Source of the DNA: Desulfobacter vibrioformis DSM 8776
Lineage (GTDB): Bacteria > Desulfobacterota > Desulfobacteria > Desulfobacterales > Desulfobacteraceae
Length of the DNA stretch: 64,000 nucleotides
Direction of reading: 5' to 3'
Assembly: GCF_000745975.1 (NCBI RefSeq)
Contig: NZ_JQKJ01000012.1
Coordinates: 1-64,000 of the forward strand
The notes beneath the pieces were generated by a model. That model searched no databases, was not told the origin of the DNA, and was given only the letters and a program-made list of their open reading frames with translations. Positions 1 through 64,000 of the stretch are shown piece after piece. The position numbers and the translations under genes are program-made. Every line of letters starts with the position of its first letter. Position 1 is the first letter of the stretch.

Positions 1-48
1 AACATGTTGAGCTTACCAGTACTAATAGGTCGTGAGGCTTAGCCACTT
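1..48 (+). rRNA. rrl: 23S ribosomal RNA, 3' end (partial)
   Basis: The first ~48 bases carry the conserved 3' tail of 23S rRNA (GAGCTTACC, then GTACTAATAGG and TCGTGAGGCTTAGCC). The gene is cut by the left window edge. The exact mature 3' end is not visible. It is followed by a ~135-base spacer and the 5S gene, the usual order of a bacterial rRNA operon. Confidence 0.9.
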
Positions 49-183
49 TTTTCCATAAATAATTTTGAACGTTTTGATATATCAACATAGCAAAGCTTGA
101 TTTTACTGCAACAGATTACATATTTGGACCCATGGGACATGTCAAATTTAAACATTCTGAAGTTCCAGGTCCGACCAGTGTAA

Positions 184-297
184 CCGGTGGCGATGGCGAA
201 GAGGCCACACCCGTACCCATCTCGAACACGGAAGTTAAGCTCTTTAGCGTCGATGGTACTGCATGGGAGACTGTGTGGGAGAGTAGAACGCTGCCGG
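184..297 (+). rRNA. rrf: 5S ribosomal RNA
   Basis: A ~114-base segment has the 5S hallmarks: 5' CCGGTGGCGATGGCG, the central CACCCGTACCCATCTCGAAC block, GAAGTTAAGC, and a 3' end (CGCTGCCGG) that pairs with the 5' end. It lies directly after the 23S end and just before a strong terminator. Short reading frames crossing this region are not genes. Confidence 0.93.
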
Positions 298-310
298 TTC
301 TTTTTGAAAA

Positions 311-347
311 GCCCTGATCAAGATATCCTTGGTCAGGGCTTTTTTAT
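311..347 (+). terminator. Rho-independent terminator of the rRNA operon
   Basis: A 12-bp stem (GCCCTGATCAAG with CTTGGTCAGGGC, one wobble pair) is followed by a run of six Ts, 13 bases after the 5S gene. This closes the rRNA operon. Confidence 0.9.
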
Positions 348-445
348 TTTTAGATCACTCTGCCCCGCAATAAATTTTTTAAAACGGTTTTCTTTATATT
401 TTCAACACGCTATTATGGTTCAAAAATGAATATTCAACCAAATAA

Positions 446-2425
446 ATGAAAACAGTGGGGCACTGTTATGTGAATATGGCATTTCTAAAAAACTGGAATT
501 GGATCAGAACCGGTTTTTTGCTCATTTTTTTATGTTCTTTCCTTAATCCATCTATCTGCCAAGCAAAGGACCGGGCACCGGAAAAGCCGATTGAGGTGAT
601 AAACGGGGTACTGGATCTTTCAACATTTGATTTTAATAAGACAGACTATATCGAGCTGAACGGATACTGGGAATTTTATTGGAACCGGCTGCTTTTGCCC
701 GGGGATTTTTCATCCCCACCCTTGCCCCCAAAGACAGGATTTTTTTTTGTTCCCCAGTCCTGGGTCCGGTACGACAGCCCGGACGGCAGGTTTAAAAGCA
801 GCGGATATGCAACCTATAGATTAACGGTTCTCTTGCCCGAAGCAGACCAGACCTATGCGTTAAATATTCTGGATATGGCCACTGCTTATAAAATGTGGAT
901 AGACGGCCGGCCTGTCCCGGGAAACGGTATTGTCGGCATGTCACCATCGAAATCCCGGCCCCAAAGTTTCAGTCAGAACATTTGCTTTAAACCCCGCACA
1001 AAAAAATGTGAAATCATTGTTCAGGTTTCCAATTTCAGCCATATTGACGCAGGTATTGTCCGGGCCATAAAATTAGGCCAGGAAAGACTGATCCGCAAAC
1101 ACTACGATATTACAAAAGGCATTGATTTTTTTGTAATCGGGTGCATTCTTTCCATGAGCGTTTACCATTTCCTTCTGTTCTGTTTCCGGCGCAAAGAGAT
1201 GTCCCATTTTTATTTCAGCGTGATCTGTTTTCTTATTTCGCTGCGCAATCTAACCATTGGTGTTACTTTGATTACACAGGTTTTTCCAAGTTTTTCCTGG
1301 GAAATTCTGCGCAAAATCATGGTGCTTTGTTTATATTTTCTGCCGCCGGCATTTGCGGGATTTATGGGTTCTGTTTTTCCAGAAGAATTTTCCAGACGGA
1401 TTTTCAAACCATCTGTTGTATTCAGCCTGATTTACGCTATCCCGGTATTATTTCTGCCCACAAAGATATTCTGGCGTTTCATCCCATCCTATGACCTTGC
1501 TGTCATGGGATTCGGTCTCTACGTACTGATCTGTCTTATGCGTGCGGTTATCAGACACAGGAACGGGGCAGGGTATATCCTTTTCGGTTTCACGATTTTT
1601 CTGGCCGGTGTTTTTAACGAAATCCTTTACTCCGAAGAAATCATCCACACCGGAAACTTAATGCCTTTGGGTTTTTTGATCTTCATTCTGAGCCAGGCCA
1701 TTGTTCTGGCCATGCAGTCTTCCCAAACCTATGACAGAATCGAAAATCTGGTCTGTGTATTTGAAAAATTTGTGCCGTCACATTTCCAGGATCGTATTGC
1801 CAAACAAGGCATTGAAAGCATTGCAATCGGTAATACTGAATACGATACCATTGCCGTATTGTTTTGTGATATCCGCTCGTTCACCACCCTTTCCGAAAAA
1901 ATGAAGCCGGGACAGGTACTTACCTTTTTAAATTCATTTTTCAGCGCCATGAGTCCCCCGATTCATAAAAACCACGGATTTATTGACAAATTCATCGGCG
2001 ACGCCATTATGGCCTTGTTCGATTCCAATGGCAAAGACCTGAACCACAGCGCTGAAAATGCGGTCCGGGCAGCCATTGAAATGCACAGGGCCCTGGAAAA
2101 ATTTAATGCAAAGGCAGATGCATCCTTTTGTCCCAGGCTTGATATGGGCATCGGCATTCATATCGGCAGGGTGGTGATCGGCACGGTGGGCACCTCAAAC
2201 CGCATGGATTCAACGGTTTTAGGTGACGCCGTCAATATCGCTTCCCGTCTGGAAAGTTTGACCAAAGAGAAAAATGAAAAAATTATTGTATCCTCGGACA
2301 TCGTGGATCTGCTGGACAGGCCCCATGAATTTAATTTTAACAAACGTGGCAGGGCTCTTGTAAAGGGGAAAACAGAACCCATTCTGATTTATGGTGTTTC
2401 AGACAAAAAATATGGAGACTTGTAG
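446..2425 (+). CDS. 7TM membrane-anchored adenylate/guanylate cyclase
   Basis: The protein has 659 residues. A signal peptide ends near SICQA (residue ~40). A periplasmic beta-rich domain of the 7TMR-DISM type covers ~45-205, seven hydrophobic helices span ~215-405, and a class III nucleotide cyclase domain covers ~460-640. The cyclase core is intact: FCDIRSFT near residue 473 and KFIGDAIMALF near 514 supply the metal-binding aspartates, and LGDAVNIASRLES follows. It probably senses an extracellular ligand and makes cAMP or cGMP at the inner membrane; substrate choice cannot be read. No strong ribosome site marks the start; an ATG at 476 would leave a cleaner signal peptide. It stands alone after the rRNA operon with no adjacent cNMP receptor. 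Confidence 0.85.
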   Translation: MKTVGHCYVNMAFLKNWNWIRTGFLLIFLCSFLNPSICQAKDRAPEKPIEVINGVLDLSTFDFNKTDYIELNGYWEFYWNRLLLPGDFSSPPLPPKTGFFFVPQSWVRYDSPDGRFKSSGYATYRLTVLLPEADQTYALNILDMATAYKMWIDGRPVPGNGIVGMSPSKSRPQSFSQNICFKPRTKKCEIIVQVSNFSHIDAGIVRAIKLGQERLIRKHYDITKGIDFFVIGCILSMSVYHFLLFCFRRKEMSHFYFSVICFLISLRNLTIGVTLITQVFPSFSWEILRKIMVLCLYFLPPAFAGFMGSVFPEEFSRRIFKPSVVFSLIYAIPVLFLPTKIFWRFIPSYDLAVMGFGLYVLICLMRAVIRHRNGAGYILFGFTIFLAGVFNEILYSEEIIHTGNLMPLGFLIFILSQAIVLAMQSSQTYDRIENLVCVFEKFVPSHFQDRIAKQGIESIAIGNTEYDTIAVLFCDIRSFTTLSEKMKPGQVLTFLNSFFSAMSPPIHKNHGFIDKFIGDAIMALFDSNGKDLNHSAENAVRAAIEMHRALEKFNAKADASFCPRLDMGIGIHIGRVVIGTVGTSNRMDSTVLGDAVNIASRLESLTKEKNEKIIVSSDIVDLLDRPHEFNFNKRGRALVKGKTEPILIYGVSDKKYGDL

Positions 2426-2585
2426 GCTGTTTTGAATAATGAAAGGATACCATGGTCTAATGCGCCAGGACCAGAACGGAAGCGTTGCGTCCCGAGCGAA
2501 GAAAATTTTTCAGTTGGATGCATTTTGGGTGTCTGAAGGATGCTTTTTGGAATTAAAAATGATTGAAGCCTCCCCAAGGGAGGAT

Positions 2586-2612
2586 GCAGGTTTTTATTAG
2601 CCTGCTATTTTT
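2586..2612 (+). terminator. Possible terminator after the cyclase gene
   Basis: A short hairpin (GCAGG / CCTGC, 10-base loop) is followed by TATTTTTT. A second small hairpin (CCTCCC / GGGAGG, 2569-2583) lies just upstream. The stem is only 5 bp, so termination is plausible but weakly supported. The rest of 2426-2693 shows nothing else recognisable. Confidence 0.35.
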
Positions 2613-2729
2613 TAAATTCATGCGTCAGCATTGCCCACATGGTATTTGCATTCCTAACGGCTATGGGATAAGGATAAACCTGAATCGGTATTCATGAAAG
2701 TCTCTCCTTTGAACCATAAGAGGTCAAAT

Positions 2730-4088
2730 ATGGATAAAACCATACGCGTAACCCGGTCATTTTTTTTTCTTATATTCGCTGTGCTGACCCTGGTATGCCT
2801 GGCCGGAACATGCCAGGCCCGGGAACTGCTGACCGTGGACCGGGCGGTACAGATTGCCCTTGAAAACAGCCTGGAGCGGCGAATGGCTGCAAAGGATGTG
2901 GAAATCGCCGATGAGGGCCTTGCCAGGGCCAAAGCCGAATTCGGACCGACCCTGACGCTTCAGGGCGGCCTTTACCGGTATAATGACCCGCCCAGCCTGG
3001 TGCAGACAAACCAGGGCCTGGCAAAGCTGAATAATGCCCTGTCTGCCATCTCCTCCGGCCAGGTGCCGGAAAAAAGCCTGCCCAGTGACAGCCGCAATTA
3101 TTACGGCGGGCTGGTCAAGGTAACCCAGCCTTTATATACAGGCAATAAACTGACCGCCACCCGCTGCCTGGCCCAAGCCAACCTGGAAAATGCCCGGAAA
3201 AGTCTGGATGCATCAGACAATGATCTGGCGTTGTCTGCCAGAAAAGCATTCTACACCGCGATCCTGACCCGGCAGATGGCCGGGGCCATGGACGAGGCTG
3301 TGGAGAGCATGACCGGGCATGTCAAAGAGGCAACCGCCTTTCATGATCAGAAAATTGTTCCCAAACTGGATCTTTTGCGGGCCCAAGAAAAATTGGCGGA
3401 TTTAAGGCAGCAGCAGTTATATGCCCATAATAATGTGGACCTTGCCCAGACCGCATTGAACTATGTGCTGGGCGTGGACATGGATACCTGCTACACCTAT
3501 GATGACGCCCCGCTGACCCTGCCCATGCCCCGGGATTTTCAGACCTGTATCAAGACCGGTCTGGAGAACCGGCCGGAGATAGGGGCGCTGGATGCACAGA
3601 TCCGGATGGCAAAAGCGCAGATCACCATTGCCCAAAGTGGCCATCTGCCCACCCTGGCCCTGGTGGGGGAAGCCCACCATTATGAACCTGAAAATGAGGA
3701 CCCCTCTGCCCAAATCGGCATTGTGGCCAGCATTGATCTGTTTGACAGCGGCCGTACCAGCCATAAAAAGGCCCAGGCCGCCCAGGGGCTTGAAAAGGCC
3801 CGGATCGCAAAAAAGCAGCTGTTCAGAGGCATTCGCCTGGAGGTGGAAAAAGCATACCACGATGCCCAGGCCGCCCTTGAGTCCATTGATGTGGCCCAAA
3901 AATCCCTGGATACGGCCCAGGAGGCCCTGGATGCGGCCCGGACCCGGTACCGGGTGGGTTTGAGTACCTCTTTGGAACGTCTGGATGCCGAAGTATCCCT
4001 GACCCGGGCGAAAACCAATTATATTCACGCCTTAAGTATGTATAACATTGCGGTCTCCGAATTGGAACGCGCTATGGGAAAGGAGTAA
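2730..4088 (+). CDS. TolC-family outer membrane efflux protein
   Basis: This 452-residue outer-membrane channel belongs to the TolC/OEP family. The N-terminus is a signal peptide ending at TCQA (~residue 30). The mature part contains the two alpha-helical OEP repeats rich in Ala/Gln/Leu, e.g. ARTRYRVGLSTSLERLDAE near the C-terminus. The start at 2730 is preferred over an upstream ATG at 2694 because AAGAGG (2718-2723) sits 6 bases before it and the signal peptide begins there. It is the first gene of an efflux operon; the adaptor begins 5 bases after its stop. It probably docks on the RND pump encoded at 5236. The substrate cannot be told from sequence. Confidence 0.92.
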   Translation: MDKTIRVTRSFFFLIFAVLTLVCLAGTCQARELLTVDRAVQIALENSLERRMAAKDVEIADEGLARAKAEFGPTLTLQGGLYRYNDPPSLVQTNQGLAKLNNALSAISSGQVPEKSLPSDSRNYYGGLVKVTQPLYTGNKLTATRCLAQANLENARKSLDASDNDLALSARKAFYTAILTRQMAGAMDEAVESMTGHVKEATAFHDQKIVPKLDLLRAQEKLADLRQQQLYAHNNVDLAQTALNYVLGVDMDTCYTYDDAPLTLPMPRDFQTCIKTGLENRPEIGALDAQIRMAKAQITIAQSGHLPTLALVGEAHHYEPENEDPSAQIGIVASIDLFDSGRTSHKKAQAAQGLEKARIAKKQLFRGIRLEVEKAYHDAQAALESIDVAQKSLDTAQEALDAARTRYRVGLSTSLERLDAEVSLTRAKTNYIHALSMYNIAVSELERAMGKE

Positions 4089-4093
4089 CCCTG

Positions 4094-5224
4094 ATGAAGC
4101 AAGGCAGAAAAAAAGATTTGATACCGGCCCTGGGTCTTTGTGCGATATCCATACTGGTTATCTTCGTACTGGCTGTGGCCGGGTGCAACAATCCGCTGGA
4201 ACATGAGCGCAAACAGACCCCGCCGGAACCGTTGCCCCTTGTCACCAGCATGACCATTTCCGCCCGAAACACCCAGCCGAGGCATCTCTTTTCAGGCGAG
4301 GTCCGGGGACGGTACGAGGCTGCCCTGGGATTCCGGGTTCCGGGTAAGGTCATTGCCCGCCACGTGGAGACCGGCACCCGGGTCAAGACAGGCGATCTGC
4401 TCATGCAGGTGGACCCCAGTAATATTAAAGAGTCTGTGATGGCTGCCAGGGCCCAGGTGGATGCGGCTGAAAGTCAATATAATCTGGCCGCAGACCTGCT
4501 CAATCGTTTTAAGGCCCTTTATGAACAGGATTACATGAGTAAGGCTGAGATTGACCGTTACCAGAACAGCGCAGACTCGGCCCGGGCTTTATTGAAGCAG
4601 GCCCGGGCCCAGCTTACCCAGGCGAACAACCAGCTGGACTATTGTAATCTCAAAGCCGACGATGACGGTGTGGTGCTTGATGTCCGGGCAGAAACCGGCC
4701 AGGTGGTGGCTGCAGGCATGCCCGTGGTCATCATGGCCAGGGGAGACCAGCGGGAGGTTGAAATTTTTATGCCCGAGAACCAGGTGGCACAAGTCAGCCC
4801 AGGCGCCCTTTTTCAGGTCAATTTCTGGGCACTTCCCGACCTGGCGGTGCAGGGGCAGGTCCGGTATGTGTCACCTGTGGCAGATCCCATTACCCGGACC
4901 TACAAGACCCGCATTACGCTGATTGATCCCCCGAACACGGTTCGGCTGGGCATGACAGCGTCTGCGGTCAGCGCCGGACATGAGGCCGGCACCAGCCGGA
5001 TTTTTATCCCGCTGTCCGCTGTTTATCAGACCGGCGATACGCCCATGGTATGGGTGGTTAAAGATCGCAGGGCCGGGCTGCAGAAAATCAGGCTGGGAAA
5101 GGCCGGGCACGGAGAAGAGATTCAGGTCCTCGAGGGCCTGTCCCCGGGCGATGAAATTATCACCACCGGCGTACACAAGCTTCTGGAAGGTCAGCAGGTT
5201 CGAACCCAATCCCCGGGTAAATAG
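4094..5224 (+). CDS. RND efflux periplasmic adaptor (membrane fusion) lipoprotein
   Basis: A 376-residue membrane fusion protein of the AcrA/MexA type. The lipobox LAVAGC places the lipidated cysteine at residue 31, so the protein is anchored to the inner membrane facing the periplasm. A biotinyl-lipoyl-like half (GKVIARHVETGTRV), an alpha-helical hairpin (~residues 110-175) and a second lipoyl half (DDGVVLDVRAETGQVV) are followed by beta-barrel and membrane-proximal domains ending in VHKLLEGQQVR. AAAGGAG precedes the ATG. It bridges the TolC-type channel and the RND pump encoded on either side. Confidence 0.93.
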   Translation: MKQGRKKDLIPALGLCAISILVIFVLAVAGCNNPLEHERKQTPPEPLPLVTSMTISARNTQPRHLFSGEVRGRYEAALGFRVPGKVIARHVETGTRVKTGDLLMQVDPSNIKESVMAARAQVDAAESQYNLAADLLNRFKALYEQDYMSKAEIDRYQNSADSARALLKQARAQLTQANNQLDYCNLKADDDGVVLDVRAETGQVVAAGMPVVIMARGDQREVEIFMPENQVAQVSPGALFQVNFWALPDLAVQGQVRYVSPVADPITRTYKTRITLIDPPNTVRLGMTASAVSAGHEAGTSRIFIPLSAVYQTGDTPMVWVVKDRRAGLQKIRLGKAGHGEEIQVLEGLSPGDEIITTGVHKLLEGQQVRTQSPGK

Positions 5225-5235
5225 AGATATATAAA

Positions 5236-8200
5236 ATGAAACACTTTAATCTAACCCAATGGTCCTTGAACCACCGGCAGCTTATCTGGTTCTGTATTGT
5301 TTTAACGGCTGTGGCAGGCGTCTATGCCTACCAGGGCATGGGGCGCATGGAAGACCCCAATTTCACCATACGCCAGATGATCATCGGCGTGGGCTGGCCC
5401 GGTGCGTCGGCAACCGAGGTGGAACAGCAGGTCACGGATAAAATTGAAAAGGAACTGCAGGATATTCCCGGTCTGGATTACCTGGAAAGTTATTCCAGGC
5501 CCCAGACAGCGGTCATCTATGTCAACATCAAGGACGCCGTGGATTCCGGCGACATCCGGCCCACCTGGCTTGAGGTGCGCAACTTGGTCAACAACATGGC
5601 CGATGAACTGCCCAAGGGCATTGCAGGCCCCTATTTCAATGACCGGTTTGACGATGTTTACGGTAATATTTATGCCCTGACATCCGACGGTTTTTCCTAC
5701 GAACAGATGCGGGAAAAGGCCGAAGATATCCGCCAGGACCTTCTGATGATAAAAAGCGTTAAAAAGGTGACCCTGGAAGGGGTTCAGCCGGAAAAAATAT
5801 ATATTGAAATGGACAGCAGAAAGCTGGCCCGCATGGGTATTGATCCCCTGCTTGTGGCCGCTGTTATCAAAAAGCAGAACACCGTGACCCCGTCGGGCAT
5901 GCTGGAGACCTCCACAGATAACGTGTTTATAAGGGTTACAGGCCTTTTTGACAATGTTGCAGCCCTGCGGGAACTTCCCATCCGGGTGCTGGGGCGCACC
6001 TTCCGGCTGGGGGATATTGCCGTGATCCGGCGGGCCTATGCAGATCCCAGCGAACCCAGGATGTATTACAACGGGGAACCTGCCATCGGCATTGCCGTTT
6101 CCATGGAAGATGGGGACAATATTCTCAAACTGGGCCAGGACCTTGACGCGGCTTTTACACGGATCAGACAGAATATGCCCCTGGGGTTTGACATTCACCA
6201 GGTGGCCAACCAGCCCCTGGTGGTGAAAGACGCCATTGACGAATTTATCAAAACCCTGGCCGAGGCCATTGCCATTATTATCGTGGTCAGTTTTTTGAGC
6301 CTCGGCCTTCGTTCGGGCATGGTGGTGGCGCTTTGCATCCCTTTGGTGGTTGCCGCCACCTTTCTTTCCATGAAAATGGCCGGCATTTCCCTGCACCGGG
6401 TCTCTTTAGGCGCCCTGATTATCTCTTTAGGTCTTCTGGTGGACGATGCCATGATCTCCGTGGAGATGATGGCCGTGAAGCTGGAGCAGGGGTGGGACAA
6501 GGTGAAGGCGGCCTGCTTTGCCTACACCGCCACAGCCTTTCCCATGCTTACCGGGACCCTGATTACCTGTGCCGGATTTATCCCCATTGGTTTTGCAAAG
6601 GGCGATTCCTCGGAGTTCTGCAGGACCATTTTCCCGGTTATCGGCCTGTCCCTGATCATTTCATGGATGGTGTCAGTCATGGTGACCCCGCTGTTCGGGA
6701 CTTATCTGATCAAGGCCCATCCCACAAACGACGGGGAAAGGGAAAGAGACATTTATGATAAAACCTTTTACCGGGTGTTCCGGCGGATTCTGGTCTGGTG
6801 CCTGCGGTTCAGGTATGTGGTGCTGATTTTCACTGCCGCAGGTTTTGTTCTTTCCCTATACAGTTTTAAATATGTCAGGGAAGAGTTTTTTCCGGGCTCT
6901 GTGCGCCCGGAGCTGGTGGTGGATCTCACTTTGCCCGAAGGCGCCTCCATTCAGGCCACGGATAAGCAGGCCCAAGCCTTTATCAACGCCATTTCCGGTA
7001 ATCCGAACATTGACCATTTTGCCTGTTATGTGGGCGTTGGCGGGCCCCGTTTTATATTGACCTTTGACCCGGTCATGCCCCGGTCTAACTTTGTCCAGCT
7101 TATCATTGTGGCCAGGGGGCTGGATGAACGAAAACAGCTTCAAACGCAGATCCAGGAACTTCTGGACAACGCCTTTCCCAATGTCCGGGGCCATCTCCAG
7201 ACCCTCCAGATGGGTCCGCCTGAGCCTTATCCCGTGATGCTGCGGGTATCAGGACATGACTATGCAAAGGTGCGGGCCCTTGCGGACAAGGTTAAGAATG
7301 TGATGGCAGCGGATCCGGATTTAAAAGCGATCAATTTTGACTGGTATGAAAAGACCAAAAAGCTTCAATTACACGTGGACCAGGACAAGGCCAGGATGCT
7401 TGGGGTCGCAAGTTCCGATCTGGCACTGGCCATCCAGTCCCAGCTCTCCGGCATCCCGGTCAGTAAATTCAGGGAAAAGGATAAAACCGTTGATATCGTA
7501 TTGCGGCTGTGTGCAGGCGACCGGCAGTCCCTGGATGATATCCGGACACTTCCCATCCATGTGGGCCAGGGCAGAACCATTCCCCTGGAGCAGATTGCCG
7601 ATATCCGTTTGGGTATGGAAGAGGGCCTGATCTGGCGCCGCAACCTTTTGCCCACTATTACGGTGCAGGCAGACACGGTGGCAGGCATCACCGGCAATGA
7701 TGCCAGCAAAAAAGTGTACAAAGCCCTGAAATCTGTCCGGGAGAGCCTTCCTGAGGGGTATTCCATTGACATCGGCGGCCTTTCGGAACAAAGCAGAAAA
7801 GCCACGGGCTATATTCTGGAGATGGTGCCGGCAATGTCCATGATTATCGTGATCCTTCTGATGATCCAGCTGCAGAATATCCCCAACATGATCCTGACCC
7901 TTTTAACGGCGCCCCTCGGGCTGATGGGGGTGATTGCATCCCTTCTGATTTTCAACATGCCCATGGGCTTTCTGGCCCAGCTGGGCATCTTTGCCCTGTC
8001 AGGTATTATTATCCGCAACTCGGTGATCCTCATGGATCAGATCGACCGCCAGGTGGCTGCCGGCGAGAACCGGTACCATGCCATTATCAGGGCCACGGTG
8101 TTCCGGTTCAGGCCCATTATGCTCACCGCGGCGGCTGCCATCCTGGGTATGGTGCCCCTGGCCGTGGACAAGTTCTGGGGACCCATGGCCGTAAGCATTG

Positions 8201-8286
8201 GCGGCGGACTTTTGGGTGCCACCATCCTGACCCTGTTTGTTCTGCCCTGTATGGTGGCGGCCTGGTACCGGGTGAAAGAAAAATAG
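5236..8286 (+). CDS. RND efflux transporter (inner-membrane pump)
   Basis: At 1016 residues this is the normal length for an HAE-type RND proton antiporter. An N-terminal helix is followed by a large periplasmic loop, helices 2-6, a second loop and helices 8-12. The TM4 motif LLVDDAMISVE (residues ~400-410) carries the paired aspartates of proton relay. The C-terminal region ends with GGGLLGATILTLFVLPC, as in AcrB relatives. It starts 11 bases after the adaptor stop, so the three genes form one operon. It exports hydrophobic compounds or lipids; the substrate is not deducible. No dedicated regulator lies next to the operon. Confidence 0.94.
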   Translation: MKHFNLTQWSLNHRQLIWFCIVLTAVAGVYAYQGMGRMEDPNFTIRQMIIGVGWPGASATEVEQQVTDKIEKELQDIPGLDYLESYSRPQTAVIYVNIKDAVDSGDIRPTWLEVRNLVNNMADELPKGIAGPYFNDRFDDVYGNIYALTSDGFSYEQMREKAEDIRQDLLMIKSVKKVTLEGVQPEKIYIEMDSRKLARMGIDPLLVAAVIKKQNTVTPSGMLETSTDNVFIRVTGLFDNVAALRELPIRVLGRTFRLGDIAVIRRAYADPSEPRMYYNGEPAIGIAVSMEDGDNILKLGQDLDAAFTRIRQNMPLGFDIHQVANQPLVVKDAIDEFIKTLAEAIAIIIVVSFLSLGLRSGMVVALCIPLVVAATFLSMKMAGISLHRVSLGALIISLGLLVDDAMISVEMMAVKLEQGWDKVKAACFAYTATAFPMLTGTLITCAGFIPIGFAKGDSSEFCRTIFPVIGLSLIISWMVSVMVTPLFGTYLIKAHPTNDGERERDIYDKTFYRVFRRILVWCLRFRYVVLIFTAAGFVLSLYSFKYVREEFFPGSVRPELVVDLTLPEGASIQATDKQAQAFINAISGNPNIDHFACYVGVGGPRFILTFDPVMPRSNFVQLIIVARGLDERKQLQTQIQELLDNAFPNVRGHLQTLQMGPPEPYPVMLRVSGHDYAKVRALADKVKNVMAADPDLKAINFDWYEKTKKLQLHVDQDKARMLGVASSDLALAIQSQLSGIPVSKFREKDKTVDIVLRLCAGDRQSLDDIRTLPIHVGQGRTIPLEQIADIRLGMEEGLIWRRNLLPTITVQADTVAGITGNDASKKVYKALKSVRESLPEGYSIDIGGLSEQSRKATGYILEMVPAMSMIIVILLMIQLQNIPNMILTLLTAPLGLMGVIASLLIFNMPMGFLAQLGIFALSGIIIRNSVILMDQIDRQVAAGENRYHAIIRATVFRFRPIMLTAAAAILGMVPLAVDKFWGPMAVSIGGGLLGATILTLFVLPCMVAAWYRVKEK

Positions 8287-8297
8287 AAAATTTTAAT

Positions 8298-8326
8298 TTG
8301 ATTTTTCCTATATCCTGCTGTATTAT
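8298..8326 (+). promoter_or_regulatory. Candidate sigma-70 promoter for the flagellin gene
   Basis: TTGATT (8298-8303) and TATTAT (8321-8326) are separated by 17 bases, a good match to the sigma-70 consensus, ~52 bases before the flagellin ATG. I saw no convincing sigma-28 or sigma-54 element, which flagellin genes more often use. Sequence match only. Confidence 0.45.
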
Positions 8327-8378
8327 TTAAATATTACAGGCCAGTCAAAGCAACCGAATTAAGAATAGGGAGGGGCCC

Positions 8379-9179
8379 ATGGCACTTACCATAAATCAAA
8401 ATACCACATCATTACTTACGGCAAAAATGCTTGAAAGGGCCAACACTGAGTTAACGAACTCCATTGAACGGATGGCAACGGGTCAGAAAATTAACTCAGC
8501 TGCAGATGACGCATCCGGCCTAACCATTGCCAACAGTTTGAAAAGTCAATCCCTGTCGGCAGGCCAGCAAATCCAGAGCGCCAGCGATAATGTTTCCATA
8601 ACCCAGACCGCTGATGGCGCGCTGGGGCAGATCACCGACCTGCTCCAGGACATCAAAACCCAGGCTGTGGATGCATCAGGCGGGGGCCATTCCCAGGGCA
8701 GCCTGGCTGACCTCCAGTCTGATATCCAAGGTTCTCTGGATACCATTGATGATATTGCAGGCTCGACATCTTATAACGGGCAGAACCTTTTGGACGGCAC
8801 TTACAGCATAAACGGTCTTTCAATCTCATCTGCGGCAACGTCAGCCCTTGGCTCCCAGGAAACAGGCTTCTTGTCCGACCTTGACATCACCACCACCGAA
8901 GGCGCCCAGCAAGCCATCGAAACCGTGGATCTGGCCCTTGACCAGATCGCCCAGAACCGCTCTTCGGTGGGTACCAGCCAGAACCAGTACACTTCGGATG
9001 TCAGCAACATGTCCAGCACCCGGATCAATCTGATGGCGTCCGAATCGGATATCAGGGATGCAGACCTTGCTGAAGAGAGTATCATTTTAAACCAGATGGA
9101 CCTGCTCCAAGGCGTGGCCACCTATGCCCTGAATCACTCCAATGATTCCCGGAATAATCTGGTGAGTCTGCTGGGATAA
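8379..9179 (+). CDS. Flagellin (short, D0/D1 only)
   Basis: A 266-residue flagellar filament subunit. The N-terminal D0/D1 part is typical (MALTINQNTTSL, ATGQKINSAADDASGL), as is the C-terminal part (SESDIRDADLAEESI, LLQGVATYALNH). Between them are only ~35 residues, so the variable surface domains D2/D3 are essentially missing. At ~266 residues it is about as small as functional flagellins get. AGGGAGG lies before the ATG. No chaperone (FliS) or cap (FliD) gene is next to it, so this is a solitary flagellin locus. It is exported through the flagellar type III apparatus without a signal peptide. Confidence 0.93.
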   Translation: MALTINQNTTSLLTAKMLERANTELTNSIERMATGQKINSAADDASGLTIANSLKSQSLSAGQQIQSASDNVSITQTADGALGQITDLLQDIKTQAVDASGGGHSQGSLADLQSDIQGSLDTIDDIAGSTSYNGQNLLDGTYSINGLSISSAATSALGSQETGFLSDLDITTTEGAQQAIETVDLALDQIAQNRSSVGTSQNQYTSDVSNMSSTRINLMASESDIRDADLAEESIILNQMDLLQGVATYALNHSNDSRNNLVSLLG

Positions 9180-9207
9180 CCTAATAAACCTAAAGGAAAA
9201 TATATAG

Positions 9208-9825
9208 ATGAAAAAAGGAATATCTGCATTGATATTGGGTATGATTGTTGTTTTCGCGGTAGCGTTCACGGGTTGCGGAGGCGGCAGTTCCGAGTCTAAA
9301 ATTGTGGAACAGGCACCAAACGTCCCCATCATTGAGAACGCAACAATTGAGTTGGTCCAAAAGGAAATGCCTCTCAGTGCAGGTCCTTATGAAACGATTA
9401 TTATCAACAACTTTCAAGCCTCTGATGAGTTCAGGCGCGACTATGCGGACGCCTTGAATTATTTTCAGATCTCCCTGCTCAGTGATCTTAAAAGTAAAAA
9501 TTTGTTTAAGCGTGTCGTTGAACCCGGAAATGTCGCACCTGCCGGCAATGCGCTTGTTGTGGAAGGTAAAATTTTGGACATGCGAATTGCCAGTGCTGGT
9601 GCACGTATATGGGCAGGGGCTATGGCAGGGGCTTCTCACATGGTTGTTTATCTGAAACTTACGGATGCTGCCATGGGCAATGTTATCCAAGAAAAGATCA
9701 TATCCTCCTCCAACAATGCTTTTGCTGCGGCATGGTCTGGCGGCAGTAATGACCAATCACTGCCCATGGATATGGGAAAAATTATCAGTGAATATCTGGC
9801 CACAGTAATTCCAGCCCAAAGATAG
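9208..9825 (+). CDS. DUF4410-like lipoprotein
   Basis: A 205-residue lipoprotein with lipobox VAFTGC (cysteine at ~residue 23), preceded by AAAGGAAA. The body resembles DUF4410 proteins: a predicted alpha/beta core, LVVEGKILDMRI, then the glycine-rich AGARIWAGAMAGAS stretch and VYLKLTDAAMGNVI, which recall the family pattern of a basic/glycine segment followed by a D-x-x-x-G turn. The function of this family is unknown; members are cell-envelope proteins. It sits 28 bases after the flagellin stop and could be read with it. It is followed by a bidirectional terminator. Confidence 0.65.
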   Translation: MKKGISALILGMIVVFAVAFTGCGGGSSESKIVEQAPNVPIIENATIELVQKEMPLSAGPYETIIINNFQASDEFRRDYADALNYFQISLLSDLKSKNLFKRVVEPGNVAPAGNALVVEGKILDMRIASAGARIWAGAMAGASHMVVYLKLTDAAMGNVIQEKIISSSNNAFAAAWSGGSNDQSLPMDMGKIISEYLATVIPAQR

Positions 9826-9887
9826 CAACACACGCCAGGGATACCTGGTTGAATCTGCCTGGGTAGCCGAGCAATAGAACCAGAAAT

Positions 9888-9929
9888 AAAACAGGCCGTG
9901 AAAATCAAACTTTTTTCATGGCCTGTTTT
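9888..9929. terminator. Bidirectional terminator between convergent genes
   Basis: A 17-bp stem (9888-9904 with 9913-9929, one G-T pair; core AAAACAGGCC / GGCCTGTTTT) is flanked by A and T tracts. It can therefore end transcription of the lipoprotein gene on the plus strand and of the transglutaminase gene on the minus strand. Confidence 0.88.
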
Positions 9930-9943
9930 ATTTCTTGCCTTTA

Positions 9944-10834
9944 TTAGGCTGCGGGTCCTGTTTGCTGCTGCATTACATCCACAGCCACCTGGAGACGGTG
10001 GTTGCCGCCGCCAAGCACCGTGCCCCGGACCGGGGTGACATCCCCGTAATCCCGGCCCCATGCCAGGGTAATATGCTGATCCTTGGGCATGACATCGTTG
10101 GTGGGGTCCATATCCACCCACCCAAGCCCCGGAATATAAAGGGAGAGCCAGGCATGGGAGGCATCCGCACCCACCAGCTTTGATTTTCCGGGCGGGGGCT
10201 GGGTGTTCAGATAACCGCTGACATACCGGGCCGCAAGTCCCATGGCCCGAAGACAGGCAATGCCCACATGGGCAAAATCCTGGCACACCCCCCGTTTTAT
10301 CTCAAAGGCTTTGGAAAGGGGGGTTGATGTAGAGGTGGCATTGGGATCGTAGGTGAATTCGGTAAAAATCCTGTGGGTCATATCAAGGGCGGCGCGAAGC
10401 ACCGGGGTGCCCGGCGTAAATATTTCAGCGGCCCATTGTGCAATTTCTTTATCGGGCCGGATCATGGGAGAGGGAAAGATAAATTCAAAGGCTTCCAGGT
10501 CCTTGGGCGTTTCATACCGCATCATCGTCTCTTTGACCTGTTCCCAGGGCTGGGTCTGATCCGGCACCAGCCGGGCTGCCGGATGAAGGGTCACCTCGGC
10601 CTCAGCCAGGATATCAAGCTCAGAATGGGGGCTTTCCAGACAAATATTAATCACTGTGTTGCCAAAATAATCCTGGCGCATGGACCGGGCTGACGGTTCG
10701 GGGGTTAGAGAAACCCGGCTCTGGATACAGGTCTGGAACTCTGAATTCCTGGGTATCAGCACCAGTTCACTATGGGACAAAGAAGCAGGTGACTCATATT
10801 GATAATGGGTCCGGTGGCGGATGTTATATTTCAT
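9944..10834 (-). CDS. Transglutaminase-like cysteine protease/amidase
   Basis: A 296-residue cytosolic protein with an N-terminal bacterial transglutaminase beta domain (YNIRHRTHYQYESP) and a transglutaminase-like core. The catalytic triad is visible: Cys184 in GVCQDFAH, His227 in DASHAW, Asp243 in DMDPTND. It has no signal peptide. It overlaps the upstream ATP-grasp/alpha-E gene by 11 bases, so the two are translationally coupled. Comparative genomics (Iyer and colleagues, 2009) links this trio of domains to amide-bond formation and breakage on an unknown peptide or peptide-like metabolite. The actual substrate is not known. Confidence 0.88.
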   Translation of the reverse strand: MKYNIRHRTHYQYESPASLSHSELVLIPRNSEFQTCIQSRVSLTPEPSARSMRQDYFGNTVINICLESPHSELDILAEAEVTLHPAARLVPDQTQPWEQVKETMMRYETPKDLEAFEFIFPSPMIRPDKEIAQWAAEIFTPGTPVLRAALDMTHRIFTEFTYDPNATSTSTPLSKAFEIKRGVCQDFAHVGIACLRAMGLAARYVSGYLNTQPPPGKSKLVGADASHAWLSLYIPGLGWVDMDPTNDVMPKDQHITLAWGRDYGDVTPVRGTVLGGGNHRLQVAVDVMQQQTGPAA

Positions 10835-13487
10835 TATTCACCGTCCCGGCCACAGGGTACCCCTTACCCTCAAACTGGCCATTGAGCTGTTTTTCCGTCT
10901 CAATCCGGCTTAAATAGTGCTGGGTAATACTGTCGGCAAGGCCTTGTAGATCATTGTTCAGTTTTTCCAGCAACGCATCCAGGTTGGGCAGCACATGTTT
11001 TTCCCCAAGTATCATCAGTTCCTGTGTATCTGCCAGGCGCAGCCGGGTGGTCAGATCCAGGATGATCTTCTCCTCCTTTGTCCGGAAAGGGAGGGGGTGA
11101 GGCTTAGGCAGGGTTTCCAGGTGGGAATGAAGTGCTGCCAGCTGAAATCCCACAGACCTTGGGTTTATTTCATCCAGCAGGAGCAGGTCCACCAGGGGTT
11201 CCATGTGAAGGGTGGTCCGGTACCGGGTGTGGTAGGTGATGCGGCTGTCCGCCACCTCAAGCACAGCCTCAAGGTCGTTGGAATCCGGAACCGTGTGCCC
11301 CTGAACCAGACTGGCCATCACGTTTGTCATGTGAAGGGCCCGCTCGATCCGCCTGCCCATGTCCATGAACCGCCACCCCATTCCCCGGGTCATGCTTTCC
11401 AGGGCAAGGCCTGCAAAGGCGGACATATTCAGAATGATGTCGCTGAGCATTTCCAGAATTTCCGCACTCTGGTTTTTGGGGTTGATCCGGACCAGCCCTT
11501 TTTCAATGCGCCCGAGAATCTGCCAGGAATCATCAGAGAGCCGGTCCCTTACCCGGTCTGCCACCTGGAGTGCGTTGTTCAGGCAGTTAAGAATACTGCT
11601 TTGCACCGCAACCCCGTAGATGGACCGGTATAATTCCTTTTCGATAAGTCTTACGGAAAACGAGGCATCAGGCCGGCCAGGATCCGAAGAGATAATTTTC
11701 AAATTAGCCATGACCCGGAAAAAGAACGGCATTTCACTGACCTTGTCCAGCCGGGTTTCGCTGTGTACCCGCATCAAAACGCTTCGGATCACCCGCAGCA
11801 TCCCTTCTGTACGTTCCATGTACCGCCCCAGCCACAGCATGTTATCAGCCACCCGGCTGGGCAGGTCACTTCCCCTGTGAATTTCAAAGGGGGTGGTAAA
11901 ACGGTGGAGCATGCTTTTGAATTCTGTGGGACGCTCGGACAGGCACCAGGCATCCTTGGCCCCTTGCCCTTTTCCCCGGGTGCCGGACAGAACAAGGGTT
12001 TCCGGGTCATCGGCCACCCGGGCCAATCCGCCGGACATGACAGCGGCTTCCACCTGATCCGAGATTTTTGCAGACCCTGGGCCGGCATTCTCCGTGATGG
12101 CGGTCGAGAACATGCGCACGGCCGTGTACCTGTTTTTCATCCCCTGTTCGGACCAGACCGGTACCGTAAAGGGTTCCACCGGGTAATGGCCGGCCCAGGC
12201 ATAGGGCGCGGCCTGGATGGCGGCAATCAGTTCCTGTTTTTTAGGCCCGGCCAGGGACCGGGTATGCACCACCCGGGTATGGGCCGGGCTGAATGCGCTG
12301 TAAAGGGTCATGGGCCGGGTATTGCTTTTTATCTCTTCCGTCACCCGGAACAGGGTGTCCGGTGTTCCCAGCCAGAATGTATCCGTATTTTCAAGGATCA
12401 GGGGTTCGCCCAGAATATCCCGGCATAACTCCGGCAGCAAAGCGAACAGGCCCGGAGATTCAAGAACACCTGAACCCAGCGCATTGCTTATGGCTACATT
12501 GCCTGCCCTGGCGGCCTGAACCAGGCCGGGGATGCCGGGAAATGCTAAGTTTGTGCCCAACAGGGGATCACAGGCATAATCCGGAATCCGGCGCAAAATA
12601 ACATCCACCCGCTGGAGCCCCCCCAGGGTTTTAAGAAACACCCAGTCTCCCCTGGTGGTCAGATCATTGGTCTCCACCAGGGTATAGCCCAGATACCTTG
12701 CCAGAAAAACCTGTTCAAAATAATGGGCACCGGAAGGGCCTTCGCAGAGCATTACAATGCGTGGTTCCTGCTGTTTCTGACCGGATATTTCCATCAGGGA
12801 CATATTCAGATATTTAAAAAACGGGGCCAGCCGCTGGACCTTTCTGGAGTGAAACATCCTGGGCAGAATCCGGGTGAGGATTACGCGGTTTTCCAGGGCA
12901 TACCCGGTTCCGGCCGGTGTCTGGGTGCCGTGGGACCCCACCTGCCACCGGCCATCGGCCAGACGGATGAGATCCGAAGAAAACAGGTGATGATCCGGGG
13001 TAAAGCGATCCGGACCAAACCGGCACTGGCGAAGAAATCCTGGGTTGCCGAATATCAGTTCTGCAGGAATTACCCGGTTTTTGATAAAATTCTGGTGACC
13101 GTAGATGTCTTTAAAGATTAAAGCCAGGAGTTTTGTCCGCTGCTGGATGCCGTGTTCAAGGGTCTGCCAGGTGTGGCTTGAAATGGGTAAAGGAATGGGA
13201 TCAAGGGCCCAGGGCCGTTCCGTGGCGGTTTCCGGGTTGAAAATATTGTAGGCAGATCCGTGTTCCTGGATAATCTGCTGCGCCTTTTGCCAGCGCCGGG
13301 ACAGTTCTGCGGTTCCCAGGCTGTTCAGGTATTCAGCCAGGCCATCCCAATGGGGCGGCATTTTACCGCTGCTGAAATCAACCGCTGTGCTCTGGTTTAA
13401 TATATCTGCGGTAAATACCGGGGTGACAGGCCTTTCCCCGGACGGTCCCGGGTCGTCCCCGGGGATGGATTCATTGGTCAGACGCAT
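10824..13487 (-). CDS. Circularly permuted ATP-grasp ligase fused to alpha-E domain
   Basis: An 887-residue fusion. The N-terminal ~500 residues match the circularly permuted ATP-grasp type 2 family (formerly DUF404/DUF407, COG2308), with blocks such as LALIFKDIYGHQNFIKN, IVMLCEGPSGAHYFEQ and FLKTLGGLQRVDVILRR. The C-terminal ~340 residues match the alpha-E family (DUF403, COG2307), beginning near LPSRVADNMLWLGRYMER. These are usually two adjacent genes; here they are one polypeptide. ATP-grasp enzymes form amide bonds from carboxylates and amines; the alpha-E partner has no known activity. The protein is expressed with the downstream transglutaminase. The product is unknown. Confidence 0.88.
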   Translation of the reverse strand: MRLTNESIPGDDPGPSGERPVTPVFTADILNQSTAVDFSSGKMPPHWDGLAEYLNSLGTAELSRRWQKAQQIIQEHGSAYNIFNPETATERPWALDPIPLPISSHTWQTLEHGIQQRTKLLALIFKDIYGHQNFIKNRVIPAELIFGNPGFLRQCRFGPDRFTPDHHLFSSDLIRLADGRWQVGSHGTQTPAGTGYALENRVILTRILPRMFHSRKVQRLAPFFKYLNMSLMEISGQKQQEPRIVMLCEGPSGAHYFEQVFLARYLGYTLVETNDLTTRGDWVFLKTLGGLQRVDVILRRIPDYACDPLLGTNLAFPGIPGLVQAARAGNVAISNALGSGVLESPGLFALLPELCRDILGEPLILENTDTFWLGTPDTLFRVTEEIKSNTRPMTLYSAFSPAHTRVVHTRSLAGPKKQELIAAIQAAPYAWAGHYPVEPFTVPVWSEQGMKNRYTAVRMFSTAITENAGPGSAKISDQVEAAVMSGGLARVADDPETLVLSGTRGKGQGAKDAWCLSERPTEFKSMLHRFTTPFEIHRGSDLPSRVADNMLWLGRYMERTEGMLRVIRSVLMRVHSETRLDKVSEMPFFFRVMANLKIISSDPGRPDASFSVRLIEKELYRSIYGVAVQSSILNCLNNALQVADRVRDRLSDDSWQILGRIEKGLVRINPKNQSAEILEMLSDIILNMSAFAGLALESMTRGMGWRFMDMGRRIERALHMTNVMASLVQGHTVPDSNDLEAVLEVADSRITYHTRYRTTLHMEPLVDLLLLDEINPRSVGFQLAALHSHLETLPKPHPLPFRTKEEKIILDLTTRLRLADTQELMILGEKHVLPNLDALLEKLNNDLQGLADSITQHYLSRIETEKQLNGQFEGKGYPVAGTVNNEI

Positions 13488-13868
13488 TCAGTTATGTCTA
13501 TGTCAGCACGGTTTTTAACGTATTAATATCAAAGCAGAATTTGCCATAATCACCATGTTTTAAAGGCTCCCACTATAATTGATTCCCCTGAAAGACGCAA
13601 GATCAAAAGGTTGCCTTTTCCGTGCAATTGCGTGTAAAAATCAAAAATCCAGGCGTTTCATCTAATGAACCGTAAGCGCTACGACCTTATTGTGAACACG
13701 GGGATCTCGATTCTGGCACGAAGGCCCTTAAGAACCTCATACTTGATGATCAAGTTTTTATGACTGGCTAAATTTAAACGTCAATCATATAATTACAAAA
13801 TTTGTGAAGCGATATTAATGGGCAAGTTATTTAAAACTCGTTCCTTAATACAGGAGAGGGAGGGTAAA
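13488..13868. other. Intergenic region upstream of the glutaryl-CoA dehydrogenase gene
   Basis: This 380-base AT-rich divergent spacer separates the ATP-grasp gene (minus) from the dehydrogenase gene (plus). It must hold promoters for both, but I could not pick a clear -35/-10 pair. A TGGCAC at 13714 lacks the -12 half of a sigma-54 site. AGGAGAGGGAGGG just before 13869 is a very strong ribosome site and decides the dehydrogenase start. Confidence 0.5.
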
Positions 13869-15032
13869 ATGGATTTTGAATTAAGCAACGCGCTGCAAAT
13901 GCTCCAAAAAGAGATCCGGAACTTTGCAAAAAAAGAGATCACCCCTTTTGCGGACCAGTGGGATGAAGCGCACTACCTGCCCATTGAAGAGGTGATGCGG
14001 CCTTTGGGAGAAATGGGATATTTCGGCACCGTGATTCCCGAAGCGTACGGCGGAGAAGATTTAGGCTTTCTGGCGGCCATGATCGTGACCGAGGAGCTGG
14101 CCAGTGCCTGTTCATCCCTGCGGGTCCAGGTGAATATGCAGGTACTTGGCTGTGCCTACCCCATCTATAAATACGGAAATGAAACGGTCCGTAAAAAATA
14201 TGTGGAAAAGCTGTGCACTGCCGAATATATCGGCGGGTTCGCCATCACCGAACCGGATGCAGGCTCTGATGTCATGAACATGGCCTCCACAGCCGAAGAC
14301 AAGGGCGATCACTGGCTGCTCAACGGCAATAAAACCTGGATCTCCAATGCTGATGTGGCAGACTGCCTGGTTTACTATGCGTATACGGATAAATCCGCCG
14401 GTTCCAAGGGGCTGTCCGCCTTTGTGATTGAGCCCAAAAACTTTGACGGCATCACAACCTCTTCCCTGGACAAGCTGGGTTCCCACTCTTCTCCCACAGG
14501 GGAACTGTTTCTGGACAATGTTAAGGTACCCAAAGAAAACATCCTTGGCAAACCCGGCGACGGTGCCGGGATTGTATTCTCATCTTTAAACCAGACCCGG
14601 CTGTCTGCCGCTGCCGGCGGTGTGGGACTGGCCCAGGCCTGCCTTGACGAAGCCGTCAAATACTGCAATGAAAGAAAACAGTTTGGCAAAAAGATCGGCG
14701 AGTTCCAGATGAACCAGGACATGATCGCCCAGATGGCCACGGAAATTGAAGCCGCCCGTCTTCTGGTCTACAAAGCTGCCTGGGCCAAGGACCAGGGCCG
14801 GTTGAACAACGGCCTGGATGTGGCCATGGCCAAATACATGGCCGGCGAAGTGGCTTACAAATGCGCCAACTTTGCCATGAGAATTCTGGGCGCCTACGGC
14901 TATTCCACTGAATATCCCGTGGCCCGTTACTACCGGGATGCTCCCACCTATGCCATGGTGGAAGGTTCCGCCAATATCTGCAAGTGGATTATTGCCCTGG
15001 ATCAGCTGGGTATCAGAAAAGCGAACAGGTAA
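13869..15032 (+). CDS. gcdH: Glutaryl-CoA dehydrogenase, probably non-decarboxylating
   Basis: A 387-residue acyl-CoA dehydrogenase with FAD- and substrate-binding motifs (FAITEPDAGSD, KTWISNA) and the catalytic glutamate at residue 365 in MVEGSANI. The RVQVNMQVLGCAYPIYKYG stretch aligns with the glutaryl-CoA dehydrogenase branch. ATG 13869 follows AGGAGAGGGAGGG; an ATG at 13818 is much less likely. Known family members either oxidise and decarboxylate glutaryl-CoA to crotonyl-CoA or, as in Desulfococcus multivorans, stop at glutaconyl-CoA. Biotin-dependent glutaconyl-CoA decarboxylase genes in the same orientation downstream (19425-22704) argue for the second type. The two halves of the pathway are now separated by a tRNA and a 4.2-kb element. 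Confidence 0.85.
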   Translation: MDFELSNALQMLQKEIRNFAKKEITPFADQWDEAHYLPIEEVMRPLGEMGYFGTVIPEAYGGEDLGFLAAMIVTEELASACSSLRVQVNMQVLGCAYPIYKYGNETVRKKYVEKLCTAEYIGGFAITEPDAGSDVMNMASTAEDKGDHWLLNGNKTWISNADVADCLVYYAYTDKSAGSKGLSAFVIEPKNFDGITTSSLDKLGSHSSPTGELFLDNVKVPKENILGKPGDGAGIVFSSLNQTRLSAAAGGVGLAQACLDEAVKYCNERKQFGKKIGEFQMNQDMIAQMATEIEAARLLVYKAAWAKDQGRLNNGLDVAMAKYMAGEVAYKCANFAMRILGAYGYSTEYPVARYYRDAPTYAMVEGSANICKWIIALDQLGIRKANR

Positions 15033-15079
15033 CTTTATCAAGCCATCATCAATGATAAGAATCGCAACATTGGTGCTCA

Positions 15080-15172
15080 GGAGAGGTGGCCGAGCGGCTG
15101 AAGGCCCTGCTCTCGAAAAGCAGTATCCCGGTAACACCGGGATCGTGGGTTCGAATCCCACCCTCTCCGCCA
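15080..15172 (+). tRNA. tRNA-Ser (anticodon CGA)
   Basis: The 93 bases fold as a class II tRNA: acceptor GGAGAGG pairs with CCTCTCC, the D-arm contains GGCCGAGCGGC, the anticodon loop is CTCGAAA (CGA, serine), the long variable arm pairs TCCCGG with CCGGGA, and the T-arm contains GGTTCGAATCC. CCA is encoded. It lies 47 bases after the dehydrogenase stop. The last 26 bases are duplicated exactly at 19365-19390, which marks the gene as an integration site. Confidence 0.96.
15147..15172 (+). repeat. attL: tRNA-Ser 3' end, left copy of the 26-bp core
   Basis: These 26 bases (beginning GGGTTCGAATCCC and ending CTCTCCGCCA) recur exactly at 19365-19390 in direct orientation. The tRNA keeps a complete 3' end, as expected when an integrative element restores its target. 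An integrase C-terminal remnant lies ~100 bases inside this end. Confidence 0.9.
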
Positions 15173-15274
15173 AATAAAGCGTAATGATTGAAAATAGTTG
15201 GCTTGAATAAACCCATAGCTTTCACCGCGCTTTCACCACAAAAATCGGTGAAAATTATAGGTTTTATTTTTTAA

Positions 15275-15376
15275 TTATTTGAAATAATAGCCTAAATACT
15301 CTCTAATTTTTCCCACATCCTTTTCAATGCCACTGACATACTGTCCGTAGGTTTCATAGAGGGTGTGTCCCACCTT
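15275..15376 (-). pseudogene. Tyrosine-recombinase (phage integrase) C-terminal remnant
   Basis: On the minus strand this stretch reads KVGHTLYETYGQYVSG followed by ~17 more residues (ending GKIREYLGYYFK) and a stop at 15275-15277. It matches the last ~35 residues of phage-type integrases: the conserved G-H, then the T-Y-G tyrosine box and the D-x-x-x-I-x-x-Y-(F/L)-G tail. A TAA directly upstream (15377-15379) ends the frame, so the rest of the gene is gone. The break coincides with the left arm of a 22-bp inverted repeat. Its place next to the tRNA is where an island integrase normally sits. Confidence 0.7.
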
Positions 15377-15554
15377 TTACATAGAAGTTATGATGCTTTT
15401 GAATTATTCTTATGTCAATACAGTATATTACATGGACGATCTACAAATTTTGTAGATTTTTAACCGCGCAACATCAACTACACTGTAACAAGTTTATTTT
15501 TTAAGTAAGGTTTGCATTTAACGATTATTGCCATGTAAAAGGTGGGACACACCC
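15361..15554. repeat. 22-bp perfect inverted repeat enclosing a 150-bp AT-rich core
   Basis: Bases 15361-15382 (GGGTGTGTCCCACC...) and 15533-15554 (...GGTGGGACACACCC) are exact reverse complements, 22 of 22. The enclosed 150 bases are AT-rich and contain a 19-base palindrome at 15440-15458 (ATCTACAAA T TTTGTAGAT). No coding frame is visible. The left arm includes integrase coding sequence, so this may be a small insertion or an inverted duplication of the integrase end. No flanking target duplication was found. Confidence 0.75.
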
Positions 15555-15597
15555 AATTATAATCATGACTTGAAGCACGATTTTAATTGCCAAATTT

Positions 15598-16062
15598 TTA
15601 TTTAGGGCAGGGATGCCCAGCGCATTCTCCTTCTTCAGGAGGTGTTTCAATTTCATCATCACAATCGTCAAGGCATCCTGCAAGTAATAAAGCAGCTACC
15701 GCTATAGCAAGCTGTATCATTCCCCCGTCTGCGTCTATAGCATCATCTTCTCTCAATCGTTTTTCACGAACGATCTTAAAAGCCTTTTTAAGATCATTAG
15801 GTTTTCCTTGTTGAAGCAATTGAATTACTTTAACAATGCTTTCATGCTCCTTGATTATTGCATTCTTCAAAAAATCACAATCACGTATGATGATTGTAGA
15901 ATCTAACTTTAAGGGATCCATATCACGCAGATCAATTAAAAGTTTGTCCCATGAAGTAGTTGCTGTTCCAATCCCTTGAACTTTGATAGCGTTTTGTAAA
16001 GCTACATCACTTTTACTGAATGCTTTTGGTATAGATCTAAATTCCTGTCGCGACGGATTCAT
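15598..16062 (-). CDS. Hypothetical protein with a hydrophobic, Cys-rich tail
   Basis: A 154-residue protein I do not recognise. The start at 16062 is set by GAAAGGAG 6 bases upstream; a longer frame from 16089 lacks such support. The first ~105 residues are soluble and partly helical (SWDKLLIDLRDMD, IIRDCDFLKNAI, REKRLREDDAIDADGG). Then comes one hydrophobic stretch (MIQLAIAVAALLLAGC) and an acidic tail with further cysteines (LDDCDDEIETPPEEGEC, HPC). A membrane-anchor or secreted-peptide role can be imagined but not shown. It is the tRNA-proximal intact gene of the element, and its upstream region resembles that of the GH18 gene. Confidence 0.55.
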   Translation of the reverse strand: MNPSRQEFRSIPKAFSKSDVALQNAIKVQGIGTATTSWDKLLIDLRDMDPLKLDSTIIIRDCDFLKNAIIKEHESIVKVIQLLQQGKPNDLKKAFKIVREKRLREDDAIDADGGMIQLAIAVAALLLAGCLDDCDDEIETPPEEGECAGHPCPK

Positions 16063-16596
16063 TTTATCTCCTTTCATTAGTTTCCTCAAATCTATCTACA
16101 TTTGATTCACAATTTAAACCGGCCACCCGGGAGCAGCAGGGGGCAACTTAATTTAGGTTATTCCGTATCATTAATTTGGATAGAGATATATCGGGTAAAC
16201 CCTTAGTGTTTTATTGTTTTTTGAGGCCTTGATCATCCTTTGGGACAATTTTGATTATCGAATCATGAATGCTTGTCGAAACACCTTTAACGGCAAGGGT
16301 TTCCGAATTTGAACAATGCCCCAAATTTTCAAGTGGCCGAAACCATGATCAAGGCCTTTTTTTTGTATGGATAGAGATCAATTTTATTGGAGATCAACTC
16401 AAGGCAACCACAATAAATTTGTGGAATAGTTTTTTATATTTAAAGCTTAGGTCCCCGATGGTTCACGGTCCAATGCCGTTTCCTTAAAGGAAATGAGGGT
16501 GCCCTTTTTTAGCAGAGAGTCCTCCTGGTTAGTAGGTTTTAAGGTTAAATTCACCGGACCTGCGCGAGAAGCCGCGTAGGCCGGGGGAATAACTGG
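16063..16596. other. Intergenic region with duplicated leader module
   Basis: This ~530-base gap lies upstream of the minus-strand gene 15598-16062. It holds a leader segment (about 16160-16222 plus 16359-16410) that also occurs upstream of the GH18 gene (about 18045-18145). Here it is interrupted by a 136-bp terminal-inverted-repeat element (16223-16358). Bases 16480-16520 form a small hairpin (CCTTAAAGG) near a T-run. No gene was seen. Confidence 0.5.
16223..16358 (-). repeat. 136-bp terminal-inverted-repeat element, copy 1 (MITE-like)
   Basis: Its ends are GAGGCCTTGATCATC and, inverted, AAGGCCTTGATCATG, about 24-bp imperfect terminal repeats. Reverse-complemented, it matches the element at 18366-18501 closely along the whole length, including the core TTGTCGAAACACCTTTAAC. 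It sits within a run of Ts. The paralogous leader at 18045-18145 has the same flanks without it, which looks like an empty site. No transposase is present. Confidence 0.75.
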
Positions 16597-17970
16597 CTAT
16601 GCAAAGACAGCATTCAGACTTGCAATAATTGCTGTATGGCTGCCGTCTGCCAATGGAACCGTCACGGTGGATCCGCTAAATGCAACTACGCTCTGTTCAG
16701 GTTGGGCAGATTGTGTGAAATGAGTCTGGGTGGTTGAACCAGCCATGGTGCCGAATGGGCCATAAGTGGCCCCGCTTTTTCCGGTTAACGTGAGTTGTAA
16801 AACACATTCCCAGCCATACCATTTACCTGTGTAGCCAGTAATTGAGATAATCGGATCGTCTATCGGAATATTGATTGTTTGAGCGCCCCCGCTATTTCCG
16901 CCGTGTTGTAACAATGTAAAAATCCCGGTTTCCGTATTCTGAGTACCGGTGTTGTATGGGCCAGTCCCGGTATTGACGGCCTGAATTGCGTTGAGTACTT
17001 CGCCCGCGCGGACCGTCATTCGGGTAATGTTTGGATTACCCGCCGCAGCGACAATCGCAGTGTCGTCGAAACTATCTCCGGCAGGAGGATTCGCGAGTTG
17101 AGAAAGAATCATCAACTGTGCCTGCTCGAATTGGTAGTTGCCGGAGTTAAGCCGCCACATAAATATATCCTGGTAATTATAGGATTTGTCCTGGTAATTG
17201 AAGCCCGGAGAGACGGCGCTCCAAACCTGTTGGGCACTGGTGTTAGGTGCTTCATTTCCCGGCTCAAATTGTGCCCCATAGCCAATATTGTCTGGGGACA
17301 TTCCCGCACCAAGAAATTCTGATAATGTAGTGCCGTCGTAGAATTGCGGAGAAACCACATCGAAAGTGCTCTTGAGGGTGGGGAAATCATAGACCGAATA
17401 GTCCCAGGCGGGTGCCATTGTCAGATAATATTTCTCCGGCTGCTGATCAAATACCTGGCGAATCGTGGAAAACAGGATTTTGAACTGCGATTGGGTCATT
17501 CTGTCTGCCACATCTCCCTCCCAATCTACATCCAATCCATTCATGCCATTTTTTTTCAGATAGATCACCAGATTATTGGCAAAATCGGTGGCCTGTGTTT
17601 GTTCATTCCCGCTGGAAAAAATCGCAGATAGGGTTTGATCGCCTTTATATATCATGGTAGCCAAAAATTTGATATCTGGATTAACCTTTCGTGCATCACG
17701 CAACACATAGGTTAAGTAGTCTTGGTTGCTCAACAAGTTGTTCGGATTATCAGCGTTACCAAGATGACAACCATTACCGATCTTGATGGTGAAACCGCTG
17801 CTGCCGGGCACGACTTCAAAAAAGGCAATACCAAGAAAATCCAAACTGTTATAAACTTTGTACTGAATTAAAGATTGAAAGCAGCTATCAGCGCTGTTGT
17901 AGTTGGTGCCGGGGGGCCCATCTTCTTTCAAAAAGATCCATGCATTGATACCGTATGGTAGGCCTGCCAT
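16597..17970 (-). CDS. GH18 glycosidase (chitinase-like) with C-terminal jacalin-like lectin domain
   Basis: A 457-residue protein; the start at 17970 follows AAAGGAG at 7 bases, favouring it over 18018. Residues ~5-290 form a glycoside hydrolase family 18 barrel (GINAWIF, IKFLATMIYKGD, GLDVDWEGD, VVSPQFYD). The usual D-x-x-D-x-D-x-E motif is N144-x-x-D147-x-D149-x-E151: the acid Glu is kept but the first Asp is Asn. Residues ~330-457 look like a jacalin-type lectin fold (IISITGYTGKWYGWECVLQL, GATYGPFG). No signal peptide is present, so it is cytosolic or released by lysis or an injection device. It probably binds and cleaves N-acetylglucosamine polymers. It is the main cargo of the integrative element. 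Confidence 0.78.
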   Translation of the reverse strand: MAGLPYGINAWIFLKEDGPPGTNYNSADSCFQSLIQYKVYNSLDFLGIAFFEVVPGSSGFTIKIGNGCHLGNADNPNNLLSNQDYLTYVLRDARKVNPDIKFLATMIYKGDQTLSAIFSSGNEQTQATDFANNLVIYLKKNGMNGLDVDWEGDVADRMTQSQFKILFSTIRQVFDQQPEKYYLTMAPAWDYSVYDFPTLKSTFDVVSPQFYDGTTLSEFLGAGMSPDNIGYGAQFEPGNEAPNTSAQQVWSAVSPGFNYQDKSYNYQDIFMWRLNSGNYQFEQAQLMILSQLANPPAGDSFDDTAIVAAAGNPNITRMTVRAGEVLNAIQAVNTGTGPYNTGTQNTETGIFTLLQHGGNSGGAQTINIPIDDPIISITGYTGKWYGWECVLQLTLTGKSGATYGPFGTMAGSTTQTHFTQSAQPEQSVVAFSGSTVTVPLADGSHTAIIASLNAVFA

Positions 17971-18365
17971 GTCATTCTCCTTTGTTTTAAAATGAAAGGT
18001 TTTAGAGCTAAAATTCAACTTAATACGGATAACCCACGTTTATCTTGTATCATCTACATATCTATGTGCCTATCAGGGAACCCCTTAATTTTTTATTGTT
18101 TTTTTGTATTGATAGGGGGTGATTTTATTGGAGATTAACAGTATTTTTAATCAGATTGCACGCACAGCAGTGGTTAAAATCCAGGCGGGGCTACCGGGTG
18201 GTGTGGGAGGGCTCCTCAGTGATGGGGAGTCCTATCCCGATTGTGCAAATTATATCTTCATCTTCGTCACCCAACTATGACTTTTTACAGGGATATCATA
18301 TTTTGGATATTGAAATGAAGCCTTAGGGCGCGAATATAACATGACTGGTTGGTTTTTTGCACAAC
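17971..18365. other. Intergenic region upstream of the GH18 gene
   Basis: It contains the GH18 ribosome site (AAAGGAG), the second copy of the leader module (about 18045-18145, with an uninterrupted TTATTG plus seven-T tract), and a strong hairpin at 18206-18239 (GGGA...TCCC outer pairs, then GGGCTCCTCA with TGGGGAGTCC). No gene was seen. The hairpin might be a relic of a structured RNA, but I could not assign it. Confidence 0.45.
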
Positions 18366-18501
18366 GAGGCCTTGATCATCGTTTCGGCCGCTTGAGACTT
18401 TTAGGCATTGTTCAAATTCAAAAACCATTGCTGTTAAAGGTGTTTCGACAAGCATTCATGATTCGATAATCAAAATTGGCCCAAAGGATGATCAAGGCCT
18501 T
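18366..18501 (+). repeat. 136-bp terminal-inverted-repeat element, copy 2 (MITE-like)
   Basis: This is the inverted partner of 16223-16358, with the same ends (GAGGCCTTGATCATC / GATGATCAAGGCCTT) and core (TTAAAGGTGTTTCGACAAGC). The two copies face each other around the GH18 gene. This copy runs in frame into the open frame downstream, so it may have truncated a gene. Confidence 0.75.
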
Positions 18502-18534
18502 GTAGAGGAATATCTTGACAAGGCTGCCAAAGGA

Positions 18535-18690
18535 ATGAAAAAAGAAACATTGATTGAGGAGTACAATTACTTTGCATCGTGCTATGACTGTGATGAGATT
18601 GATGGATGGGATTATGAGGCACAATCAATGGAGTTGGAAATGTTTATTGATGAAGTCTTCAAAGCAATTGAAGAGCAAATTACTGACTAA
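18535..18690 (+). CDS. Small ORF, probably the 3' part of a truncated gene
   Basis: A 51-residue frame starts at the first available ATG (MKKETLIEEYNYFAS...) and is acidic and helix-forming (DEIDGWDYEAQSMELE, MFIDEVFKAIEEQITD). The same frame is open back to 18378, through the inverted-repeat element, without another ATG. Codon use looks coding. No ribosome site precedes the ATG clearly. Probably the remnant of a longer gene whose 5' end was replaced by the repeat element. Function unknown. Confidence 0.4.
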   Translation: MKKETLIEEYNYFASCYDCDEIDGWDYEAQSMELEMFIDEVFKAIEEQITD

Positions 18691-18778
18691 CATTGGGCTG
18701 CAAGAGACCCCTTAATCGCTACATGATAAAGGGACTCACGAGTACAGCCGTCAGGTCTGATAAGATGAGAGGTCGGTC

Positions 18779-19198
18779 ATGGGAATTATGGGAAAATCAT
18801 TCATGAAGTACGCGCAACCGTTGCTCGACGAAACTGACGGTTCGATTGAGAACATGAACAAGGCCTTGTCCCTTGCCCAGCTCTGTTGGAATTTGGCGTT
18901 ACTACCCGAAGACAAACGTGAAGAGATCATCTCGGCGATGCGACCGAATCTTGGGATGGAGAACGCGGAGTTCGACGATCTTCGGCACTCCGTAGTCTTG
19001 CCGATGATCCAGCAGCACCATGAGATGTTTCCGAGCATGACGAGGGGCGGGTCCGCAAGCGCTTCAAAAGCAATGGAAACACTCAAGGCATCCACGACGC
19101 CAACGCACCGGGCACAGGAATTTCCGAAGACAGGACGCAACGCACCCTGTCCATGCGGCAGCGGAAAGAAGTACAAACAGTGTTCACTTTGTCTATAA
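18779..19198 (+). CDS. SEC-C motif protein
   Basis: A 139-residue protein. Residues ~1-95 are helical with no recognised family (SLAQLCWNLALLPEDKREE is the clearest block). The C-terminus is a SEC-C zinc-binding motif, RNAPCPCGSGKKYKQC, as found at the end of SecA and many small proteins. GAGAGG precedes the ATG by 6 bases. The zinc motif suggests protein or nucleic-acid binding. It is the last gene before the right end of the integrative element and is read toward the decarboxylase genes. Confidence 0.75.
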   Translation: MGIMGKSFMKYAQPLLDETDGSIENMNKALSLAQLCWNLALLPEDKREEIISAMRPNLGMENAEFDDLRHSVVLPMIQQHHEMFPSMTRGGSASASKAMETLKASTTPTHRAQEFPKTGRNAPCPCGSGKKYKQCSLCL

Positions 19199-19364
19199 AT
19201 GCTTTCTTTTCAAAGAATGGTGCCGGACCCTACATCATATGTGGAGGTTTTAGATAAAATAATGCGGACTTTTGTGGACTTTCGCCAGAGCGAAACAAAG
19301 ATGGTTTGTATAACATATTGTTTTATTTAAGCATGTTAATATGTTTTGTTCAATATTACCCTGC

Positions 19365-19390
19365 GGGTTCGAATCCCACCCTCTCCGCCA
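19365..19390 (+). repeat. attR: right copy of the 26-bp tRNA-Ser 3' end
   Basis: An exact copy of bases 15147-15172 (GGGTTCGAATCCC...CTCTCCGCCA) with no tRNA 5' part in front of it. It ends 34 bases before the biotin-carrier gene, so the element joined directly to the glutaconyl-CoA decarboxylase operon. Confidence 0.9.
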
Positions 19391-19424
19391 GCATAAATGT
19401 AACAAATAAAAAAAGGAGCCCCAC

Positions 19425-19640
19425 ATGTCTGAAGACGTATTAGCCCCCCTGTCAGGAAAAATTGTCAGCTTAAGTGTTGAGCCGGGTGCAGCAGTGGAAG
19501 AGGACGATGAAATTCTGGTTATTGAAGCCATGAAAATGGAAACCCCCATATTTGCACCCTGTTCCGGCATCGTATCAAAGATTGCCGTAAAGGAAGGGGA
19601 TGCTGTGGAAGAAGATGATCTGCTGGCCGTAATTGAATAG
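19425..19640 (+). CDS. gcdC: Biotin carrier subunit of glutaconyl-CoA decarboxylase
   Basis: A 71-residue biotinyl domain. The biotinylation motif EAMKM is present with the acceptor lysine at residue 37, flanked by the usual VLAPLSGKI and GDAVEEDDLLAVIE beta strands. AAAAGGAG precedes the ATG. It has only the carrier domain; the Ala/Pro-rich linker of longer gamma subunits is absent. It carries CO2 on biotin between the carboxyltransferase encoded next (19670) and the membrane decarboxylase (21586). Confidence 0.88.
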   Translation: MSEDVLAPLSGKIVSLSVEPGAAVEEDDEILVIEAMKMETPIFAPCSGIVSKIAVKEGDAVEEDDLLAVIE

Positions 19641-19669
19641 GCGTCGATCGGTCGTCAAAGGAAGGACAA

Positions 19670-21427
19670 ATGAAATCCTATTTTGAAAACATGGCGCCGT
19701 TTGGCAAAGCGCTCAAAAAAGGGACCATAAAACGCACCCAGAATAACTATGAGCAGGTAATTGAGGCTGAAAAACAGATCTCAGCCGCCGTGGATGAAGT
19801 TAAAAACGCAGGCCTTTCCGAAGAAAAGGTCAACCAGCGCGGCCAGATGACCGTATGGCAGCGGCTGGAATATATCGTGGACCCGGGTACCTGGACCCCG
19901 CTTCATACGCTTTTTAATCCTGCGGACAACGTTGAGGGTACCACCAACGTCATTGACGGCCTTGGAAAAATTGCGGGCAAATGGGCGGTTGTGATCGGTT
20001 TTGACAACAAGGTCATGGCCGGTGCCTGGCTGCCCGGCCAGTCCGAGAACATCTTGAGGGCCACAGACCTTGCAAAAAGGCTCAATATCCCGCTGGTCTG
20101 GCTGGTGAACTGCAGCGGGGCCAAGCTCACGGAGCAGGAAAAATTCTATGCAAACAGAAGAGGGTCCGGCACCCCGTTTTTCAGGCATGCGGAACTTGAG
20201 CAGGAAGGCATCCCCGTACTGGCGGCCATTTACGGCACCAACCCTGCCGGCGGCGGCTACCAGTCCATCAGCCCCACGGTTCTTTTTGCCCATGAAAAAA
20301 GCAATATGGCCGTGGGCGGTGCCGGCATTGTCAGCGGCATGGCCCCCCGGGGCGGGTTTACCGTGGACATGGCCGAAGACCTGGTCCAAAAAGCCAAAGC
20401 ACATCAGGCAAAGCCGCCCGGATCCGTTGCCACCCATTATGACCACACCGGTTTTTTCCGCTTTGTGTACAAGGAGGAAAAGCAGGTTCTGGACGGCGTT
20501 AGAGAATATATGAAAAAGCTGCCGGCCTATGATCCTGAATTTTTCAGGGTGACCAGGCCCAAGGCCCCGGCGTTCGACGCCGAAGATGTCATGCGCCTTC
20601 TGCCCATGGCATCCAAGACCGTATATGATTTTGACGACATCCTGGCAAGGCTTGTGGACGGCTCCGAGCACATGGAATACCGCCCCGGCTACGGCCCTGA
20701 AATCTATACAGGGCTTTGCAAGGTGGACGGATTTCTTGTGGCCTGCATCGGAAACCGCCAGGGGTATCTTGGCAAGGGCTACCCTGAATATGCCGATTAT
20801 CCCGGCATGGGCGCCAAGCTTTACCGCCAGGGGCTTCTCAAGATGAACGAGTTTGTAACCCTTTGCGGCAGGGATAGAATTCCTGTGATCTGGTTCCAGG
20901 ATACTTCGGGCATTGACGTGGGAGATGTTGCTGAAAAAGCCGAACTTTTGGGCCTGGGCCAATCCCTGATCTACTCCATCCAGCAGTCAGGTCTTCCCAT
21001 GATGCTTGCCATCCTGCGCAAAGGAACCGCAGCCGCCCACTATGTCATGGGCGGCCCCCAGGCCAACCGGAACAATGCCTTTACCCTGGGCACCTGTGCC
21101 ACCGAAATCTGTGTTATGCACGGTGAGACAGCTGCGGTTGCCACCTATGCAAGGCGGCTTGTCAAGGAAAAGGAAGCAGGTCGGGATCTTGAACCTGTGG
21201 TGGAGAAGATGAATGCCCTTGCCCAAAAATACAAGGACACATCAACCCCGCTTTACTGCGCAAAACAGGGCATGGTGGATGAGGTGGTAAGGCTTGCCGA
21301 TCTGCGGCACTATATGCAGTCCTTTGCAGGCGCTGCCTACCAGAATCCCAAATCCATCTGCCCCCAGCACCAGATGATTCTGCCCAGAATTATACGGGAT
21401 TACGCTGCAGCAAAGGAAAAGGAATAA
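19670..21427 (+). CDS. gcdA: Glutaconyl-CoA decarboxylase, carboxyltransferase (alpha) subunit
   Basis: A 585-residue acyl-CoA carboxyltransferase, almost exactly the 587 residues of Acidaminococcus fermentans GcdA. It has two crotonase-like halves: the N-terminal half with LPGQSENILRATDLA and YGTNPAGGGYQS, the C-terminal half with WFQDTSGIDVGD and YVMGGPQANRNNAFTLG. It moves the carboxyl group of glutaconyl-CoA to the biotin of the small carrier encoded 29 bases upstream, releasing crotonyl-CoA. Alternative substrates such as methylmalonyl-CoA are possible, but length and the neighbouring dehydrogenase favour glutaconyl-CoA. Confidence 0.9.
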   Translation: MKSYFENMAPFGKALKKGTIKRTQNNYEQVIEAEKQISAAVDEVKNAGLSEEKVNQRGQMTVWQRLEYIVDPGTWTPLHTLFNPADNVEGTTNVIDGLGKIAGKWAVVIGFDNKVMAGAWLPGQSENILRATDLAKRLNIPLVWLVNCSGAKLTEQEKFYANRRGSGTPFFRHAELEQEGIPVLAAIYGTNPAGGGYQSISPTVLFAHEKSNMAVGGAGIVSGMAPRGGFTVDMAEDLVQKAKAHQAKPPGSVATHYDHTGFFRFVYKEEKQVLDGVREYMKKLPAYDPEFFRVTRPKAPAFDAEDVMRLLPMASKTVYDFDDILARLVDGSEHMEYRPGYGPEIYTGLCKVDGFLVACIGNRQGYLGKGYPEYADYPGMGAKLYRQGLLKMNEFVTLCGRDRIPVIWFQDTSGIDVGDVAEKAELLGLGQSLIYSIQQSGLPMMLAILRKGTAAAHYVMGGPQANRNNAFTLGTCATEICVMHGETAAVATYARRLVKEKEAGRDLEPVVEKMNALAQKYKDTSTPLYCAKQGMVDEVVRLADLRHYMQSFAGAAYQNPKSICPQHQMILPRIIRDYAAAKEKE

Positions 21428-21430
21428 CGC

Positions 21431-21589
21431 ATGGGTGATGCGGTCAGGGTATTTCTCATCGGCCTTTTGGGTGTATTCACAGGCATGACTTTTCTTTACT
21501 TTTCCATTAAGATTACCCAAACGGCGGTTACCGCGGTGGAATCAAAAAGGAAAGCCAGGGAAGTTGCCGGGCAAGGGGAGGACAAATGA
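21431..21589 (+). CDS. gcdD: Small membrane (delta/gamma-type) subunit of the decarboxylase
   Basis: A 52-residue frame begins at ATG 21431, 3 bases after the gcdA stop, and its TGA overlaps the next ATG (ATGA). It has one hydrophobic helix ([19 protein letters not shown]) followed by a short charged tail ([16 protein letters not shown]). Position and topology match the OadG/GcdD subunit that links carboxyltransferase to the membrane pump. Known delta subunits are ~100 residues with a Pro/Ala-rich tail, so this is a minimal form. Confidence 0.7.
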
Positions 21590-22704
21590 GTACTTTGTAT
21601 TCCCTGTTTCAGACCACGGGCTTGTTTTATGTCACCCCGGGCATTGTGGTCATGTGGATCATCGGACTGACCCTGATTTACCTTGCCATTGCAAAATCCT
21701 ATGAACCGTTGCTGCTGCTTCCCATTGGATTCGGGATCATTCTGGCCAACCTGCCCCTGGCAGGACTTATGATCCCCCATGAAGGGCTGATCTGGAAATT
21801 TTACGAGTATGGCATTCACTGGGAGATTATTCCGCCGGTGATATTCCTGGGCCTTGGGGCGCTCACGGATTTTGGGCCGCTCATTGCCAACCCCAGGCTG
21901 ATTTTCCTTGGTGCCGGGGCCCAGGCCGGGGTGTACATCACCTTTTTTGCGGCCCAGGCCTTTGGATTTGATCTGAAAGAGGCGGCAACCATCGGTATCA
22001 TCGGCGGCGCAGACGGGCCCACCACCATATTCCTGGCATCCAAACTGGCCCCGTCTCTTTTAGGTGTCTGCGCCGTGGCAGCCTATTCCTACATGGCCCT
22101 TGTGCCCATTATCCAGCCCCCGGTGATGAAACTTTTGACCACCGCAGACGAAAGACGAATCCGCATGGCCAAGGGCAGAAAGGTGGGAAAGCTTGAAAAA
22201 ATGCTGTTCCCCATTGTCTCCACCTTTGTCATCATCCTGCTGGTTCCGGCATCCGCGCCGTTGATCGCCATGTTCATGCTGGGCAATCTGTTCAGGGAGT
22301 CCGGTGTGGTGGGGCGTCTGCACGATACAGCCCAGAACGAACTGATGAATATCGTCACCATCTTTCTTGGGATCTCCGTGGGCGCCACCATGAATGCGGA
22401 AAATTTTTTAAGGCCCCAGGTGATATTTGTCTTTTGCCTGGGGCTTTTTGCCTTTGTGATCTCCACCATGACAGGGGTACTCCTTGCCAAGCTCATGAAC
22501 CTTTTTTCCAAAAATAAAATAAATCCCCTGCTGGGTGCAGCCGGTGTCTCGGCCGTACCCATGGCTGCCAGGGTGGTTCATAAGGTGGGCATGGAAGCGG
22601 ATAAGAAAAATTATCTGCTCATGTATGCCATGGGGCCTAATGTGGCAGGTGTTATCGGCACCGTGATTGCGGCGGGTATTTTTCTGACCCTTTTAGGGGG
22701 GTGA
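21586..22704 (+). CDS. gcdB: Na+-transporting glutaconyl-CoA decarboxylase, beta subunit
   Basis: A 372-residue polytopic membrane protein of the OadB/MmdB/GcdB family. The signature [18 protein letters not shown], with the conserved aspartate, and [22 protein letters not shown] are present, as is NAENFLRPQ. It decarboxylates carboxybiotin and exports sodium ions, conserving decarboxylation energy. It overlaps gcdD by 4 bases and ends the operon. Together with glutaryl-CoA dehydrogenase it converts glutaryl-CoA to crotonyl-CoA. Confidence 0.93.
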
Positions 22705-22817
22705 TTCTCCCGGACATTCAATATGGAACGGAAGGCACAAAATTCTTTAACTTCTTTTTCATATCTCATATAAAATAATTTTGAAAATTAAAACAAGAGG
22801 ATAGAACGTTAAAACAT

Positions 22818-23048
22818 ATGTGTTTGGCTGTACCTTCAAAAATTATTGAAATCAACAATGCCGTGGCAAAGGTGGCGGTGGACGGGGTGGTCCGGGAGGC
22901 CAGTCTGATGCTGCTTGAGGATGTTGGTATTGGGGATTATGTTATTGTCCATGCCGGATTTGCCATTTCAAAAATGGATGAAGAAGCGGCACTGCAAACC
23001 ATTGCAGACATGCGCAGGATACTCGATCTGGGCGCTGGCCCGGACTGA
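22818..23048 (+). CDS. hypC: Hydrogenase maturation factor HypC
   Basis: A 76-residue HypC/HybG/HupF protein. The essential N-terminal Cys2 is in MCLAVPSKI, followed by a small beta-barrel (DYVIVHAGFAISKMDEEAA). It carries the Fe(CN)2CO unit with HypD during NiFe-hydrogenase cofactor assembly. It is the first gene of hypC-hypF-hypD-hypE; the 113-base gap after gcdB and no overlap suggest a separate promoter. Confidence 0.95.
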   Translation: MCLAVPSKIIEINNAVAKVAVDGVVREASLMLLEDVGIGDYVIVHAGFAISKMDEEAALQTIADMRRILDLGAGPD

Positions 23049-23060
23049 TTTTTTTTTAAA

Positions 23061-25403
23061 ATGCGTTCTTCCGGTCTGTCGGCAAAAAAAATTGAAATTT
23101 CAGGGGTGGTCCAGGGTGTTGGATTCCGCCCCTTTTTATTGGGTTTGGCCCGGGCCCATCATCTTTGCGGCCATGTGTCCAATACCGCCTCGGGTGTGGC
23201 GCTTTTTATCCAGGGTGCGCCAAAGGACCTGGACGCTTTTCTTTTGGATATCCCTGAAAAAAAACCGCGGCTGTCACAGATTTCACGCATGGTATCAACG
23301 GATATACCCCCTTTGGATATAGCTGATTTCACGATTGTTAAAAGCCGGGATGCCCGGAACAGGTCTGCCCTGATAGCCCCGGATGTGGGTGTCTGCCCGG
23401 ATTGCCTCAAAGAGATGCAGGATTCAGCAGACCGCCGGTTTGAATACCCGTTTATCAATTGCACCAATTGCGGGCCAAGATACACCATTATCCGGGATAT
23501 TCCCTATGACCGGCCAAAAACCGCCATGAAGTCCTTTACCCTGTGCCCGGACTGCCGCAAGGAATATGAAGATCCCTTAAACCGGCGCTTCCACGCCCAG
23601 CCCAATGCCTGTCCTGTCTGCGGGCCCCATGTGTTTTTGCTCGACAAGAAGGGGAAACAGGTGGACGGGAATGATCCGGCCCAGGCCGTGGTTCTTGCGG
23701 CCCGGTTTCTCAGCCAGGGAAAAATCGTTGCAATCAAAGGGCTGGGCGGGTTTCACCTGGCCGTGGATGCAGCTAATGCAACGGCTGTTGATCTGCTGCG
23801 CCAAAGAAAAAAACGGCCCCATAAACCCTTTGCCCTGATGGCGGCCCGGGATTCGTCCCTGTTTAACCATGTTTGCATGGATGGGGATGAAAAAGCGCTG
23901 CTTGGGTCCTATCACCGGCCCATTGTATTGTTGAGAAAAAAAGCATTCCCCCGATCCGCGGGCACGGGGCTGGCCCCGAATCTGGCCCCGGACAATCTTT
24001 GTCTGGGTATCATGCTGCCCTATACACCGCTGCACTACCTGCTTCTGGACAAAGGACCCGATATTCTGGTCATGACCTCGGGAAACCGGGCCGGTGACCC
24101 CTTGTCCATTGACAATGCCGATGCCCTGGATGCCTTTTCCCATATTGCCGATTATTTTCTGCTCCACAACCGGGATATCTATTTCAGGGCGGATGACACC
24201 ATTGCCAGGATCCAGCAGGGAAACGTGCGGTTTCTGCGCAGATCCAGGGGATATGCACCCCTGCCCGTGGAGATAACCCCGCCTGCATGTGGCGGACCTG
24301 CCAATATCCTTGGCTGCGGGGCCGGTATGAAATCCACCATATGTCTGACCCGGGACCGGTACGCCTTTTTAAGTCCGCACATTGGCGATCTGGAATCAAT
24401 GCAGGCCCATAATTTTTATAACGCCACCATTGAACATATGCAGAAAATTCTGGATATCCAGCCTGTGTGTGTGGCCCATGACCTGCATCCGGGATATTTT
24501 TCTACACAATTCGCCAAGCTGCTCAGGCGTCAGGGTCTCCCCCTGACAGGGGTCCAGCACCACCATGCCCATGCCCTTTCCTGTATGGCGGAAAATCATC
24601 TGGACGGAAAAGTGCTTGCCCTGACCCTGGACGGTACCGGCCTGGGTACGGACGGCCATATCTGGGGCGGCGAAGTCCTGGCCTGTACCTATGATGGGTT
24701 TGAGCGCCGGGCCCGGCTCAATTACCTGCCCATGCCCGGGGGAGATGCGGCGGTGACAGCGCCCTGGCGCATGGCGGTTTCCCTGTTATATAAAGTGTAT
24801 GGGCCCGGGATGGCAGATCTGGATATTCCCTTTGTCCGGTCCCTGGATAAGCGCAAACTTGCATTTTTAATTCAGATGATGGACCGGCAGGTGAACAGCC
24901 CTTTGACATCCAGCACAGGCCGCCTGTTTGATGCAGTATCCGCCCTTTTAATGATCTGCCATGAAATTTCCCATGACAGCCAGGCCGCCATTGCCCTGGA
25001 AGCGGCTGCTGATCTTGAAGAAACGGTAAGCATAGCTTACCCCTTTGGCATGAAAACCGGGGCTGACGGCTGCTGGATTATGGATGCCGGTCCCTGGGTG
25101 CGGCAGATGGTGGCGGATATTAAACGCAGTGTGCCCCGGGGCCGGATTGCGGCCCGGTTTCATCTAACCCTGTCCGGTATGATGGTGGATGCCGTTGCAA
25201 GGGTGGGCCAGGAAACCGGCCTTGACCGGGTCGTTCTGTCCGGCGGGGTGTTCAACAATGATACGGTTTTTTCCCGGATAACGGGTATGCTTGAAGCAAA
25301 GGGCTTTAAGGTATATACCCACAGCAGGGTTCCCTGCGGGGATGGCGGCATTGCCCTGGGCCAGGCCATGGCAGCCTCAGCCCGTCAACACAACACAAAG
25401 TAA
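23061..25403 (+). CDS. hypF: Carbamoyltransferase HypF
   Basis: A 780-residue HypF of normal length. An acylphosphatase domain comes first (EISGVVQGVGFRPFLLGLA, residues ~10-90), then paired zinc motifs (CPDCLKEM, CTNCGPRYT, CPDCRKEY, CPVCGPH), a YrdC-like domain (AIKGLGGFHLAVDA) and a Kae1-like carbamoyltransferase domain (GVQHHHAHALSCMAE, VLSGGVFNN). It makes the cyanide ligand precursor from carbamoyl phosphate and passes it to HypE, encoded two genes downstream. It starts 13 bases after hypC. Confidence 0.96.
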   Translation: MRSSGLSAKKIEISGVVQGVGFRPFLLGLARAHHLCGHVSNTASGVALFIQGAPKDLDAFLLDIPEKKPRLSQISRMVSTDIPPLDIADFTIVKSRDARNRSALIAPDVGVCPDCLKEMQDSADRRFEYPFINCTNCGPRYTIIRDIPYDRPKTAMKSFTLCPDCRKEYEDPLNRRFHAQPNACPVCGPHVFLLDKKGKQVDGNDPAQAVVLAARFLSQGKIVAIKGLGGFHLAVDAANATAVDLLRQRKKRPHKPFALMAARDSSLFNHVCMDGDEKALLGSYHRPIVLLRKKAFPRSAGTGLAPNLAPDNLCLGIMLPYTPLHYLLLDKGPDILVMTSGNRAGDPLSIDNADALDAFSHIADYFLLHNRDIYFRADDTIARIQQGNVRFLRRSRGYAPLPVEITPPACGGPANILGCGAGMKSTICLTRDRYAFLSPHIGDLESMQAHNFYNATIEHMQKILDIQPVCVAHDLHPGYFSTQFAKLLRRQGLPLTGVQHHHAHALSCMAENHLDGKVLALTLDGTGLGTDGHIWGGEVLACTYDGFERRARLNYLPMPGGDAAVTAPWRMAVSLLYKVYGPGMADLDIPFVRSLDKRKLAFLIQMMDRQVNSPLTSSTGRLFDAVSALLMICHEISHDSQAAIALEAAADLEETVSIAYPFGMKTGADGCWIMDAGPWVRQMVADIKRSVPRGRIAARFHLTLSGMMVDAVARVGQETGLDRVVLSGGVFNNDTVFSRITGMLEAKGFKVYTHSRVPCGDGGIALGQAMAASARQHNTK

Positions 25404-25414
25404 TAAGGCCATCC

Positions 25415-26503
25415 ATGCGTATGACATATACCCAGGAATTTAAAGATCCTGAAATTTCAAAGGCCCTGGTGGCCAGGATCCGTGAAAAAATCACCTGCCC
25501 GTTGCGGTTGATGGAAGTGTGCGGCACCCATACCATGGCCATTTTCCGTTACGGCATCCGGTCTGTGCTGCCCGACACCCTTACGCTTTTGTCAGGACCC
25601 GGCTGTCCTGTGTGCGTGACCGCCCAAAAGGACATTGACACCTGTGTGATGCTGGCACGCAGGTCTGATGTGATCCTGACCACATTTGGTGATCTGATGA
25701 AGGTGCCGGGCTCCGGGTCCAGCCTGGCTGGGGAAAAGGCCAAAGGTGCGGATATCCGTATGGTTTACTCTGTTTTTGATGCCCTGGCCGTGGCAAAGGA
25801 AAACCCGGACAGGCAAGTGGTGTTTTGCGCAGTGGGCTTTGAGACCACCATTCCGACCATTGCCGGGGCCGTCCTTACTGCCAAAGCCCAGGGGGTAAAC
25901 AATTTCAGCATTTATAGCGCCAACAAGCTGACCCCGCCGGCATTGGCCACACTCATGGAGACCGGCGGCGTGGACATAGACGGATTTATTCTGCCCGGGC
26001 ACGTATCGGTCATCACAGGGCTTGACGCCTTTGTCCCGTTTTTTGAAAAATACCGGATACCTTCTGTGGTTACAGGGTTTGAGCCTGTGGATATCCTTAA
26101 GGCCATACTCATGCTCGTGGCGCAGAAAGAATCCAAAGCACCCGGGCTGGTCAATGCCTACGCCAGAGCTGTGGCGGATACCGGAAACCCCAAAGCCCGG
26201 GCAATCATGGATCAGGTGTTTGAAAAGGCCGACACCATCTGGCGGGGGATTGGTAAAATTCAGGATTCAGGCATGGTGCTGAGGGAATCCTTTCATAAAT
26301 TTGACGCTGCCAAAAAATTTGATATGCCGGTTCCGGATACCCGGGAGCCGGCCGGGTGCGACTGCGGCCGGATTTTAATGGGGCTGAAGCGGCCTGACCA
26401 GTGCCGGCTGTATAAAAAATCCTGTACCCCCATGCATCCGGTGGGACCCTGCATGGTTTCCAGCGAAGGGGCCTGTGCTGCCTTTTATAAATACAGCCGG
26501 TAA
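25415..26503 (+). CDS. hypD: Hydrogenase maturation protein HypD
   Basis: A 362-residue 4Fe-4S scaffold protein. The conserved CGTHTMAI and GPGCPVCVT motifs and the C-terminal cysteine set (GCDCGRIL, QCRLYKKSCTP) are all present. HypD with HypC assembles the Fe(CN)2CO centre of NiFe hydrogenases, receiving cyanide from HypE. It starts 12 bases after hypF. Confidence 0.96.
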   Translation: MRMTYTQEFKDPEISKALVARIREKITCPLRLMEVCGTHTMAIFRYGIRSVLPDTLTLLSGPGCPVCVTAQKDIDTCVMLARRSDVILTTFGDLMKVPGSGSSLAGEKAKGADIRMVYSVFDALAVAKENPDRQVVFCAVGFETTIPTIAGAVLTAKAQGVNNFSIYSANKLTPPALATLMETGGVDIDGFILPGHVSVITGLDAFVPFFEKYRIPSVVTGFEPVDILKAILMLVAQKESKAPGLVNAYARAVADTGNPKARAIMDQVFEKADTIWRGIGKIQDSGMVLRESFHKFDAAKKFDMPVPDTREPAGCDCGRILMGLKRPDQCRLYKKSCTPMHPVGPCMVSSEGACAAFYKYSR

Positions 26504-26591
26504 GATACAAGGACAATTGATCCTGGACCCGTTGGCTGCCAGGACTGACACTGGCCTGCAGGCACCGGTACAGGCGATTAAGGAAAATACC

Positions 26592-27605
26592 ATGAACAAT
26601 AATGATACGATTCTTCTGGACCACGGTGCCGGGGGCAAACTTTCCCATGCCATGTTTTCGGAATTGATTCTGCCTTTGTTCGACAACGGACTATTGGCGA
26701 AACAGGATGACGGGGCTGTTTTTGAGGTGCCCGGGGGCAGAATGGCTTTTTCAACGGATTCCTATACCGTGGACCCCATTTTTTTTCCTGGCGGGGATAT
26801 CGGCAAGCTTGCCGTGAACGGCACCGTCAATGATGTAGCCATGTGCGGGGCTATCCCCTTGTATATATCTGTGGGGCTGATCATTGAAGAGGGCATGAAA
26901 ATACATGATCTCAGGCGCATTCTTCAATCCATGGCCCGGGCCGCCCAAAAGGCGGGGGTCAGGATCGTCACCGGTGATACCAAGGTGGTGCCCCGGGGAA
27001 AGGTTGACAAAATATTCATTAACACCTCCGGGATCGGGCTAGTTCCGGCCGGCGTCAATGTATCGGGTGACAGGGCACGGCCCGGGGATAAAGTGATTGT
27101 TTCAGGCACCATTGCCGATCACGGGGTCGCCATATTAAGCGAACGCGAAGGGTTGAAATTCGATTCCGACGTAAAAAGCGATTCCGCACCCTTAAACCAC
27201 ATGGTCAAAAGGGTGCTGGAATCAGGATCCCCGGTCCATGTGCTGCGGGACCCCACCCGGGGCGGGATGGGTACAACACTGAACGAAATTGCCGTCCAGT
27301 CAAAGGTGGGCATCCGGCTTTTCGAGGACCGGCTGCCGGTGCGCGGCCCGGTCCGGGCTATTTGCGAGATTGTGGGATTTGATCCCCTGTACCTGGCCAA
27401 TGAGGGCAAGCTCATCGCCATGGTGCCTGGCGCAGATGCCGGCAATGTGCTGGATATAATCCGCCGGGATGAGTTCGGCAAAGACGCTGTAATTGTCGGA
27501 GAAGTTACAGACCAGGAGCCGGGCCGGGTGGTGCTGGAGACCCTTATCGGCGGCACCCGGGTTGTGGATATGCACACTGGAGATCAGCTGCCCCGGATCT
27601 GCTGA
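26592..27605 (+). CDS. hypE: Hydrogenase maturation protein HypE
   Basis: A 337-residue AIR-synthase-fold protein. The start at 26592 (MNNNDTILLDHGAGGKL) follows AAGGA; a frame from 26475 overlapping hypD adds nothing family-like. The invariant C-terminal PRIC is present; its cysteine is carbamoylated by HypF and dehydrated to thiocyanate. Ligand-binding GDTKVVPRGK is intact. Last gene of the cluster; hypA and hypB are not in this window. Confidence 0.96.
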   Translation: MNNNDTILLDHGAGGKLSHAMFSELILPLFDNGLLAKQDDGAVFEVPGGRMAFSTDSYTVDPIFFPGGDIGKLAVNGTVNDVAMCGAIPLYISVGLIIEEGMKIHDLRRILQSMARAAQKAGVRIVTGDTKVVPRGKVDKIFINTSGIGLVPAGVNVSGDRARPGDKVIVSGTIADHGVAILSEREGLKFDSDVKSDSAPLNHMVKRVLESGSPVHVLRDPTRGGMGTTLNEIAVQSKVGIRLFEDRLPVRGPVRAICEIVGFDPLYLANEGKLIAMVPGADAGNVLDIIRRDEFGKDAVIVGEVTDQEPGRVVLETLIGGTRVVDMHTGDQLPRIC

Positions 27606-27641
27606 TTTATTTGATAAATATTAGGATATGGATAAAAAAAC

Positions 27642-27670
27642 TTTACAATAACGGTATATCTGAATATAAT
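27642..27670 (+). promoter_or_regulatory. Sigma-70-type promoter for the dksA-like gene
   Basis: TTTACA (27642-27647) and TATAAT (27665-27670) are separated by exactly 17 bases, a near-consensus promoter ~54 bases upstream of the ATG at 27724. Confidence 0.65.
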
Positions 27671-27723
27671 TGCGAACTTTTTAGGTGTCGCGCAAAATCT
27701 ATTTATAGAGAAGGACAACCCCT

Positions 27724-28086
27724 ATGAAACAAGAAGATCTGGATTATTTTAAAGCATTGTTGACTGAACGGCTCAATGAGTTGCTTTCCCATGCCGACAC
27801 AACCGTTACAGGCATGACCCAGCCCAAGGAAAATTTTGCTGATCCCACGGACCGGGCCTCCCATGAGGCGGACAGAAGTTTTGAACTGCGTATCCGGGAC
27901 CGGGAGCACAAATTGATTAAAAAAGTTAAAAAGGCCTTGGAGCGGATTGAAAACGGAACCTTTGGCCGGTGTGAACTCTGCGAGGAAGATATTTCCGTCG
28001 AACGGCTCAAAGCCCGGCCTGTGACGACCCAGTGCATCACTTGCAAAACCCGTGAAGAAAACATGGAGAAGGCTTTGGGAATTTAA
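27724..28086 (+). CDS. dksA: DksA/TraR-family zinc-finger transcription factor
   Basis: A 120-residue protein with a coiled-coil N-terminal part and a C-terminal four-cysteine zinc finger: C83-x2-C86 in CELC and C104-x2-C107 in CITC. DPTDRASHEADRSFELRIRDRE resembles the DksA coiled-coil tip region, with Asp residues at the expected place. DksA-type proteins bind the RNA polymerase secondary channel and act with ppGpp. A near-consensus promoter lies upstream. The PHP-RNase III gene begins 29 bases after its stop and may be co-transcribed. Confidence 0.88.
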   Translation: MKQEDLDYFKALLTERLNELLSHADTTVTGMTQPKENFADPTDRASHEADRSFELRIRDREHKLIKKVKKALERIENGTFGRCELCEEDISVERLKARPVTTQCITCKTREENMEKALGI

Positions 28087-28115
28087 ATTTCCCGTCCCAG
28101 GCTTTACATCAGGTT

Positions 28116-29675
28116 TTGATCGATCTTCATACACATTCCACGGCGTCGGACGGATCCCTGACGCCCAGGCAGATCCTTGATTTGGCCAGAAATCTTGGCA
28201 TTGAGGCTGTTGCGCTGACTGACCACGACACCATTGCCGGAATTCTGGAAATAAAAGATCTTGTTCATTCGTATCCGCTTGAATTTATCACTGGTGTTGA
28301 GATTTCGTGTTCGCCGCCGCCTGAGTTCAAATCCCTGGGCAGCATTCATATGCTGGGATATGGATTTTCCGTTTATGACTGTGGATTGAATGATGCACTG
28401 GCCCGGGCGGCAGATGCCCGGGCCAACCGGAATCCAAGAATTATTCAAAAACTCAATGAACTGGGATTTGACATTACCCTGGACGAGGTGGAAAAGCGCT
28501 TCGGTGCCCGCCAGACAGGGCGGCCGCACATTGCCGAACTGCTCGTGGAAAAAGGCTATGTGTCTGATTTCCGCAAGGCCTTTGATCTTTACCTGGGTAA
28601 AAATAAACCCGCCTATGTTGATAAATTTAAACTGTCCTGCACCGACGCCATCCGAATGATTCTTGATGCCGGGGGCCTGCCGGTTCTGGCCCATCCGGGC
28701 ATTATTGATTTTCAACATCCCCATGACCTGGATACCTTTGTAAATATGCTGGTTCAGGACGGGCTTGCAGGTATCGAGGTCCATTATCCAGGACATGATT
28801 CAGCCCTGCGACACTATCTGTCTGAAATTGTACACAGTAAAGGACTGGTGGCGACGGGGGGGTCTGATTTCCACGGCAGCTTTAATAAAGGCGTGGATCT
28901 TGGCCGGGCCAGGGGAGATTTGAATGTGCCCATGTCCGTATTCAAAACATTGAACGACCGGTTGCTGGAAATCCAGGCCATTCCCCGTCTGGATATTCTT
29001 GAACAAAATCTTGATTACCGGTTTCGGTCCCGTTCATTTTTATCCAATGCCCTGTGCCATCGCTCCTACATGAATGAAAATCAGAATACCTGTGATACGG
29101 ATAATGAGCGCCTTGAATTCCTGGGCGATGCGGTACTCGGGCTGTGTGTGGGGCATCTGCTCATGGAAAGTGATCCTTTGAAAAAAGAGGGTGAACTTTC
29201 CCGGCTGCGGTCAACCCTGGTCAGCGAAACAGGACTGGCGTACATTGCCCGCAGGATTGATCTGGGCCGGTTTATTAAGCTGGGCAAGGGGGAATCTCTT
29301 TCCGGCGGAAGTGACAAAAATTCGATCCTGTCAGATACCTTTGAGGCTGTGGTGGCCGCAGTGTACCTGGATGCCGGATTTGACAGGGTTCAAACCATGG
29401 TGAACCGTCTTTTTGAAGCGCCTGTACAGCAGGTTCTGGCATCATTGGATTTCATTGATTATAAAAGCGGCCTCCAGGAATTCACCCAGGAGCATTTTGG
29501 CACAACCCCGGATTACACCCTGGCAAAAGAGAAGGGCCCTGACCATGACAAAACATTTGAAATTTGTCTGAACCTGGATACGATTTCCACCATGGGTACC
29601 GGGAAAACCAAAAAAGCTGCTGAACAGGATGCTGCCAGAAAAGCGCTGGCTATTTTAAACCAGGATTCTGAATAG
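28116..29675 (+). CDS. rnc: PHP-domain phosphoesterase fused to ribonuclease III
   Basis: A 519-residue two-enzyme fusion starting at TTG 28116 (MIDLHTHS). Residues 1-~285 form a PHP phosphoesterase of the TrpH/YciV (RNase AM) type with HTHS, LTDHD and GSDFHG metal ligands. Residues ~295-519 are a complete RNase III: signature NERLEFLGDA (~329), SDTFEAVVAAVYLD, then a dsRNA-binding domain ending GTGKTKKAAEQDAARKAL. RNase III cuts rRNA precursors, and RNase AM trims 5' ends of rRNA intermediates in E. coli, so the fusion would join two maturation steps. No separate rnc was seen here. No internal ribosome site before the RNase III half was obvious, so it looks like one protein. Confidence 0.9.
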   Translation: MIDLHTHSTASDGSLTPRQILDLARNLGIEAVALTDHDTIAGILEIKDLVHSYPLEFITGVEISCSPPPEFKSLGSIHMLGYGFSVYDCGLNDALARAADARANRNPRIIQKLNELGFDITLDEVEKRFGARQTGRPHIAELLVEKGYVSDFRKAFDLYLGKNKPAYVDKFKLSCTDAIRMILDAGGLPVLAHPGIIDFQHPHDLDTFVNMLVQDGLAGIEVHYPGHDSALRHYLSEIVHSKGLVATGGSDFHGSFNKGVDLGRARGDLNVPMSVFKTLNDRLLEIQAIPRLDILEQNLDYRFRSRSFLSNALCHRSYMNENQNTCDTDNERLEFLGDAVLGLCVGHLLMESDPLKKEGELSRLRSTLVSETGLAYIARRIDLGRFIKLGKGESLSGGSDKNSILSDTFEAVVAAVYLDAGFDRVQTMVNRLFEAPVQQVLASLDFIDYKSGLQEFTQEHFGTTPDYTLAKEKGPDHDKTFEICLNLDTISTMGTGKTKKAAEQDAARKALAILNQDSE

Positions 29676-29682
29676 ACCTCCG

Positions 29683-30759
29683 ATGTCCGGGCCCCTGGTG
29701 ATTCCTTTTTTTATTCCCCACCAGGGATGTCCCCATTTATGCATTTTCTGTAACCAGCGCCTGATTGCAGGACAGACTGTAAAAGAGCAATCTTTGGACA
29801 ATGAGGCGGATCGTCTGTCTTCTGTTATTCATCGCTATCTTCAGTTTAAAAAAAATCGTGGCCAGGTGGAACTGGCCTTTTTCGGCGGTAATTTTCTGGG
29901 ACTGGAAACATCCAGGATACTTGCACTGCTCAAAGCGGTGCAGCCATGGATCAGGCAAGGACAGATCCATCGTATCCGGTGCTCAACGCGTCCGGACACC
30001 GTTACCCCGCAAGTTCTGGATCTTGCCCGGCCCTTTGGCCTTGAAACCGTAGAACTGGGTGCCCAGTCCATGGATGATCGTGTTCTTGCCCTGGCCGAAA
30101 GAGGGCACACAAGTGGGGATACCCGGAAAGCCCTGGCCCTGCTCAGGGAAAATGGCTTTAAAAGCGGAGTCCAGGTGATGGTTGGACTTCCCGGGGATGA
30201 CGATACCGGGGCGGTGCGTACAGCTGAAGCGCTGGCGGAACTTGGACCGGATCTTGCCAGGATCTACCCCCTCCTGGTGCTGGATGGCTCCAGGCTTGCC
30301 CAATGGTACCGGTCCGGACAATATGTGCCGTTAAGTCTTGACCAGGCAGTTGATCAGACAAAAAAAATGGTCACTATTTTCAGGCGTGCAGGGGTGGCGG
30401 TGGCACGCATAGGGCTTCAGGCCACACAGATGATGGAGGATGCCGGCCAGATGATTGCGGGCCCATGGCACCCGGCGTTTGGCCATCTGGTTTTATCCGC
30501 ACTTATGTTTGATCAGGCCTGTGAACAGATTGATGTCGTTCTAACAGGACAGACAGGCCGGGAAAAAATTGGAAATCCCGGTGGAAAAAAGAGTGTCGTG
30601 CTCCAGGTCAACCCCAGGTCTTTGTCCCGGCTCCAGGGTGACCGGAAAGCCAATCTTGACCGGCTGGCCCAAAGATACCCGGGGCTTTTTTTCTCCATTG
30701 AAAGGGTTGAAACCCTGGATCCGGATCAGGTTCATGCTCACATTTTGGGACGTTTTTGA
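29683..30759 (+). CDS. Radical SAM protein (Elp3-like fold, no acetyltransferase domain)
   Basis: A 358-residue radical SAM enzyme. The 4Fe-4S motif C-x3-C-x2-C is at residues 16, 20 and 23 (GCPHLCIFC). FFGGNFLGLE and TRPDTVTPQVLD are typical of the Elp3/oxygen-independent coproporphyrinogen-oxidase-like branch, and VELGAQSMDDRVL resembles the SAM-contact region. The C-terminal GNAT domain of Elp3 is missing. It starts 8 bases after the RNase III fusion stop, so a role in RNA modification would fit. The reaction is unknown. Confidence 0.82.
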   Translation: MSGPLVIPFFIPHQGCPHLCIFCNQRLIAGQTVKEQSLDNEADRLSSVIHRYLQFKKNRGQVELAFFGGNFLGLETSRILALLKAVQPWIRQGQIHRIRCSTRPDTVTPQVLDLARPFGLETVELGAQSMDDRVLALAERGHTSGDTRKALALLRENGFKSGVQVMVGLPGDDDTGAVRTAEALAELGPDLARIYPLLVLDGSRLAQWYRSGQYVPLSLDQAVDQTKKMVTIFRRAGVAVARIGLQATQMMEDAGQMIAGPWHPAFGHLVLSALMFDQACEQIDVVLTGQTGREKIGNPGGKKSVVLQVNPRSLSRLQGDRKANLDRLAQRYPGLFFSIERVETLDPDQVHAHILGRF

Positions 30760-30873
30760 TAATCAATCCAGCGCAAATGATCCACCGGAAACACGATTGA
30801 AACGCTATACCCCATAAGTTACATTGTGGGGATATGGAACCAAATTGATTAATTTTATAAAGGAAAGGGAATC

Positions 30874-32871
30874 ATGAGAATGACTTTCAAATCCAAACTC
30901 CTCACCGGAGGCATTCTGGCCTCCATGCTCCCTCTGCTCATTTCAGGATATTTTTCGGTAAGCAAATCCTCTAATGCCATCACTGAAATTTACAGGTCCC
31001 AATCTATTCAGGTCGCCAAAGATTTGGCTGTGCTGTCCGAAGAGTTTATTGACCAGGAAAGATGCTTTGCCTTGTCCATGGCCCAAACCCCTGTGGTCAT
31101 GCAGACCGCCTTAAAGGTGTTTGATTCAGGAACGGATGATGCGGAACAGGAACTGAATGCCTTGGAAAATTTTCTGGCTGCCATTTTTGCCGAGATCGGA
31201 ACCAAATATGAAAGCCTCAGGGTTTCAGATAAGGATGGCAATATCATCGCCGACAGCTATGAAGGAAAGGCCAAGAAGCGTTGTTTGGCGGACCGGCAAT
31301 ATTTTAACGATGCTAAAAAAGGAAACATCAGCATAAGCGAACCTATTTTATCATCATGTTCTGGCCTTCCAATTATTACCATTGCCGCTCCCTTAAAAAA
31401 GTCAGACGGGACATTTATCGGTACCTTTGTGTCCGGAATCAAACTGGACCAGTTAAGCAACCATATTACCCAGGCTAGACTGGGTAAAACCGGATATCCT
31501 TTTGTAATTGACAACAAAGGCCTTTTTATTGCCCATCCCAAGTCCGAACTTATTTTCAAAACCGATATGACCCAAACCAGTGGAATGGAGGAGGCAGCCA
31601 GGCACATACTGGCCCGCGAAAGCGGTGTGCATGACTATAACTTCAAAGGCGTGGACAAAATCGCCGGGTTCGCTTTGGTCAAATCCACGGGGTGGCGTGT
31701 CTGCGTTACCCAGGACCAGGACGAGTTTATGGAAACGCCCAGAAATATCAGGAACCTGATATGTATCGTGGGCGTGATTGCCTTTATCGCTGTATTGGCC
31801 GGGGTTCTCTGGTTTATAAAAGGCGTTATGGTTCAGCTGGGAGGGGAGCCTGTGGAGATTGCCGGTATTGCTGACAGCATTGCGGCAGGGGATTTGAGCA
31901 TCCAATTTATGGGTGATGCTGAAAAGCTGACCGGCGTATACGCCAGCATGAAAAAAATGGCCCAGAATCTGACGAATATGCTCAAAGAAGTCACTGACGG
32001 CGTTCACACCTTGACGTCATCCTCCACTCAACTTTCTGCCATTTCAGAACAAATGGCATCCAATTCAGAGAACACTTCGGAAAAGGCGAACAGTGTGGCT
32101 GCCGCTTCGGAAGAGATGACTGTGAATATGAACGGTGTGGCTGCGGCAACCGAACAAACCGCCGCCAATATCCAAACCATTGTAGCCGCTACCGAAGAAA
32201 TGTCTTCCACCATTTCGGAAATCGCAGCCAATACATCCAAAGGCAGCCAGACAACCATTAATGCCGTGAAAAAGGCGGAAGAGGTTTCAGCAAAAGTCAA
32301 CCAACTGGGAACAGCCGCTTCCCAGATCAGCAGGGTAACCGAAACCATCGCAGATATCTCTGAACAGACCAACCTTCTGGCGCTCAACGCCACCATTGAA
32401 GCTGCCAGGGCCGGCGAGGCCGGAAAAGGCTTTGCCGTAGTTGCCGCGGAAATTAAAGTCCTTGCCCATCAGACAGCCGGGGCCACTGAAGAAATCGGCC
32501 ACCGGATCGAAGACGTGCAGAAGAGTACCGGTGAATCCGTGACAGCCATTAACGAAATTGTTGAAGTGATCAATGAGATTAACACCATTGTCACCTCTGT
32601 GGCTGCTGCCATTGAAGAACAGACCGCCACCACCCAGGAAATTTCCAATAATGTGAGTCAGGCCGGTCTCGGGGTCCAGGAGGTGAATGAAAATATCAAC
32701 CAGGCCTCTGCTGTGACAGCTGAGGTCAGCCAGGATATTCATCAGGTCAGCCAGGCGTCTGACGAGATCAAGGCCGGCTGCCTCCAGGTCAATGAAAGCG
32801 CAGGAGAATTGTCCAGGCTTGCCGGGAATCTTAAACAGTTGATTTCCCGGTTTACCCTGGAAAAAGCGTAA
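30874..32871 (+). CDS. Methyl-accepting chemotaxis protein with Cache sensor
   Basis: A 665-residue transmembrane chemoreceptor. TM1 is at ~10-28, followed by a periplasmic double-Cache domain (~35-280; [23 protein letters not shown]), TM2 at ~288-312, HAMP, and a cytoplasmic signalling domain with the conserved hairpin [20 protein letters not shown]. No CheR-tethering pentapeptide is at the C-terminus. AAAGGAAAGGG precedes the ATG. Ligand unknown; Cache domains of this kind bind small organic acids or amino acids. It stands alone. Confidence 0.94.
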
Positions 32872-32940
32872 GGGGCCCATCGTAAAAGGCCCATGAAATG
32901 GTTGGGGGGATTCCCGGGCACGCCATTATCCACCCAACCC

Positions 32941-32990
32941 TTGGCAATAAAAAATGCATGGCATTGCCAATCCCGGCAATTTTACCGGGG
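32941..32990. terminator. Two small hairpins between convergent genes
   Basis: TTGGCAAT / ATTGCCAA (32941-32970) and CCCGG / CCGGG (32973-32989) lie between the chemoreceptor and the penicillin-binding protein genes, which converge. Neither is followed by a clear T-run, so factor-independent termination is only possible. Confidence 0.35.
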
Positions 32991-32997
32991 ACAAAAG

Positions 32998-35403
32998 CTA
33001 GAACCCTTCCTTGAACAACTCTTCTGTGCTTAACACCTCATCCGGCCTCGGGGTGTGCTGGGTCGGCTCAGTACCTTCCTTGAAACACTCAAAAATGGTT
33101 TGTTTGCTTTGGGCAATGGGCAGAAGGCCGGTTTCGGCGTCTATTTTAACACGGATGATATCTTCGGGCACTGTGAACTCCCGCACGGACTTACCTTCCA
33201 GGGCATGCTGCATGTAATCCAGCCAGATGGGGCTTGCGGCCCGGGAGCCTGTTTCTCCCCTGCCGATGGGGGCTTCCTGGTCAAGTCCCACCCATACCCC
33301 TGTGGTGTACCTGGGGGTAAAGCCCATGAACCAGGCATCGTGAAGATCGTTTGTGGTGCCTGTTTTACCTGCTGCAGGCCGGTTCAGGGCCTTAACCCTC
33401 TGGCCGGTGCCGGCCTGTACCACGCTTTCAAGCATACTTGTCATCAGATAGGCCGTGCTCATATCAATGACCTTTTTACGGATCAGTTTGGAAGATTCCA
33501 GAAGCTTGTTGTCCCGGTCATAAATTTCGGTGATAAATACCGGCTCAATCAGGTAGCCCAGGTTGGAAAATACTGAATACGCCTTGGTCAGTTCGAACAG
33601 GGAAACCCCTGAAGATCCTAAGGCGATGGACAGGTTCCGGGGGAAGGGGGTGGTGATCCCAAGTTTTCTTGCATAATTGATGACATAATCTATGCCGATC
33701 TCCTGGAGGATCTTGATGGTGACAATGTTTCTGGATTGGGTCAGGGCCTGGCGAAGCAATGTGGGACCGTAGAATTTTTGTGCATAGTTATGGGGTTTCC
33801 ACACCCTGTCATGCACCTTGTCCTCAAATACCACAGGAGAATCAATGATAATCGTGGCCGGTGTATAGCCCTTGTCAAGGGCTGCTGCGTACAGGATGGG
33901 CTTGAACGCGGAGCCGGGCTGGCGTCTTGATTGAATTGCCCGGTTGAACTGGGAGTTTGTGAAATCCCTTCCGCCGATCATGGTTTTGACATGGCCGGTT
34001 TCTGCTTCAATGCTCAGAAGTGCTGCCTGGACAACAGGTTCCTGGTACAGGGCAAATTCATATTCCTTTTCCCCTGTCATCTCCTCAAGGACTTTCACAT
34101 AAATGACATCCCCGGTTTTTAAGGCCTGGGATGGTCTTGCGATCCTGGCAGATTGATAGGACATTTTGGGGTTTGGTTTTCTGGCCCATGTCATGGTGGC
34201 AAACCGGATGATGCCTGTGACATCGCCAACCCTTACCTGGGTGATCTTGTTGTCGTCGTCTACCTTCAGGACAACCCCCTTGTAGATCTCTCCCTTGACC
34301 GGGCGGCTGCCGTTCAGTTCTCCGGCAATGGTGCGGCTGAAATCCGCCACCAGAAGCGCGGGTATATTTTTTACAGGGCCCCGGTATCCGCAGCGCTGAT
34401 CCAGGTCTGACAGGCCTTTATTGACCGCGTCCCGGGCGATTTTCTGCAGTTCAATGTTCACTGCAGTATGGATGCTCAACCCCTGGGTATAAAGCATGTC
34501 TTTACCGTATTTCTTTTCAACATACCGCCTGACATGCTCGGTATAGCAGGGAACCCGTTCGATGAACCAGTTTTTCCGGGGTTTGATATCCAGTTTGGCA
34601 CCCATGGCTCCGGTGGCCTCCAAGTTGGAGATCATGCCCTCTTCCTTCATGCGGTTCAGGGTATACACCTGGCGCTGCCTGGCCAGTTCCGGATGGTGAA
34701 AGGGGCTGTACCGGCTGGGTGCCTGGGGCAGGCCTGCCAGCATGGCACATTCAGCCAGGGTCAGGTCCTTGACATGCTTTCCGAAATAGTTTTCAGAAGC
34801 CGCCTCAACACCGTAAGCCCCGTGTCCCAGATAAATCTGGTTCAAATAAAGGAAGAGTATGTCATCTTTGGAAAGCTTTTTTTCAATTTTATAGGCGAGA
34901 ATCACCTCTTTAAGCTTGCGCTCATAAGTTTTTTCCGGGGTAAGAAGAAAAGATTTGGTCACCTGCTGGGTGATGGTGGAACCGCCCTGGACAATGGTGC
35001 CGGCCATAAAATTTTTTATGAACGCCCTGATAATGGATTTTATATCAATGCCGGGATGTTCCCGGAACCGGGAATCCTCGGCCGCCACAAACGCGTTGGT
35101 CAGATTGGCAGGCATATCGGACAAGGGAATGACGATTCTGCGCTCCTTGTAAAACTCGCCGATTTTTCTGCCGTCATCTGAGAATACATTGGTCACAATG
35201 GCCGGGCGGTAATCATTAAGCGTATTAATCTGGGGAAGGTCCTGGCTCAGATAGAAAAATCCGGCGGTAAGGGCGGCACATCCGGCAATAACGGCAAAGA
35301 TGAACAGGATGAATACCCATATGAAAAAAGAAAACCATATGCTTTTTTCTTTTTTCTTGCTTCGCTTCTTCAGAATCTGGGTGCGACTTTGTTGTTTTGT
35401 CAT
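32998..35403 (-). CDS. mrcA: Penicillin-binding protein 1A (bifunctional PBP)
   Basis: An 801-residue class A PBP. A basic cytoplasmic tail and TM helix (~25-48) are followed by a GT51 glycosyltransferase domain with EDSRFREHPGID (catalytic Glu) and GGSTITQQ, an OB-like insert (VGDVTGIIRFA), and a transpeptidase domain with SAFK, SRN and KTGTTND motifs. It polymerises and cross-links peptidoglycan at the inner membrane. Single-gene unit with a divergent neighbour at 35604. Confidence 0.96.
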   Translation of the reverse strand: MTKQQSRTQILKKRSKKKEKSIWFSFFIWVFILFIFAVIAGCAALTAGFFYLSQDLPQINTLNDYRPAIVTNVFSDDGRKIGEFYKERRIVIPLSDMPANLTNAFVAAEDSRFREHPGIDIKSIIRAFIKNFMAGTIVQGGSTITQQVTKSFLLTPEKTYERKLKEVILAYKIEKKLSKDDILFLYLNQIYLGHGAYGVEAASENYFGKHVKDLTLAECAMLAGLPQAPSRYSPFHHPELARQRQVYTLNRMKEEGMISNLEATGAMGAKLDIKPRKNWFIERVPCYTEHVRRYVEKKYGKDMLYTQGLSIHTAVNIELQKIARDAVNKGLSDLDQRCGYRGPVKNIPALLVADFSRTIAGELNGSRPVKGEIYKGVVLKVDDDNKITQVRVGDVTGIIRFATMTWARKPNPKMSYQSARIARPSQALKTGDVIYVKVLEEMTGEKEYEFALYQEPVVQAALLSIEAETGHVKTMIGGRDFTNSQFNRAIQSRRQPGSAFKPILYAAALDKGYTPATIIIDSPVVFEDKVHDRVWKPHNYAQKFYGPTLLRQALTQSRNIVTIKILQEIGIDYVINYARKLGITTPFPRNLSIALGSSGVSLFELTKAYSVFSNLGYLIEPVFITEIYDRDNKLLESSKLIRKKVIDMSTAYLMTSMLESVVQAGTGQRVKALNRPAAGKTGTTNDLHDAWFMGFTPRYTTGVWVGLDQEAPIGRGETGSRAASPIWLDYMQHALEGKSVREFTVPEDIIRVKIDAETGLLPIAQSKQTIFECFKEGTEPTQHTPRPDEVLSTEELFKEGF

Positions 35404-35603
35404 AAGGTTACGAAATAATATTTTATTTTGATAAAATATCTGTGTTTACCAGATTAGACTTAAGATGGCAATAGCAGGTAACTTGCCCCATACGCTTTAT
35501 TGCAAGTTTGTGTTTACTTGAAACTGATATGACAATATAGTTTACAGGTTTGCGGGAAGTATCCCTAAAATTTAGAACAATAGTAAAGGAGCCGCAGAAA
35601 ATA

Positions 35604-36812
35604 ATGTCAACCCATATTCATGCCAACTTGAAAATATATGAAATCATCCAGCGTTTTCCCCAGACCCGGTCGGTTTTTGCGGCAAATGGCCTGGGCGCCC
35701 TGGTCAGTGACGATGCCATGCGGGTGCTGGCCCCTTTTTTAACCCTGGGTACAGCCTTGAAAAGCCGGTTTATTAACATTGAGGCATTCATTGAGATGCT
35801 TGAGGGCGCCATCGCCCGGAACCCTGCCATTGACATCCCCGGGCTGGCCTCGATGGAAGCCCAGAAAGACTTGAGCTTTCTGGGGCTTATGCCCTGTGGC
35901 TTGAAAATGCCGTTTAGCCGGGCATTTACTCAATTTTTAAACGAACTTCAAGCCAAAGAAGGGCTTTGCATTCAATCGGCGGTTGAAGGAAATGTAAACC
36001 AGGAACTGTCATATTATTCCTATGTTGACACCATTGAATCCAGGGATGAACTGCCCGATATTATTGTGTCTGCTGATTTTAATGTGTTTTTAGGCCATCG
36101 GTTTTATACCCATTTTGTGGTCCCGGGACATTTCACAGGATATGGCACACAGGCTGCCGGCCCCAATTTTTCGGACGCCCAAATTTCAGATCCCAAAAAC
36201 GAATATACCATTCTGTGTGTAAATCCTTTAGTGGTGGTTGCCAACCTTGATAAGCTGGAAAATAGAGAACTGCCGCACACCTGGGAAGATCTCCTTGGGC
36301 CTGTTTGGGAAAAAAGTCTGATCATCAGGGGAGGCGACGGGTTTTATTGCCATGCAGTTCTGCTGCCCACGTTTAAGGCATTTGGCAACCCGGGGTTAAA
36401 GGCCTTGGCGGGCAATGTGCTTGAAGGACTTCATCCGGCACAGATGGTCAACCGGATTGACAATAACGGCCCGGGCGCACTTTATGTCATGCCGGCTTTT
36501 TTTGCGGACCGCATCCTGCACCAGGATCGGATTAAGGTGATATGGCCGGATGACGGGGCCCTTGCAAGCCCGGTCATTCTCCAGGTCAAACCTGAAAAAA
36601 AAGAGGAACTCAAGCCGGTTCTTGATTATCTTGTGGGCCGTCAGCTTGCACAGATCCTTGCAGGTGCGGGGTTTCCCGTGCCCCATGCAGCGGTGGCCGC
36701 AGATGTCCAGGAAAAACCGCTGAAATGGCTGGGCTGGGATTTTTTAAGGCAGAACGATCTGACGGCTTTAAATGTTGAGATTGATAAAATTTTCATGCCC
36801 CTGGCACCGTGA
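35604..36812 (+). CDS. Cytosolic solute-binding-like protein with DUF1858/ScdA_N-like N-terminus
   Basis: A 402-residue protein of unassigned function. Residues ~1-70 form a small helical domain (IYEIIQRFPQTRSVFAANGL) resembling DUF1858/ScdA_N. The remainder resembles periplasmic iron-type solute-binding proteins (DIIVSADFNVFLGH, EYTILCVNPLVVV, GALYVMPAFFAD), but there is no signal peptide or lipobox, so it should stay in the cytoplasm. A conserved-looking PCGLKMPFSRAF follows the N-domain. The start at 35604 fits an upstream AAAGGAG; a longer frame from 35550 is less likely. The stop is 6 bases before the GTPase gene, and an ABC ATPase gene follows. A metal- or cofactor-delivery role is an inference only. 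Confidence 0.6.
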   Translation: MSTHIHANLKIYEIIQRFPQTRSVFAANGLGALVSDDAMRVLAPFLTLGTALKSRFINIEAFIEMLEGAIARNPAIDIPGLASMEAQKDLSFLGLMPCGLKMPFSRAFTQFLNELQAKEGLCIQSAVEGNVNQELSYYSYVDTIESRDELPDIIVSADFNVFLGHRFYTHFVVPGHFTGYGTQAAGPNFSDAQISDPKNEYTILCVNPLVVVANLDKLENRELPHTWEDLLGPVWEKSLIIRGGDGFYCHAVLLPTFKAFGNPGLKALAGNVLEGLHPAQMVNRIDNNGPGALYVMPAFFADRILHQDRIKVIWPDDGALASPVILQVKPEKKEELKPVLDYLVGRQLAQILAGAGFPVPHAAVAADVQEKPLKWLGWDFLRQNDLTALNVEIDKIFMPLAP

Positions 36813-36818
36813 TTTTCC

Positions 36819-37538
36819 ATGAACCAGGTATTGGAAAATCCAATTTCTTCTATCAGGCTGGTGACAGTGGCAGGGCCACCGTCCAGCGGAAAAACCTCTT
36901 TGATCCTGCATACGGCAGCAGTGCTTTTGGAACAAGGACTTCGCATCGGTATCATCAAGTTTGACTGCCTTACCGGAGACGATCATAAAAGATATGAACG
37001 TGCGGGCCTGCCTGTGAAAAAAGGGCTGGCCGGGGGGCTGTGTCCGGATCATTTTTTTATCGCCAATATTGAGGCCTGTGTGCAATGGGGTATCAGCCAG
37101 GGTTTTGATCTGCTGATCAGTGAAAGTGCAGGGCTTTGCAACCGGTGTTCTCCCCATATTAAAGGGGTTTTTGCCGTATGTGTCATTGATCATTTAAGCG
37201 GTGTGCATACACCCAGGAAAATCGGCCCCATGTTGAAAAATGCCGATCTTGTGGTACTGACCAAGGGGGATATTGTGTCCCAGGCCGAACGGGAAGTCTT
37301 TACCTTCCGGGTCCGCCAGGCCAATGCACGGGCCTCGGTACTGCCGGTCAACGGGTTGACGGGTCAGGGCTCCTTGCTGTCTGCCGGTCATTTTAAAACA
37401 GCGCCTGCCATTGATTCATTAAACGGCATGCGCCTTCGTTTTACCATGCCGGCAGCCTTGTGTTCCTATTGTCTGGGTGAGACCAGGATCGGCCCTGACA
37501 GCCAGATCGGCAATGTCAAAACTATGGATTTTACGTGA
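36819..37538 (+). CDS. HypB/UreG-like SIMIBI GTPase with CxxC motifs
   Basis: A 239-residue P-loop protein: Walker A GPPSSGKTS at ~residue 20, switch region IIKFDCLTGDDHKRYER, and guanine-specificity motif LTKGD near 148. Three Cys clusters are visible: GLCPDH, GLCNRCSPH and, near the C-terminus, ALCSYCLGE. Family members (HypB, UreG, CooC relatives) insert nickel or other metals into enzymes using GTP or ATP. It lies between the solute-binding-like gene and an ABC ATPase gene. Its stop is inside a 16-bp triplicated sequence. The client enzyme is unknown; the hyp operon is 9 kb away and already complete except for hypA/hypB. Confidence 0.68.
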   Translation: MNQVLENPISSIRLVTVAGPPSSGKTSLILHTAAVLLEQGLRIGIIKFDCLTGDDHKRYERAGLPVKKGLAGGLCPDHFFIANIEACVQWGISQGFDLLISESAGLCNRCSPHIKGVFAVCVIDHLSGVHTPRKIGPMLKNADLVVLTKGDIVSQAEREVFTFRVRQANARASVLPVNGLTGQGSLLSAGHFKTAPAIDSLNGMRLRFTMPAALCSYCLGETRIGPDSQIGNVKTMDFT

Positions 37539-37573
37539 TGGGGATTTTACGTGATACGGATTTTACGTGATGG
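37526..37573 (+). repeat. 16-bp tandem repeat, three copies, at a stop/start junction
   Basis: GGATTTTACGTGATGG occurs at 37526-37541 and 37558-37573, with GGATTTTACGTGATAC between them. Each unit contains the stop codon of the GTPase gene (ACG TGA) and, in copies 1 and 3, the overlapping ATG. The ancestral junction was probably TGATG; duplication moved the ABC start 33 bases away. Confidence 0.85.
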
Positions 37574-38616
37574 GGAAAGTGATCGAAAAAGCTGGCGTGG
37601 ACCCGGGCCTTTTGACTCTCGGGATTGATACGCTGCTGGAAAAATATCCGTATCTGACGGATTTTTTCAGCGCCCTTGGGATTGATCCTTTTCCAGGGCA
37701 AAAGACCCTGTCCATGCTTATTGAAAGCCTGTCCCCGGACCATTTGTCTCAATTCAACCTGGACCATCACGCTTTGTCTGCCCAGGTTCTGGAATTTATT
37801 GCAAAAATGGAGCAGTGCCGGTACAAGATCCATGGCCGTATGGATCACCTGGTCATTGGGGCTGGATTCGATAAGGACGGTTGCCCGGAAGCCATGGGCA
37901 TCACCCTTTTCCCCGGTGAGGTGGTCAGTGTGGTGGGCCCCACCGGTTCGGGAAAAAGTCAGCTTCTCTCGGATATTGAGTGTCTGGCCCAGGGGGATAC
38001 CCCCTCGGGGCGGAACGTGCTGCCGGACGGCAAAACGCCGGATGCCCGGTCCCGTTTTTCCGGCGAATTCAGGCTGGTGGCCCAGCTCTCCCAGAATATG
38101 AATTTTGTCATGGACCTGACCGTGGAGGCGTTTTTACACATGCATGCCGAAAGCCGCCTGATTGACAATATTCCCGGAAAAATCGAGCAGATCTACCAGT
38201 CCGCTGTCATGCTTGCCGGCGAACCCTTTTCCTTGGATACGGCCATTACCTCCCTTTCCGGGGGGCAGTCCCGGGCCTTGATGATCGCTGATGTGGCTTA
38301 TCTGAGTGCGTCCCCGGTGGTGTTGATTGATGAGATTGAAAATGCGGGCATCGACCGTGTCAAAGCGGTTTCCCTGCTGCTCAACAAGGAAAAAATAGTT
38401 CTGATTGCCACCCATGATCCGTTGCTTGCCCTGTCCTGCGACCGGCGTATTGTGATAAAAAACGGCGGTATTGCCGATGTGGTCAAAACCTTGGAGGCGG
38501 AGAAAAAAAGTGCTGCCTGCCTGGCGGGTCTGGACAAAAAACTGGGCCTTTTGCGGGAAAGGGTTCGAAAGGGGAAACACCTTGTTTTTGACCAGAATTT
38601 TTTCAACTCTAATTGA
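37570..38616 (+). CDS. Soluble ABC-type ATPase with ScdA_N-like N-terminal domain
   Basis: A 348-residue ATPase starting at ATG 37570 (GTG 37567 is the alternative). Residues ~10-80 (LLEKYPYLTDFFSALGIDPF, LSMLIESLSP) form a helical domain resembling ScdA_N/DUF1858 and the N-terminus of the gene two upstream. The ABC core is complete: Walker A GPTGSGKS, signature LSGGQSRAL, Walker B VVLIDEIENAG, H-loop IATHD. There are no membrane helices and no permease gene nearby, so it is unlikely to be a conventional transporter. It forms a three-gene unit with 35604 and 36819. A possible analogy is ATP-driven cofactor activation (for example component A2 of methyl-coenzyme M reductase), but this is speculation. 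Confidence 0.65.
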   Translation: MGKVIEKAGVDPGLLTLGIDTLLEKYPYLTDFFSALGIDPFPGQKTLSMLIESLSPDHLSQFNLDHHALSAQVLEFIAKMEQCRYKIHGRMDHLVIGAGFDKDGCPEAMGITLFPGEVVSVVGPTGSGKSQLLSDIECLAQGDTPSGRNVLPDGKTPDARSRFSGEFRLVAQLSQNMNFVMDLTVEAFLHMHAESRLIDNIPGKIEQIYQSAVMLAGEPFSLDTAITSLSGGQSRALMIADVAYLSASPVVLIDEIENAGIDRVKAVSLLLNKEKIVLIATHDPLLALSCDRRIVIKNGGIADVVKTLEAEKKSAACLAGLDKKLGLLRERVRKGKHLVFDQNFFNSN

Positions 38617-38785
38617 CATTTTGTGCCCAAACCATTAAGTATTTAGGTTTTGATATGGTCAGCCGGATAAAATATTAAGGTGTTTCCGAATGGTTGAGGC
38701 CCTTAATGAACCGGCTTCAAGCGGCTTTTGTTTTGCCGCCTTCAGTTTATGGAATGATCAAAACTATAAGGAAGATAAAAGAGTC

Positions 38786-39160
38786 ATGCCGGAACTTGAT
38801 TTTGATAAAACCGGCGGGCTGATCCCCGCCATTGCCCAGGATGCGGATACAGGTGAGGTGCTGATGCTGGCCTATATGAACAAAGAGGCCTTTGAAGAGA
38901 CACTTGCCTGCGGCAATGCCGTATATTACAGCCGGTCCAGAAAAAAATTATGGAAAAAGGGGGAAACCTCTGGACACGTTCAAGAAGTCAGGGAGATCCG
39001 GGTGGACTGCGACAATGACACCGTGCTCCTCAAGGTAACCCAGGCAGGCGGTGCCGCCTGTCACAAAGGGTATAAGAGCTGTTTTCACAAAGTTGTTGAA
39101 AACGGTGAATTTGAAATAGTTGAACAGCGGGTCTTTGATCCGGAAAAGGTATACAAATAA
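38786..39160 (+). CDS. hisI: Phosphoribosyl-AMP cyclohydrolase
   Basis: A 124-residue single-domain His[30 protein letters not shown] and the metal-binding set [11 protein letters not shown] and CHKGYKSCF are all present. The start at 38786 ([11 protein letters not shown]) fits the family; the 32 residues upstream do not. It hydrolyses phosphoribosyl-AMP in histidine synthesis. The stop overlaps the hisG start (TAATG). No fused HisE domain. Confidence 0.94.
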
Positions 39161-40035
39161 TGGATAAGAAGTTAAAGCTGGGCATTCCCAAAGGAAGCCT
39201 GCAGAATGCAACCGTCAACCTGTTCAGACGTTCGGGATGGAAAATAAATGTGGAAGGCAGAAGTTACTTCCCGGATATTGATGACGACAGCATTGAATGC
39301 GCCCTGTGCCGGGCCCAGGAAATGTCCATCAATGTGGAATCCGGTGTTATTGATGCAGGCCTGACCGGTCTTGACTGGGTGGCCGAACATGAGTCTGATG
39401 TCCATGTGGTGGCTGATCTTGTCTATTCAAAGGTTTCTGCCCGTCCGGCCCGGTGGGTGGTGGCCGTGGCCGGTGATTCCGACATGAACACCCTGGAGGA
39501 CCTGGAAGGCAAAACCATTTCCACTGAACTTGTGCAATTTACGAAACGGTTTTTTCAGTCCCGTAACATTCATGTGAATGTGAAGTTCTCCTGGGGGGCC
39601 ACAGAAGCCAAGATTGTGTCCGGCCTGGCTGATGCCATTGTGGAGATCACGGAGACCGAAAGCACGATCCGGGCGCATAATTTAAAGGTCATCCATGAGA
39701 TCATGAAAACCAATACCCAGCTCATTGCCAATAAAACAGCCTGGCAGGATCCGGTGAAGCGGGAAAAAATTGAGCAGATTGCCATGCTGCTCCAGGCTGC
39801 CCTTGTGGCGGAAAAGCTTGTGATGCTTAAAATGAATGTGCCTGAATCCAAGTTGCCTGCTGTGGTTGAGATTCTTCCATGTCTGAACGCCCCCACCGTG
39901 GCCTCCCTTTACCAGTCCGACTGGTTTTCCGTGGAGACCGTGGTTGAAAATTCTGTTGTGAGAGATTTGGTTCCCCAACTGTTGAAGACGGGTGCTGAAG
40001 GCATAATTGAATATGCATTAAACAAGGTGATCTAA
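39160..40035 (+). CDS. hisG: ATP phosphoribosyltransferase, long form
   Basis: A 291-residue HisG of the long type with a C-terminal regulatory ACT-like domain (~215-291), so it needs no HisZ and should be inhibited by histidine. LGIPKGSLQ, SGVIDAGLTGLDW and GLADAIVEITETEST are typical. It catalyses the first step of histidine synthesis. It overlaps hisI by one base; the aminotransferase gene starts 4 bases later. Confidence 0.95.
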   Translation: MDKKLKLGIPKGSLQNATVNLFRRSGWKINVEGRSYFPDIDDDSIECALCRAQEMSINVESGVIDAGLTGLDWVAEHESDVHVVADLVYSKVSARPARWVVAVAGDSDMNTLEDLEGKTISTELVQFTKRFFQSRNIHVNVKFSWGATEAKIVSGLADAIVEITETESTIRAHNLKVIHEIMKTNTQLIANKTAWQDPVKREKIEQIAMLLQAALVAEKLVMLKMNVPESKLPAVVEILPCLNAPTVASLYQSDWFSVETVVENSVVRDLVPQLLKTGAEGIIEYALNKVI

Positions 40036-40038
40036 AAA

Positions 40039-41196
40039 ATGAGTGTGGCCAAAAGATGTGAACAGATGAAACCGTTCATTGCCATGGACGTGATGGAAAA
40101 AATCCATAATATGGAAGCCCGGGGTGTTGACGTGATCCACATGGAGATCGGAGAACCGGACTTTAATGTGCCTGAATGCGTTAACCGGGTCTGTGGCGAG
40201 GCCCTGGCGCAGAACGAAACCTGTTATACCCACAGTCTAGGAGATCTTCGCCTGCGCCAGGCCATCAGTGATTACCACAAACGCATTTACGGCACAACTG
40301 TGGACCCCGGCCAGATCCTTGTAACCTCCGGAACATCACCTGCCATGCTTCTGGTGTTCAGCGCACTGATAGATCCAGGTGATGAGGTCATCGTTTCAGA
40401 TCCCCACTATGCCTGCTATGCAAATTTTATCCGGTATGTCCAGGGGGAACCTGTTTTTGTCAAGGTGTATGAAAAGGACGGCTTTGTTTATACACCCCAA
40501 GCCATTTTGGAAAAAATTACACCTAAAACCAAGGCTATTTTTGTCAATTCCCCGTCCAACCCCACCGGTTCCGTCATCCCCGAAGCCCGGATGAGGCAGA
40601 TTGTTGACCTGGCCCGGGAACATGGTCTGTATATTGTTTCCGATGAAATTTACCATGGCCTGACCTATGAAGGCAAAGATCACTCCATCATGGAGTTTAC
40701 GGACCAGGCATTTGTACTTAACGGTTTTTCCAAGCTGTTTGCCATGACAGGGCTTCGCCTGGGTTACCTGATTGCGCCCCCAAAATTCATCCGGGCCCTT
40801 CAGGTGCTGCAGCAAAATTTCTTTATTTGTGCCAACTCCATTACCCAGCTGGCTGGTGCTGTTGCATTGACCGATGCCGGCAGGGAAACCCAAGCCATGC
40901 GCGATACATATAATGAACGCAGAATTTTCATGATCAGGCGCCTGAAAGAGATGGGGCTTTCAATGATGGTGGAGCCCACCGGTGCTTTTTATGTTTTTGT
41001 GAATTTTAAACATATTTCCACCGATTCCTATGCCCTGGCATTTGATATCCTGGAAAAAGCACACATCGGCGTTACCCCGGGCATTGATTTCGGTGCCAAT
41101 GGTGAAGGGTATCTGCGGTTCTCCTATGCCAATTCCCTGGACAATCTTAAAATCGGAATGGACCGCCTGGAAAATTATTTGAAAAGGTATGCATGA
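40039..41196 (+). CDS. Class I/II pyridoxal-phosphate aminotransferase
   Basis: A 385-residue fold-type I aminotransferase. NPTG is in SPSNPTGSVIP, the PLP lysine is in LNGFSKLFAMTGLRLGY, and SDEIYHGLTYEG and the C-terminal RFSYANS (substrate Arg) are present. It is closest in pattern to aspartate-aminotransferase-like enzymes rather than HisC. Its operon with hisI-hisG makes an amino-acid biosynthetic role likely; the donor/acceptor pair is not certain. Its stop overlaps the engB start (ATGA). Confidence 0.85.
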   Translation: MSVAKRCEQMKPFIAMDVMEKIHNMEARGVDVIHMEIGEPDFNVPECVNRVCGEALAQNETCYTHSLGDLRLRQAISDYHKRIYGTTVDPGQILVTSGTSPAMLLVFSALIDPGDEVIVSDPHYACYANFIRYVQGEPVFVKVYEKDGFVYTPQAILEKITPKTKAIFVNSPSNPTGSVIPEARMRQIVDLAREHGLYIVSDEIYHGLTYEGKDHSIMEFTDQAFVLNGFSKLFAMTGLRLGYLIAPPKFIRALQVLQQNFFICANSITQLAGAVALTDAGRETQAMRDTYNERRIFMIRRLKEMGLSMMVEPTGAFYVFVNFKHISTDSYALAFDILEKAHIGVTPGIDFGANGEGYLRFSYANSLDNLKIGMDRLENYLKRYA

Positions 41197-41807
41197 AAAT
41201 CAGTGCTGTTGAATTTGTGAAAAGTGCGGTACAGCCGGCCCATTATCCGGAATACGATTTTCCGGAAATCGCGTTTGCGGGCAGATCCAATGTGGGAAAA
41301 TCTTCTTTGATCAACACCTTGATTAACCGCAGGGATATGGTCAAAACAAGTTCCCGTCCCGGCTGCACCCAGCTGATTAATTTCTTTCTGGTTAATGGAA
41401 ATGTGACCCAGGAAGAGCTGTCCCTGGTGGATCTGCCCGGATACGGGTATGCCAAGGTATCTAAAAAAATCAGGGCACAATGGCAGCCCATGGTGGAAAC
41501 CTATGTGGGGACGCGCGAAAATCTGTTGGGGCTGATTCTGCTCGTGGATATCCGCAGGGAGCCCGGCAAAGAGGAACTTGACATGGTGCGCTGGCTTGAA
41601 ACAAAGCAGATGCCCTGTCTTCTGGTGTTGACCAAAGCGGATAAATTGTCCAAAACCAAGCAGATAAAGCAGTTGGATGCGGCTTGCACAGCCTTTAACC
41701 GGGACCGGAACGGGATTATTCTTTTTTCGGCTAAAACCCGCCAGGGCCGTCAGACCATATGGTATGAAATCCACAATCTCATTGACTGGTATCAGGAGGA
41801 GGAATAG
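41193..41807 (+). CDS. engB: Ribosome-biogenesis GTPase EngB/YsxC
   Basis: A 204-residue TRAFAC GTPase: G1 GRSNVGKSSLI, G3 DLPGYGYAKVSKK, G4 TKADKLSK, G5 FSAKT. It acts in assembly of the large ribosomal subunit. It overlaps the aminotransferase gene by 4 bases, and era starts 3 bases after its stop. Confidence 0.95.
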   Translation: MKISAVEFVKSAVQPAHYPEYDFPEIAFAGRSNVGKSSLINTLINRRDMVKTSSRPGCTQLINFFLVNGNVTQEELSLVDLPGYGYAKVSKKIRAQWQPMVETYVGTRENLLGLILLVDIRREPGKEELDMVRWLETKQMPCLLVLTKADKLSKTKQIKQLDAACTAFNRDRNGIILFSAKTRQGRQTIWYEIHNLIDWYQEEE

Positions 41808-41809
41808 AT

Positions 41810-42694
41810 ATGTCCGAGATCTTCCGTTCGGGATTTGTGGGTATTATTGGTGCGCCCAATGCCGGGAAGTCCACCCTGCTCAATCAGGTGCTGGGGCAGA
41901 AAATTTCAATTACATCCCAAAAACCCCAGACCACCCGGGACCGGATCATCGGTATTGTGAATCGTCCCCATTCCCAGATCGTGTTTCTGGATACGCCGGG
42001 AATTCATAAAAGCACAACCCTGCTGAATCAGCGAATCGTGGATCAGGCGGTCCAGGCCATGGACGATGTGGATCTGATCCTTTTTATGGTGGATGCGGTA
42101 TCCCGGAACTATGTGTCGGAAAAAATGATCGTAAAGCGGTTTGAAACCGTACGAAAACCTGTGATCCTGGCGCTGAACAAAATTGATCTGGCCCCAAAAG
42201 CTGCGGTGTATGAGCAGGTGGAAATGTTCAGGCATATGTACGCGTTTGAAGCCATTGTACCTGTTTCTGCCAGGAGAAATGTCCAGGTGGATCAGCTTCT
42301 TGACGAAGTGGAATCCCGACTGTCCCAGGGCCACCCCCTCTATCCCGAGGAGACCTTCACAGATGTTTCCGAAAAATATATGGTCAGCGAAATTATCCGG
42401 GAAAAGGTGTTCAGGCTCACCGGCATGGAGGTTCCCTATTCATCCGCTGTTACTGTGGATGCCTTTGAGGTGGAAAAAAAACTGATCGTGATCCATGCCA
42501 GCATTCATCTGGTGCGTGATTCCCAAAAGGGCATTATTATTGGGAAAAACGGAAGCATGCTCAAGCGTATCGGATCAGACGCCCGGAAAGATATTGAACA
42601 AATGCTGGGCAGCAAGGTTCTGCTTAAGCTGTTTGTCAAGGTGACCCGGGACTGGGTGTCCAATAAACGGCACCTGAGTGAATTTGGATATTGA
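41810..42694 (+). CDS. era: GTPase Era
   Basis: A 294-residue Era: N-terminal GTPase (GAPNAGKSTLLNQ, DTPGIHKS, NKIDL, SARR) and C-terminal KH domain with GIIIGKNGSMLKRIG. AGGAGG precedes the ATG. It binds the 3' end of 16S rRNA during 30S maturation. Its neighbourhood with engB groups two ribosome-assembly GTPases. Confidence 0.96.
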   Translation: MSEIFRSGFVGIIGAPNAGKSTLLNQVLGQKISITSQKPQTTRDRIIGIVNRPHSQIVFLDTPGIHKSTTLLNQRIVDQAVQAMDDVDLILFMVDAVSRNYVSEKMIVKRFETVRKPVILALNKIDLAPKAAVYEQVEMFRHMYAFEAIVPVSARRNVQVDQLLDEVESRLSQGHPLYPEETFTDVSEKYMVSEIIREKVFRLTGMEVPYSSAVTVDAFEVEKKLIVIHASIHLVRDSQKGIIIGKNGSMLKRIGSDARKDIEQMLGSKVLLKLFVKVTRDWVSNKRHLSEFGY

Positions 42695-43013
42695 CGATAT
42701 AACAGGTATGGATTTTTTTTCTTTTCCCGACGATGCTGAACTGAAAAAAGAACGGGCCAAGGCCAGGCTGCTTCGGGCCAGTCAATGGTGGAAGCGAAAA
42801 CGATCATCCGGGATTTGTCACTATTGCGGGAAAAATTTCTCCCCCAAAGAGCTGACCATGGATCATGTGATTCCCCTTTCCCGGGGAGGACGCTCGGAAA
42901 AATTTAATCTGGTGCCGTGCTGCAAGGCGTGTAATACCCAAAAACAACGAATGCTTCCCACGGAGTGGGATGACTATATGGCACGGCTGCGGGGTGATAA
43001 AAATAGTGTCTGA
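42678..43013 (+). CDS. HNH-family endonuclease-like protein
   Basis: A protein of 111 residues from GTG 42678, overlapping era by 17 bases, or 101 residues from ATG 42708. It has an HNH domain with two CxxC zinc knuckles: CHYC and CKAC around the core MDHVIPLSRGG and FNLVPCC. Such small solitary HNH proteins are common bacterial genes of unclear role; nuclease activity is inferred from the intact Asp-His and Asn residues. A terminator follows at 43096. Confidence 0.8.
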   Translation: MNLDIDDITGMDFFSFPDDAELKKERAKARLLRASQWWKRKRSSGICHYCGKNFSPKELTMDHVIPLSRGGRSEKFNLVPCCKACNTQKQRMLPTEWDDYMARLRGDKNSV

Positions 43014-43095
43014 ACGTCTCGATAGAGGATCTATTCTCCTTGATTGAGCCCGTCGAACAGTTCGATCACGGGGGGGGACGTTCAGGCACAAAAGA

Positions 43096-43124
43096 ACCGA
43101 CCGGAATAAATCCGGCCGGTTTTA
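43096..43124. terminator. Rho-independent terminator between convergent genes
   Basis: A 10-bp stem (ACCGACCGGA with TCCGGCCGGT, one mismatch) and 5-base loop are followed by TTTTAT on the plus strand. It ends the his-engB-era-HNH unit. Confidence 0.75.
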
Positions 43125-43172
43125 TACCTTTCTATTTCCAGGCAGTTGCCGGCTGCCCTTAGACGTCAGGTG

Positions 43173-43961
43173 CTACTTGTTGCTGCACAGTCTGTGAATC
43201 GTTTGGGCATGCCACTCTCCACGGCCGGAAAAGGTAGGCTGTCCAAGGGCGATGAGGTGATTGGCAACCTGATCATAGGTGGCGCCTTGTTCCCGCATGG
43301 AGTTGATGATATTCATGATCTCTTCTCTGGGCATCAGCTCCTTGGTTTCCTCGGGTGATGCGTCTGCCGGGGCGGCTGGTGCAACAATTTTTCTGCGTTT
43401 TTTTACAATATTGGTGTCTTGATTGGTGGTCGGAGCTTCGGCTTTCCGGCGTTTTTCCTCGGCCATTTCGGCTTTGAGCAGATGTTCCACAGTGCCGCTG
43501 TCAATGTCTTCATCCGGGGCCTGGGACGATACGTAATGATGCTCAAACTCCGGGGCGATATCCATCATCTGATTCTGGTCCTGGGAAAGATTTAAGCGCT
43601 CCATGATGATCTCAGTGGCATCAGCCTGGCGCTGGAGCAGGTCCGCAGTTCTTTCTTGAACAGTGATCATATATTCCTGGTTTTTAATCAGAATATCAAT
43701 CTGGGTGCATATATTATCCAGGATATCCGCTAAAAGAATGGTATTGGGTTCTTCAGGAATCTGGTTCCCGGGTGTTTGGGGAATTCCTGGCGACATGGGC
43801 CGTTTCATCTGCGAAGGTCTGGTATTGGGATAGCCGGAACCTCCATATGAATTGAACCTGGATGTGTTTGAATAGTACGTGTTGTCAAAATTTTTTCTTG
43901 TTTTCGGTGTCCTTGGCTTTTCGGCCTGGCCGTTACGAAGGCTTTGTAAAAAATCGTTCAT
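43173..43961 (-). CDS. Hypothetical protein with recombinase-like C-terminal motif
   Basis: A 262-residue, mostly low-complexity hydrophilic protein. The N-terminus is Asn/Pro/Tyr-rich (YSNTSRFNSYGGSGYPNTRP), followed by a coiled-coil-like stretch (~75-125, DILDNICTQIDILIKNQEY), then an acidic and a Lys/Arg-rich linker. The last ~50 residues (IINSMREQGATYDQVANHL, TFSGRGEWHAQTIHRLC) resemble the helix-turn-helix segment of the serine-recombinase accessory domain, suggesting DNA binding. No catalytic domain. Function unknown. Confidence 0.6.
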   Translation of the reverse strand: MNDFLQSLRNGQAEKPRTPKTRKNFDNTYYSNTSRFNSYGGSGYPNTRPSQMKRPMSPGIPQTPGNQIPEEPNTILLADILDNICTQIDILIKNQEYMITVQERTADLLQRQADATEIIMERLNLSQDQNQMMDIAPEFEHHYVSSQAPDEDIDSGTVEHLLKAEMAEEKRRKAEAPTTNQDTNIVKKRRKIVAPAAPADASPEETKELMPREEIMNIINSMREQGATYDQVANHLIALGQPTFSGRGEWHAQTIHRLCSNK

Positions 43962-44360
43962 ATAATAACCTCTTTCTCCTTAGATTCTCCTTATGCCGCA
44001 TATATAAACTTTTATCGGCTCTGGGATTGACCTTGGCTTTCCTTAATCAATTAATGCGAGCAATAATAAGGATTTAATAATTCTTTTTTTCTTTGGACAG
44101 AATGCAGACGTCGTTATCTAATTTTTCAGGCTGCTTGTCAAGAAAATTTTAAATGATTTCCAAATCTTGAACAGCCGGATATTGTTTGTCGAATGTTTAT
44201 CAAATATTTACCAGAGGCAATCTTGCCGCCAGCATTCTGTTTCAAAGCATATTGAATACTTCAGGTGCGTATGTTACCATAATTTTAGAAAAATTAGCAA
44301 CCCGTTAAATAGATAATTTTCGGGTAAAAATTGTAAAAAATTGTTAAAGAAAGAGTATAA
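43962..44360. other. Divergent AT-rich intergenic region
   Basis: About 400 bases between the divergently read genes at 43173-43961 and 44361. It must hold both promoters. I saw no convincing -35/-10 pair or operator; AAAGAG just before 44361 is the queF ribosome site. Confidence 0.4.
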
Positions 44361-44762
44361 ATGGAAAATAAGCACTACGACCCCCCTTTTTCAGTGGATA
44401 CAGCGGATATTATTCGGCCGGATCTGCTGGAACCCATTGCGTATGCATATAAATCCAAACGCAGCATTGATATTAAAATCACCCAGCCCGAATATACGTC
44501 AGTCTGCCCCATGACAGGTTTGCCGGATAACGGGACCATCATTATTGAGTACCGGCCGGACGCCCATCTGGTGGAGTTGAAATCACTTAAATATTATCTG
44601 ATGCAATACAGGAACGTCGGGATGTTTTATGAACATGTGGTGAATAAAATTTTGGACGATATGGTTTCGGTAATAAATCCCCTTTACATGAAGGTCACAG
44701 GCGAATTCACCCCGCGCGGCGGGATTTCGTCCGTGGGATCTGCCGAATATATCAAGCCTTGA
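44361..44762 (+). CDS. queF: NADPH-dependent 7-cyano-7-deazaguanine reductase (short QueF)
   Basis: A 133-residue unimodular QueF. The catalytic cysteine is Cys49 in TSVCPMTG, with the NADPH/substrate motif VELKSLKYYLMQYRN and the C-terminal FTPRGGIS. It reduces preQ0 to preQ1 for queuosine. The 3' end overlaps the convergent dus gene by 11 bases. A QueG-like protein lies at 51278, but the rest of the queuosine pathway is outside the window. Confidence 0.95.
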   Translation: MENKHYDPPFSVDTADIIRPDLLEPIAYAYKSKRSIDIKITQPEYTSVCPMTGLPDNGTIIIEYRPDAHLVELKSLKYYLMQYRNVGMFYEHVVNKILDDMVSVINPLYMKVTGEFTPRGGISSVGSAEYIKP

Positions 44763-45720
44763 GGCTTGCCTCGAAATCCCGGAGTATCTCAAGGGCATGG
44801 GCGCTGCTTTCAAGGGTGGATAATTCGCGGCGGAATGCCGCGGAACCGGGCAATCCCCGGATAAACCATGCAAGCCTTCCCCGCAGCATCCTGCATGCCG
44901 TGATTTCCCCGAAATAGGATACATACCCCTGGGTCAGTAACGCCATTGTTTTGAAGATGGCCCGGGGCTCAGGACAGGTGAATGTACCATGGGCCACATA
45001 CTGTTCGATCTGTGAAAGGATGAACGGGTTGGCCATGGCTGCCCTTCCCACCATGACGGCATCACAGCCGGTCAGGGAAATCATTTTTCCTGCGTCCTGG
45101 GGGGTAATGATATCTCCGTTTCCGATTACGGGGATACGGATGGCCTGTTTAAGTCGTGCAATCAACTGCCAGTCCGCCTTGCCCCTGAACCCCTGAACAG
45201 CTGTCCTCGGGTGAACGGCAATGGCGTCTACACCCTGGTCTTCGGCGATTTTTGCCAGAATCACGGCCTGATCCCCGGAAGCATCCCACCCGCTGCGTAT
45301 TTTTATGGTAAAGGGAAGGGAGGTGGCATCCCTCACAGCCTTTATGATTTTCCGGGCAAGGGCCGGATCCTTCATTAGCGCGACGCCGGCCCCTTGTTTG
45401 ATCACTTTTTTGACACTGCACCCAAAATTGATGTCAATGATATCCGCTGTGCCAAGATCATTGATGAACGCTGCAGCCTGTCCCATGGAGAGCGGATCTG
45501 AACCGAAAAGCTGTACAGATAATGGCCGCTCGCTCTCTTGTGACTTAAGCAGGGTTATGGTCTTCTCCGCATTGTAGAATATGCCCTTGGCACTGATCAT
45601 CTCCGAGCATACCACGGCGCACCCGCAATCCTTTATCAGCTGCCTGAAGGGCAGATTGGTAATCCCGGCCAGGGGGGCCAGAAACGTGATGCCGTTAAGT
45701 TTTAAGTCTTTTATTTTCAT
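44752..45720 (-). CDS. dusB: tRNA-dihydrouridine synthase (DusB-like)
   Basis: A 322-residue FMN enzyme. LAPLAGITNLPFRQL at the N-terminus and INFGCSVKKV (catalytic cysteine) are typical; KIRSGWDASG and GRAAMANPFI support the FMN barrel. The start at 45720 (MKIKDLKLNG) fits the family, while a frame from 45951 would add 77 residues from the neighbouring DUF1848 gene. It overlaps that gene by 26 bases, implying coupled translation. Confidence 0.92.
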   Translation of the reverse strand: MKIKDLKLNGITFLAPLAGITNLPFRQLIKDCGCAVVCSEMISAKGIFYNAEKTITLLKSQESERPLSVQLFGSDPLSMGQAAAFINDLGTADIIDINFGCSVKKVIKQGAGVALMKDPALARKIIKAVRDATSLPFTIKIRSGWDASGDQAVILAKIAEDQGVDAIAVHPRTAVQGFRGKADWQLIARLKQAIRIPVIGNGDIITPQDAGKMISLTGCDAVMVGRAAMANPFILSQIEQYVAHGTFTCPEPRAIFKTMALLTQGYVSYFGEITACRMLRGRLAWFIRGLPGSAAFRRELSTLESSAHALEILRDFEASLKA

Positions 45721-46639
45721 GTTCTGTTGTGGGGCAGCCCATGGCCGGTTTTGTGATGTCACGGCCTGTTCTGGCATAGCAGAAAAGGCAGTTGTGAAAA
45801 CAAGGGTGGTCTTCATAGGAGCCAATATCAAAAGATTTTGTGCATTGGCACCCTTTTTTGCGCCGTTGTCCATAATCGCTGCGGATTTCCGGATTTCCCC
45901 CGAATAAGGTTTTATAAAGGTGCCCGTTGATGCAGGCGTTAGGGGATGCATATGTCTGTAATCCAGCTGCGTTCATCAGTTCTTTTTCACAGCATAAACA
46001 AAGATCCATGCCAAGGGGGTTGAGAAACCTAGCCATACTGCGGATAATTTTTGTCTTGCGGTCCATGCCCGGATCTATGAATTCAAGCATGGGACTGCCC
46101 TGATTTGCCATACGTTTGATTCTCAAGTCTACTTTTTTGTAAGGATCATAAAAACTGGTAATACATTGCTTGATACCCATCTGTGACAATTGTCCTGCAA
46201 TATATTCAAAGGCGTCAAGATTGTTAAACACCTGGCCGCCCTTCTCATAAAAACAGATGGGGTCAAAACGCCAGGCAACCTGGGCCGGGCCCAAGTCCCG
46301 GGCAATGATCCGGGCCTGGGCAAGACGTTCTGAAAGGTCTGGCAGGCCGGGTTCAAGATCTTTTAACGGCGTATTGATGGTAAAATTGAAAAACAGGTGA
46401 AATCCTTTTCGGGCTAAAATTTTGTGGGCCCTTAAGTCCAGGAACGGCCCATAGTTTTTAGACCAGAAAACAATGGTATGAATGTCCTCATGCGTTGCAT
46501 TCACCCTGCGGGACTGTCTGTTAAATGGATTGGTGATAAAAAAATATCCTTTTTCAATTCTGTCCAGAAACCAGGGCGTGTACCATCCTGGTATATCTGT
46601 ACGCCTGGAGGCGGAAAGGATGCCGGCAGGATCGTTCAA
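45695..46639 (-). CDS. DUF1848-family protein
   Basis: A 314-residue member of the DUF1848 family. SASRRTDIPGWY opens the protein; the C-terminus has the cysteine array KGCQCTKSFDIGSYEDHPC and HNCLFCYA that probably binds an Fe-S cluster. The start is TTG at 46639, one base after the stop of the gene upstream. Function unknown; the fold is suggested to be related to radical-SAM/spore-photolyase-like proteins. It overlaps dusB. Confidence 0.85.
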   Translation of the reverse strand: MNDPAGILSASRRTDIPGWYTPWFLDRIEKGYFFITNPFNRQSRRVNATHEDIHTIVFWSKNYGPFLDLRAHKILARKGFHLFFNFTINTPLKDLEPGLPDLSERLAQARIIARDLGPAQVAWRFDPICFYEKGGQVFNNLDAFEYIAGQLSQMGIKQCITSFYDPYKKVDLRIKRMANQGSPMLEFIDPGMDRKTKIIRSMARFLNPLGMDLCLCCEKELMNAAGLQTYASPNACINGHLYKTLFGGNPEIRSDYGQRRKKGCQCTKSFDIGSYEDHPCFHNCLFCYARTGRDITKPAMGCPTTEHENKRLKT

Positions 46640-46640
46640 C

Positions 46641-47027
46641 CTATGGTTCCTGCTCGGTTTTATGGTTTTTCAATTTGGAAAAGGAGATAATTTTACCCTG
46701 ATTTTTTCCGGGAGGATCATCCGATTCAAGGGCGTCAAGATTTTTGCCGTTTTCAGGTGTTTTTTCAGACAAACCGCCATGTTCAAAGGGTATGACCGGG
46801 GATTCCACCTTTTCCAGGCGCATGCTTTTGCCGTTCATGGAAAAGACCGCGCCATTGATGTAGTCTGCCTTTAAAATCCAGGTGACGACCTGTAACGGTA
46901 TCTGAAGCATCAGCAGCCGGATCTGGTACCAGTCTTTTTTATGGTCCGGCACAATATTTTCAATCCTGGCAAAACTGACTGGTGCATCTTCTAAGTAAAT
47001 CATCACAATATCATTTATTTCTGCCAC
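46641..47027 (-). CDS. Conserved-looking hypothetical protein
   Basis: A 128-residue soluble protein, not recognised. The first ~65 residues look like a small beta-barrel (IVMIYLEDAPVSFARIENI, WYQIRLLMLQIPLQVVTWIL); the rest is a charged, probably unstructured tail (EKTPENGKNLDALESDD). The start is GTG 47027 with GGAG upstream. First gene of a coupled minus-strand unit with the DUF1848 gene and dusB. Confidence 0.6.
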   Translation of the reverse strand: MAEINDIVMIYLEDAPVSFARIENIVPDHKKDWYQIRLLMLQIPLQVVTWILKADYINGAVFSMNGKSMRLEKVESPVIPFEHGGLSEKTPENGKNLDALESDDPPGKNQGKIISFSKLKNHKTEQEP

Positions 47028-47399
47028 GTTGTCTCCATTATCAGGTGTTTTTCATGTTAAAATTTTCATCTGCCTTGAACTTGAACAAAAATCCTGTGTT
47101 TGACCCGCAGCATATACCACAGACGTGAAATTATCAAAAGTTATGATTTGGCAGGATTGAATCGTTGGTATCTGTGCAGCAAAGGATAGTTGTTAATAAT
47201 AAAACGCTAATTTTTGAAAAAAAATTCGTTTGAGGATAACAATTGATTGTTGCGTAACGTTACTTTATCATTATCCGGTGTCCGGTAACGTTTTCATCAG
47301 GGTGCATAAATATTTTTTTAAAAAAAGGCATAGCGTCCTATGACTTCTGAAACGCCGGGATTATGTTTGCACGGGTATAGATAACTGAACAGGAGCAGT
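47028..47399. promoter_or_regulatory. Divergent regulatory region with two GTAACGTT sites 31 bp apart
   Basis: This 370-base AT-rich region lies between divergent genes. A perfect 10-bp palindrome GTAACGTTAC (47254-47263) and a second GTAACGTT (47285-47292) are spaced 31 bp, about three helical turns. They may be binding sites for the sigma-54 activator encoded just downstream. AGGAG at 47391 sets the GTG start at 47400. No sigma-54 promoter was seen. Confidence 0.4.
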
Positions 47400-48800
47400 G
47401 TGAAAAACCACGGGATTTGGAACCTTAATTTTTTAAACCATATTTTGGATGCCATGGCTGAAGGTCTGTTTACTTTGGACCAGGACGGTAAAATTACAGC
47501 CTGGAACCAGGCCATGGAAAATATCAGCGGATACACAGCCCAACAGGCTGTAGGCCAGGGATGCCGCCTGATAAAATGCAGCCGGTGTTATGAGCAGGTC
47601 AATCCGGCGGATGTATCCCAGTGCGGTGTGCTGGCGCACGGAAAAACAGAAGTCAAGGAGTGTTTTATCCGGCACAGGGACGGTTATGATGTGCCGGTGA
47701 TTAAAAATGCCAGACTGGTTCGGGATGAAAAGGGTAATGTCCTGGGCATTGTGGAAACCTTGACCGATTTAACGGAAATTAAAGCCATCAAGGCCCGGGA
47801 AGCTTCTGCCAAGCAGGAACTTGAAAAACGTTACGCCCTTGGCAATATCATTGGCAAATCAGCAGCCATGGAAAAGGTGTTTCATGCCATCCGGGCGGCA
47901 GCAGACAGCCGGGCCACCATCCTGATCCAGGGGGAAAGCGGTACCGGAAAAGAACTGGTGGCCCGGGCCATCCACTATGAAGCGGCCGGGGAACAGCGGC
48001 CCCTGGTAACGGTGAACTGCTCGGCACTGTCCGAGACCCTGCTGGAAAGTGAGTTGTTCGGCCATGTCAAGGGCGCGTTCACCGGTGCGCATAAAGACCG
48101 GATCGGGCGGTTTGAGCAGGCAGATACCGGCACCATATTCCTTGATGAAATCGGGGAACTGACACCATATATGCAGGTCAAGCTGCTGCGGGTGCTTCAG
48201 GAAAGGGAGATTGAGCGGGTGGGGGATACCCGGAAAAAGAAAATTGACATCCGGATCATTGCTGCCACCCATAAAGACTTGAATATCCTGACCCGGGAGG
48301 GGACGTTTCGAGAGGATTTGTATTACCGGCTTAAGGTGTTTCCCATCCGGCTGCCGTCCCTGGGACAGCGTATAGAAGATATTCCTTTGCTGGTCAGGCA
48401 TTTTATTGAAAAGGGCAACAGGCACGAAGGTATGGATATCCGCAATGTAACACCCGATGCCATGAAAGCGCTGATGGCCTATCCCTGGCCCGGAAATGTG
48501 CGGGAACTGGAAAACGCCATTGCACACGGGTTTGTGCTGTGTCGCACCCGGGAAATAACCCGTGGGGACTTGCCCGACGAGGTGTGCGGTCATGATCAAT
48601 TCCCTACGGCCTCCTTGGGGATACCTTTGTTCTCAAATTCGCCTTCCTTTTCCCGGAGCCCCTTGACCCGGGAACGTCTGGTGTCGCTTCTGGATGCCTG
48701 CAACTGGAATAAGGCTGAGGTGGCAAGGCAGCTTGGCAAAAGCCGGACCCTTGTCTGGAAGTATATGAAAAAATGGAATATTCCGCTTAAACAAGGTTAA
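47400..48800 (+). CDS. Sigma-54-dependent transcriptional activator with Cys-rich PAS domain
   Basis: A 466-residue enhancer-binding protein, start GTG. A PAS domain (~10-125; [15 protein letters not shown]) carries an unusual cysteine cluster, CRLIKCSRC, with a further Cys in SQCGVL, which could bind a metal or Fe-S centre or sense redox. The AAA+ domain has GESGTGKE, the sigma-54 contact GAFTGA and DEIGELTP. A Fis-type HTH closes the protein ([20 protein letters not shown]). It has no receiver domain. It precedes an Old-Yellow-Enzyme gene by 22 bases and probably regulates that operon or distant genes. Confidence 0.92.
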
Positions 48801-48822
48801 TTTTAAACATAAAGGAAGCACA

Positions 48823-50823
48823 ATGACAGATCCCCTGTTTAACCCCATTCAAATCAATCAATTGAATATTTCCAACAGAATTTATATGCCGGCCATGCAC
48901 CTGGGCATGGCACAGGCGTTTGAAGTAACGGATCAGATTGTTGAGTTTTACACAAGACGGGCCAAAGGCGGGCCGGGCATGATCTGCGTCGGGTATGCCA
49001 CGGTGGACGATTTGTCCGGCAACTCCCGGAACATTGGTGCCCATGATGATAGATTTATTCCGGGACTGACCCGGCTGGCAGATGCCATCCGGGAAAACGG
49101 AAGCTGTTGTGCCGTGCAGATCAACCATGCCGGCCGGTATAATTTTTCATTCTTAATCAATGGCAAACAGCCCGTGGCCCCGTCTGCCATTGCCTCCAGA
49201 ATGACAAGGGAGACGCCAAAGGCCCTTGAAATCAGCGAGATACAGCAGATCATTGAATCCTTTGCCAATGCCGCGGCCCGGGTGAAGAAGGCAGGGTTTG
49301 ATGCCGTGGAGATTCTGTCGGGTACGGGGTATCTTATTTCCGAATTTTTGTCTCCGCTTACCAATCAGCGCACCGACGAATACGGAGGGCACCTTGAAAA
49401 CCGCATGCGGTTTGGTCTGGAAGTGGCCCAGGCGGTTCGGGATGCCGTGGGACCTGACTATCCCTTGATCGTGAGAATGAACGGCAATGATTTTATGCCG
49501 GGCGGGAATAAACGGTCCGATCTCATCGAATATGCAAAACAACTCTCCCAAGGGCCTGTGGATGCCTTGTGTATCAATGTGGGCTGGCATGAGGCCCGGG
49601 TGCCCCAGATTGTGGCCCAGGTGCCCAGGGGGGCGTTTGGCTATCTGGCCCGGGATATCCGGACCGCTGTTGATGTGCCTGTGATCGCAAGCCACAGGAT
49701 CAATGACCCTGAAACCGCAAGTCAGATGATTGATCAGGGTTTTTGCGATATGGTAGCCATGGGGCGCAGCCTGATCGCTGACCCGGATCTGCCGAAAAAA
49801 GCCCGTGCGGGCCGAAGCAATGAGATTGTCCATTGTATTGCCTGTGCCCAGGGCTGTTTTGATAACCTGTTCAAACTTAAGCATGTGGAGTGCCTTTGCA
49901 ATCCTTTGGCCGGCCATGAGCACCGGGAAAATGCAGGTCAGGTTGAAACGGCCAAAAAAGTCATGGTGGTGGGCGGCGGGGCTGCCGGTATGACTGCCGC
50001 GCTTACCTGTACCCGGCGCGGCCATGACGTGACTCTGTATGAGCGTTCCGGGCGCTTAGGCGGCCAACTCCACCTGGCTGCGGCCCCGCCGGGCAGGGAA
50101 GAGTTTGCCCGACTTTCAGATGACCTTGAAACGCAGCTCTCTGTGGAAAAAATTCCCGTGGTATTGAACTGCAAGGTGGATGAAGCCCTTATTTCAAGGG
50201 AAAAACCAGATGCCCTGATCCTTGCCACAGGTGCGCGCCCCCTTGAGCCGCCCATCCCCGGTATGGATCTTCCCCATGTGGCCTGGGCCTGGGATGTTCT
50301 TGAAGACAAGGTGAGAACCGGCAAACATGTGGCCATCATCGGTGGCGGGGCTGTGGGCGTTGAAACCGCATTATTCCTTGCGGAAAAAGGCACCATGCCG
50401 GCGCAAATCATAAAGTTTCTGCTGGTGAACAAGGCCGAAACCCCGGAGACTCTTTTTGAGATGGCCACCACAGGCAGCAAAAAGGTGTGTCTCATTGAGA
50501 TGACGGATTGCATTGGAAAGGATATCGGCAAATCAACCAAGTGGGGGATGATCCAGGATCTTGGGCGTTTCAATGTGGAAACCGTGACGGCCGCAAAAGT
50601 GGTGCGGATTACTGAAACAGGCCTTCAAATCGAGCAGGCCGGAAAAATCAATGCCCTGGACTTTGACACGGTTGTGGTGGCTGCGGGGTCTGTGTCTTAC
50701 AATCCATTGGAGCCGATTGCCAAAAAACTTGGCAAAGACTTTCGTGTGGTCGGTGATGCCTTAAATGTGGGCATGGCTTTTGACGCGGTACATGGGGGGT
50801 ATAAGGCTGCTTTATCTATTTAG
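48823..50823 (+). CDS. NADH:flavin oxidoreductase (2,4-dienoyl-CoA reductase/OYE family)
   Basis: A 666-residue three-cofactor enzyme. An FMN TIM barrel comes first (~1-365; NRIYMPAMHLGMAQ, QINHAGRY, GYLISEFLSPLTNQR), then the 4Fe-4S cysteines in CIACAQGC and CLCNP, then an FAD/NAD half with MVVGGGAAGMTAAL and AIIGGGAVGVETALF. It resembles FadH and BaiCD-type enoate reductases, reducing an enoyl-CoA or conjugated acid. The substrate is unknown. It is probably co-transcribed with the activator gene upstream. Confidence 0.9.
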   Translation: MTDPLFNPIQINQLNISNRIYMPAMHLGMAQAFEVTDQIVEFYTRRAKGGPGMICVGYATVDDLSGNSRNIGAHDDRFIPGLTRLADAIRENGSCCAVQINHAGRYNFSFLINGKQPVAPSAIASRMTRETPKALEISEIQQIIESFANAAARVKKAGFDAVEILSGTGYLISEFLSPLTNQRTDEYGGHLENRMRFGLEVAQAVRDAVGPDYPLIVRMNGNDFMPGGNKRSDLIEYAKQLSQGPVDALCINVGWHEARVPQIVAQVPRGAFGYLARDIRTAVDVPVIASHRINDPETASQMIDQGFCDMVAMGRSLIADPDLPKKARAGRSNEIVHCIACAQGCFDNLFKLKHVECLCNPLAGHEHRENAGQVETAKKVMVVGGGAAGMTAALTCTRRGHDVTLYERSGRLGGQLHLAAAPPGREEFARLSDDLETQLSVEKIPVVLNCKVDEALISREKPDALILATGARPLEPPIPGMDLPHVAWAWDVLEDKVRTGKHVAIIGGGAVGVETALFLAEKGTMPAQIIKFLLVNKAETPETLFEMATTGSKKVCLIEMTDCIGKDIGKSTKWGMIQDLGRFNVETVTAAKVVRITETGLQIEQAGKINALDFDTVVVAAGSVSYNPLEPIAKKLGKDFRVVGDALNVGMAFDAVHGGYKAALSI

Positions 50824-50826
50824 TAT

Positions 50827-51000
50827 TTGGACGAAAAGTCACCCATCTGCGCCTTGCACCTGGGTAACTTTTCCTTCAAAATTGAAGCAATCAAGCTGGA
50901 AGCGTTACGTGCAAGACTGGCTGAAGGTGAAGCTCAGCTTGACAAAGGACAAGGGGTTGACGGCCAATCCTTCATGGATGAATTGATCGGCTGGCATAAC
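50827..51000 (+). pseudogene. ParD-like antitoxin fragment
   Basis: In frame with a TTG at 50827, the stretch from ~50878 encodes IKLEALRARLAEGEAQLDKG and then GVDGQSFMDELIG. This matches the C-terminal half of ParD-type antitoxins (K-L-E-A-L-R-x-x-L-x-E-G-E). The N-terminal ribbon-helix-helix domain is absent and no ParE toxin gene follows; the frame continues into unrelated sequence. Most likely a relic of a toxin-antitoxin pair. Confidence 0.5.
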
Positions 51001-51277
51001 TCAATATATTCTTTTAGCCGGATCTCATGTCATTTTCACGGCAAATCCTTTAATATTATTTGGGTTTTTATCATTGAAAAGATGGAGTTTGCTTTCTCTT
51101 CTATTCAGTCCGATAATATTTCCGACGGACCATTCAGGATAGGTACTTTTCAAAATTTTATGCCAATAAGTGTATTTTTGCTTTCCAGTATCTATCACCA
51201 TTTTCCATATTTTCTTCCTTGATTTTTTACAGCAGCTTTTTCTCCTTTTTTATATTGTCACAGCATCCTTTGCATAC
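51001..51277. other. Intergenic region after the antitoxin relic
   Basis: AT-rich sequence of ~280 bases before the convergent Fe-S protein gene. It contains pyrimidine-rich tracts but no recognisable gene, repeat or strong terminator. Confidence 0.4.
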
Positions 51278-52189
51278 TCAGGCAAGCGGAGGGGGAGGTG
51301 GCGGGAGTTCCCCCTTCTCATAGGCTTCCCGAGCCTTTCTTACTGGTATGCGGGTCTCACAAGGTACGCCAACTTGGCAGAGGCCGCAGCCGTAACCTTC
51401 ATAGTTATATGTTTTTTTGACATAGTCACTGGAAGCTATCAGATGTTGACGGCAGATTTCCTTGTCGTGCCCGGAAATTGTGAGTGCTCGAACCGGGCAG
51501 CGGTCAATACATTTGCCGCAGGAGCCATCAACAAAAAAAAGGCACCAGGCACGGTGATGGTTATAGTACCTGATCGAAGGCTCTATTTTTATTTTTGCCA
51601 CTACAGATCCGACTCTCATCGCTTTACCTTTGGGAGTAATCAGTCCATCGCAAAGTCCAAACGTACCAAGGCCTGCAGCATGGGCTGCGTGACGTTCTGA
51701 CCAGGATGAAGCATATCCGTAATTCTTAGAATTCACCCAGGCCCAATTAGGCGTCAGCATTGGCGCGACTGCAGGATAGCCCTCATTCGTCAGCGTCTTG
51801 GCAACATGCGTTCTAAGCGCGGCATTAAATTTTTCGCCTTCAATGCGAACCCTGGCCCAGCTTTCTGCGGGGAATTTTTTTGCTTTTCGATTCATATCCC
51901 GGACAGCTTTGCGTTGGGGTAAAACCCAGGATATAACCGTAAGTTCTTCCGGTGTCGCTAAGTTTTTTGGGTGATATTGATTATAAATCTCCAATGGCGT
52001 CCAGTGAAAAGGACCAACATATTCCTTGTATTCTTGAAAGATGGGATCTGCCCCTGAAGCGAATCCGACCAAGGCCTCATCCCAGGCTTGGGCATTGTTT
52101 TCATTTTGCAAATTGTTAAGGGGCGATTCGGCTAAGAAGCGTTCCACTAAACCGGTGATCCAGACAGATAGATTTCCTTTTTTGGGCAT
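51278..52189 (-). CDS. QueG/reductive-dehalogenase-like 4Fe-4S protein
   Basis: A 303-residue iron-sulfur protein related to epoxyqueuosine reductase. It has two ferredoxin-type clusters: CGKCIDRCPVRAL, and YGCGLCQVGVPCE with a further Cys in KEICRQH. HAAHAAGLGTFGLCDGLITPKG is the family segment that in QueG lies near the cobalamin. The start at 52189 (second Met) is chosen because GGAGG lies 7 bases upstream, directly abutting the first ATG. It ends in a Pro-rich tail. It lies just downstream of, and in the same direction as, the LysR regulator gene. Redox substrate unknown; queuosine function is not assured. Confidence 0.75.
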   Translation of the reverse strand: MPKKGNLSVWITGLVERFLAESPLNNLQNENNAQAWDEALVGFASGADPIFQEYKEYVGPFHWTPLEIYNQYHPKNLATPEELTVISWVLPQRKAVRDMNRKAKKFPAESWARVRIEGEKFNAALRTHVAKTLTNEGYPAVAPMLTPNWAWVNSKNYGYASSWSERHAAHAAGLGTFGLCDGLITPKGKAMRVGSVVAKIKIEPSIRYYNHHRAWCLFFVDGSCGKCIDRCPVRALTISGHDKEICRQHLIASSDYVKKTYNYEGYGCGLCQVGVPCETRIPVRKAREAYEKGELPPPPPPLA

Positions 52190-52221
52190 AAGCATCCTCC
52201 TATTTTCTGGTATTTTTTCAG

Positions 52222-53058
52222 CTATAGTATCTTTTCATAGCCGAAAAAAGCCAGTCTCCGGCACGACCCAAAGGACGATCCTTGGACCGAATGACGTCCC
52301 GCGGATAGGTCATCCTTTATTAAGTGTTCGGGCAGAAGTCCCCAGCCTATCCCCTGGAGTAGGAGATCCCTGATCAAATATTCGTTTTCCACCCACCAAA
52401 CCCTGCTACTGAACACTGGGAGCTGTGTTTCCTGTTCCCCTCCCCTAGAAGTCACCTCTATTTGTAGAACCAAGTCAAGGGCAGAAATGTCTAACCCGGC
52501 CTTTCCCAGACCATATGTGGGGTGGGCCACCGGAATAAAATTCATCTTTCCAACAATTTGAAAATCCGACCGGGACTTCCATCGGTCCAAAAGGAGTTCT
52601 GTGGGCATCATCACGCCAAAATCAATCCGGTCGCAATCAATCATATCCCAGACATCATTGAGAGAGCCCGAAAGAATTTCCAGCTCGGTCTCAGGAAACT
52701 GGGCTTTAAAGCGCTTGAGCAACATGCCATCCTTAAAGGCGATGTTCGGGAGGGATTCAGAGACAGCCAAGCGGACCCGGCTCTCCATGGCTTCGGACAA
52801 CACCGCCGCTTTGGTTTGCATGGACCGACAACGGGATAATATAGTTTCAGCGTCTCTTAGAAACAACTCTCCGGTCAGGGTCAGCACGGGATATTTTTTT
52901 GCCCGGTCAAAGAGTTCCAGCCCCAAATCAATCTCCAAATTGGAAATCGCCGTACTCACGGCAGACTGGGCTTTGCCCAGCTTTCTGGCAGCAGCCGAAA
53001 AAGAACCTGTTTCAGCACTTGCCAAAAAGGCTTTCAATTGATCCAAGGTAAAATCCAT
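52222..53058 (-). CDS. LysR-type transcriptional regulator
   Basis: A 278-residue LTTR. The N-terminal winged HTH (LDQLKAFLASAETGSFSAAA, AVSTAISNLEIDLGLELF) is followed by a periplasmic-binding-like effector domain (RVRLAVSESLPNIAFKDGML). It is divergent from a PACE efflux gene 107 bases away, the arrangement of AceR-AceI in Acinetobacter, and a 7-9-7 inverted repeat lies between them. It probably controls that transporter and perhaps the Fe-S protein gene downstream. Confidence 0.9.
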   Translation of the reverse strand: MDFTLDQLKAFLASAETGSFSAAARKLGKAQSAVSTAISNLEIDLGLELFDRAKKYPVLTLTGELFLRDAETILSRCRSMQTKAAVLSEAMESRVRLAVSESLPNIAFKDGMLLKRFKAQFPETELEILSGSLNDVWDMIDCDRIDFGVMMPTELLLDRWKSRSDFQIVGKMNFIPVAHPTYGLGKAGLDISALDLVLQIEVTSRGGEQETQLPVFSSRVWWVENEYLIRDLLLQGIGWGLLPEHLIKDDLSAGRHSVQGSSFGSCRRLAFFGYEKIL

Positions 53059-53065
53059 GGAACAA

Positions 53066-53088
53066 ATCTATCAATAATTTAGATAGAT
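53066..53088. promoter_or_regulatory. Candidate LysR operator
   Basis: ATCTATC - nine AT-only bases - GATAGAT forms a perfect 7-bp inverted repeat 8 bases upstream of the LysR gene start. A further ATCTATC half-site occurs at ~53102. This fits the T-N11-A style and autoregulation typical of LysR regulators. Confidence 0.55.
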
Positions 53089-53165
53089 CTCAACTTTATT
53101 CCATCTATCACCAATGATAATTAAAAGTTGTTTCTGACTTTAGTAATTAAAAGAATGTACTGGAT

Positions 53166-53612
53166 ATGAACAAAAAACCTGAAATGAGATCCGGTTTGGA
53201 TAGACTTCGCCATTCCATTATTTATGAAGGCGTTTTTCTATTTCTCACCGTATTGATCCTCAAAGATATCCTCAATCAGCCTGTCGCCCACATAGGCAGT
53301 TTTGGAATCATCATGTCACTCATGGCCATGATTTGGAACTTTTTTTACAATTGCGCCTTTGATCATGTCCTGATCTTTTTCAAACACCCCCTTTATCCCA
53401 GGGGATTTAAGCTGAGAGTTTGTCATTCAGTGTCTTTTGAGGTGGGATTCATGCTGGCATCAGTCCCTTTTACGATGATTTGGATGCGCTTTTCTTTTAT
53501 CCAAGCGCTTACCATGGATATTGTCTTTACCATGGCGGCTCTAACCTACACGTTGATTTTCAATTATGCTTACGACGTTATTTTTCCAGTGCCCCCAGCC
53601 GTCCCAGACTGA
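53166..53612 (+). CDS. PACE-family multidrug efflux protein (AceI-like)
   Basis: A 148-residue four-helix inner-membrane protein made of two tandem bacterial transmembrane pair domains. First repeat: RLRHSIIYEGVFLFLTVLIL, then MAMIWNFFYNCAFDHV. Second repeat: RVCHSVSFEVGFMLASVPFT, then ALTYTLIFNYAYDVIFP. The glutamates in YEG and FEV are the conserved membrane acids (Glu15 in AceI). PACE proteins export chlorhexidine, acriflavine and natural polyamines. It is divergent from a LysR regulator. Confidence 0.88.
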   Translation: MNKKPEMRSGLDRLRHSIIYEGVFLFLTVLILKDILNQPVAHIGSFGIIMSLMAMIWNFFYNCAFDHVLIFFKHPLYPRGFKLRVCHSVSFEVGFMLASVPFTMIWMRFSFIQALTMDIVFTMAALTYTLIFNYAYDVIFPVPPAVPD

Positions 53613-53761
53613 GCGCCAGGCAGGAATAACAAACCTAGCCAACACCACGAATAATATGCGTTGCAGCGTTCAAGTACAGATAAAATCAACACTTTAACGT
53701 AGAACTTCGCGGCACTTTTGAAGCGGCGCTGCGGCGGGAAAAGTCGGCCAATAGTGGAGTA

Positions 53762-54292
53762 TTATGGGGCAATAAATTGCAAAATGAACAATATTCGTTC
53801 ATTAATATTGCCACGCGGTACTTCTACTGTTTCATAATTCCATTGTAAATACCACTTTTTCATATCTTCAAAAACCGTTACGGATTCCTCAAAACTTTGA
53901 TCTCGCTCTGAGTCTGTTACGTAAATTTCCTTCCATGGTGGAAGAAGAAAAACAATACCGTTATAGGGAAATTGCTGGACGTACTGCTCGATTTCATCAC
54001 GTGTTAACGCACCTACGGCATCAAGCATATACAACGCGTCCAGCACACCGCGATCAAAGAATACAGCATGTTTGCATAAAGTTGAATTCCGGTACTTTTC
54101 AATATCCGAACTGAGAATTTCCTGGCCGAAAGAAACCGGGTCTGGTCGAGGTGATAATCCAGCCGCTAATCGTTTTTTGATGATTCCACGGGCAGTTTCT
54201 GGCACGACGCGATATCCACGCTCCGCTAAAGCATTAAGGATTGTAGTCTTGCCACCTCCCGGCCCACCGGTAATTACGAATTGATGGTTCAT
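53762..54292 (-). CDS. AAA_28-type P-loop ATPase
   Basis: A 176-residue NTPase resembling the AAA_28 family (NadR kinase-like fold). Walker A is GGPGGGKTT at the very N-terminus, a Walker B-like VFFDRGVLD follows, and PETARGII is typical. The start at 54292 (MNHQFVITGGPG) follows GGGGTG; the in-frame extension to 54400 looks unrelated. These stand-alone kinases-like proteins have no assigned substrate. It lies in an accessory region without operon partners. Confidence 0.78.
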   Translation of the reverse strand: MNHQFVITGGPGGGKTTILNALAERGYRVVPETARGIIKKRLAAGLSPRPDPVSFGQEILSSDIEKYRNSTLCKHAVFFDRGVLDALYMLDAVGALTRDEIEQYVQQFPYNGIVFLLPPWKEIYVTDSERDQSFEESVTVFEDMKKWYLQWNYETVEVPRGNINERILFILQFIAP

Positions 54293-54484
54293 TTCACCCC
54301 TAATTGAATTATCGCCCTGCTGGCGGATTGTTAGGTTTGACGTTTTAGGAAATGGAAATTCCTGTACTTTCAAGTTAATCGGTAGTTTTTTTATTTCCAT
54401 TTATCTAACGGTATAACATCCAAAAAGTAAGAATGGTCAAATTTGTATGATATCAAAAAAACTTGATAAGCAAAATTAGTAACA

Positions 54485-54865
54485 TCACCTGGAAAAACCC
54501 GCAAATTTTTTTCTTCGATTTGCCACATAATTGACCAGGCACTTATGGTATTTATGTAGTGTGTAATCCTTGCCAGTAAAGGCGTTGACTTCATTTGTTA
54601 TTGTGGGCCTGATATGCAAAATCCGGCAGATCAAATCGTAATATTTGAGGCGCTGTTTGCATTTAAAAAAGTTGCGCTTTACCGCTTTAGATTCTGAATT
54701 GGTTTCCACATATCTGGCATTTTTATCTCTGAAGGCATAAATATCTCCTGAGAAATAATCTAATCTGTATCTTTTACAAATGCCTGTTATTTGATCGATA
54801 GAAATATCAAAACTGATATGTTCTGGAATCGCGAAAATAATTGACTGTGGTGGTATGTATATCAT
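54485..54865 (-). pseudogene. IS66-type TnpB (Orf2) relic
   Basis: The frame begins MIYIPPQSIIFAIPEHISFD and continues to YFSGDIYAFRDKNARY. This follows the IS66 Orf2 pattern (I-P-P-x-x-x-I-F, then D-x-F-S-G-x-x-F-V-F-R-x-(R/K)) for about 50 residues. The diagnostic D-M-R-K is lost, and the rest of the 126-residue frame does not match. No TnpA or TnpC gene is adjacent and no terminal repeats were found. Best read as a decayed insertion-sequence fragment, with low certainty. Confidence 0.35.
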
Positions 54866-54928
54866 GTTTTTTTGTCGATTCCTTAAGCCTGTCAGCGGGT
54901 TAGTCGCCGGTTTATCCGATGCTTTCAT

Positions 54929-55519
54929 TGGTTATAAATATAATAAAAACCTGACCCGATCCCCCCCCCCTATTTTTCGGGTTTCGGTGATGGCAACATC
55001 AGTGGCAAGATCTGTTCGAACACATTATTGAGCGAATAATCGCTATTTCCTTGCCAATGCTGCATGGCAATTATTTCTCGCAAGAGAGACACCCCTTTAG
55101 GCTGGCTATCCCATCTTCATAGAAATGAATGGGCATACGTTCAACTTCCGAAATGGATTTTTGAAACCCTTCCATCATTAGGGGATATGCGGCATTGGCT
55201 TTTTCTATAGGGTTCTCTATAAAGGACATGAAGAATATATGCCGGGAAATCAATCTTCATGCTTCATGGTTTTAATTCGGAAGCATCTTAACTTTATGAC
55301 ATTGGGTGAAGACTACCTCCAAAACAAGATCTGTTTTTTTGTATGGAAGACCACCCTGGACTTTCCCTGTGAAGCAAGTAGCTGTCAAGAAAAAGACTTT
55401 GCCGTATTACCCAGTTCCTAAAATTCTGCTTGTAAAATGTTGTTATCACCTATGAACAGGTGGGAGCGGTCATGGCCGGCGGTAAAAGTTTATTTAAAAT
55501 TTTTACTCTTCGGGGGAAG
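54929..55519. other. Non-coding or decayed accessory stretch
   Basis: About 590 bases without a supportable gene. It starts with a tract of ten Cs (54961-54970). A 60-codon minus-strand frame (55071-55253, ...MPIHFYEDGIASLKGCLSC) and a plus-strand frame (55239-55421) exist, but neither has a ribosome site or family resemblance. Probably remnants of mobile DNA. Confidence 0.4.
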
Positions 55520-56530
55520 CTATGAAAATTCTATCCTGTCCGGGCAGAATTTTAGGTCCATTTCCCAGAATTCACTGACCCGGTCTGAGTAGTCCTGTTC
55601 CGAATTTGACTTGAGCAGTTTTTTCAACGGTTTTCTGCTGTTTTCAAAGGATGGCCCCAGATAGTTCCAGAATCCCTTCATGCGTCCGATAAGGTGCCCC
55701 GGGCCTGAAAAGACCTGTTTGTAACTGTTAAAAAGATCCGTGTGAAAGATTTTCAATCGTTCCCGCGTTTGGTTGTTATTTTTTGGGGCCTCAGTGTTGT
55801 GAAAATCGGTTTTCAACCCTTTGATCTGCTCGGGCAAAAAAGGGTTGGAAAGAATGCCTCTGCCGATCATGAAGCGGTTTATTTCCGGAAAACGTTGTTG
55901 GATTTTTTCCCATGATGCCCGGTCCACAATATCCCCGTTATAGACCATGGGATGGTCACAGGCGTTCATGGCCCTTTGAAACGCGTCAACATCAGCGGAG
56001 CCTGTATACATTTGTTCTCCGGTTCTGGGGTGCAGGATGATTTCGTCAAGCTTGTGGGTGTTGAACATTGCAATCAGGTCCAGGATCTCTTCCTTATTTT
56101 TACGGCCCAGGCGGATTTTAACGCTTAGGCTGGGCTTCATGGCCGGGATGACCCGGGAAAGGAAGGCGTCTATTTTATCCGGGTGGGGTAAAAGGCCTGA
56201 GCCCCGCTGTTTTTTTGCAATTTTTGAATGGGGGCACCCAAGGTTCCAGTTCACCTGGGCATAGCCCATGTCAAAAAGATAATCCCCAAGATAGATAAAA
56301 TCATCCGGACTATTTCCCAGGATCTGGGGGATGACAGGAAAGGCTGTGTTCAGATCAGGATCCACGTCTTTCAGTCTGGACGGTTTCAGGCGCCTGCTGC
56401 CCATGGTGGAGATAAACGGGGCCATGGCCTGGTCAATGCCGGAGAAATGCCGGACATATGCCTGCCTGAACACCACATCGGTGAACCCCTGCAAAGGGGC
56501 CAGTATCAAAAAAGGATGATTATCTGTCAT
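55520..56530 (-). CDS. tRNA-dihydrouridine synthase (DusC-like)
   Basis: A 336-residue Dus paralogue. LAPLQGFTDVVFRQAYVRHF opens the FMN barrel; NWNLGCPHSKIAKKQRGSG contains the catalytic cysteine; KIRLGRKNKEE and ILHPRTGEQMYTG follow. The start at 56530 (MTDNHPF) has AAGGA upstream, whereas the longer frame needs a TTG. This is the second dus gene in the window (dusB at 44752), so they probably modify different tRNA positions. Confidence 0.9.
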   Translation of the reverse strand: MTDNHPFLILAPLQGFTDVVFRQAYVRHFSGIDQAMAPFISTMGSRRLKPSRLKDVDPDLNTAFPVIPQILGNSPDDFIYLGDYLFDMGYAQVNWNLGCPHSKIAKKQRGSGLLPHPDKIDAFLSRVIPAMKPSLSVKIRLGRKNKEEILDLIAMFNTHKLDEIILHPRTGEQMYTGSADVDAFQRAMNACDHPMVYNGDIVDRASWEKIQQRFPEINRFMIGRGILSNPFLPEQIKGLKTDFHNTEAPKNNNQTRERLKIFHTDLFNSYKQVFSGPGHLIGRMKGFWNYLGPSFENSRKPLKKLLKSNSEQDYSDRVSEFWEMDLKFCPDRIEFS

Positions 56531-56668
56531 GGGGTGGTTTTCCTTGATGTTCAGGCCTTGAACAATAAAATCTTTTGACAAACCCGAGAACGATCCATTA
56601 TACAGTCTCTATTTTTTGACCTGCTATACATAAGATTGAATTGGATTGCAAGGAGTGTTTCCTAAGGT

Positions 56669-58408
56669 ATGAGAGAACTTTATGAACAGATCATCCGTAT
56701 CAACCAGATGCCGGATGATGCTGAAAAACAGGCCCGGGCAAAGGTGTTTTTTGATTCTTTGAACAGCATGGCAATGCCGGATTCATTCAACTGGGTGAAC
56801 CAGGTGTTTGAAGGCATTCATGTGGCCCGGACACCGGATAAAACCGCTTTGGTGTACCAAGACCTGGCCACCCTTGAATCCAGCCGTTTTTCCTATCTTG
56901 ACCTGTCATGCCGGGCCAACAGGCTGATTAATTTCCTGGCGGACCGGGGCATTGGAACGAAAGATAATATGTATATGATGGTACCCTTGTGTCCGGAAAT
57001 ATGGTTTGCAAGCCTTGCCTGCATCAAGGCCGGTATTGTCAGCGTGCCCACGGCCACCACCATGACCGCAAGGGAACTGGAATTCCGGTTTGAAACCTAT
57101 AAACCGGATGTGGTTCTGGCAGATATGACCAGTGTTGAGATCATTGAAAATTCCATCCGGGAGACCGGTATTACGCCCAGGGTTAAACTGGTGCTGGGCC
57201 AGGCCCCGGGTTGGATCTCCTATGAAGAGGTGGAAAGTGCATCAGACAAGGCAGATGCCGAAGACACGGCATCCGAGGATATTTTGTTCTGCTTTTTTAC
57301 CTCCGGTACCACCGGCTTGCCGAAACGGGTGGGGCATACGGCAGTTTCCTATCCTGTGGGGCATTTGTCAACTACGGCCATGATGGGGCTTACCCCCGAT
57401 GACATCCATCATAACCTCAGTGCGCCCGGATGGGGTAAATGGGCCTGGTCCTCCTTTTTTGTTCCCTTTAATGTGGGGGCCACAGTAACCGCCTTCCGGT
57501 TTGATTCCCTGAATGCAAAGACTTACCTTGACGCGATTGCAAGGCAAAAGGTCACAACCTTGTGTGCGCCGCCTACTGCCTGGCGCATGTTTGTGAATGC
57601 CGACCTTGATGACATTGACCTGTCCTGTCTGCGTCAGTCCATGTCTGCCGGCGAACCGTTGAATCCGGATGTAATTACACGCTGGCATGGCTTTACAAAC
57701 ACCCGTATCCGGGATTTTTATGGGCAGACAGAGTCCACGGCCATGATCGGCAACCCGCCGTGGATGGCTGAAAATATGCGGGCAGGCTCTTTTGGCGTGC
57801 CGTCTCCCATGTATGATGTGGCCCTGGCAGATGACGAAGGCAATGAAATTACAGAACCGGATCAGGTGGGGCACATTGTTGTAAAAACAGATAACTGGTT
57901 GCCAAAGGGGCTTTTTAAGGCGTATATCGGCAATCCGGAAAAGATGAGTTCCGTGTTCGTGGACCCGTATTATTACACCGGAGACAGGGCTTGCTTTGAT
58001 GCCCATGGTTACTGGTGGTTTGTGGGGCGGGCCGATGATGTTATTAAATCCAGTGATTACCGCATCGGACCCTTTGAAGTGGAAAGCGCGCTTATCGAAC
58101 ACCCGGCCGTGGCCGAGGCCGCAGTTGTGGGCGCCCCTGACCCCACCCGCTACCAGCTGGTCAAGGCCTATGTCATTCTCAATCCGGGCGAGACTGGTAA
58201 CAGGGAACTGGCCTTGGCGTTGTTCAAGCATACCATGAATATTCTTGCCAAGTTTAAGATTCCCAGGATCATTGAATTTGTTGATGAAGTGCCAAAAACC
58301 ATTTCCGGAAAAATTCGTCGTATTGAATTGCGGGATAACGAAGCCGACCGGATGGGAGAAGAGTATTTTTACTGGGATTTTCCCGAATTAAGTTCAAAAA
58401 ATAAATAA
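56669..58408 (+). CDS. AMP-forming acyl-CoA synthetase
   Basis: A 579-residue adenylate-forming enzyme. The P-loop-like FTSGTTGLPKRVGHT (A3), FYGQTES (A5), YYTGDRACFDAHGYWWFVGRADDVIKSSDY (A7-A8 region) and the C-terminal catalytic lysine in TISGKIRR (A10) are present. The pattern is close to medium-chain or aryl acyl-CoA synthetases. It activates a carboxylic acid to its CoA ester with ATP. It converges with the CoA-transferase-GNAT gene. Substrate unknown; a feed into the glutaryl-CoA pathway is possible. Confidence 0.9.
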   Translation: MRELYEQIIRINQMPDDAEKQARAKVFFDSLNSMAMPDSFNWVNQVFEGIHVARTPDKTALVYQDLATLESSRFSYLDLSCRANRLINFLADRGIGTKDNMYMMVPLCPEIWFASLACIKAGIVSVPTATTMTARELEFRFETYKPDVVLADMTSVEIIENSIRETGITPRVKLVLGQAPGWISYEEVESASDKADAEDTASEDILFCFFTSGTTGLPKRVGHTAVSYPVGHLSTTAMMGLTPDDIHHNLSAPGWGKWAWSSFFVPFNVGATVTAFRFDSLNAKTYLDAIARQKVTTLCAPPTAWRMFVNADLDDIDLSCLRQSMSAGEPLNPDVITRWHGFTNTRIRDFYGQTESTAMIGNPPWMAENMRAGSFGVPSPMYDVALADDEGNEITEPDQVGHIVVKTDNWLPKGLFKAYIGNPEKMSSVFVDPYYYTGDRACFDAHGYWWFVGRADDVIKSSDYRIGPFEVESALIEHPAVAEAAVVGAPDPTRYQLVKAYVILNPGETGNRELALALFKHTMNILAKFKIPRIIEFVDEVPKTISGKIRRIELRDNEADRMGEEYFYWDFPELSSKNK

Positions 58409-58447
58409 ATCAGTCGTACCTGGATTGTGTGTGGGGATCTGTCAGCT

Positions 58448-60355
58448 TTATTCCGGGGGCAGATCATCATCATCATTCACCGGATTATGTTCTTCGATGG
58501 TGGCAAAGGGCATGGTTACTTCAATTTCTCCGCTTTCCCCCCGTATAAATTCTGCGTGGGGGTAGGTGTTTTTAAACACATTGAGCATTTTCCGGTTTTC
58601 GGCCAGGACAAGGGCAGTGAAACAGGAATAATTGTTCTGCCGGGCGATTTTTTCAAGGCAGGTCAGCAAAAAGGTGGCAATCCCCTGGCCATGTAGATCC
58701 TCCTGGACCAGAAATGCCACTTCCGCATTTTTGGGTCCCACTTCTGCGTAAGATGCCACCGCCACAATCTGTTTGCGTTTGCCCTGCTGCATAAGGGCGA
58801 TAAGGGTCATATTCCGGCTGTAATCCACCTGGGCCCACATCTGCTGGAGCATGCGCCTTGAGAAAACTTTTCGCCTGTTGAAAAACCGAAAATAGATGGA
58901 ATCTTCCTGGAGGGAGTAGTAAAAATTTCTGGATTCGAATTCATCCGAGGGCTGAAGCGGCCTGACTTCGAGCTGTTTTCCGCCGGTCAATAGCCTGTTG
59001 TATTTATAGGCATTGAGAAACAGCAGGTCCTGGTTTGTGGGAGGCAACTGGTCACTGAAAATATAATGGCGCTGTTTGGCCTGTTCAATGAGTTCCTTGC
59101 GGAATTTGGGATGGGCGATCTGGGCCAGTTCCATGACCCGCTGGAAAATGCTTTTCCGCCGGATTTCTGCAATACCGTATTCAGTGACCACAAGGTCGAT
59201 GTCACCCCGGGTGGTGGCAACCCCGGCACCTTCACTTAAATGAGTTACAATTCTGGATACCTGGCCGTTCTGGGCCGTGGACGGGATGATGACAATGGAA
59301 AACCCGCCTTTGGACATGGCCGATCCCCTGATGAAATCCACCTGGTCACCAATGCCCGAATAAAACAGATACCCTTTTGAGTCCGTGCATGTCTGGCCTG
59401 TCAGATCCACCTCCAGAGCTGAACTGATGGATATCAGGTTATCATTTCTGGCAATGACATTGGGATCGTTCACAAATTCAGAGGATCTGAAATAGAACAT
59501 GGGGTTGTCAGCGATATAGTCATACAATTCCTTTGACCCCATGCAAAGGGACGCAACCGCCCGTTCGGGGAGAAAGTTTTTTTTGCGGTTGGTGATTACC
59601 TTTTGTTTGAATAACGGCAGAAGGCCGTCCGTGATGACCTGGGTATGGATGCCAAGGTCCTTTTTGCCAGCCAGATAGGGCATGATGGCATGGGGAAGAT
59701 GCCCGAAACCGATCTGCAGTGTGGAACCGTCATCCACCAGCTGGCTGACATAGTGGCCGATACGTTCGACCACGGTTTTGTTTTTGGTCTTGGGCAGGGA
59801 TTCCAGAAGATCTTCTTCGTATTCCACTAAGTAATCGATGTCATCCATGTGTACCAGAGAATCTCCCCAGGTTCTGGGCATTTGGGGATTAACCTGGGCA
59901 ATGGTGACTTTGGCATTTTTCATTCCCGAAAGGGTGATATCCACGGAAATGCCTAAAGAACAGTAGCCATGGGCGTCCGGTGGGCTGACCTGCACCAGGG
60001 CTACATCCAGGCCGATTTCATTGTTCCGGAAAACCTTTGGAATCTGGGAAAGGTAGGCCGGGATATAATCAATTTTTCCTTCAAACGCAAATTTACGCAT
60101 GAGAACGGAAATAAAAAACAGTTTAATGGAAAATCGGGACGAAAAATTGTCATCGTTGAGATATTGCGCCAGGGTAGTTGACAGCATTTGATAAACAACA
60201 ATGTCCTGAAGGGACTGGTTCTCGACCATGGCCCGGATCAGGTGCTGGGGTTCTCCGCACCCGGTACCGATGAATACCCGTGAACCATTGCGAATTTTTT
60301 TTACACTTGCTTCAGCCGTGAGCAGCTTATCAGGACAGATCTGTTTTAAATCCAT
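58448..60355 (-). CDS. Acetyl-CoA hydrolase/CoA-transferase-like protein fused to GNAT acetyltransferase
   Basis: A 635-residue fusion; AGGAGA precedes the ATG. Residues 1-~440 follow the AbfT/Ach1 class I CoA-transferase fold (VFIGTGCGEPQ, VSPPDAHGYCSLG, VDFIRGSAMSKGG, TTRGDIDLVVTEYGIAEIR). Residues ~465-620 are a GNAT domain with a degenerate acetyl-CoA loop (EDLHGQGIATFLL). At the place of the catalytic Glu of the CoA-transferase (GIHSE in AbfT), this protein reads GIHTQ, with Gln239 (codon CAG). Without that Glu the thioester exchange should be impaired, so the domain may bind an acyl-CoA or act differently. It lies opposite the acyl-CoA synthetase gene. Confidence 0.86.
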   Translation of the reverse strand: MDLKQICPDKLLTAEASVKKIRNGSRVFIGTGCGEPQHLIRAMVENQSLQDIVVYQMLSTTLAQYLNDDNFSSRFSIKLFFISVLMRKFAFEGKIDYIPAYLSQIPKVFRNNEIGLDVALVQVSPPDAHGYCSLGISVDITLSGMKNAKVTIAQVNPQMPRTWGDSLVHMDDIDYLVEYEEDLLESLPKTKNKTVVERIGHYVSQLVDDGSTLQIGFGHLPHAIMPYLAGKKDLGIHTQVITDGLLPLFKQKVITNRKKNFLPERAVASLCMGSKELYDYIADNPMFYFRSSEFVNDPNVIARNDNLISISSALEVDLTGQTCTDSKGYLFYSGIGDQVDFIRGSAMSKGGFSIVIIPSTAQNGQVSRIVTHLSEGAGVATTRGDIDLVVTEYGIAEIRRKSIFQRVMELAQIAHPKFRKELIEQAKQRHYIFSDQLPPTNQDLLFLNAYKYNRLLTGGKQLEVRPLQPSDEFESRNFYYSLQEDSIYFRFFNRRKVFSRRMLQQMWAQVDYSRNMTLIALMQQGKRKQIVAVASYAEVGPKNAEVAFLVQEDLHGQGIATFLLTCLEKIARQNNYSCFTALVLAENRKMLNVFKNTYPHAEFIRGESGEIEVTMPFATIEEHNPVNDDDDLPPE

Positions 60356-60476
60356 GCTATTTCTCCTGCCGGGTCAATGCCAGAGTCGAAATCTTTGGGC
60401 CTATATACGGGGTAAAGCAAACCATAAATTTGATTGATAATCAATTATTTTATTTTGTTTCCGGTTCCGGGCAGCA

Positions 60477-61745
60477 TCAGGGATGTCCCGGTGTGATGGT
60501 TTGGGGCTTAAAATCTAATGTGGCGAAATAGTCATCCATGGTCTCTGCCCTGCGGATCAGTTCAATGCTGCCGTCGGTTTTAAGCAAAAGTTCCTTGGGA
60601 CGAAGCTGGCCGTTGTAGTTAAAGCCCATGGCATGTCCGTGGGCCCCGGTGTCGTGGATGATCAGGATGTCTCCTTCCCGGGTTTCGGGCAACTGTCTTT
60701 GGATGGCAAACTTGTCATTATTCTCACACAGCGCACCCACGACATCCACTGTCTTTAAGGGGGCGGATTCCGGCTTGCCATGGATGTGGATGTGATGGTA
60801 GGCGCCATACACCCCGGGGCGCATCAATGCCGACATGGAAGCGTCCACGCCCACATAGTCGCGGTAGGTGTTTTTATGGTTGATCACCGAGGTGACAAGG
60901 GCGCCGTGGGGGCCGGTGATAAACCGGGCACTTTCCATATACAGTCTGGGTATCCAGCCGTTTTTCGCTTTAAAGGCTTCAAAGGCTTCGATGATGCCGC
61001 CGGCCATGCCTTCAAGGTTGAATGCCCGGTCATCCGGTTTGTAGGGAATGCCTAAACCGCCGCCGATATTTATGAACTCAAACCGGATATCCAGGGCCTG
61101 ACTTACATCTTCAGCCAGTTCCAGGAGCATGTCCGCCGTGTCGATCATGTATTGGTAATTCAGCTCATTGGACGCCATCATGGTATGCAGGCCAAATCGT
61201 TTGACGCCAAGGTCCAGGGCCTGCCCATAGGCTGAAAAGATCTGGTCCCGGGTCAGGCCGTATTTGGCTTCTTCGGGTTTGCCGATAATGGCGTTCCCCT
61301 GGCGTGTCGCGCCGGGATTGTATCTGAAACAGAGCAGATCGGGTATGGCCGGCAGTTTGGCAATCAGGGTGATGTCATCCAGATTGATGATGCAGCCCCC
61401 CTGGTCCATGGCTGTTTTTAACTGTTCCCGGGTGGTGTTGTTGGAGGTGAACATGATCTCTTCGGCATTGCTTCCCACTTTGCGGGCCAGTACGATTTCC
61501 GGTACCGAAGCGCAGTCAAAACCAAACCCCTGGGCTTTGAGAAGTGCCATTACCGTGGGATTTGGCAGGCCCTTTACGGCAAAATACTCCTTGAATCCGT
61601 CAATGGGGGTAAACGCCTTGTTCAGGGCCTGGCAGGTTTGAATGATCCCGGTTTCATCGTAGATGTGAAAAGGGGTGCCAAAGGCTGCTAGGGCATCCTG
61701 AACCACCGTTGACAGTCTCTCTTTGAATTCAAGTGACATGGGCAT
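60477..61745 (-). CDS. lysA: Diaminopimelate decarboxylase-type PLP enzyme
   Basis: A 422-residue fold-type III PLP decarboxylase. The PLP lysine is in EYFAVKGLPNP, glycine-rich phosphate binding in NIGGGLGIPY, and the catalytic cysteine region in GALCENNDKF, then DTGAHGHAMGFNYNG. This variant group is generally annotated as LysA, producing lysine from meso-diaminopimelate; a different amino-acid substrate cannot be excluded. AAAGGAA precedes the ATG. An Lrp-type regulator is encoded 88 bases upstream in the same direction. Confidence 0.85.
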   Translation of the reverse strand: MPMSLEFKERLSTVVQDALAAFGTPFHIYDETGIIQTCQALNKAFTPIDGFKEYFAVKGLPNPTVMALLKAQGFGFDCASVPEIVLARKVGSNAEEIMFTSNNTTREQLKTAMDQGGCIINLDDITLIAKLPAIPDLLCFRYNPGATRQGNAIIGKPEEAKYGLTRDQIFSAYGQALDLGVKRFGLHTMMASNELNYQYMIDTADMLLELAEDVSQALDIRFEFINIGGGLGIPYKPDDRAFNLEGMAGGIIEAFEAFKAKNGWIPRLYMESARFITGPHGALVTSVINHKNTYRDYVGVDASMSALMRPGVYGAYHHIHIHGKPESAPLKTVDVVGALCENNDKFAIQRQLPETREGDILIIHDTGAHGHAMGFNYNGQLRPKELLLKTDGSIELIRRAETMDDYFATLDFKPQTITPGHP

Positions 61746-61832
61746 GGTAATATTCCTTTATATAATAATTATCGCTCTTCGGGCGGGTTGTTAATGTTCG
61801 GTGTTAGAAATGAAAATTCCTATATTATTAAA

Positions 61833-62291
61833 TTAAACGTCATCCGGCAGTTTGATCTTTGCACTTTCCTTGAATGTGGAAAGCGCGATAAATGTTTTAG
61901 TTGCCTTTACACTGCTCATATCGGCAATCCGGGTTTGTATCAGTTCTTCCAGTTCCCTGTTGCCTGATGTTTTTATTTTAATCATCAGGATATCCCCACC
62001 TGCCAGATAATGGACTTCCTGGACCTGTTCAATGGCTGCCAGCTGTTCGCCGGTTTCCCGGATCACGGACGGGCGGGTCACCTGGATGCTGACAAAGGCG
62101 GTCATGGCACATCCGAACATATCCGGGTTCAGGCGCACCTCATAGCCCTGGATGATCTGTTTTGCCTCAAGTTTTTTAATACGCTCAAGCACTGCGGAAG
62201 GGGCCATGTCAATGGTCCTTGAAATCTCAACATTGGGTATCCTGGCTTTTTTCTGCAGGATTTTAAGAATTTCCAGATCAGTTTTATCCAT
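61833..62291 (-). CDS. Lrp/AsnC-family transcriptional regulator
   Basis: A 152-residue feast/famine regulator. The N-terminal HTH (MDKTDLEILKILQKKARIPN, IDMAPSAVLERIKKLE) is followed by a RAM ligand-binding domain (VHYLAGGDILMIKIK). The ATG at 62291 is preferred to a TTG at 62306. It lies directly upstream of the lysA-type gene and probably adjusts it to amino-acid supply. Confidence 0.9.
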   Translation of the reverse strand: MDKTDLEILKILQKKARIPNVEISRTIDMAPSAVLERIKKLEAKQIIQGYEVRLNPDMFGCAMTAFVSIQVTRPSVIRETGEQLAAIEQVQEVHYLAGGDILMIKIKTSGNRELEELIQTRIADMSSVKATKTFIALSTFKESAKIKLPDDV

Positions 62292-62530
62292 GACAATAAT
62301 ATTCAATTTATGCTAAAGTTATTATATAAATTATAGTTCATAAAATAGTATTCGTTATTTTTGATAAAATCAAGAACATTATTCTTTAAATAATGAAAAA
62401 ATATAAATTAAGTTCTCTTTATTTAAGTATTGTCAGAATCTTGGACAATTTGATCTTTGTTGATAAAATACGGTGTTTCATATACATGTAAAATTTTAGG
62501 TGAATTCCGATTAACAACAGGTTGGGGTGG

Positions 62531-64000
62531 ATGGACAAGAACAGCATTAAAATCCTGGTGGTGGACGACGAGGAAGGCATTCTGGATGTCACCGAAGCAT
62601 TTTTTGAAAGGAAGGGATACCAGGTATATACTGCAGAAAACGGGGCAAAGGCCATGGATATTGTCAGTCGGGAGAAAATAGACTGTGTTTTTACCGATAT
62701 CAATATGCCTGTGATGGACGGGCTCGAACTTGCCGAACGAATCCGCCATATTGAAAGTACCCTGCCCGTTGTGGTGATGACCGGGTATCCTTCCCTTGAA
62801 AATACCATCCAGACCCTGAAAAATGGGGTTGTGGATTACCTGATCAAGCCGGTGAACCTTGAGCAGATGGAGTTGACCCTTTGCAGGATACTGCGTGAAC
62901 GGGGGCTCTTTATTGAAAATCTGATCCTCAAGGAGGAGGTGGAACGACGGGAGCGGCTGCGTCAGCTCAACAACGAACTGATTAAAAAAGTAGAGGATGT
63001 AAATACCTTAAACCGGGTCATGGAGGATTTTGCCACCATTGATTCCAGTTACGAAATTTTTAATAAGGTTGTCCGGTTGGGCGTCGAAGAACTCAAGGCG
63101 GATCTGGTCTTTTTTCATGTTTATTCAGAACAGGATAACTTCCTGGTACTTGTAGGCAAGGCTGGTGCGAAAAATAAAAAATACCCGGCCTCCTATTCCA
63201 CAGACATTCCTGAACAGGAAAAAGCATTTATCATAGAGTCGTTGGGAAATGATCACACGCCCTGCCTGATTGCAGATGCGGTGAGTATCCCATCAATGAG
63301 AGGGCAGGTACACTCCTTTATGGTTGCGCCATTGAAAATCCGGGATAAGATTTTTGGTGTTGTTTCAGCCTATATTTTCCAGGGACCGCGGTTTTTCAGC
63401 GAACAGGATATTTACTATTTAAGCTTTATTACCCAGAAAGCCGCCTCAGGTATTGAAAATATTGCTTTATATGAAAATATATATGAAAATCTGTTTTCCA
63501 CTCTGTTTGCATTTGTTACGGCCCTTGAAGTCCGGGATCTTTATACCCGCAAGCACTCCACCCGGGTGGCCAGAGTCTCCCATATGATTGCCGGGGAAAT
63601 GGGGTGCACCGAAGAAGAGCTGGACATGATCAATGTGGCAGGCAGTCTTCATGATATCGGTAAAATAGGTATCAGGGATGATATCCTCTTGAAACCCGGA
63701 CGCCTTACCGAAGATGAATACGAAAAAATAAAAGAGCATCCTGCCATCGGCGCTGATATTATAAGCAAACTGGGCCTGTGGGGCAGGGAAGCGCAGATTA
63801 TCCGGCATCATCACGAATGTTTTGACGGTACAGGATATCCCGACGGCCTGAAAGGGGAACAGATTCCTAAACTTGCAAGAATATTGTCCGTTGCCGACAG
63901 TTATGACGCCATGGCCTCGGACAGGGCCTACCGAAAGAAAATGGATAAGAATGTCGTTCTTGACATTATAATTAAAAATTCAGGCTCTCAGTTTGATCCT
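62531..64000 (+). CDS. Response regulator with REC, GAF and HD-GYP domains (3' end beyond window)
   Basis: 490 codons run to the window edge without a stop. The REC domain (1-~120) has the acidic pocket VVDDEE and phospho-acceptor Asp56 in FTDINMPVMDG. After a coiled coil, a GAF domain spans ~165-310. The HD-GYP domain (~320 on) is catalytically complete: SLHDIGKIGI, the HHECFDGTGYPDGLKGEQIP block and SVADSYDAMASDRAYRKK. It is predicted to hydrolyse cyclic di-GMP in response to phosphorylation. GSQFDP at the edge is near the usual family C-terminus, so little is missing. No cognate kinase is visible. The 240-base gap upstream is AT-rich and shared with the divergent Lrp gene. Confidence 0.92.
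   Translation, partial: MDKNSIKILVVDDEEGILDVTEAFFERKGYQVYTAENGAKAMDIVSREKIDCVFTDINMPVMDGLELAERIRHIESTLPVVVMTGYPSLENTIQTLKNGVVDYLIKPVNLEQMELTLCRILRERGLFIENLILKEEVERRERLRQLNNELIKKVEDVNTLNRVMEDFATIDSSYEIFNKVVRLGVEELKADLVFFHVYSEQDNFLVLVGKAGAKNKKYPASYSTDIPEQEKAFIIESLGNDHTPCLIADAVSIPSMRGQVHSFMVAPLKIRDKIFGVVSAYIFQGPRFFSEQDIYYLSFITQKAASGIENIALYENIYENLFSTLFAFVTALEVRDLYTRKHSTRVARVSHMIAGEMGCTEEELDMINVAGSLHDIGKIGIRDDILLKPGRLTEDEYEKIKEHPAIGADIISKLGLWGREAQIIRHHHECFDGTGYPDGLKGEQIPKLARILSVADSYDAMASDRAYRKKMDKNVVLDIIIKNSGSQFDP

Follow-up and report, generated by a model that had tools for sequence, protein, structure and literature searches.

A decayed tRNA-Ser-targeted island between glutaryl-CoA dehydrogenase and the predicted glutaconyl-CoA decarboxylase genes of Desulfobacter vibrioformis

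Genomic islands and integrative elements can be placed at the 3' ends of tRNA genes by tyrosine integrases. In Desulfobacteraceae, the gcdH-gcdCADB pathway consists of glutaryl-CoA dehydrogenation followed by sodium-pumping glutaconyl-CoA decarboxylation. We analysed a 64,000-nucleotide stretch of the Desulfobacter vibrioformis DSM 8776 genome (hereafter the window), in which a tRNA-Ser-targeted integrative element sits between gcdH and gcdC (Table 1). Like other tRNA-targeted islands, this element is bordered on either side by directly repeated copies of the tRNA 3' end, leaves the tRNA complete, has integrase sequence next to attL and carries foreign cargo. Unlike them, it is small and decayed, with 29 integrase residues, and the tRNA that it targeted is located within a cluster of catabolic genes. 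The insertion is thus of an ordinary kind, the relic of a tRNA-targeted island, and is well supported by an empty site in related genomes; the less ordinary part is a patchily distributed tRNA at an operon junction. A literature search found no published description of a Desulfobacter gcdH-tRNA-Ser-gcdC island.

Table 1. Coordinates of the island, its borders and the neighbouring catabolic genes (positions in the window).
Feature	Position	Strand	Basis or remark
gcdH (Acd), glutaryl-CoA dehydrogenase, desulfobacterial kind	13869-15032	+	NCBIfam NF045552
tRNA-Ser(CGA), complete, integration target	15080-15172	+	ARAGORN; Rfam RF00005 at 15080-15169
attL, last 26 bases of tRNA-Ser(CGA)	15147-15172	+	Exact repeat
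Tyrosine integrase relic, last 29 residues and stop	15278-15364	-	Translation; G020 match
MITE-like repeat, 194 bp, 31-nt terminal inverted repeats (87%)	15361-15554		Repeat search
Cargo ORF, 163 aa, no assigned family	15598-16089	-	ORF listing
134-nt hairpin repeat, copy A	16224-16357		Repeat search; DNA fold z -4.2
Cargo gene, GH18 glycosidase domain and jacalin-like lectin domain	16597-17970	-	Pfam
134-nt hairpin repeat, copy B, inverted relative to copy A (92%)	18367-18500		DNA fold z -4.8
SEC-C cargo gene, 139 aa, motif C-terminal	18779-19198	+	PF02810, E 1.7e-8
attR, second exact copy of the tRNA 3' end	19365-19390	+	34 bases before gcdC
gcdC, biotin carrier subunit	19425-19640	+	PF00364 (Biotin_lipoyl), E 1.8e-18
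gcdA, carboxyltransferase subunit	19670-21427	+	PF01039 (Carboxyl_trans), E 1.8e-97
gcdD-like small membrane subunit	21431-21589	+	PF04277 (OAD_gamma), weak match; position
gcdB, sodium-pumping decarboxylase beta subunit	21586-22704	+	PF03977 (OAD_beta), E 7e-157

The tRNA-Ser(CGA) was the sole tRNA found in the window by ARAGORN; a 5S rRNA gene was also found near the window start (183-299, Rfam). The original prediction had reported a 26-bp exact direct repeat of the tRNA 3' end, and both copies were confirmed where it had placed them. The two copies are identical and the adjoining bases differ on each side; by our own estimate, a sequence this long would contain such a 26-base repeat by chance with a probability of roughly 1e-6. 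Furthermore, the junction without an insert, gcdH-tRNA-Ser(CGA)-gcdC, which had been proposed as a check in relatives, was present in two genomes of the same genus (G023 and G025), where gcdH and gcdC are 162 bases apart, with the gcdH stop codon counted and the tRNA included. Because of the exact repeat and this empty site, we identified 15173-19390 (4,218 bp) as an insert at the tRNA 3' end. Without it, the gcdH stop and the gcdC start would be separated by 174 bases (140 on the gcdH side of the insert and 34 on the gcdC side), and not by about 140 as first predicted. When the window flanks were joined across the repeat and aligned, the bases following the tRNA in G023 and G025 matched the right flank of the window (after 19390) and not the left flank (after 15172). 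Integration into a tRNA 3' end predicts such a match: the outer copy would be the chromosomal original, and the element would have supplied the copy within the tRNA.

It is very probable that a tyrosine-integrase element entered the 3' end of tRNA-Ser(CGA) between gcdH and gcdC and then decayed to a 4.2-kb stranded island. With the tRNA gene already in place between gcdH and gcdC, the element would have recombined with the 3' end of that gene and rebuilt the tRNA with the 26 terminal bases that it carried itself, and the original 3' end would have stayed behind as attR. Nearly all of the integrase would have been lost later, with the MITE-like repeat now abutting its leftover C-terminus. The remnant would be the stranded island with its GH18-jacalin gene, SEC-C gene and several hairpin repeats, and the decarboxylase genes may now be read from another start or by read-through.

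The junction was compared across the genus. At a threshold of E 1e-100, gcdA was present in 17 of 19 genomes, the window's genome included; another genome of the genus (G013, 99% complete) had no gcdA match at this threshold, and the decarboxylase may be missing from it. The genes gcdH-gcdC-gcdA-gcdB were collinear in 13 of the 16 relatives with gcdA, and the window shares the genes, order and orientation of this cluster. The gap between gcdH and gcdC (stop codon counted) was 23-25 bases without a tRNA in 8 of these 13 relatives, 52 bases in G020, and 181 bases in G022, in which it holds a hairpin-like insert and no tRNA. The tRNA was present at the junction in three relatives, the two described above and G024; in the latter the gap was 306 bases in all with the tRNA, and the spacers around the tRNA were longer and different. 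In the window, gcdH and gcdC are about 4.4 kb apart, whereas the relatives have 23-25 bases (eight genomes) or the tRNA-containing spacing of the empty site (two genomes). The three non-collinear genomes (G017, G019 and G021) had a gcdA that was 72-74% identical and no gcdC in the stretches fetched; gcdH was on the opposite strand in two of them, and none was seen in the third, where the contig is short. Palindrome-like inserts of about 130-160 bases were also observed in gcd operon gaps of six species, namely in the gcdH-gcdC gap of G022 and in the gcdC-gcdA gaps of G012, G016, G018, G023 and G028; by eye, five are alike (GTGTTTG...CAAACAC) and that of G028 is different.

The original prediction held that the element had split a catabolic operon. 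The collinear pair in relatives and the insert between its two genes agree with this claim, but the tRNA had already parted the genes. Because the element landed in a tRNA gene already separating gcdH and gcdC, the splitting of a tight operon cannot be put down to the element alone. The island enlarged a gap pre-made by the tRNA, and the fused, tRNA-split and island-split states all exist in the genus.

A DNA search (E 1e-10) found tRNA-Ser(CGA) in 4 of the 19 genus genomes, always at the gcdH-gcdC junction. A pattern search gave 22 matches in 20 of 86 family genomes; the match in G059 was not a tRNA by ARAGORN, and one at locus L140, cut by a contig end, was not called by that program. The flanks available for the 18 loci from other genera contained neither gcdH nor gcdC nor gcdA. 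A scan for an integrase motif in other genera, over flanks of up to about 1.5 kb, gave two matches (L138 and L142), both in ORFs overlapping the tRNA, and we took these flanks to contain no integrase beside tRNA-Ser(CGA).

The four genomes with the tRNA do not group as one clade, and at least three to four changes are needed, depending on the tree. The IQ-TREE rpoB tree covered 17 of the 19 genomes (G017 and G019 were without usable rpoB), or 14 if scoring was limited to genomes in which the genes are collinear, and the IQ-TREE tree of the gcdA-gcdB stretch had 16 rows, including two outgroups. Each of these trees required four or more tRNA changes, and forcing the four tRNA-bearers together was rejected (AU p 1e-66 for rpoB and 2e-64 for gcdA-gcdB). 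With FastTree, three changes sufficed for rpoB and gcdH, and four were needed for gcdA-gcdB; the window's genome paired with G024 in the FastTree rpoB and gcdH trees. In both IQ-TREE trees, G023 grouped with the tRNA-free G029 and G025 with the tRNA-free G026, each with support of 100/100. The spacers 5' of the tRNA were similar in G023 and G025, which suggests an old tRNA with several losses, and gains may also have occurred. A recombination tract found no support as the source of the tRNA in G023 and G025, in which the gcdH end and gcdC best matched those of the tRNA-free sisters G029 and G026; short tracts are possible. Two 300-base steps, within the junction and beyond it, showed a dip in G023-G029 identity to 89-90%, and for the initial 600 bases of gcdA in G025 the best match was G018 (89.7%), with G026 close behind (89.5%).

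A study of Pseudomonas fluorescens (PMC7661048) describes a growth defect after serCGA deletion that was offset by extra serTGA copies, indicating that a tRNA-Ser(CGA) can be lost. It is rather unlikely, in our judgement, that the junction is a recurrent landing and loss site of a dispensable tRNA-Ser(CGA), at which tRNA-using elements drive repeated gain or loss of the tRNA and switch the operon between its fused, tRNA-split and island-split states. It is very unlikely that the element brought the whole tRNA-Ser(CGA) with it and that the tRNA in G023, G024 and G025 is the footprint of departed elements. Such import would fit the occurrence of the tRNA in so few genomes of the genus, scattered outside a single clade and each time at this junction, as well as the tRNA-free short junction being the commonest state; however, the common spacing and similar upstream spacers of G023 and G025 look like common ancestry of a resident tRNA, and, where a junction lacks the tRNA, no target is known for an integrase that acts on tRNA 3' ends. 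Also against import, the 26-mer occurred once in each of the 14-15 kb stretches around the tRNA in these three genomes, with no further exact fragment of 14 bases or longer. We therefore favour entry of the element into a tRNA gene already in place.

The integrase C-terminal relic that had been predicted inside the left end was confirmed by comparison with a relative. Its 29 residues matched the C-terminus of a 420-aa ORF of G020 (61% identity over 28 residues, E 3.2e-6), and the G020 protein is a Phage_integrase by Pfam (59 bits, cut-off 27.1) that also has an arm DNA-binding domain. Among the 86 family genomes, G020 was the only other genome that matched the relic at E 0.01, and a PHROGs search with the 29-residue relic alone gave no match. 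Because no tRNA was seen in the 3-kb locus read around the G020 integrase, G020 does not demonstrate the use of tRNA-Ser by this integrase type. That the insert arose by chance duplication or an assembly join in place of site-specific integration is scarcely credible. The division of the assembly into 86 contigs and the lack of this insert in the relatives examined would speak for it, but the repeated bases coincide exactly with the end of a tRNA, the integrase relic adjoins them, and the sequence outside both copies agrees with the empty site in relatives.

Site-specific integration was very probably followed by decay. The relic terminates at the MITE-like repeat, of which a related copy in two pieces is present on another contig of the same genome (C23:3400-3542), with short end matches on C13, C14 and C20. 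No intact integrase was seen among the element's ORFs of at least 50 aa, four of which were scanned against Pfam, NCBIfam and PHROGs profiles. The same scan of these four cargo ORFs recognised no replication genes and no conjugation or phage structural genes, that is, none of the conjugation or virion genes by which an ICE or a prophage is defined. The insert is a decayed integrative island. After loss of its integrase, the island would be unable to leave alone, and excision in trans is conceivable. Because no second genome among the relatives examined carries the element, we infer its mobility from its anatomy.

The cargo had been described as AT-rich and unrelated to the surrounding genes. 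The G+C content was 0.363 over 15173-16500 and 0.426 over the whole element, compared with 0.53 in gcdH and 0.535 over 19425-22704, so the cargo is AT-rich overall; the GH18 gene is less so (0.471). The 163-aa ORF had no Pfam or NCBIfam match and one weak PHROG match (E 0.027). The ORF at 16597-18018 matched PF00704 (E 4.3e-13) and PF01419 (E 9.9e-10); a relative of its GH18-jacalin protein was found in 1 of 85 other family genomes at E 1e-20, and none was found in phages, plasmids or IMG/VR. Of 290 other genomes sampled from the order, 3 had relatives of the SEC-C protein at E 1e-15; in IMG/VR it gave 19 matches, 18 of them restricted to the C-terminal end. A phage, plasmid or viral origin of the cargo was not borne out by the phage, plasmid and IMG/VR searches. 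In the stretches read near the SEC-C relatives and the lone GH18 relative, the integrase motif was absent. The two hairpin copies lie in opposite orientation on either side of the GH18 gene, and the hairpin occurs at six places in its own genome, these two included, of which three are partial. A 69-bp direct repeat was also observed on both sides of the GH18 gene, at 16189-16398 (with hairpin A inside) and 18071-18139 (no hairpin); hairpin A sits in a run of T within the former copy.

As originally predicted, gcdH and the decarboxylase genes have the same orientation, both on the + strand, and their profiles match. The gcdH product scored above the NF045552 cut-off (787.5 bits, cut-off 470). 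Judged from its profile matches, 19425-22704 is a predicted sodium-pumping glutaconyl-CoA decarboxylase in which all four subunits have Pfam matches, the small one below the cut-off (OAD_gamma, E 3e-4, 21.8 bits, cut-off 27). With other profiles, gcdB scored 507.4 bits against TIGR01109 (cut-off 190.6), gcdC scored 67.8 bits, below the NF004547 cut-off of 75, and gcdA scored 125.7 bits, far under the mmdA cut-off of 998.8 (NCBIfam). The closest three gcdA relatives were in MAGs labelled Desulfobacterales bacterium, Desulfobacter sp. and Desulfobacter postgatei, with 93-96% protein identity. The decarboxylase genes had no internal stop, and their dN/dS against same-genus genomes was low (for gcdA against G022, dN 0.021 and dS 0.292), with values averaged also over the time before the insertion. 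On these two grounds, the decarboxylase genes are probably still in use.

Before the insertion, gcdH and the decarboxylase genes would have been cotranscribed. With the island in place, the decarboxylase genes would need a start 3' of most of the insert, or read-through. A promoter within or near the right end of the element had been proposed for them; however, a consensus scan for sigma-70-type sites found no + strand site in 19199-19424, and this new promoter is thus unsupported, although one of another type is conceivable. The one sigma-70-like site in this interval was on the - strand. Over 13400-19700 the scan gave 16 sites, close to the number in shuffled sequences (mean 12.7, sd 3.2).

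The locus is a clear natural case in which a tRNA-using element inside a metabolic cluster parts two consecutive pathway steps with no gene broken. The patchy occurrence of tRNA-Ser(CGA) bears on the gain and loss of dispensable tRNA genes. Because fused, tRNA-split and island-split junctions occur in one genus, their effects on the expression of an energy-conserving pathway are directly comparable.
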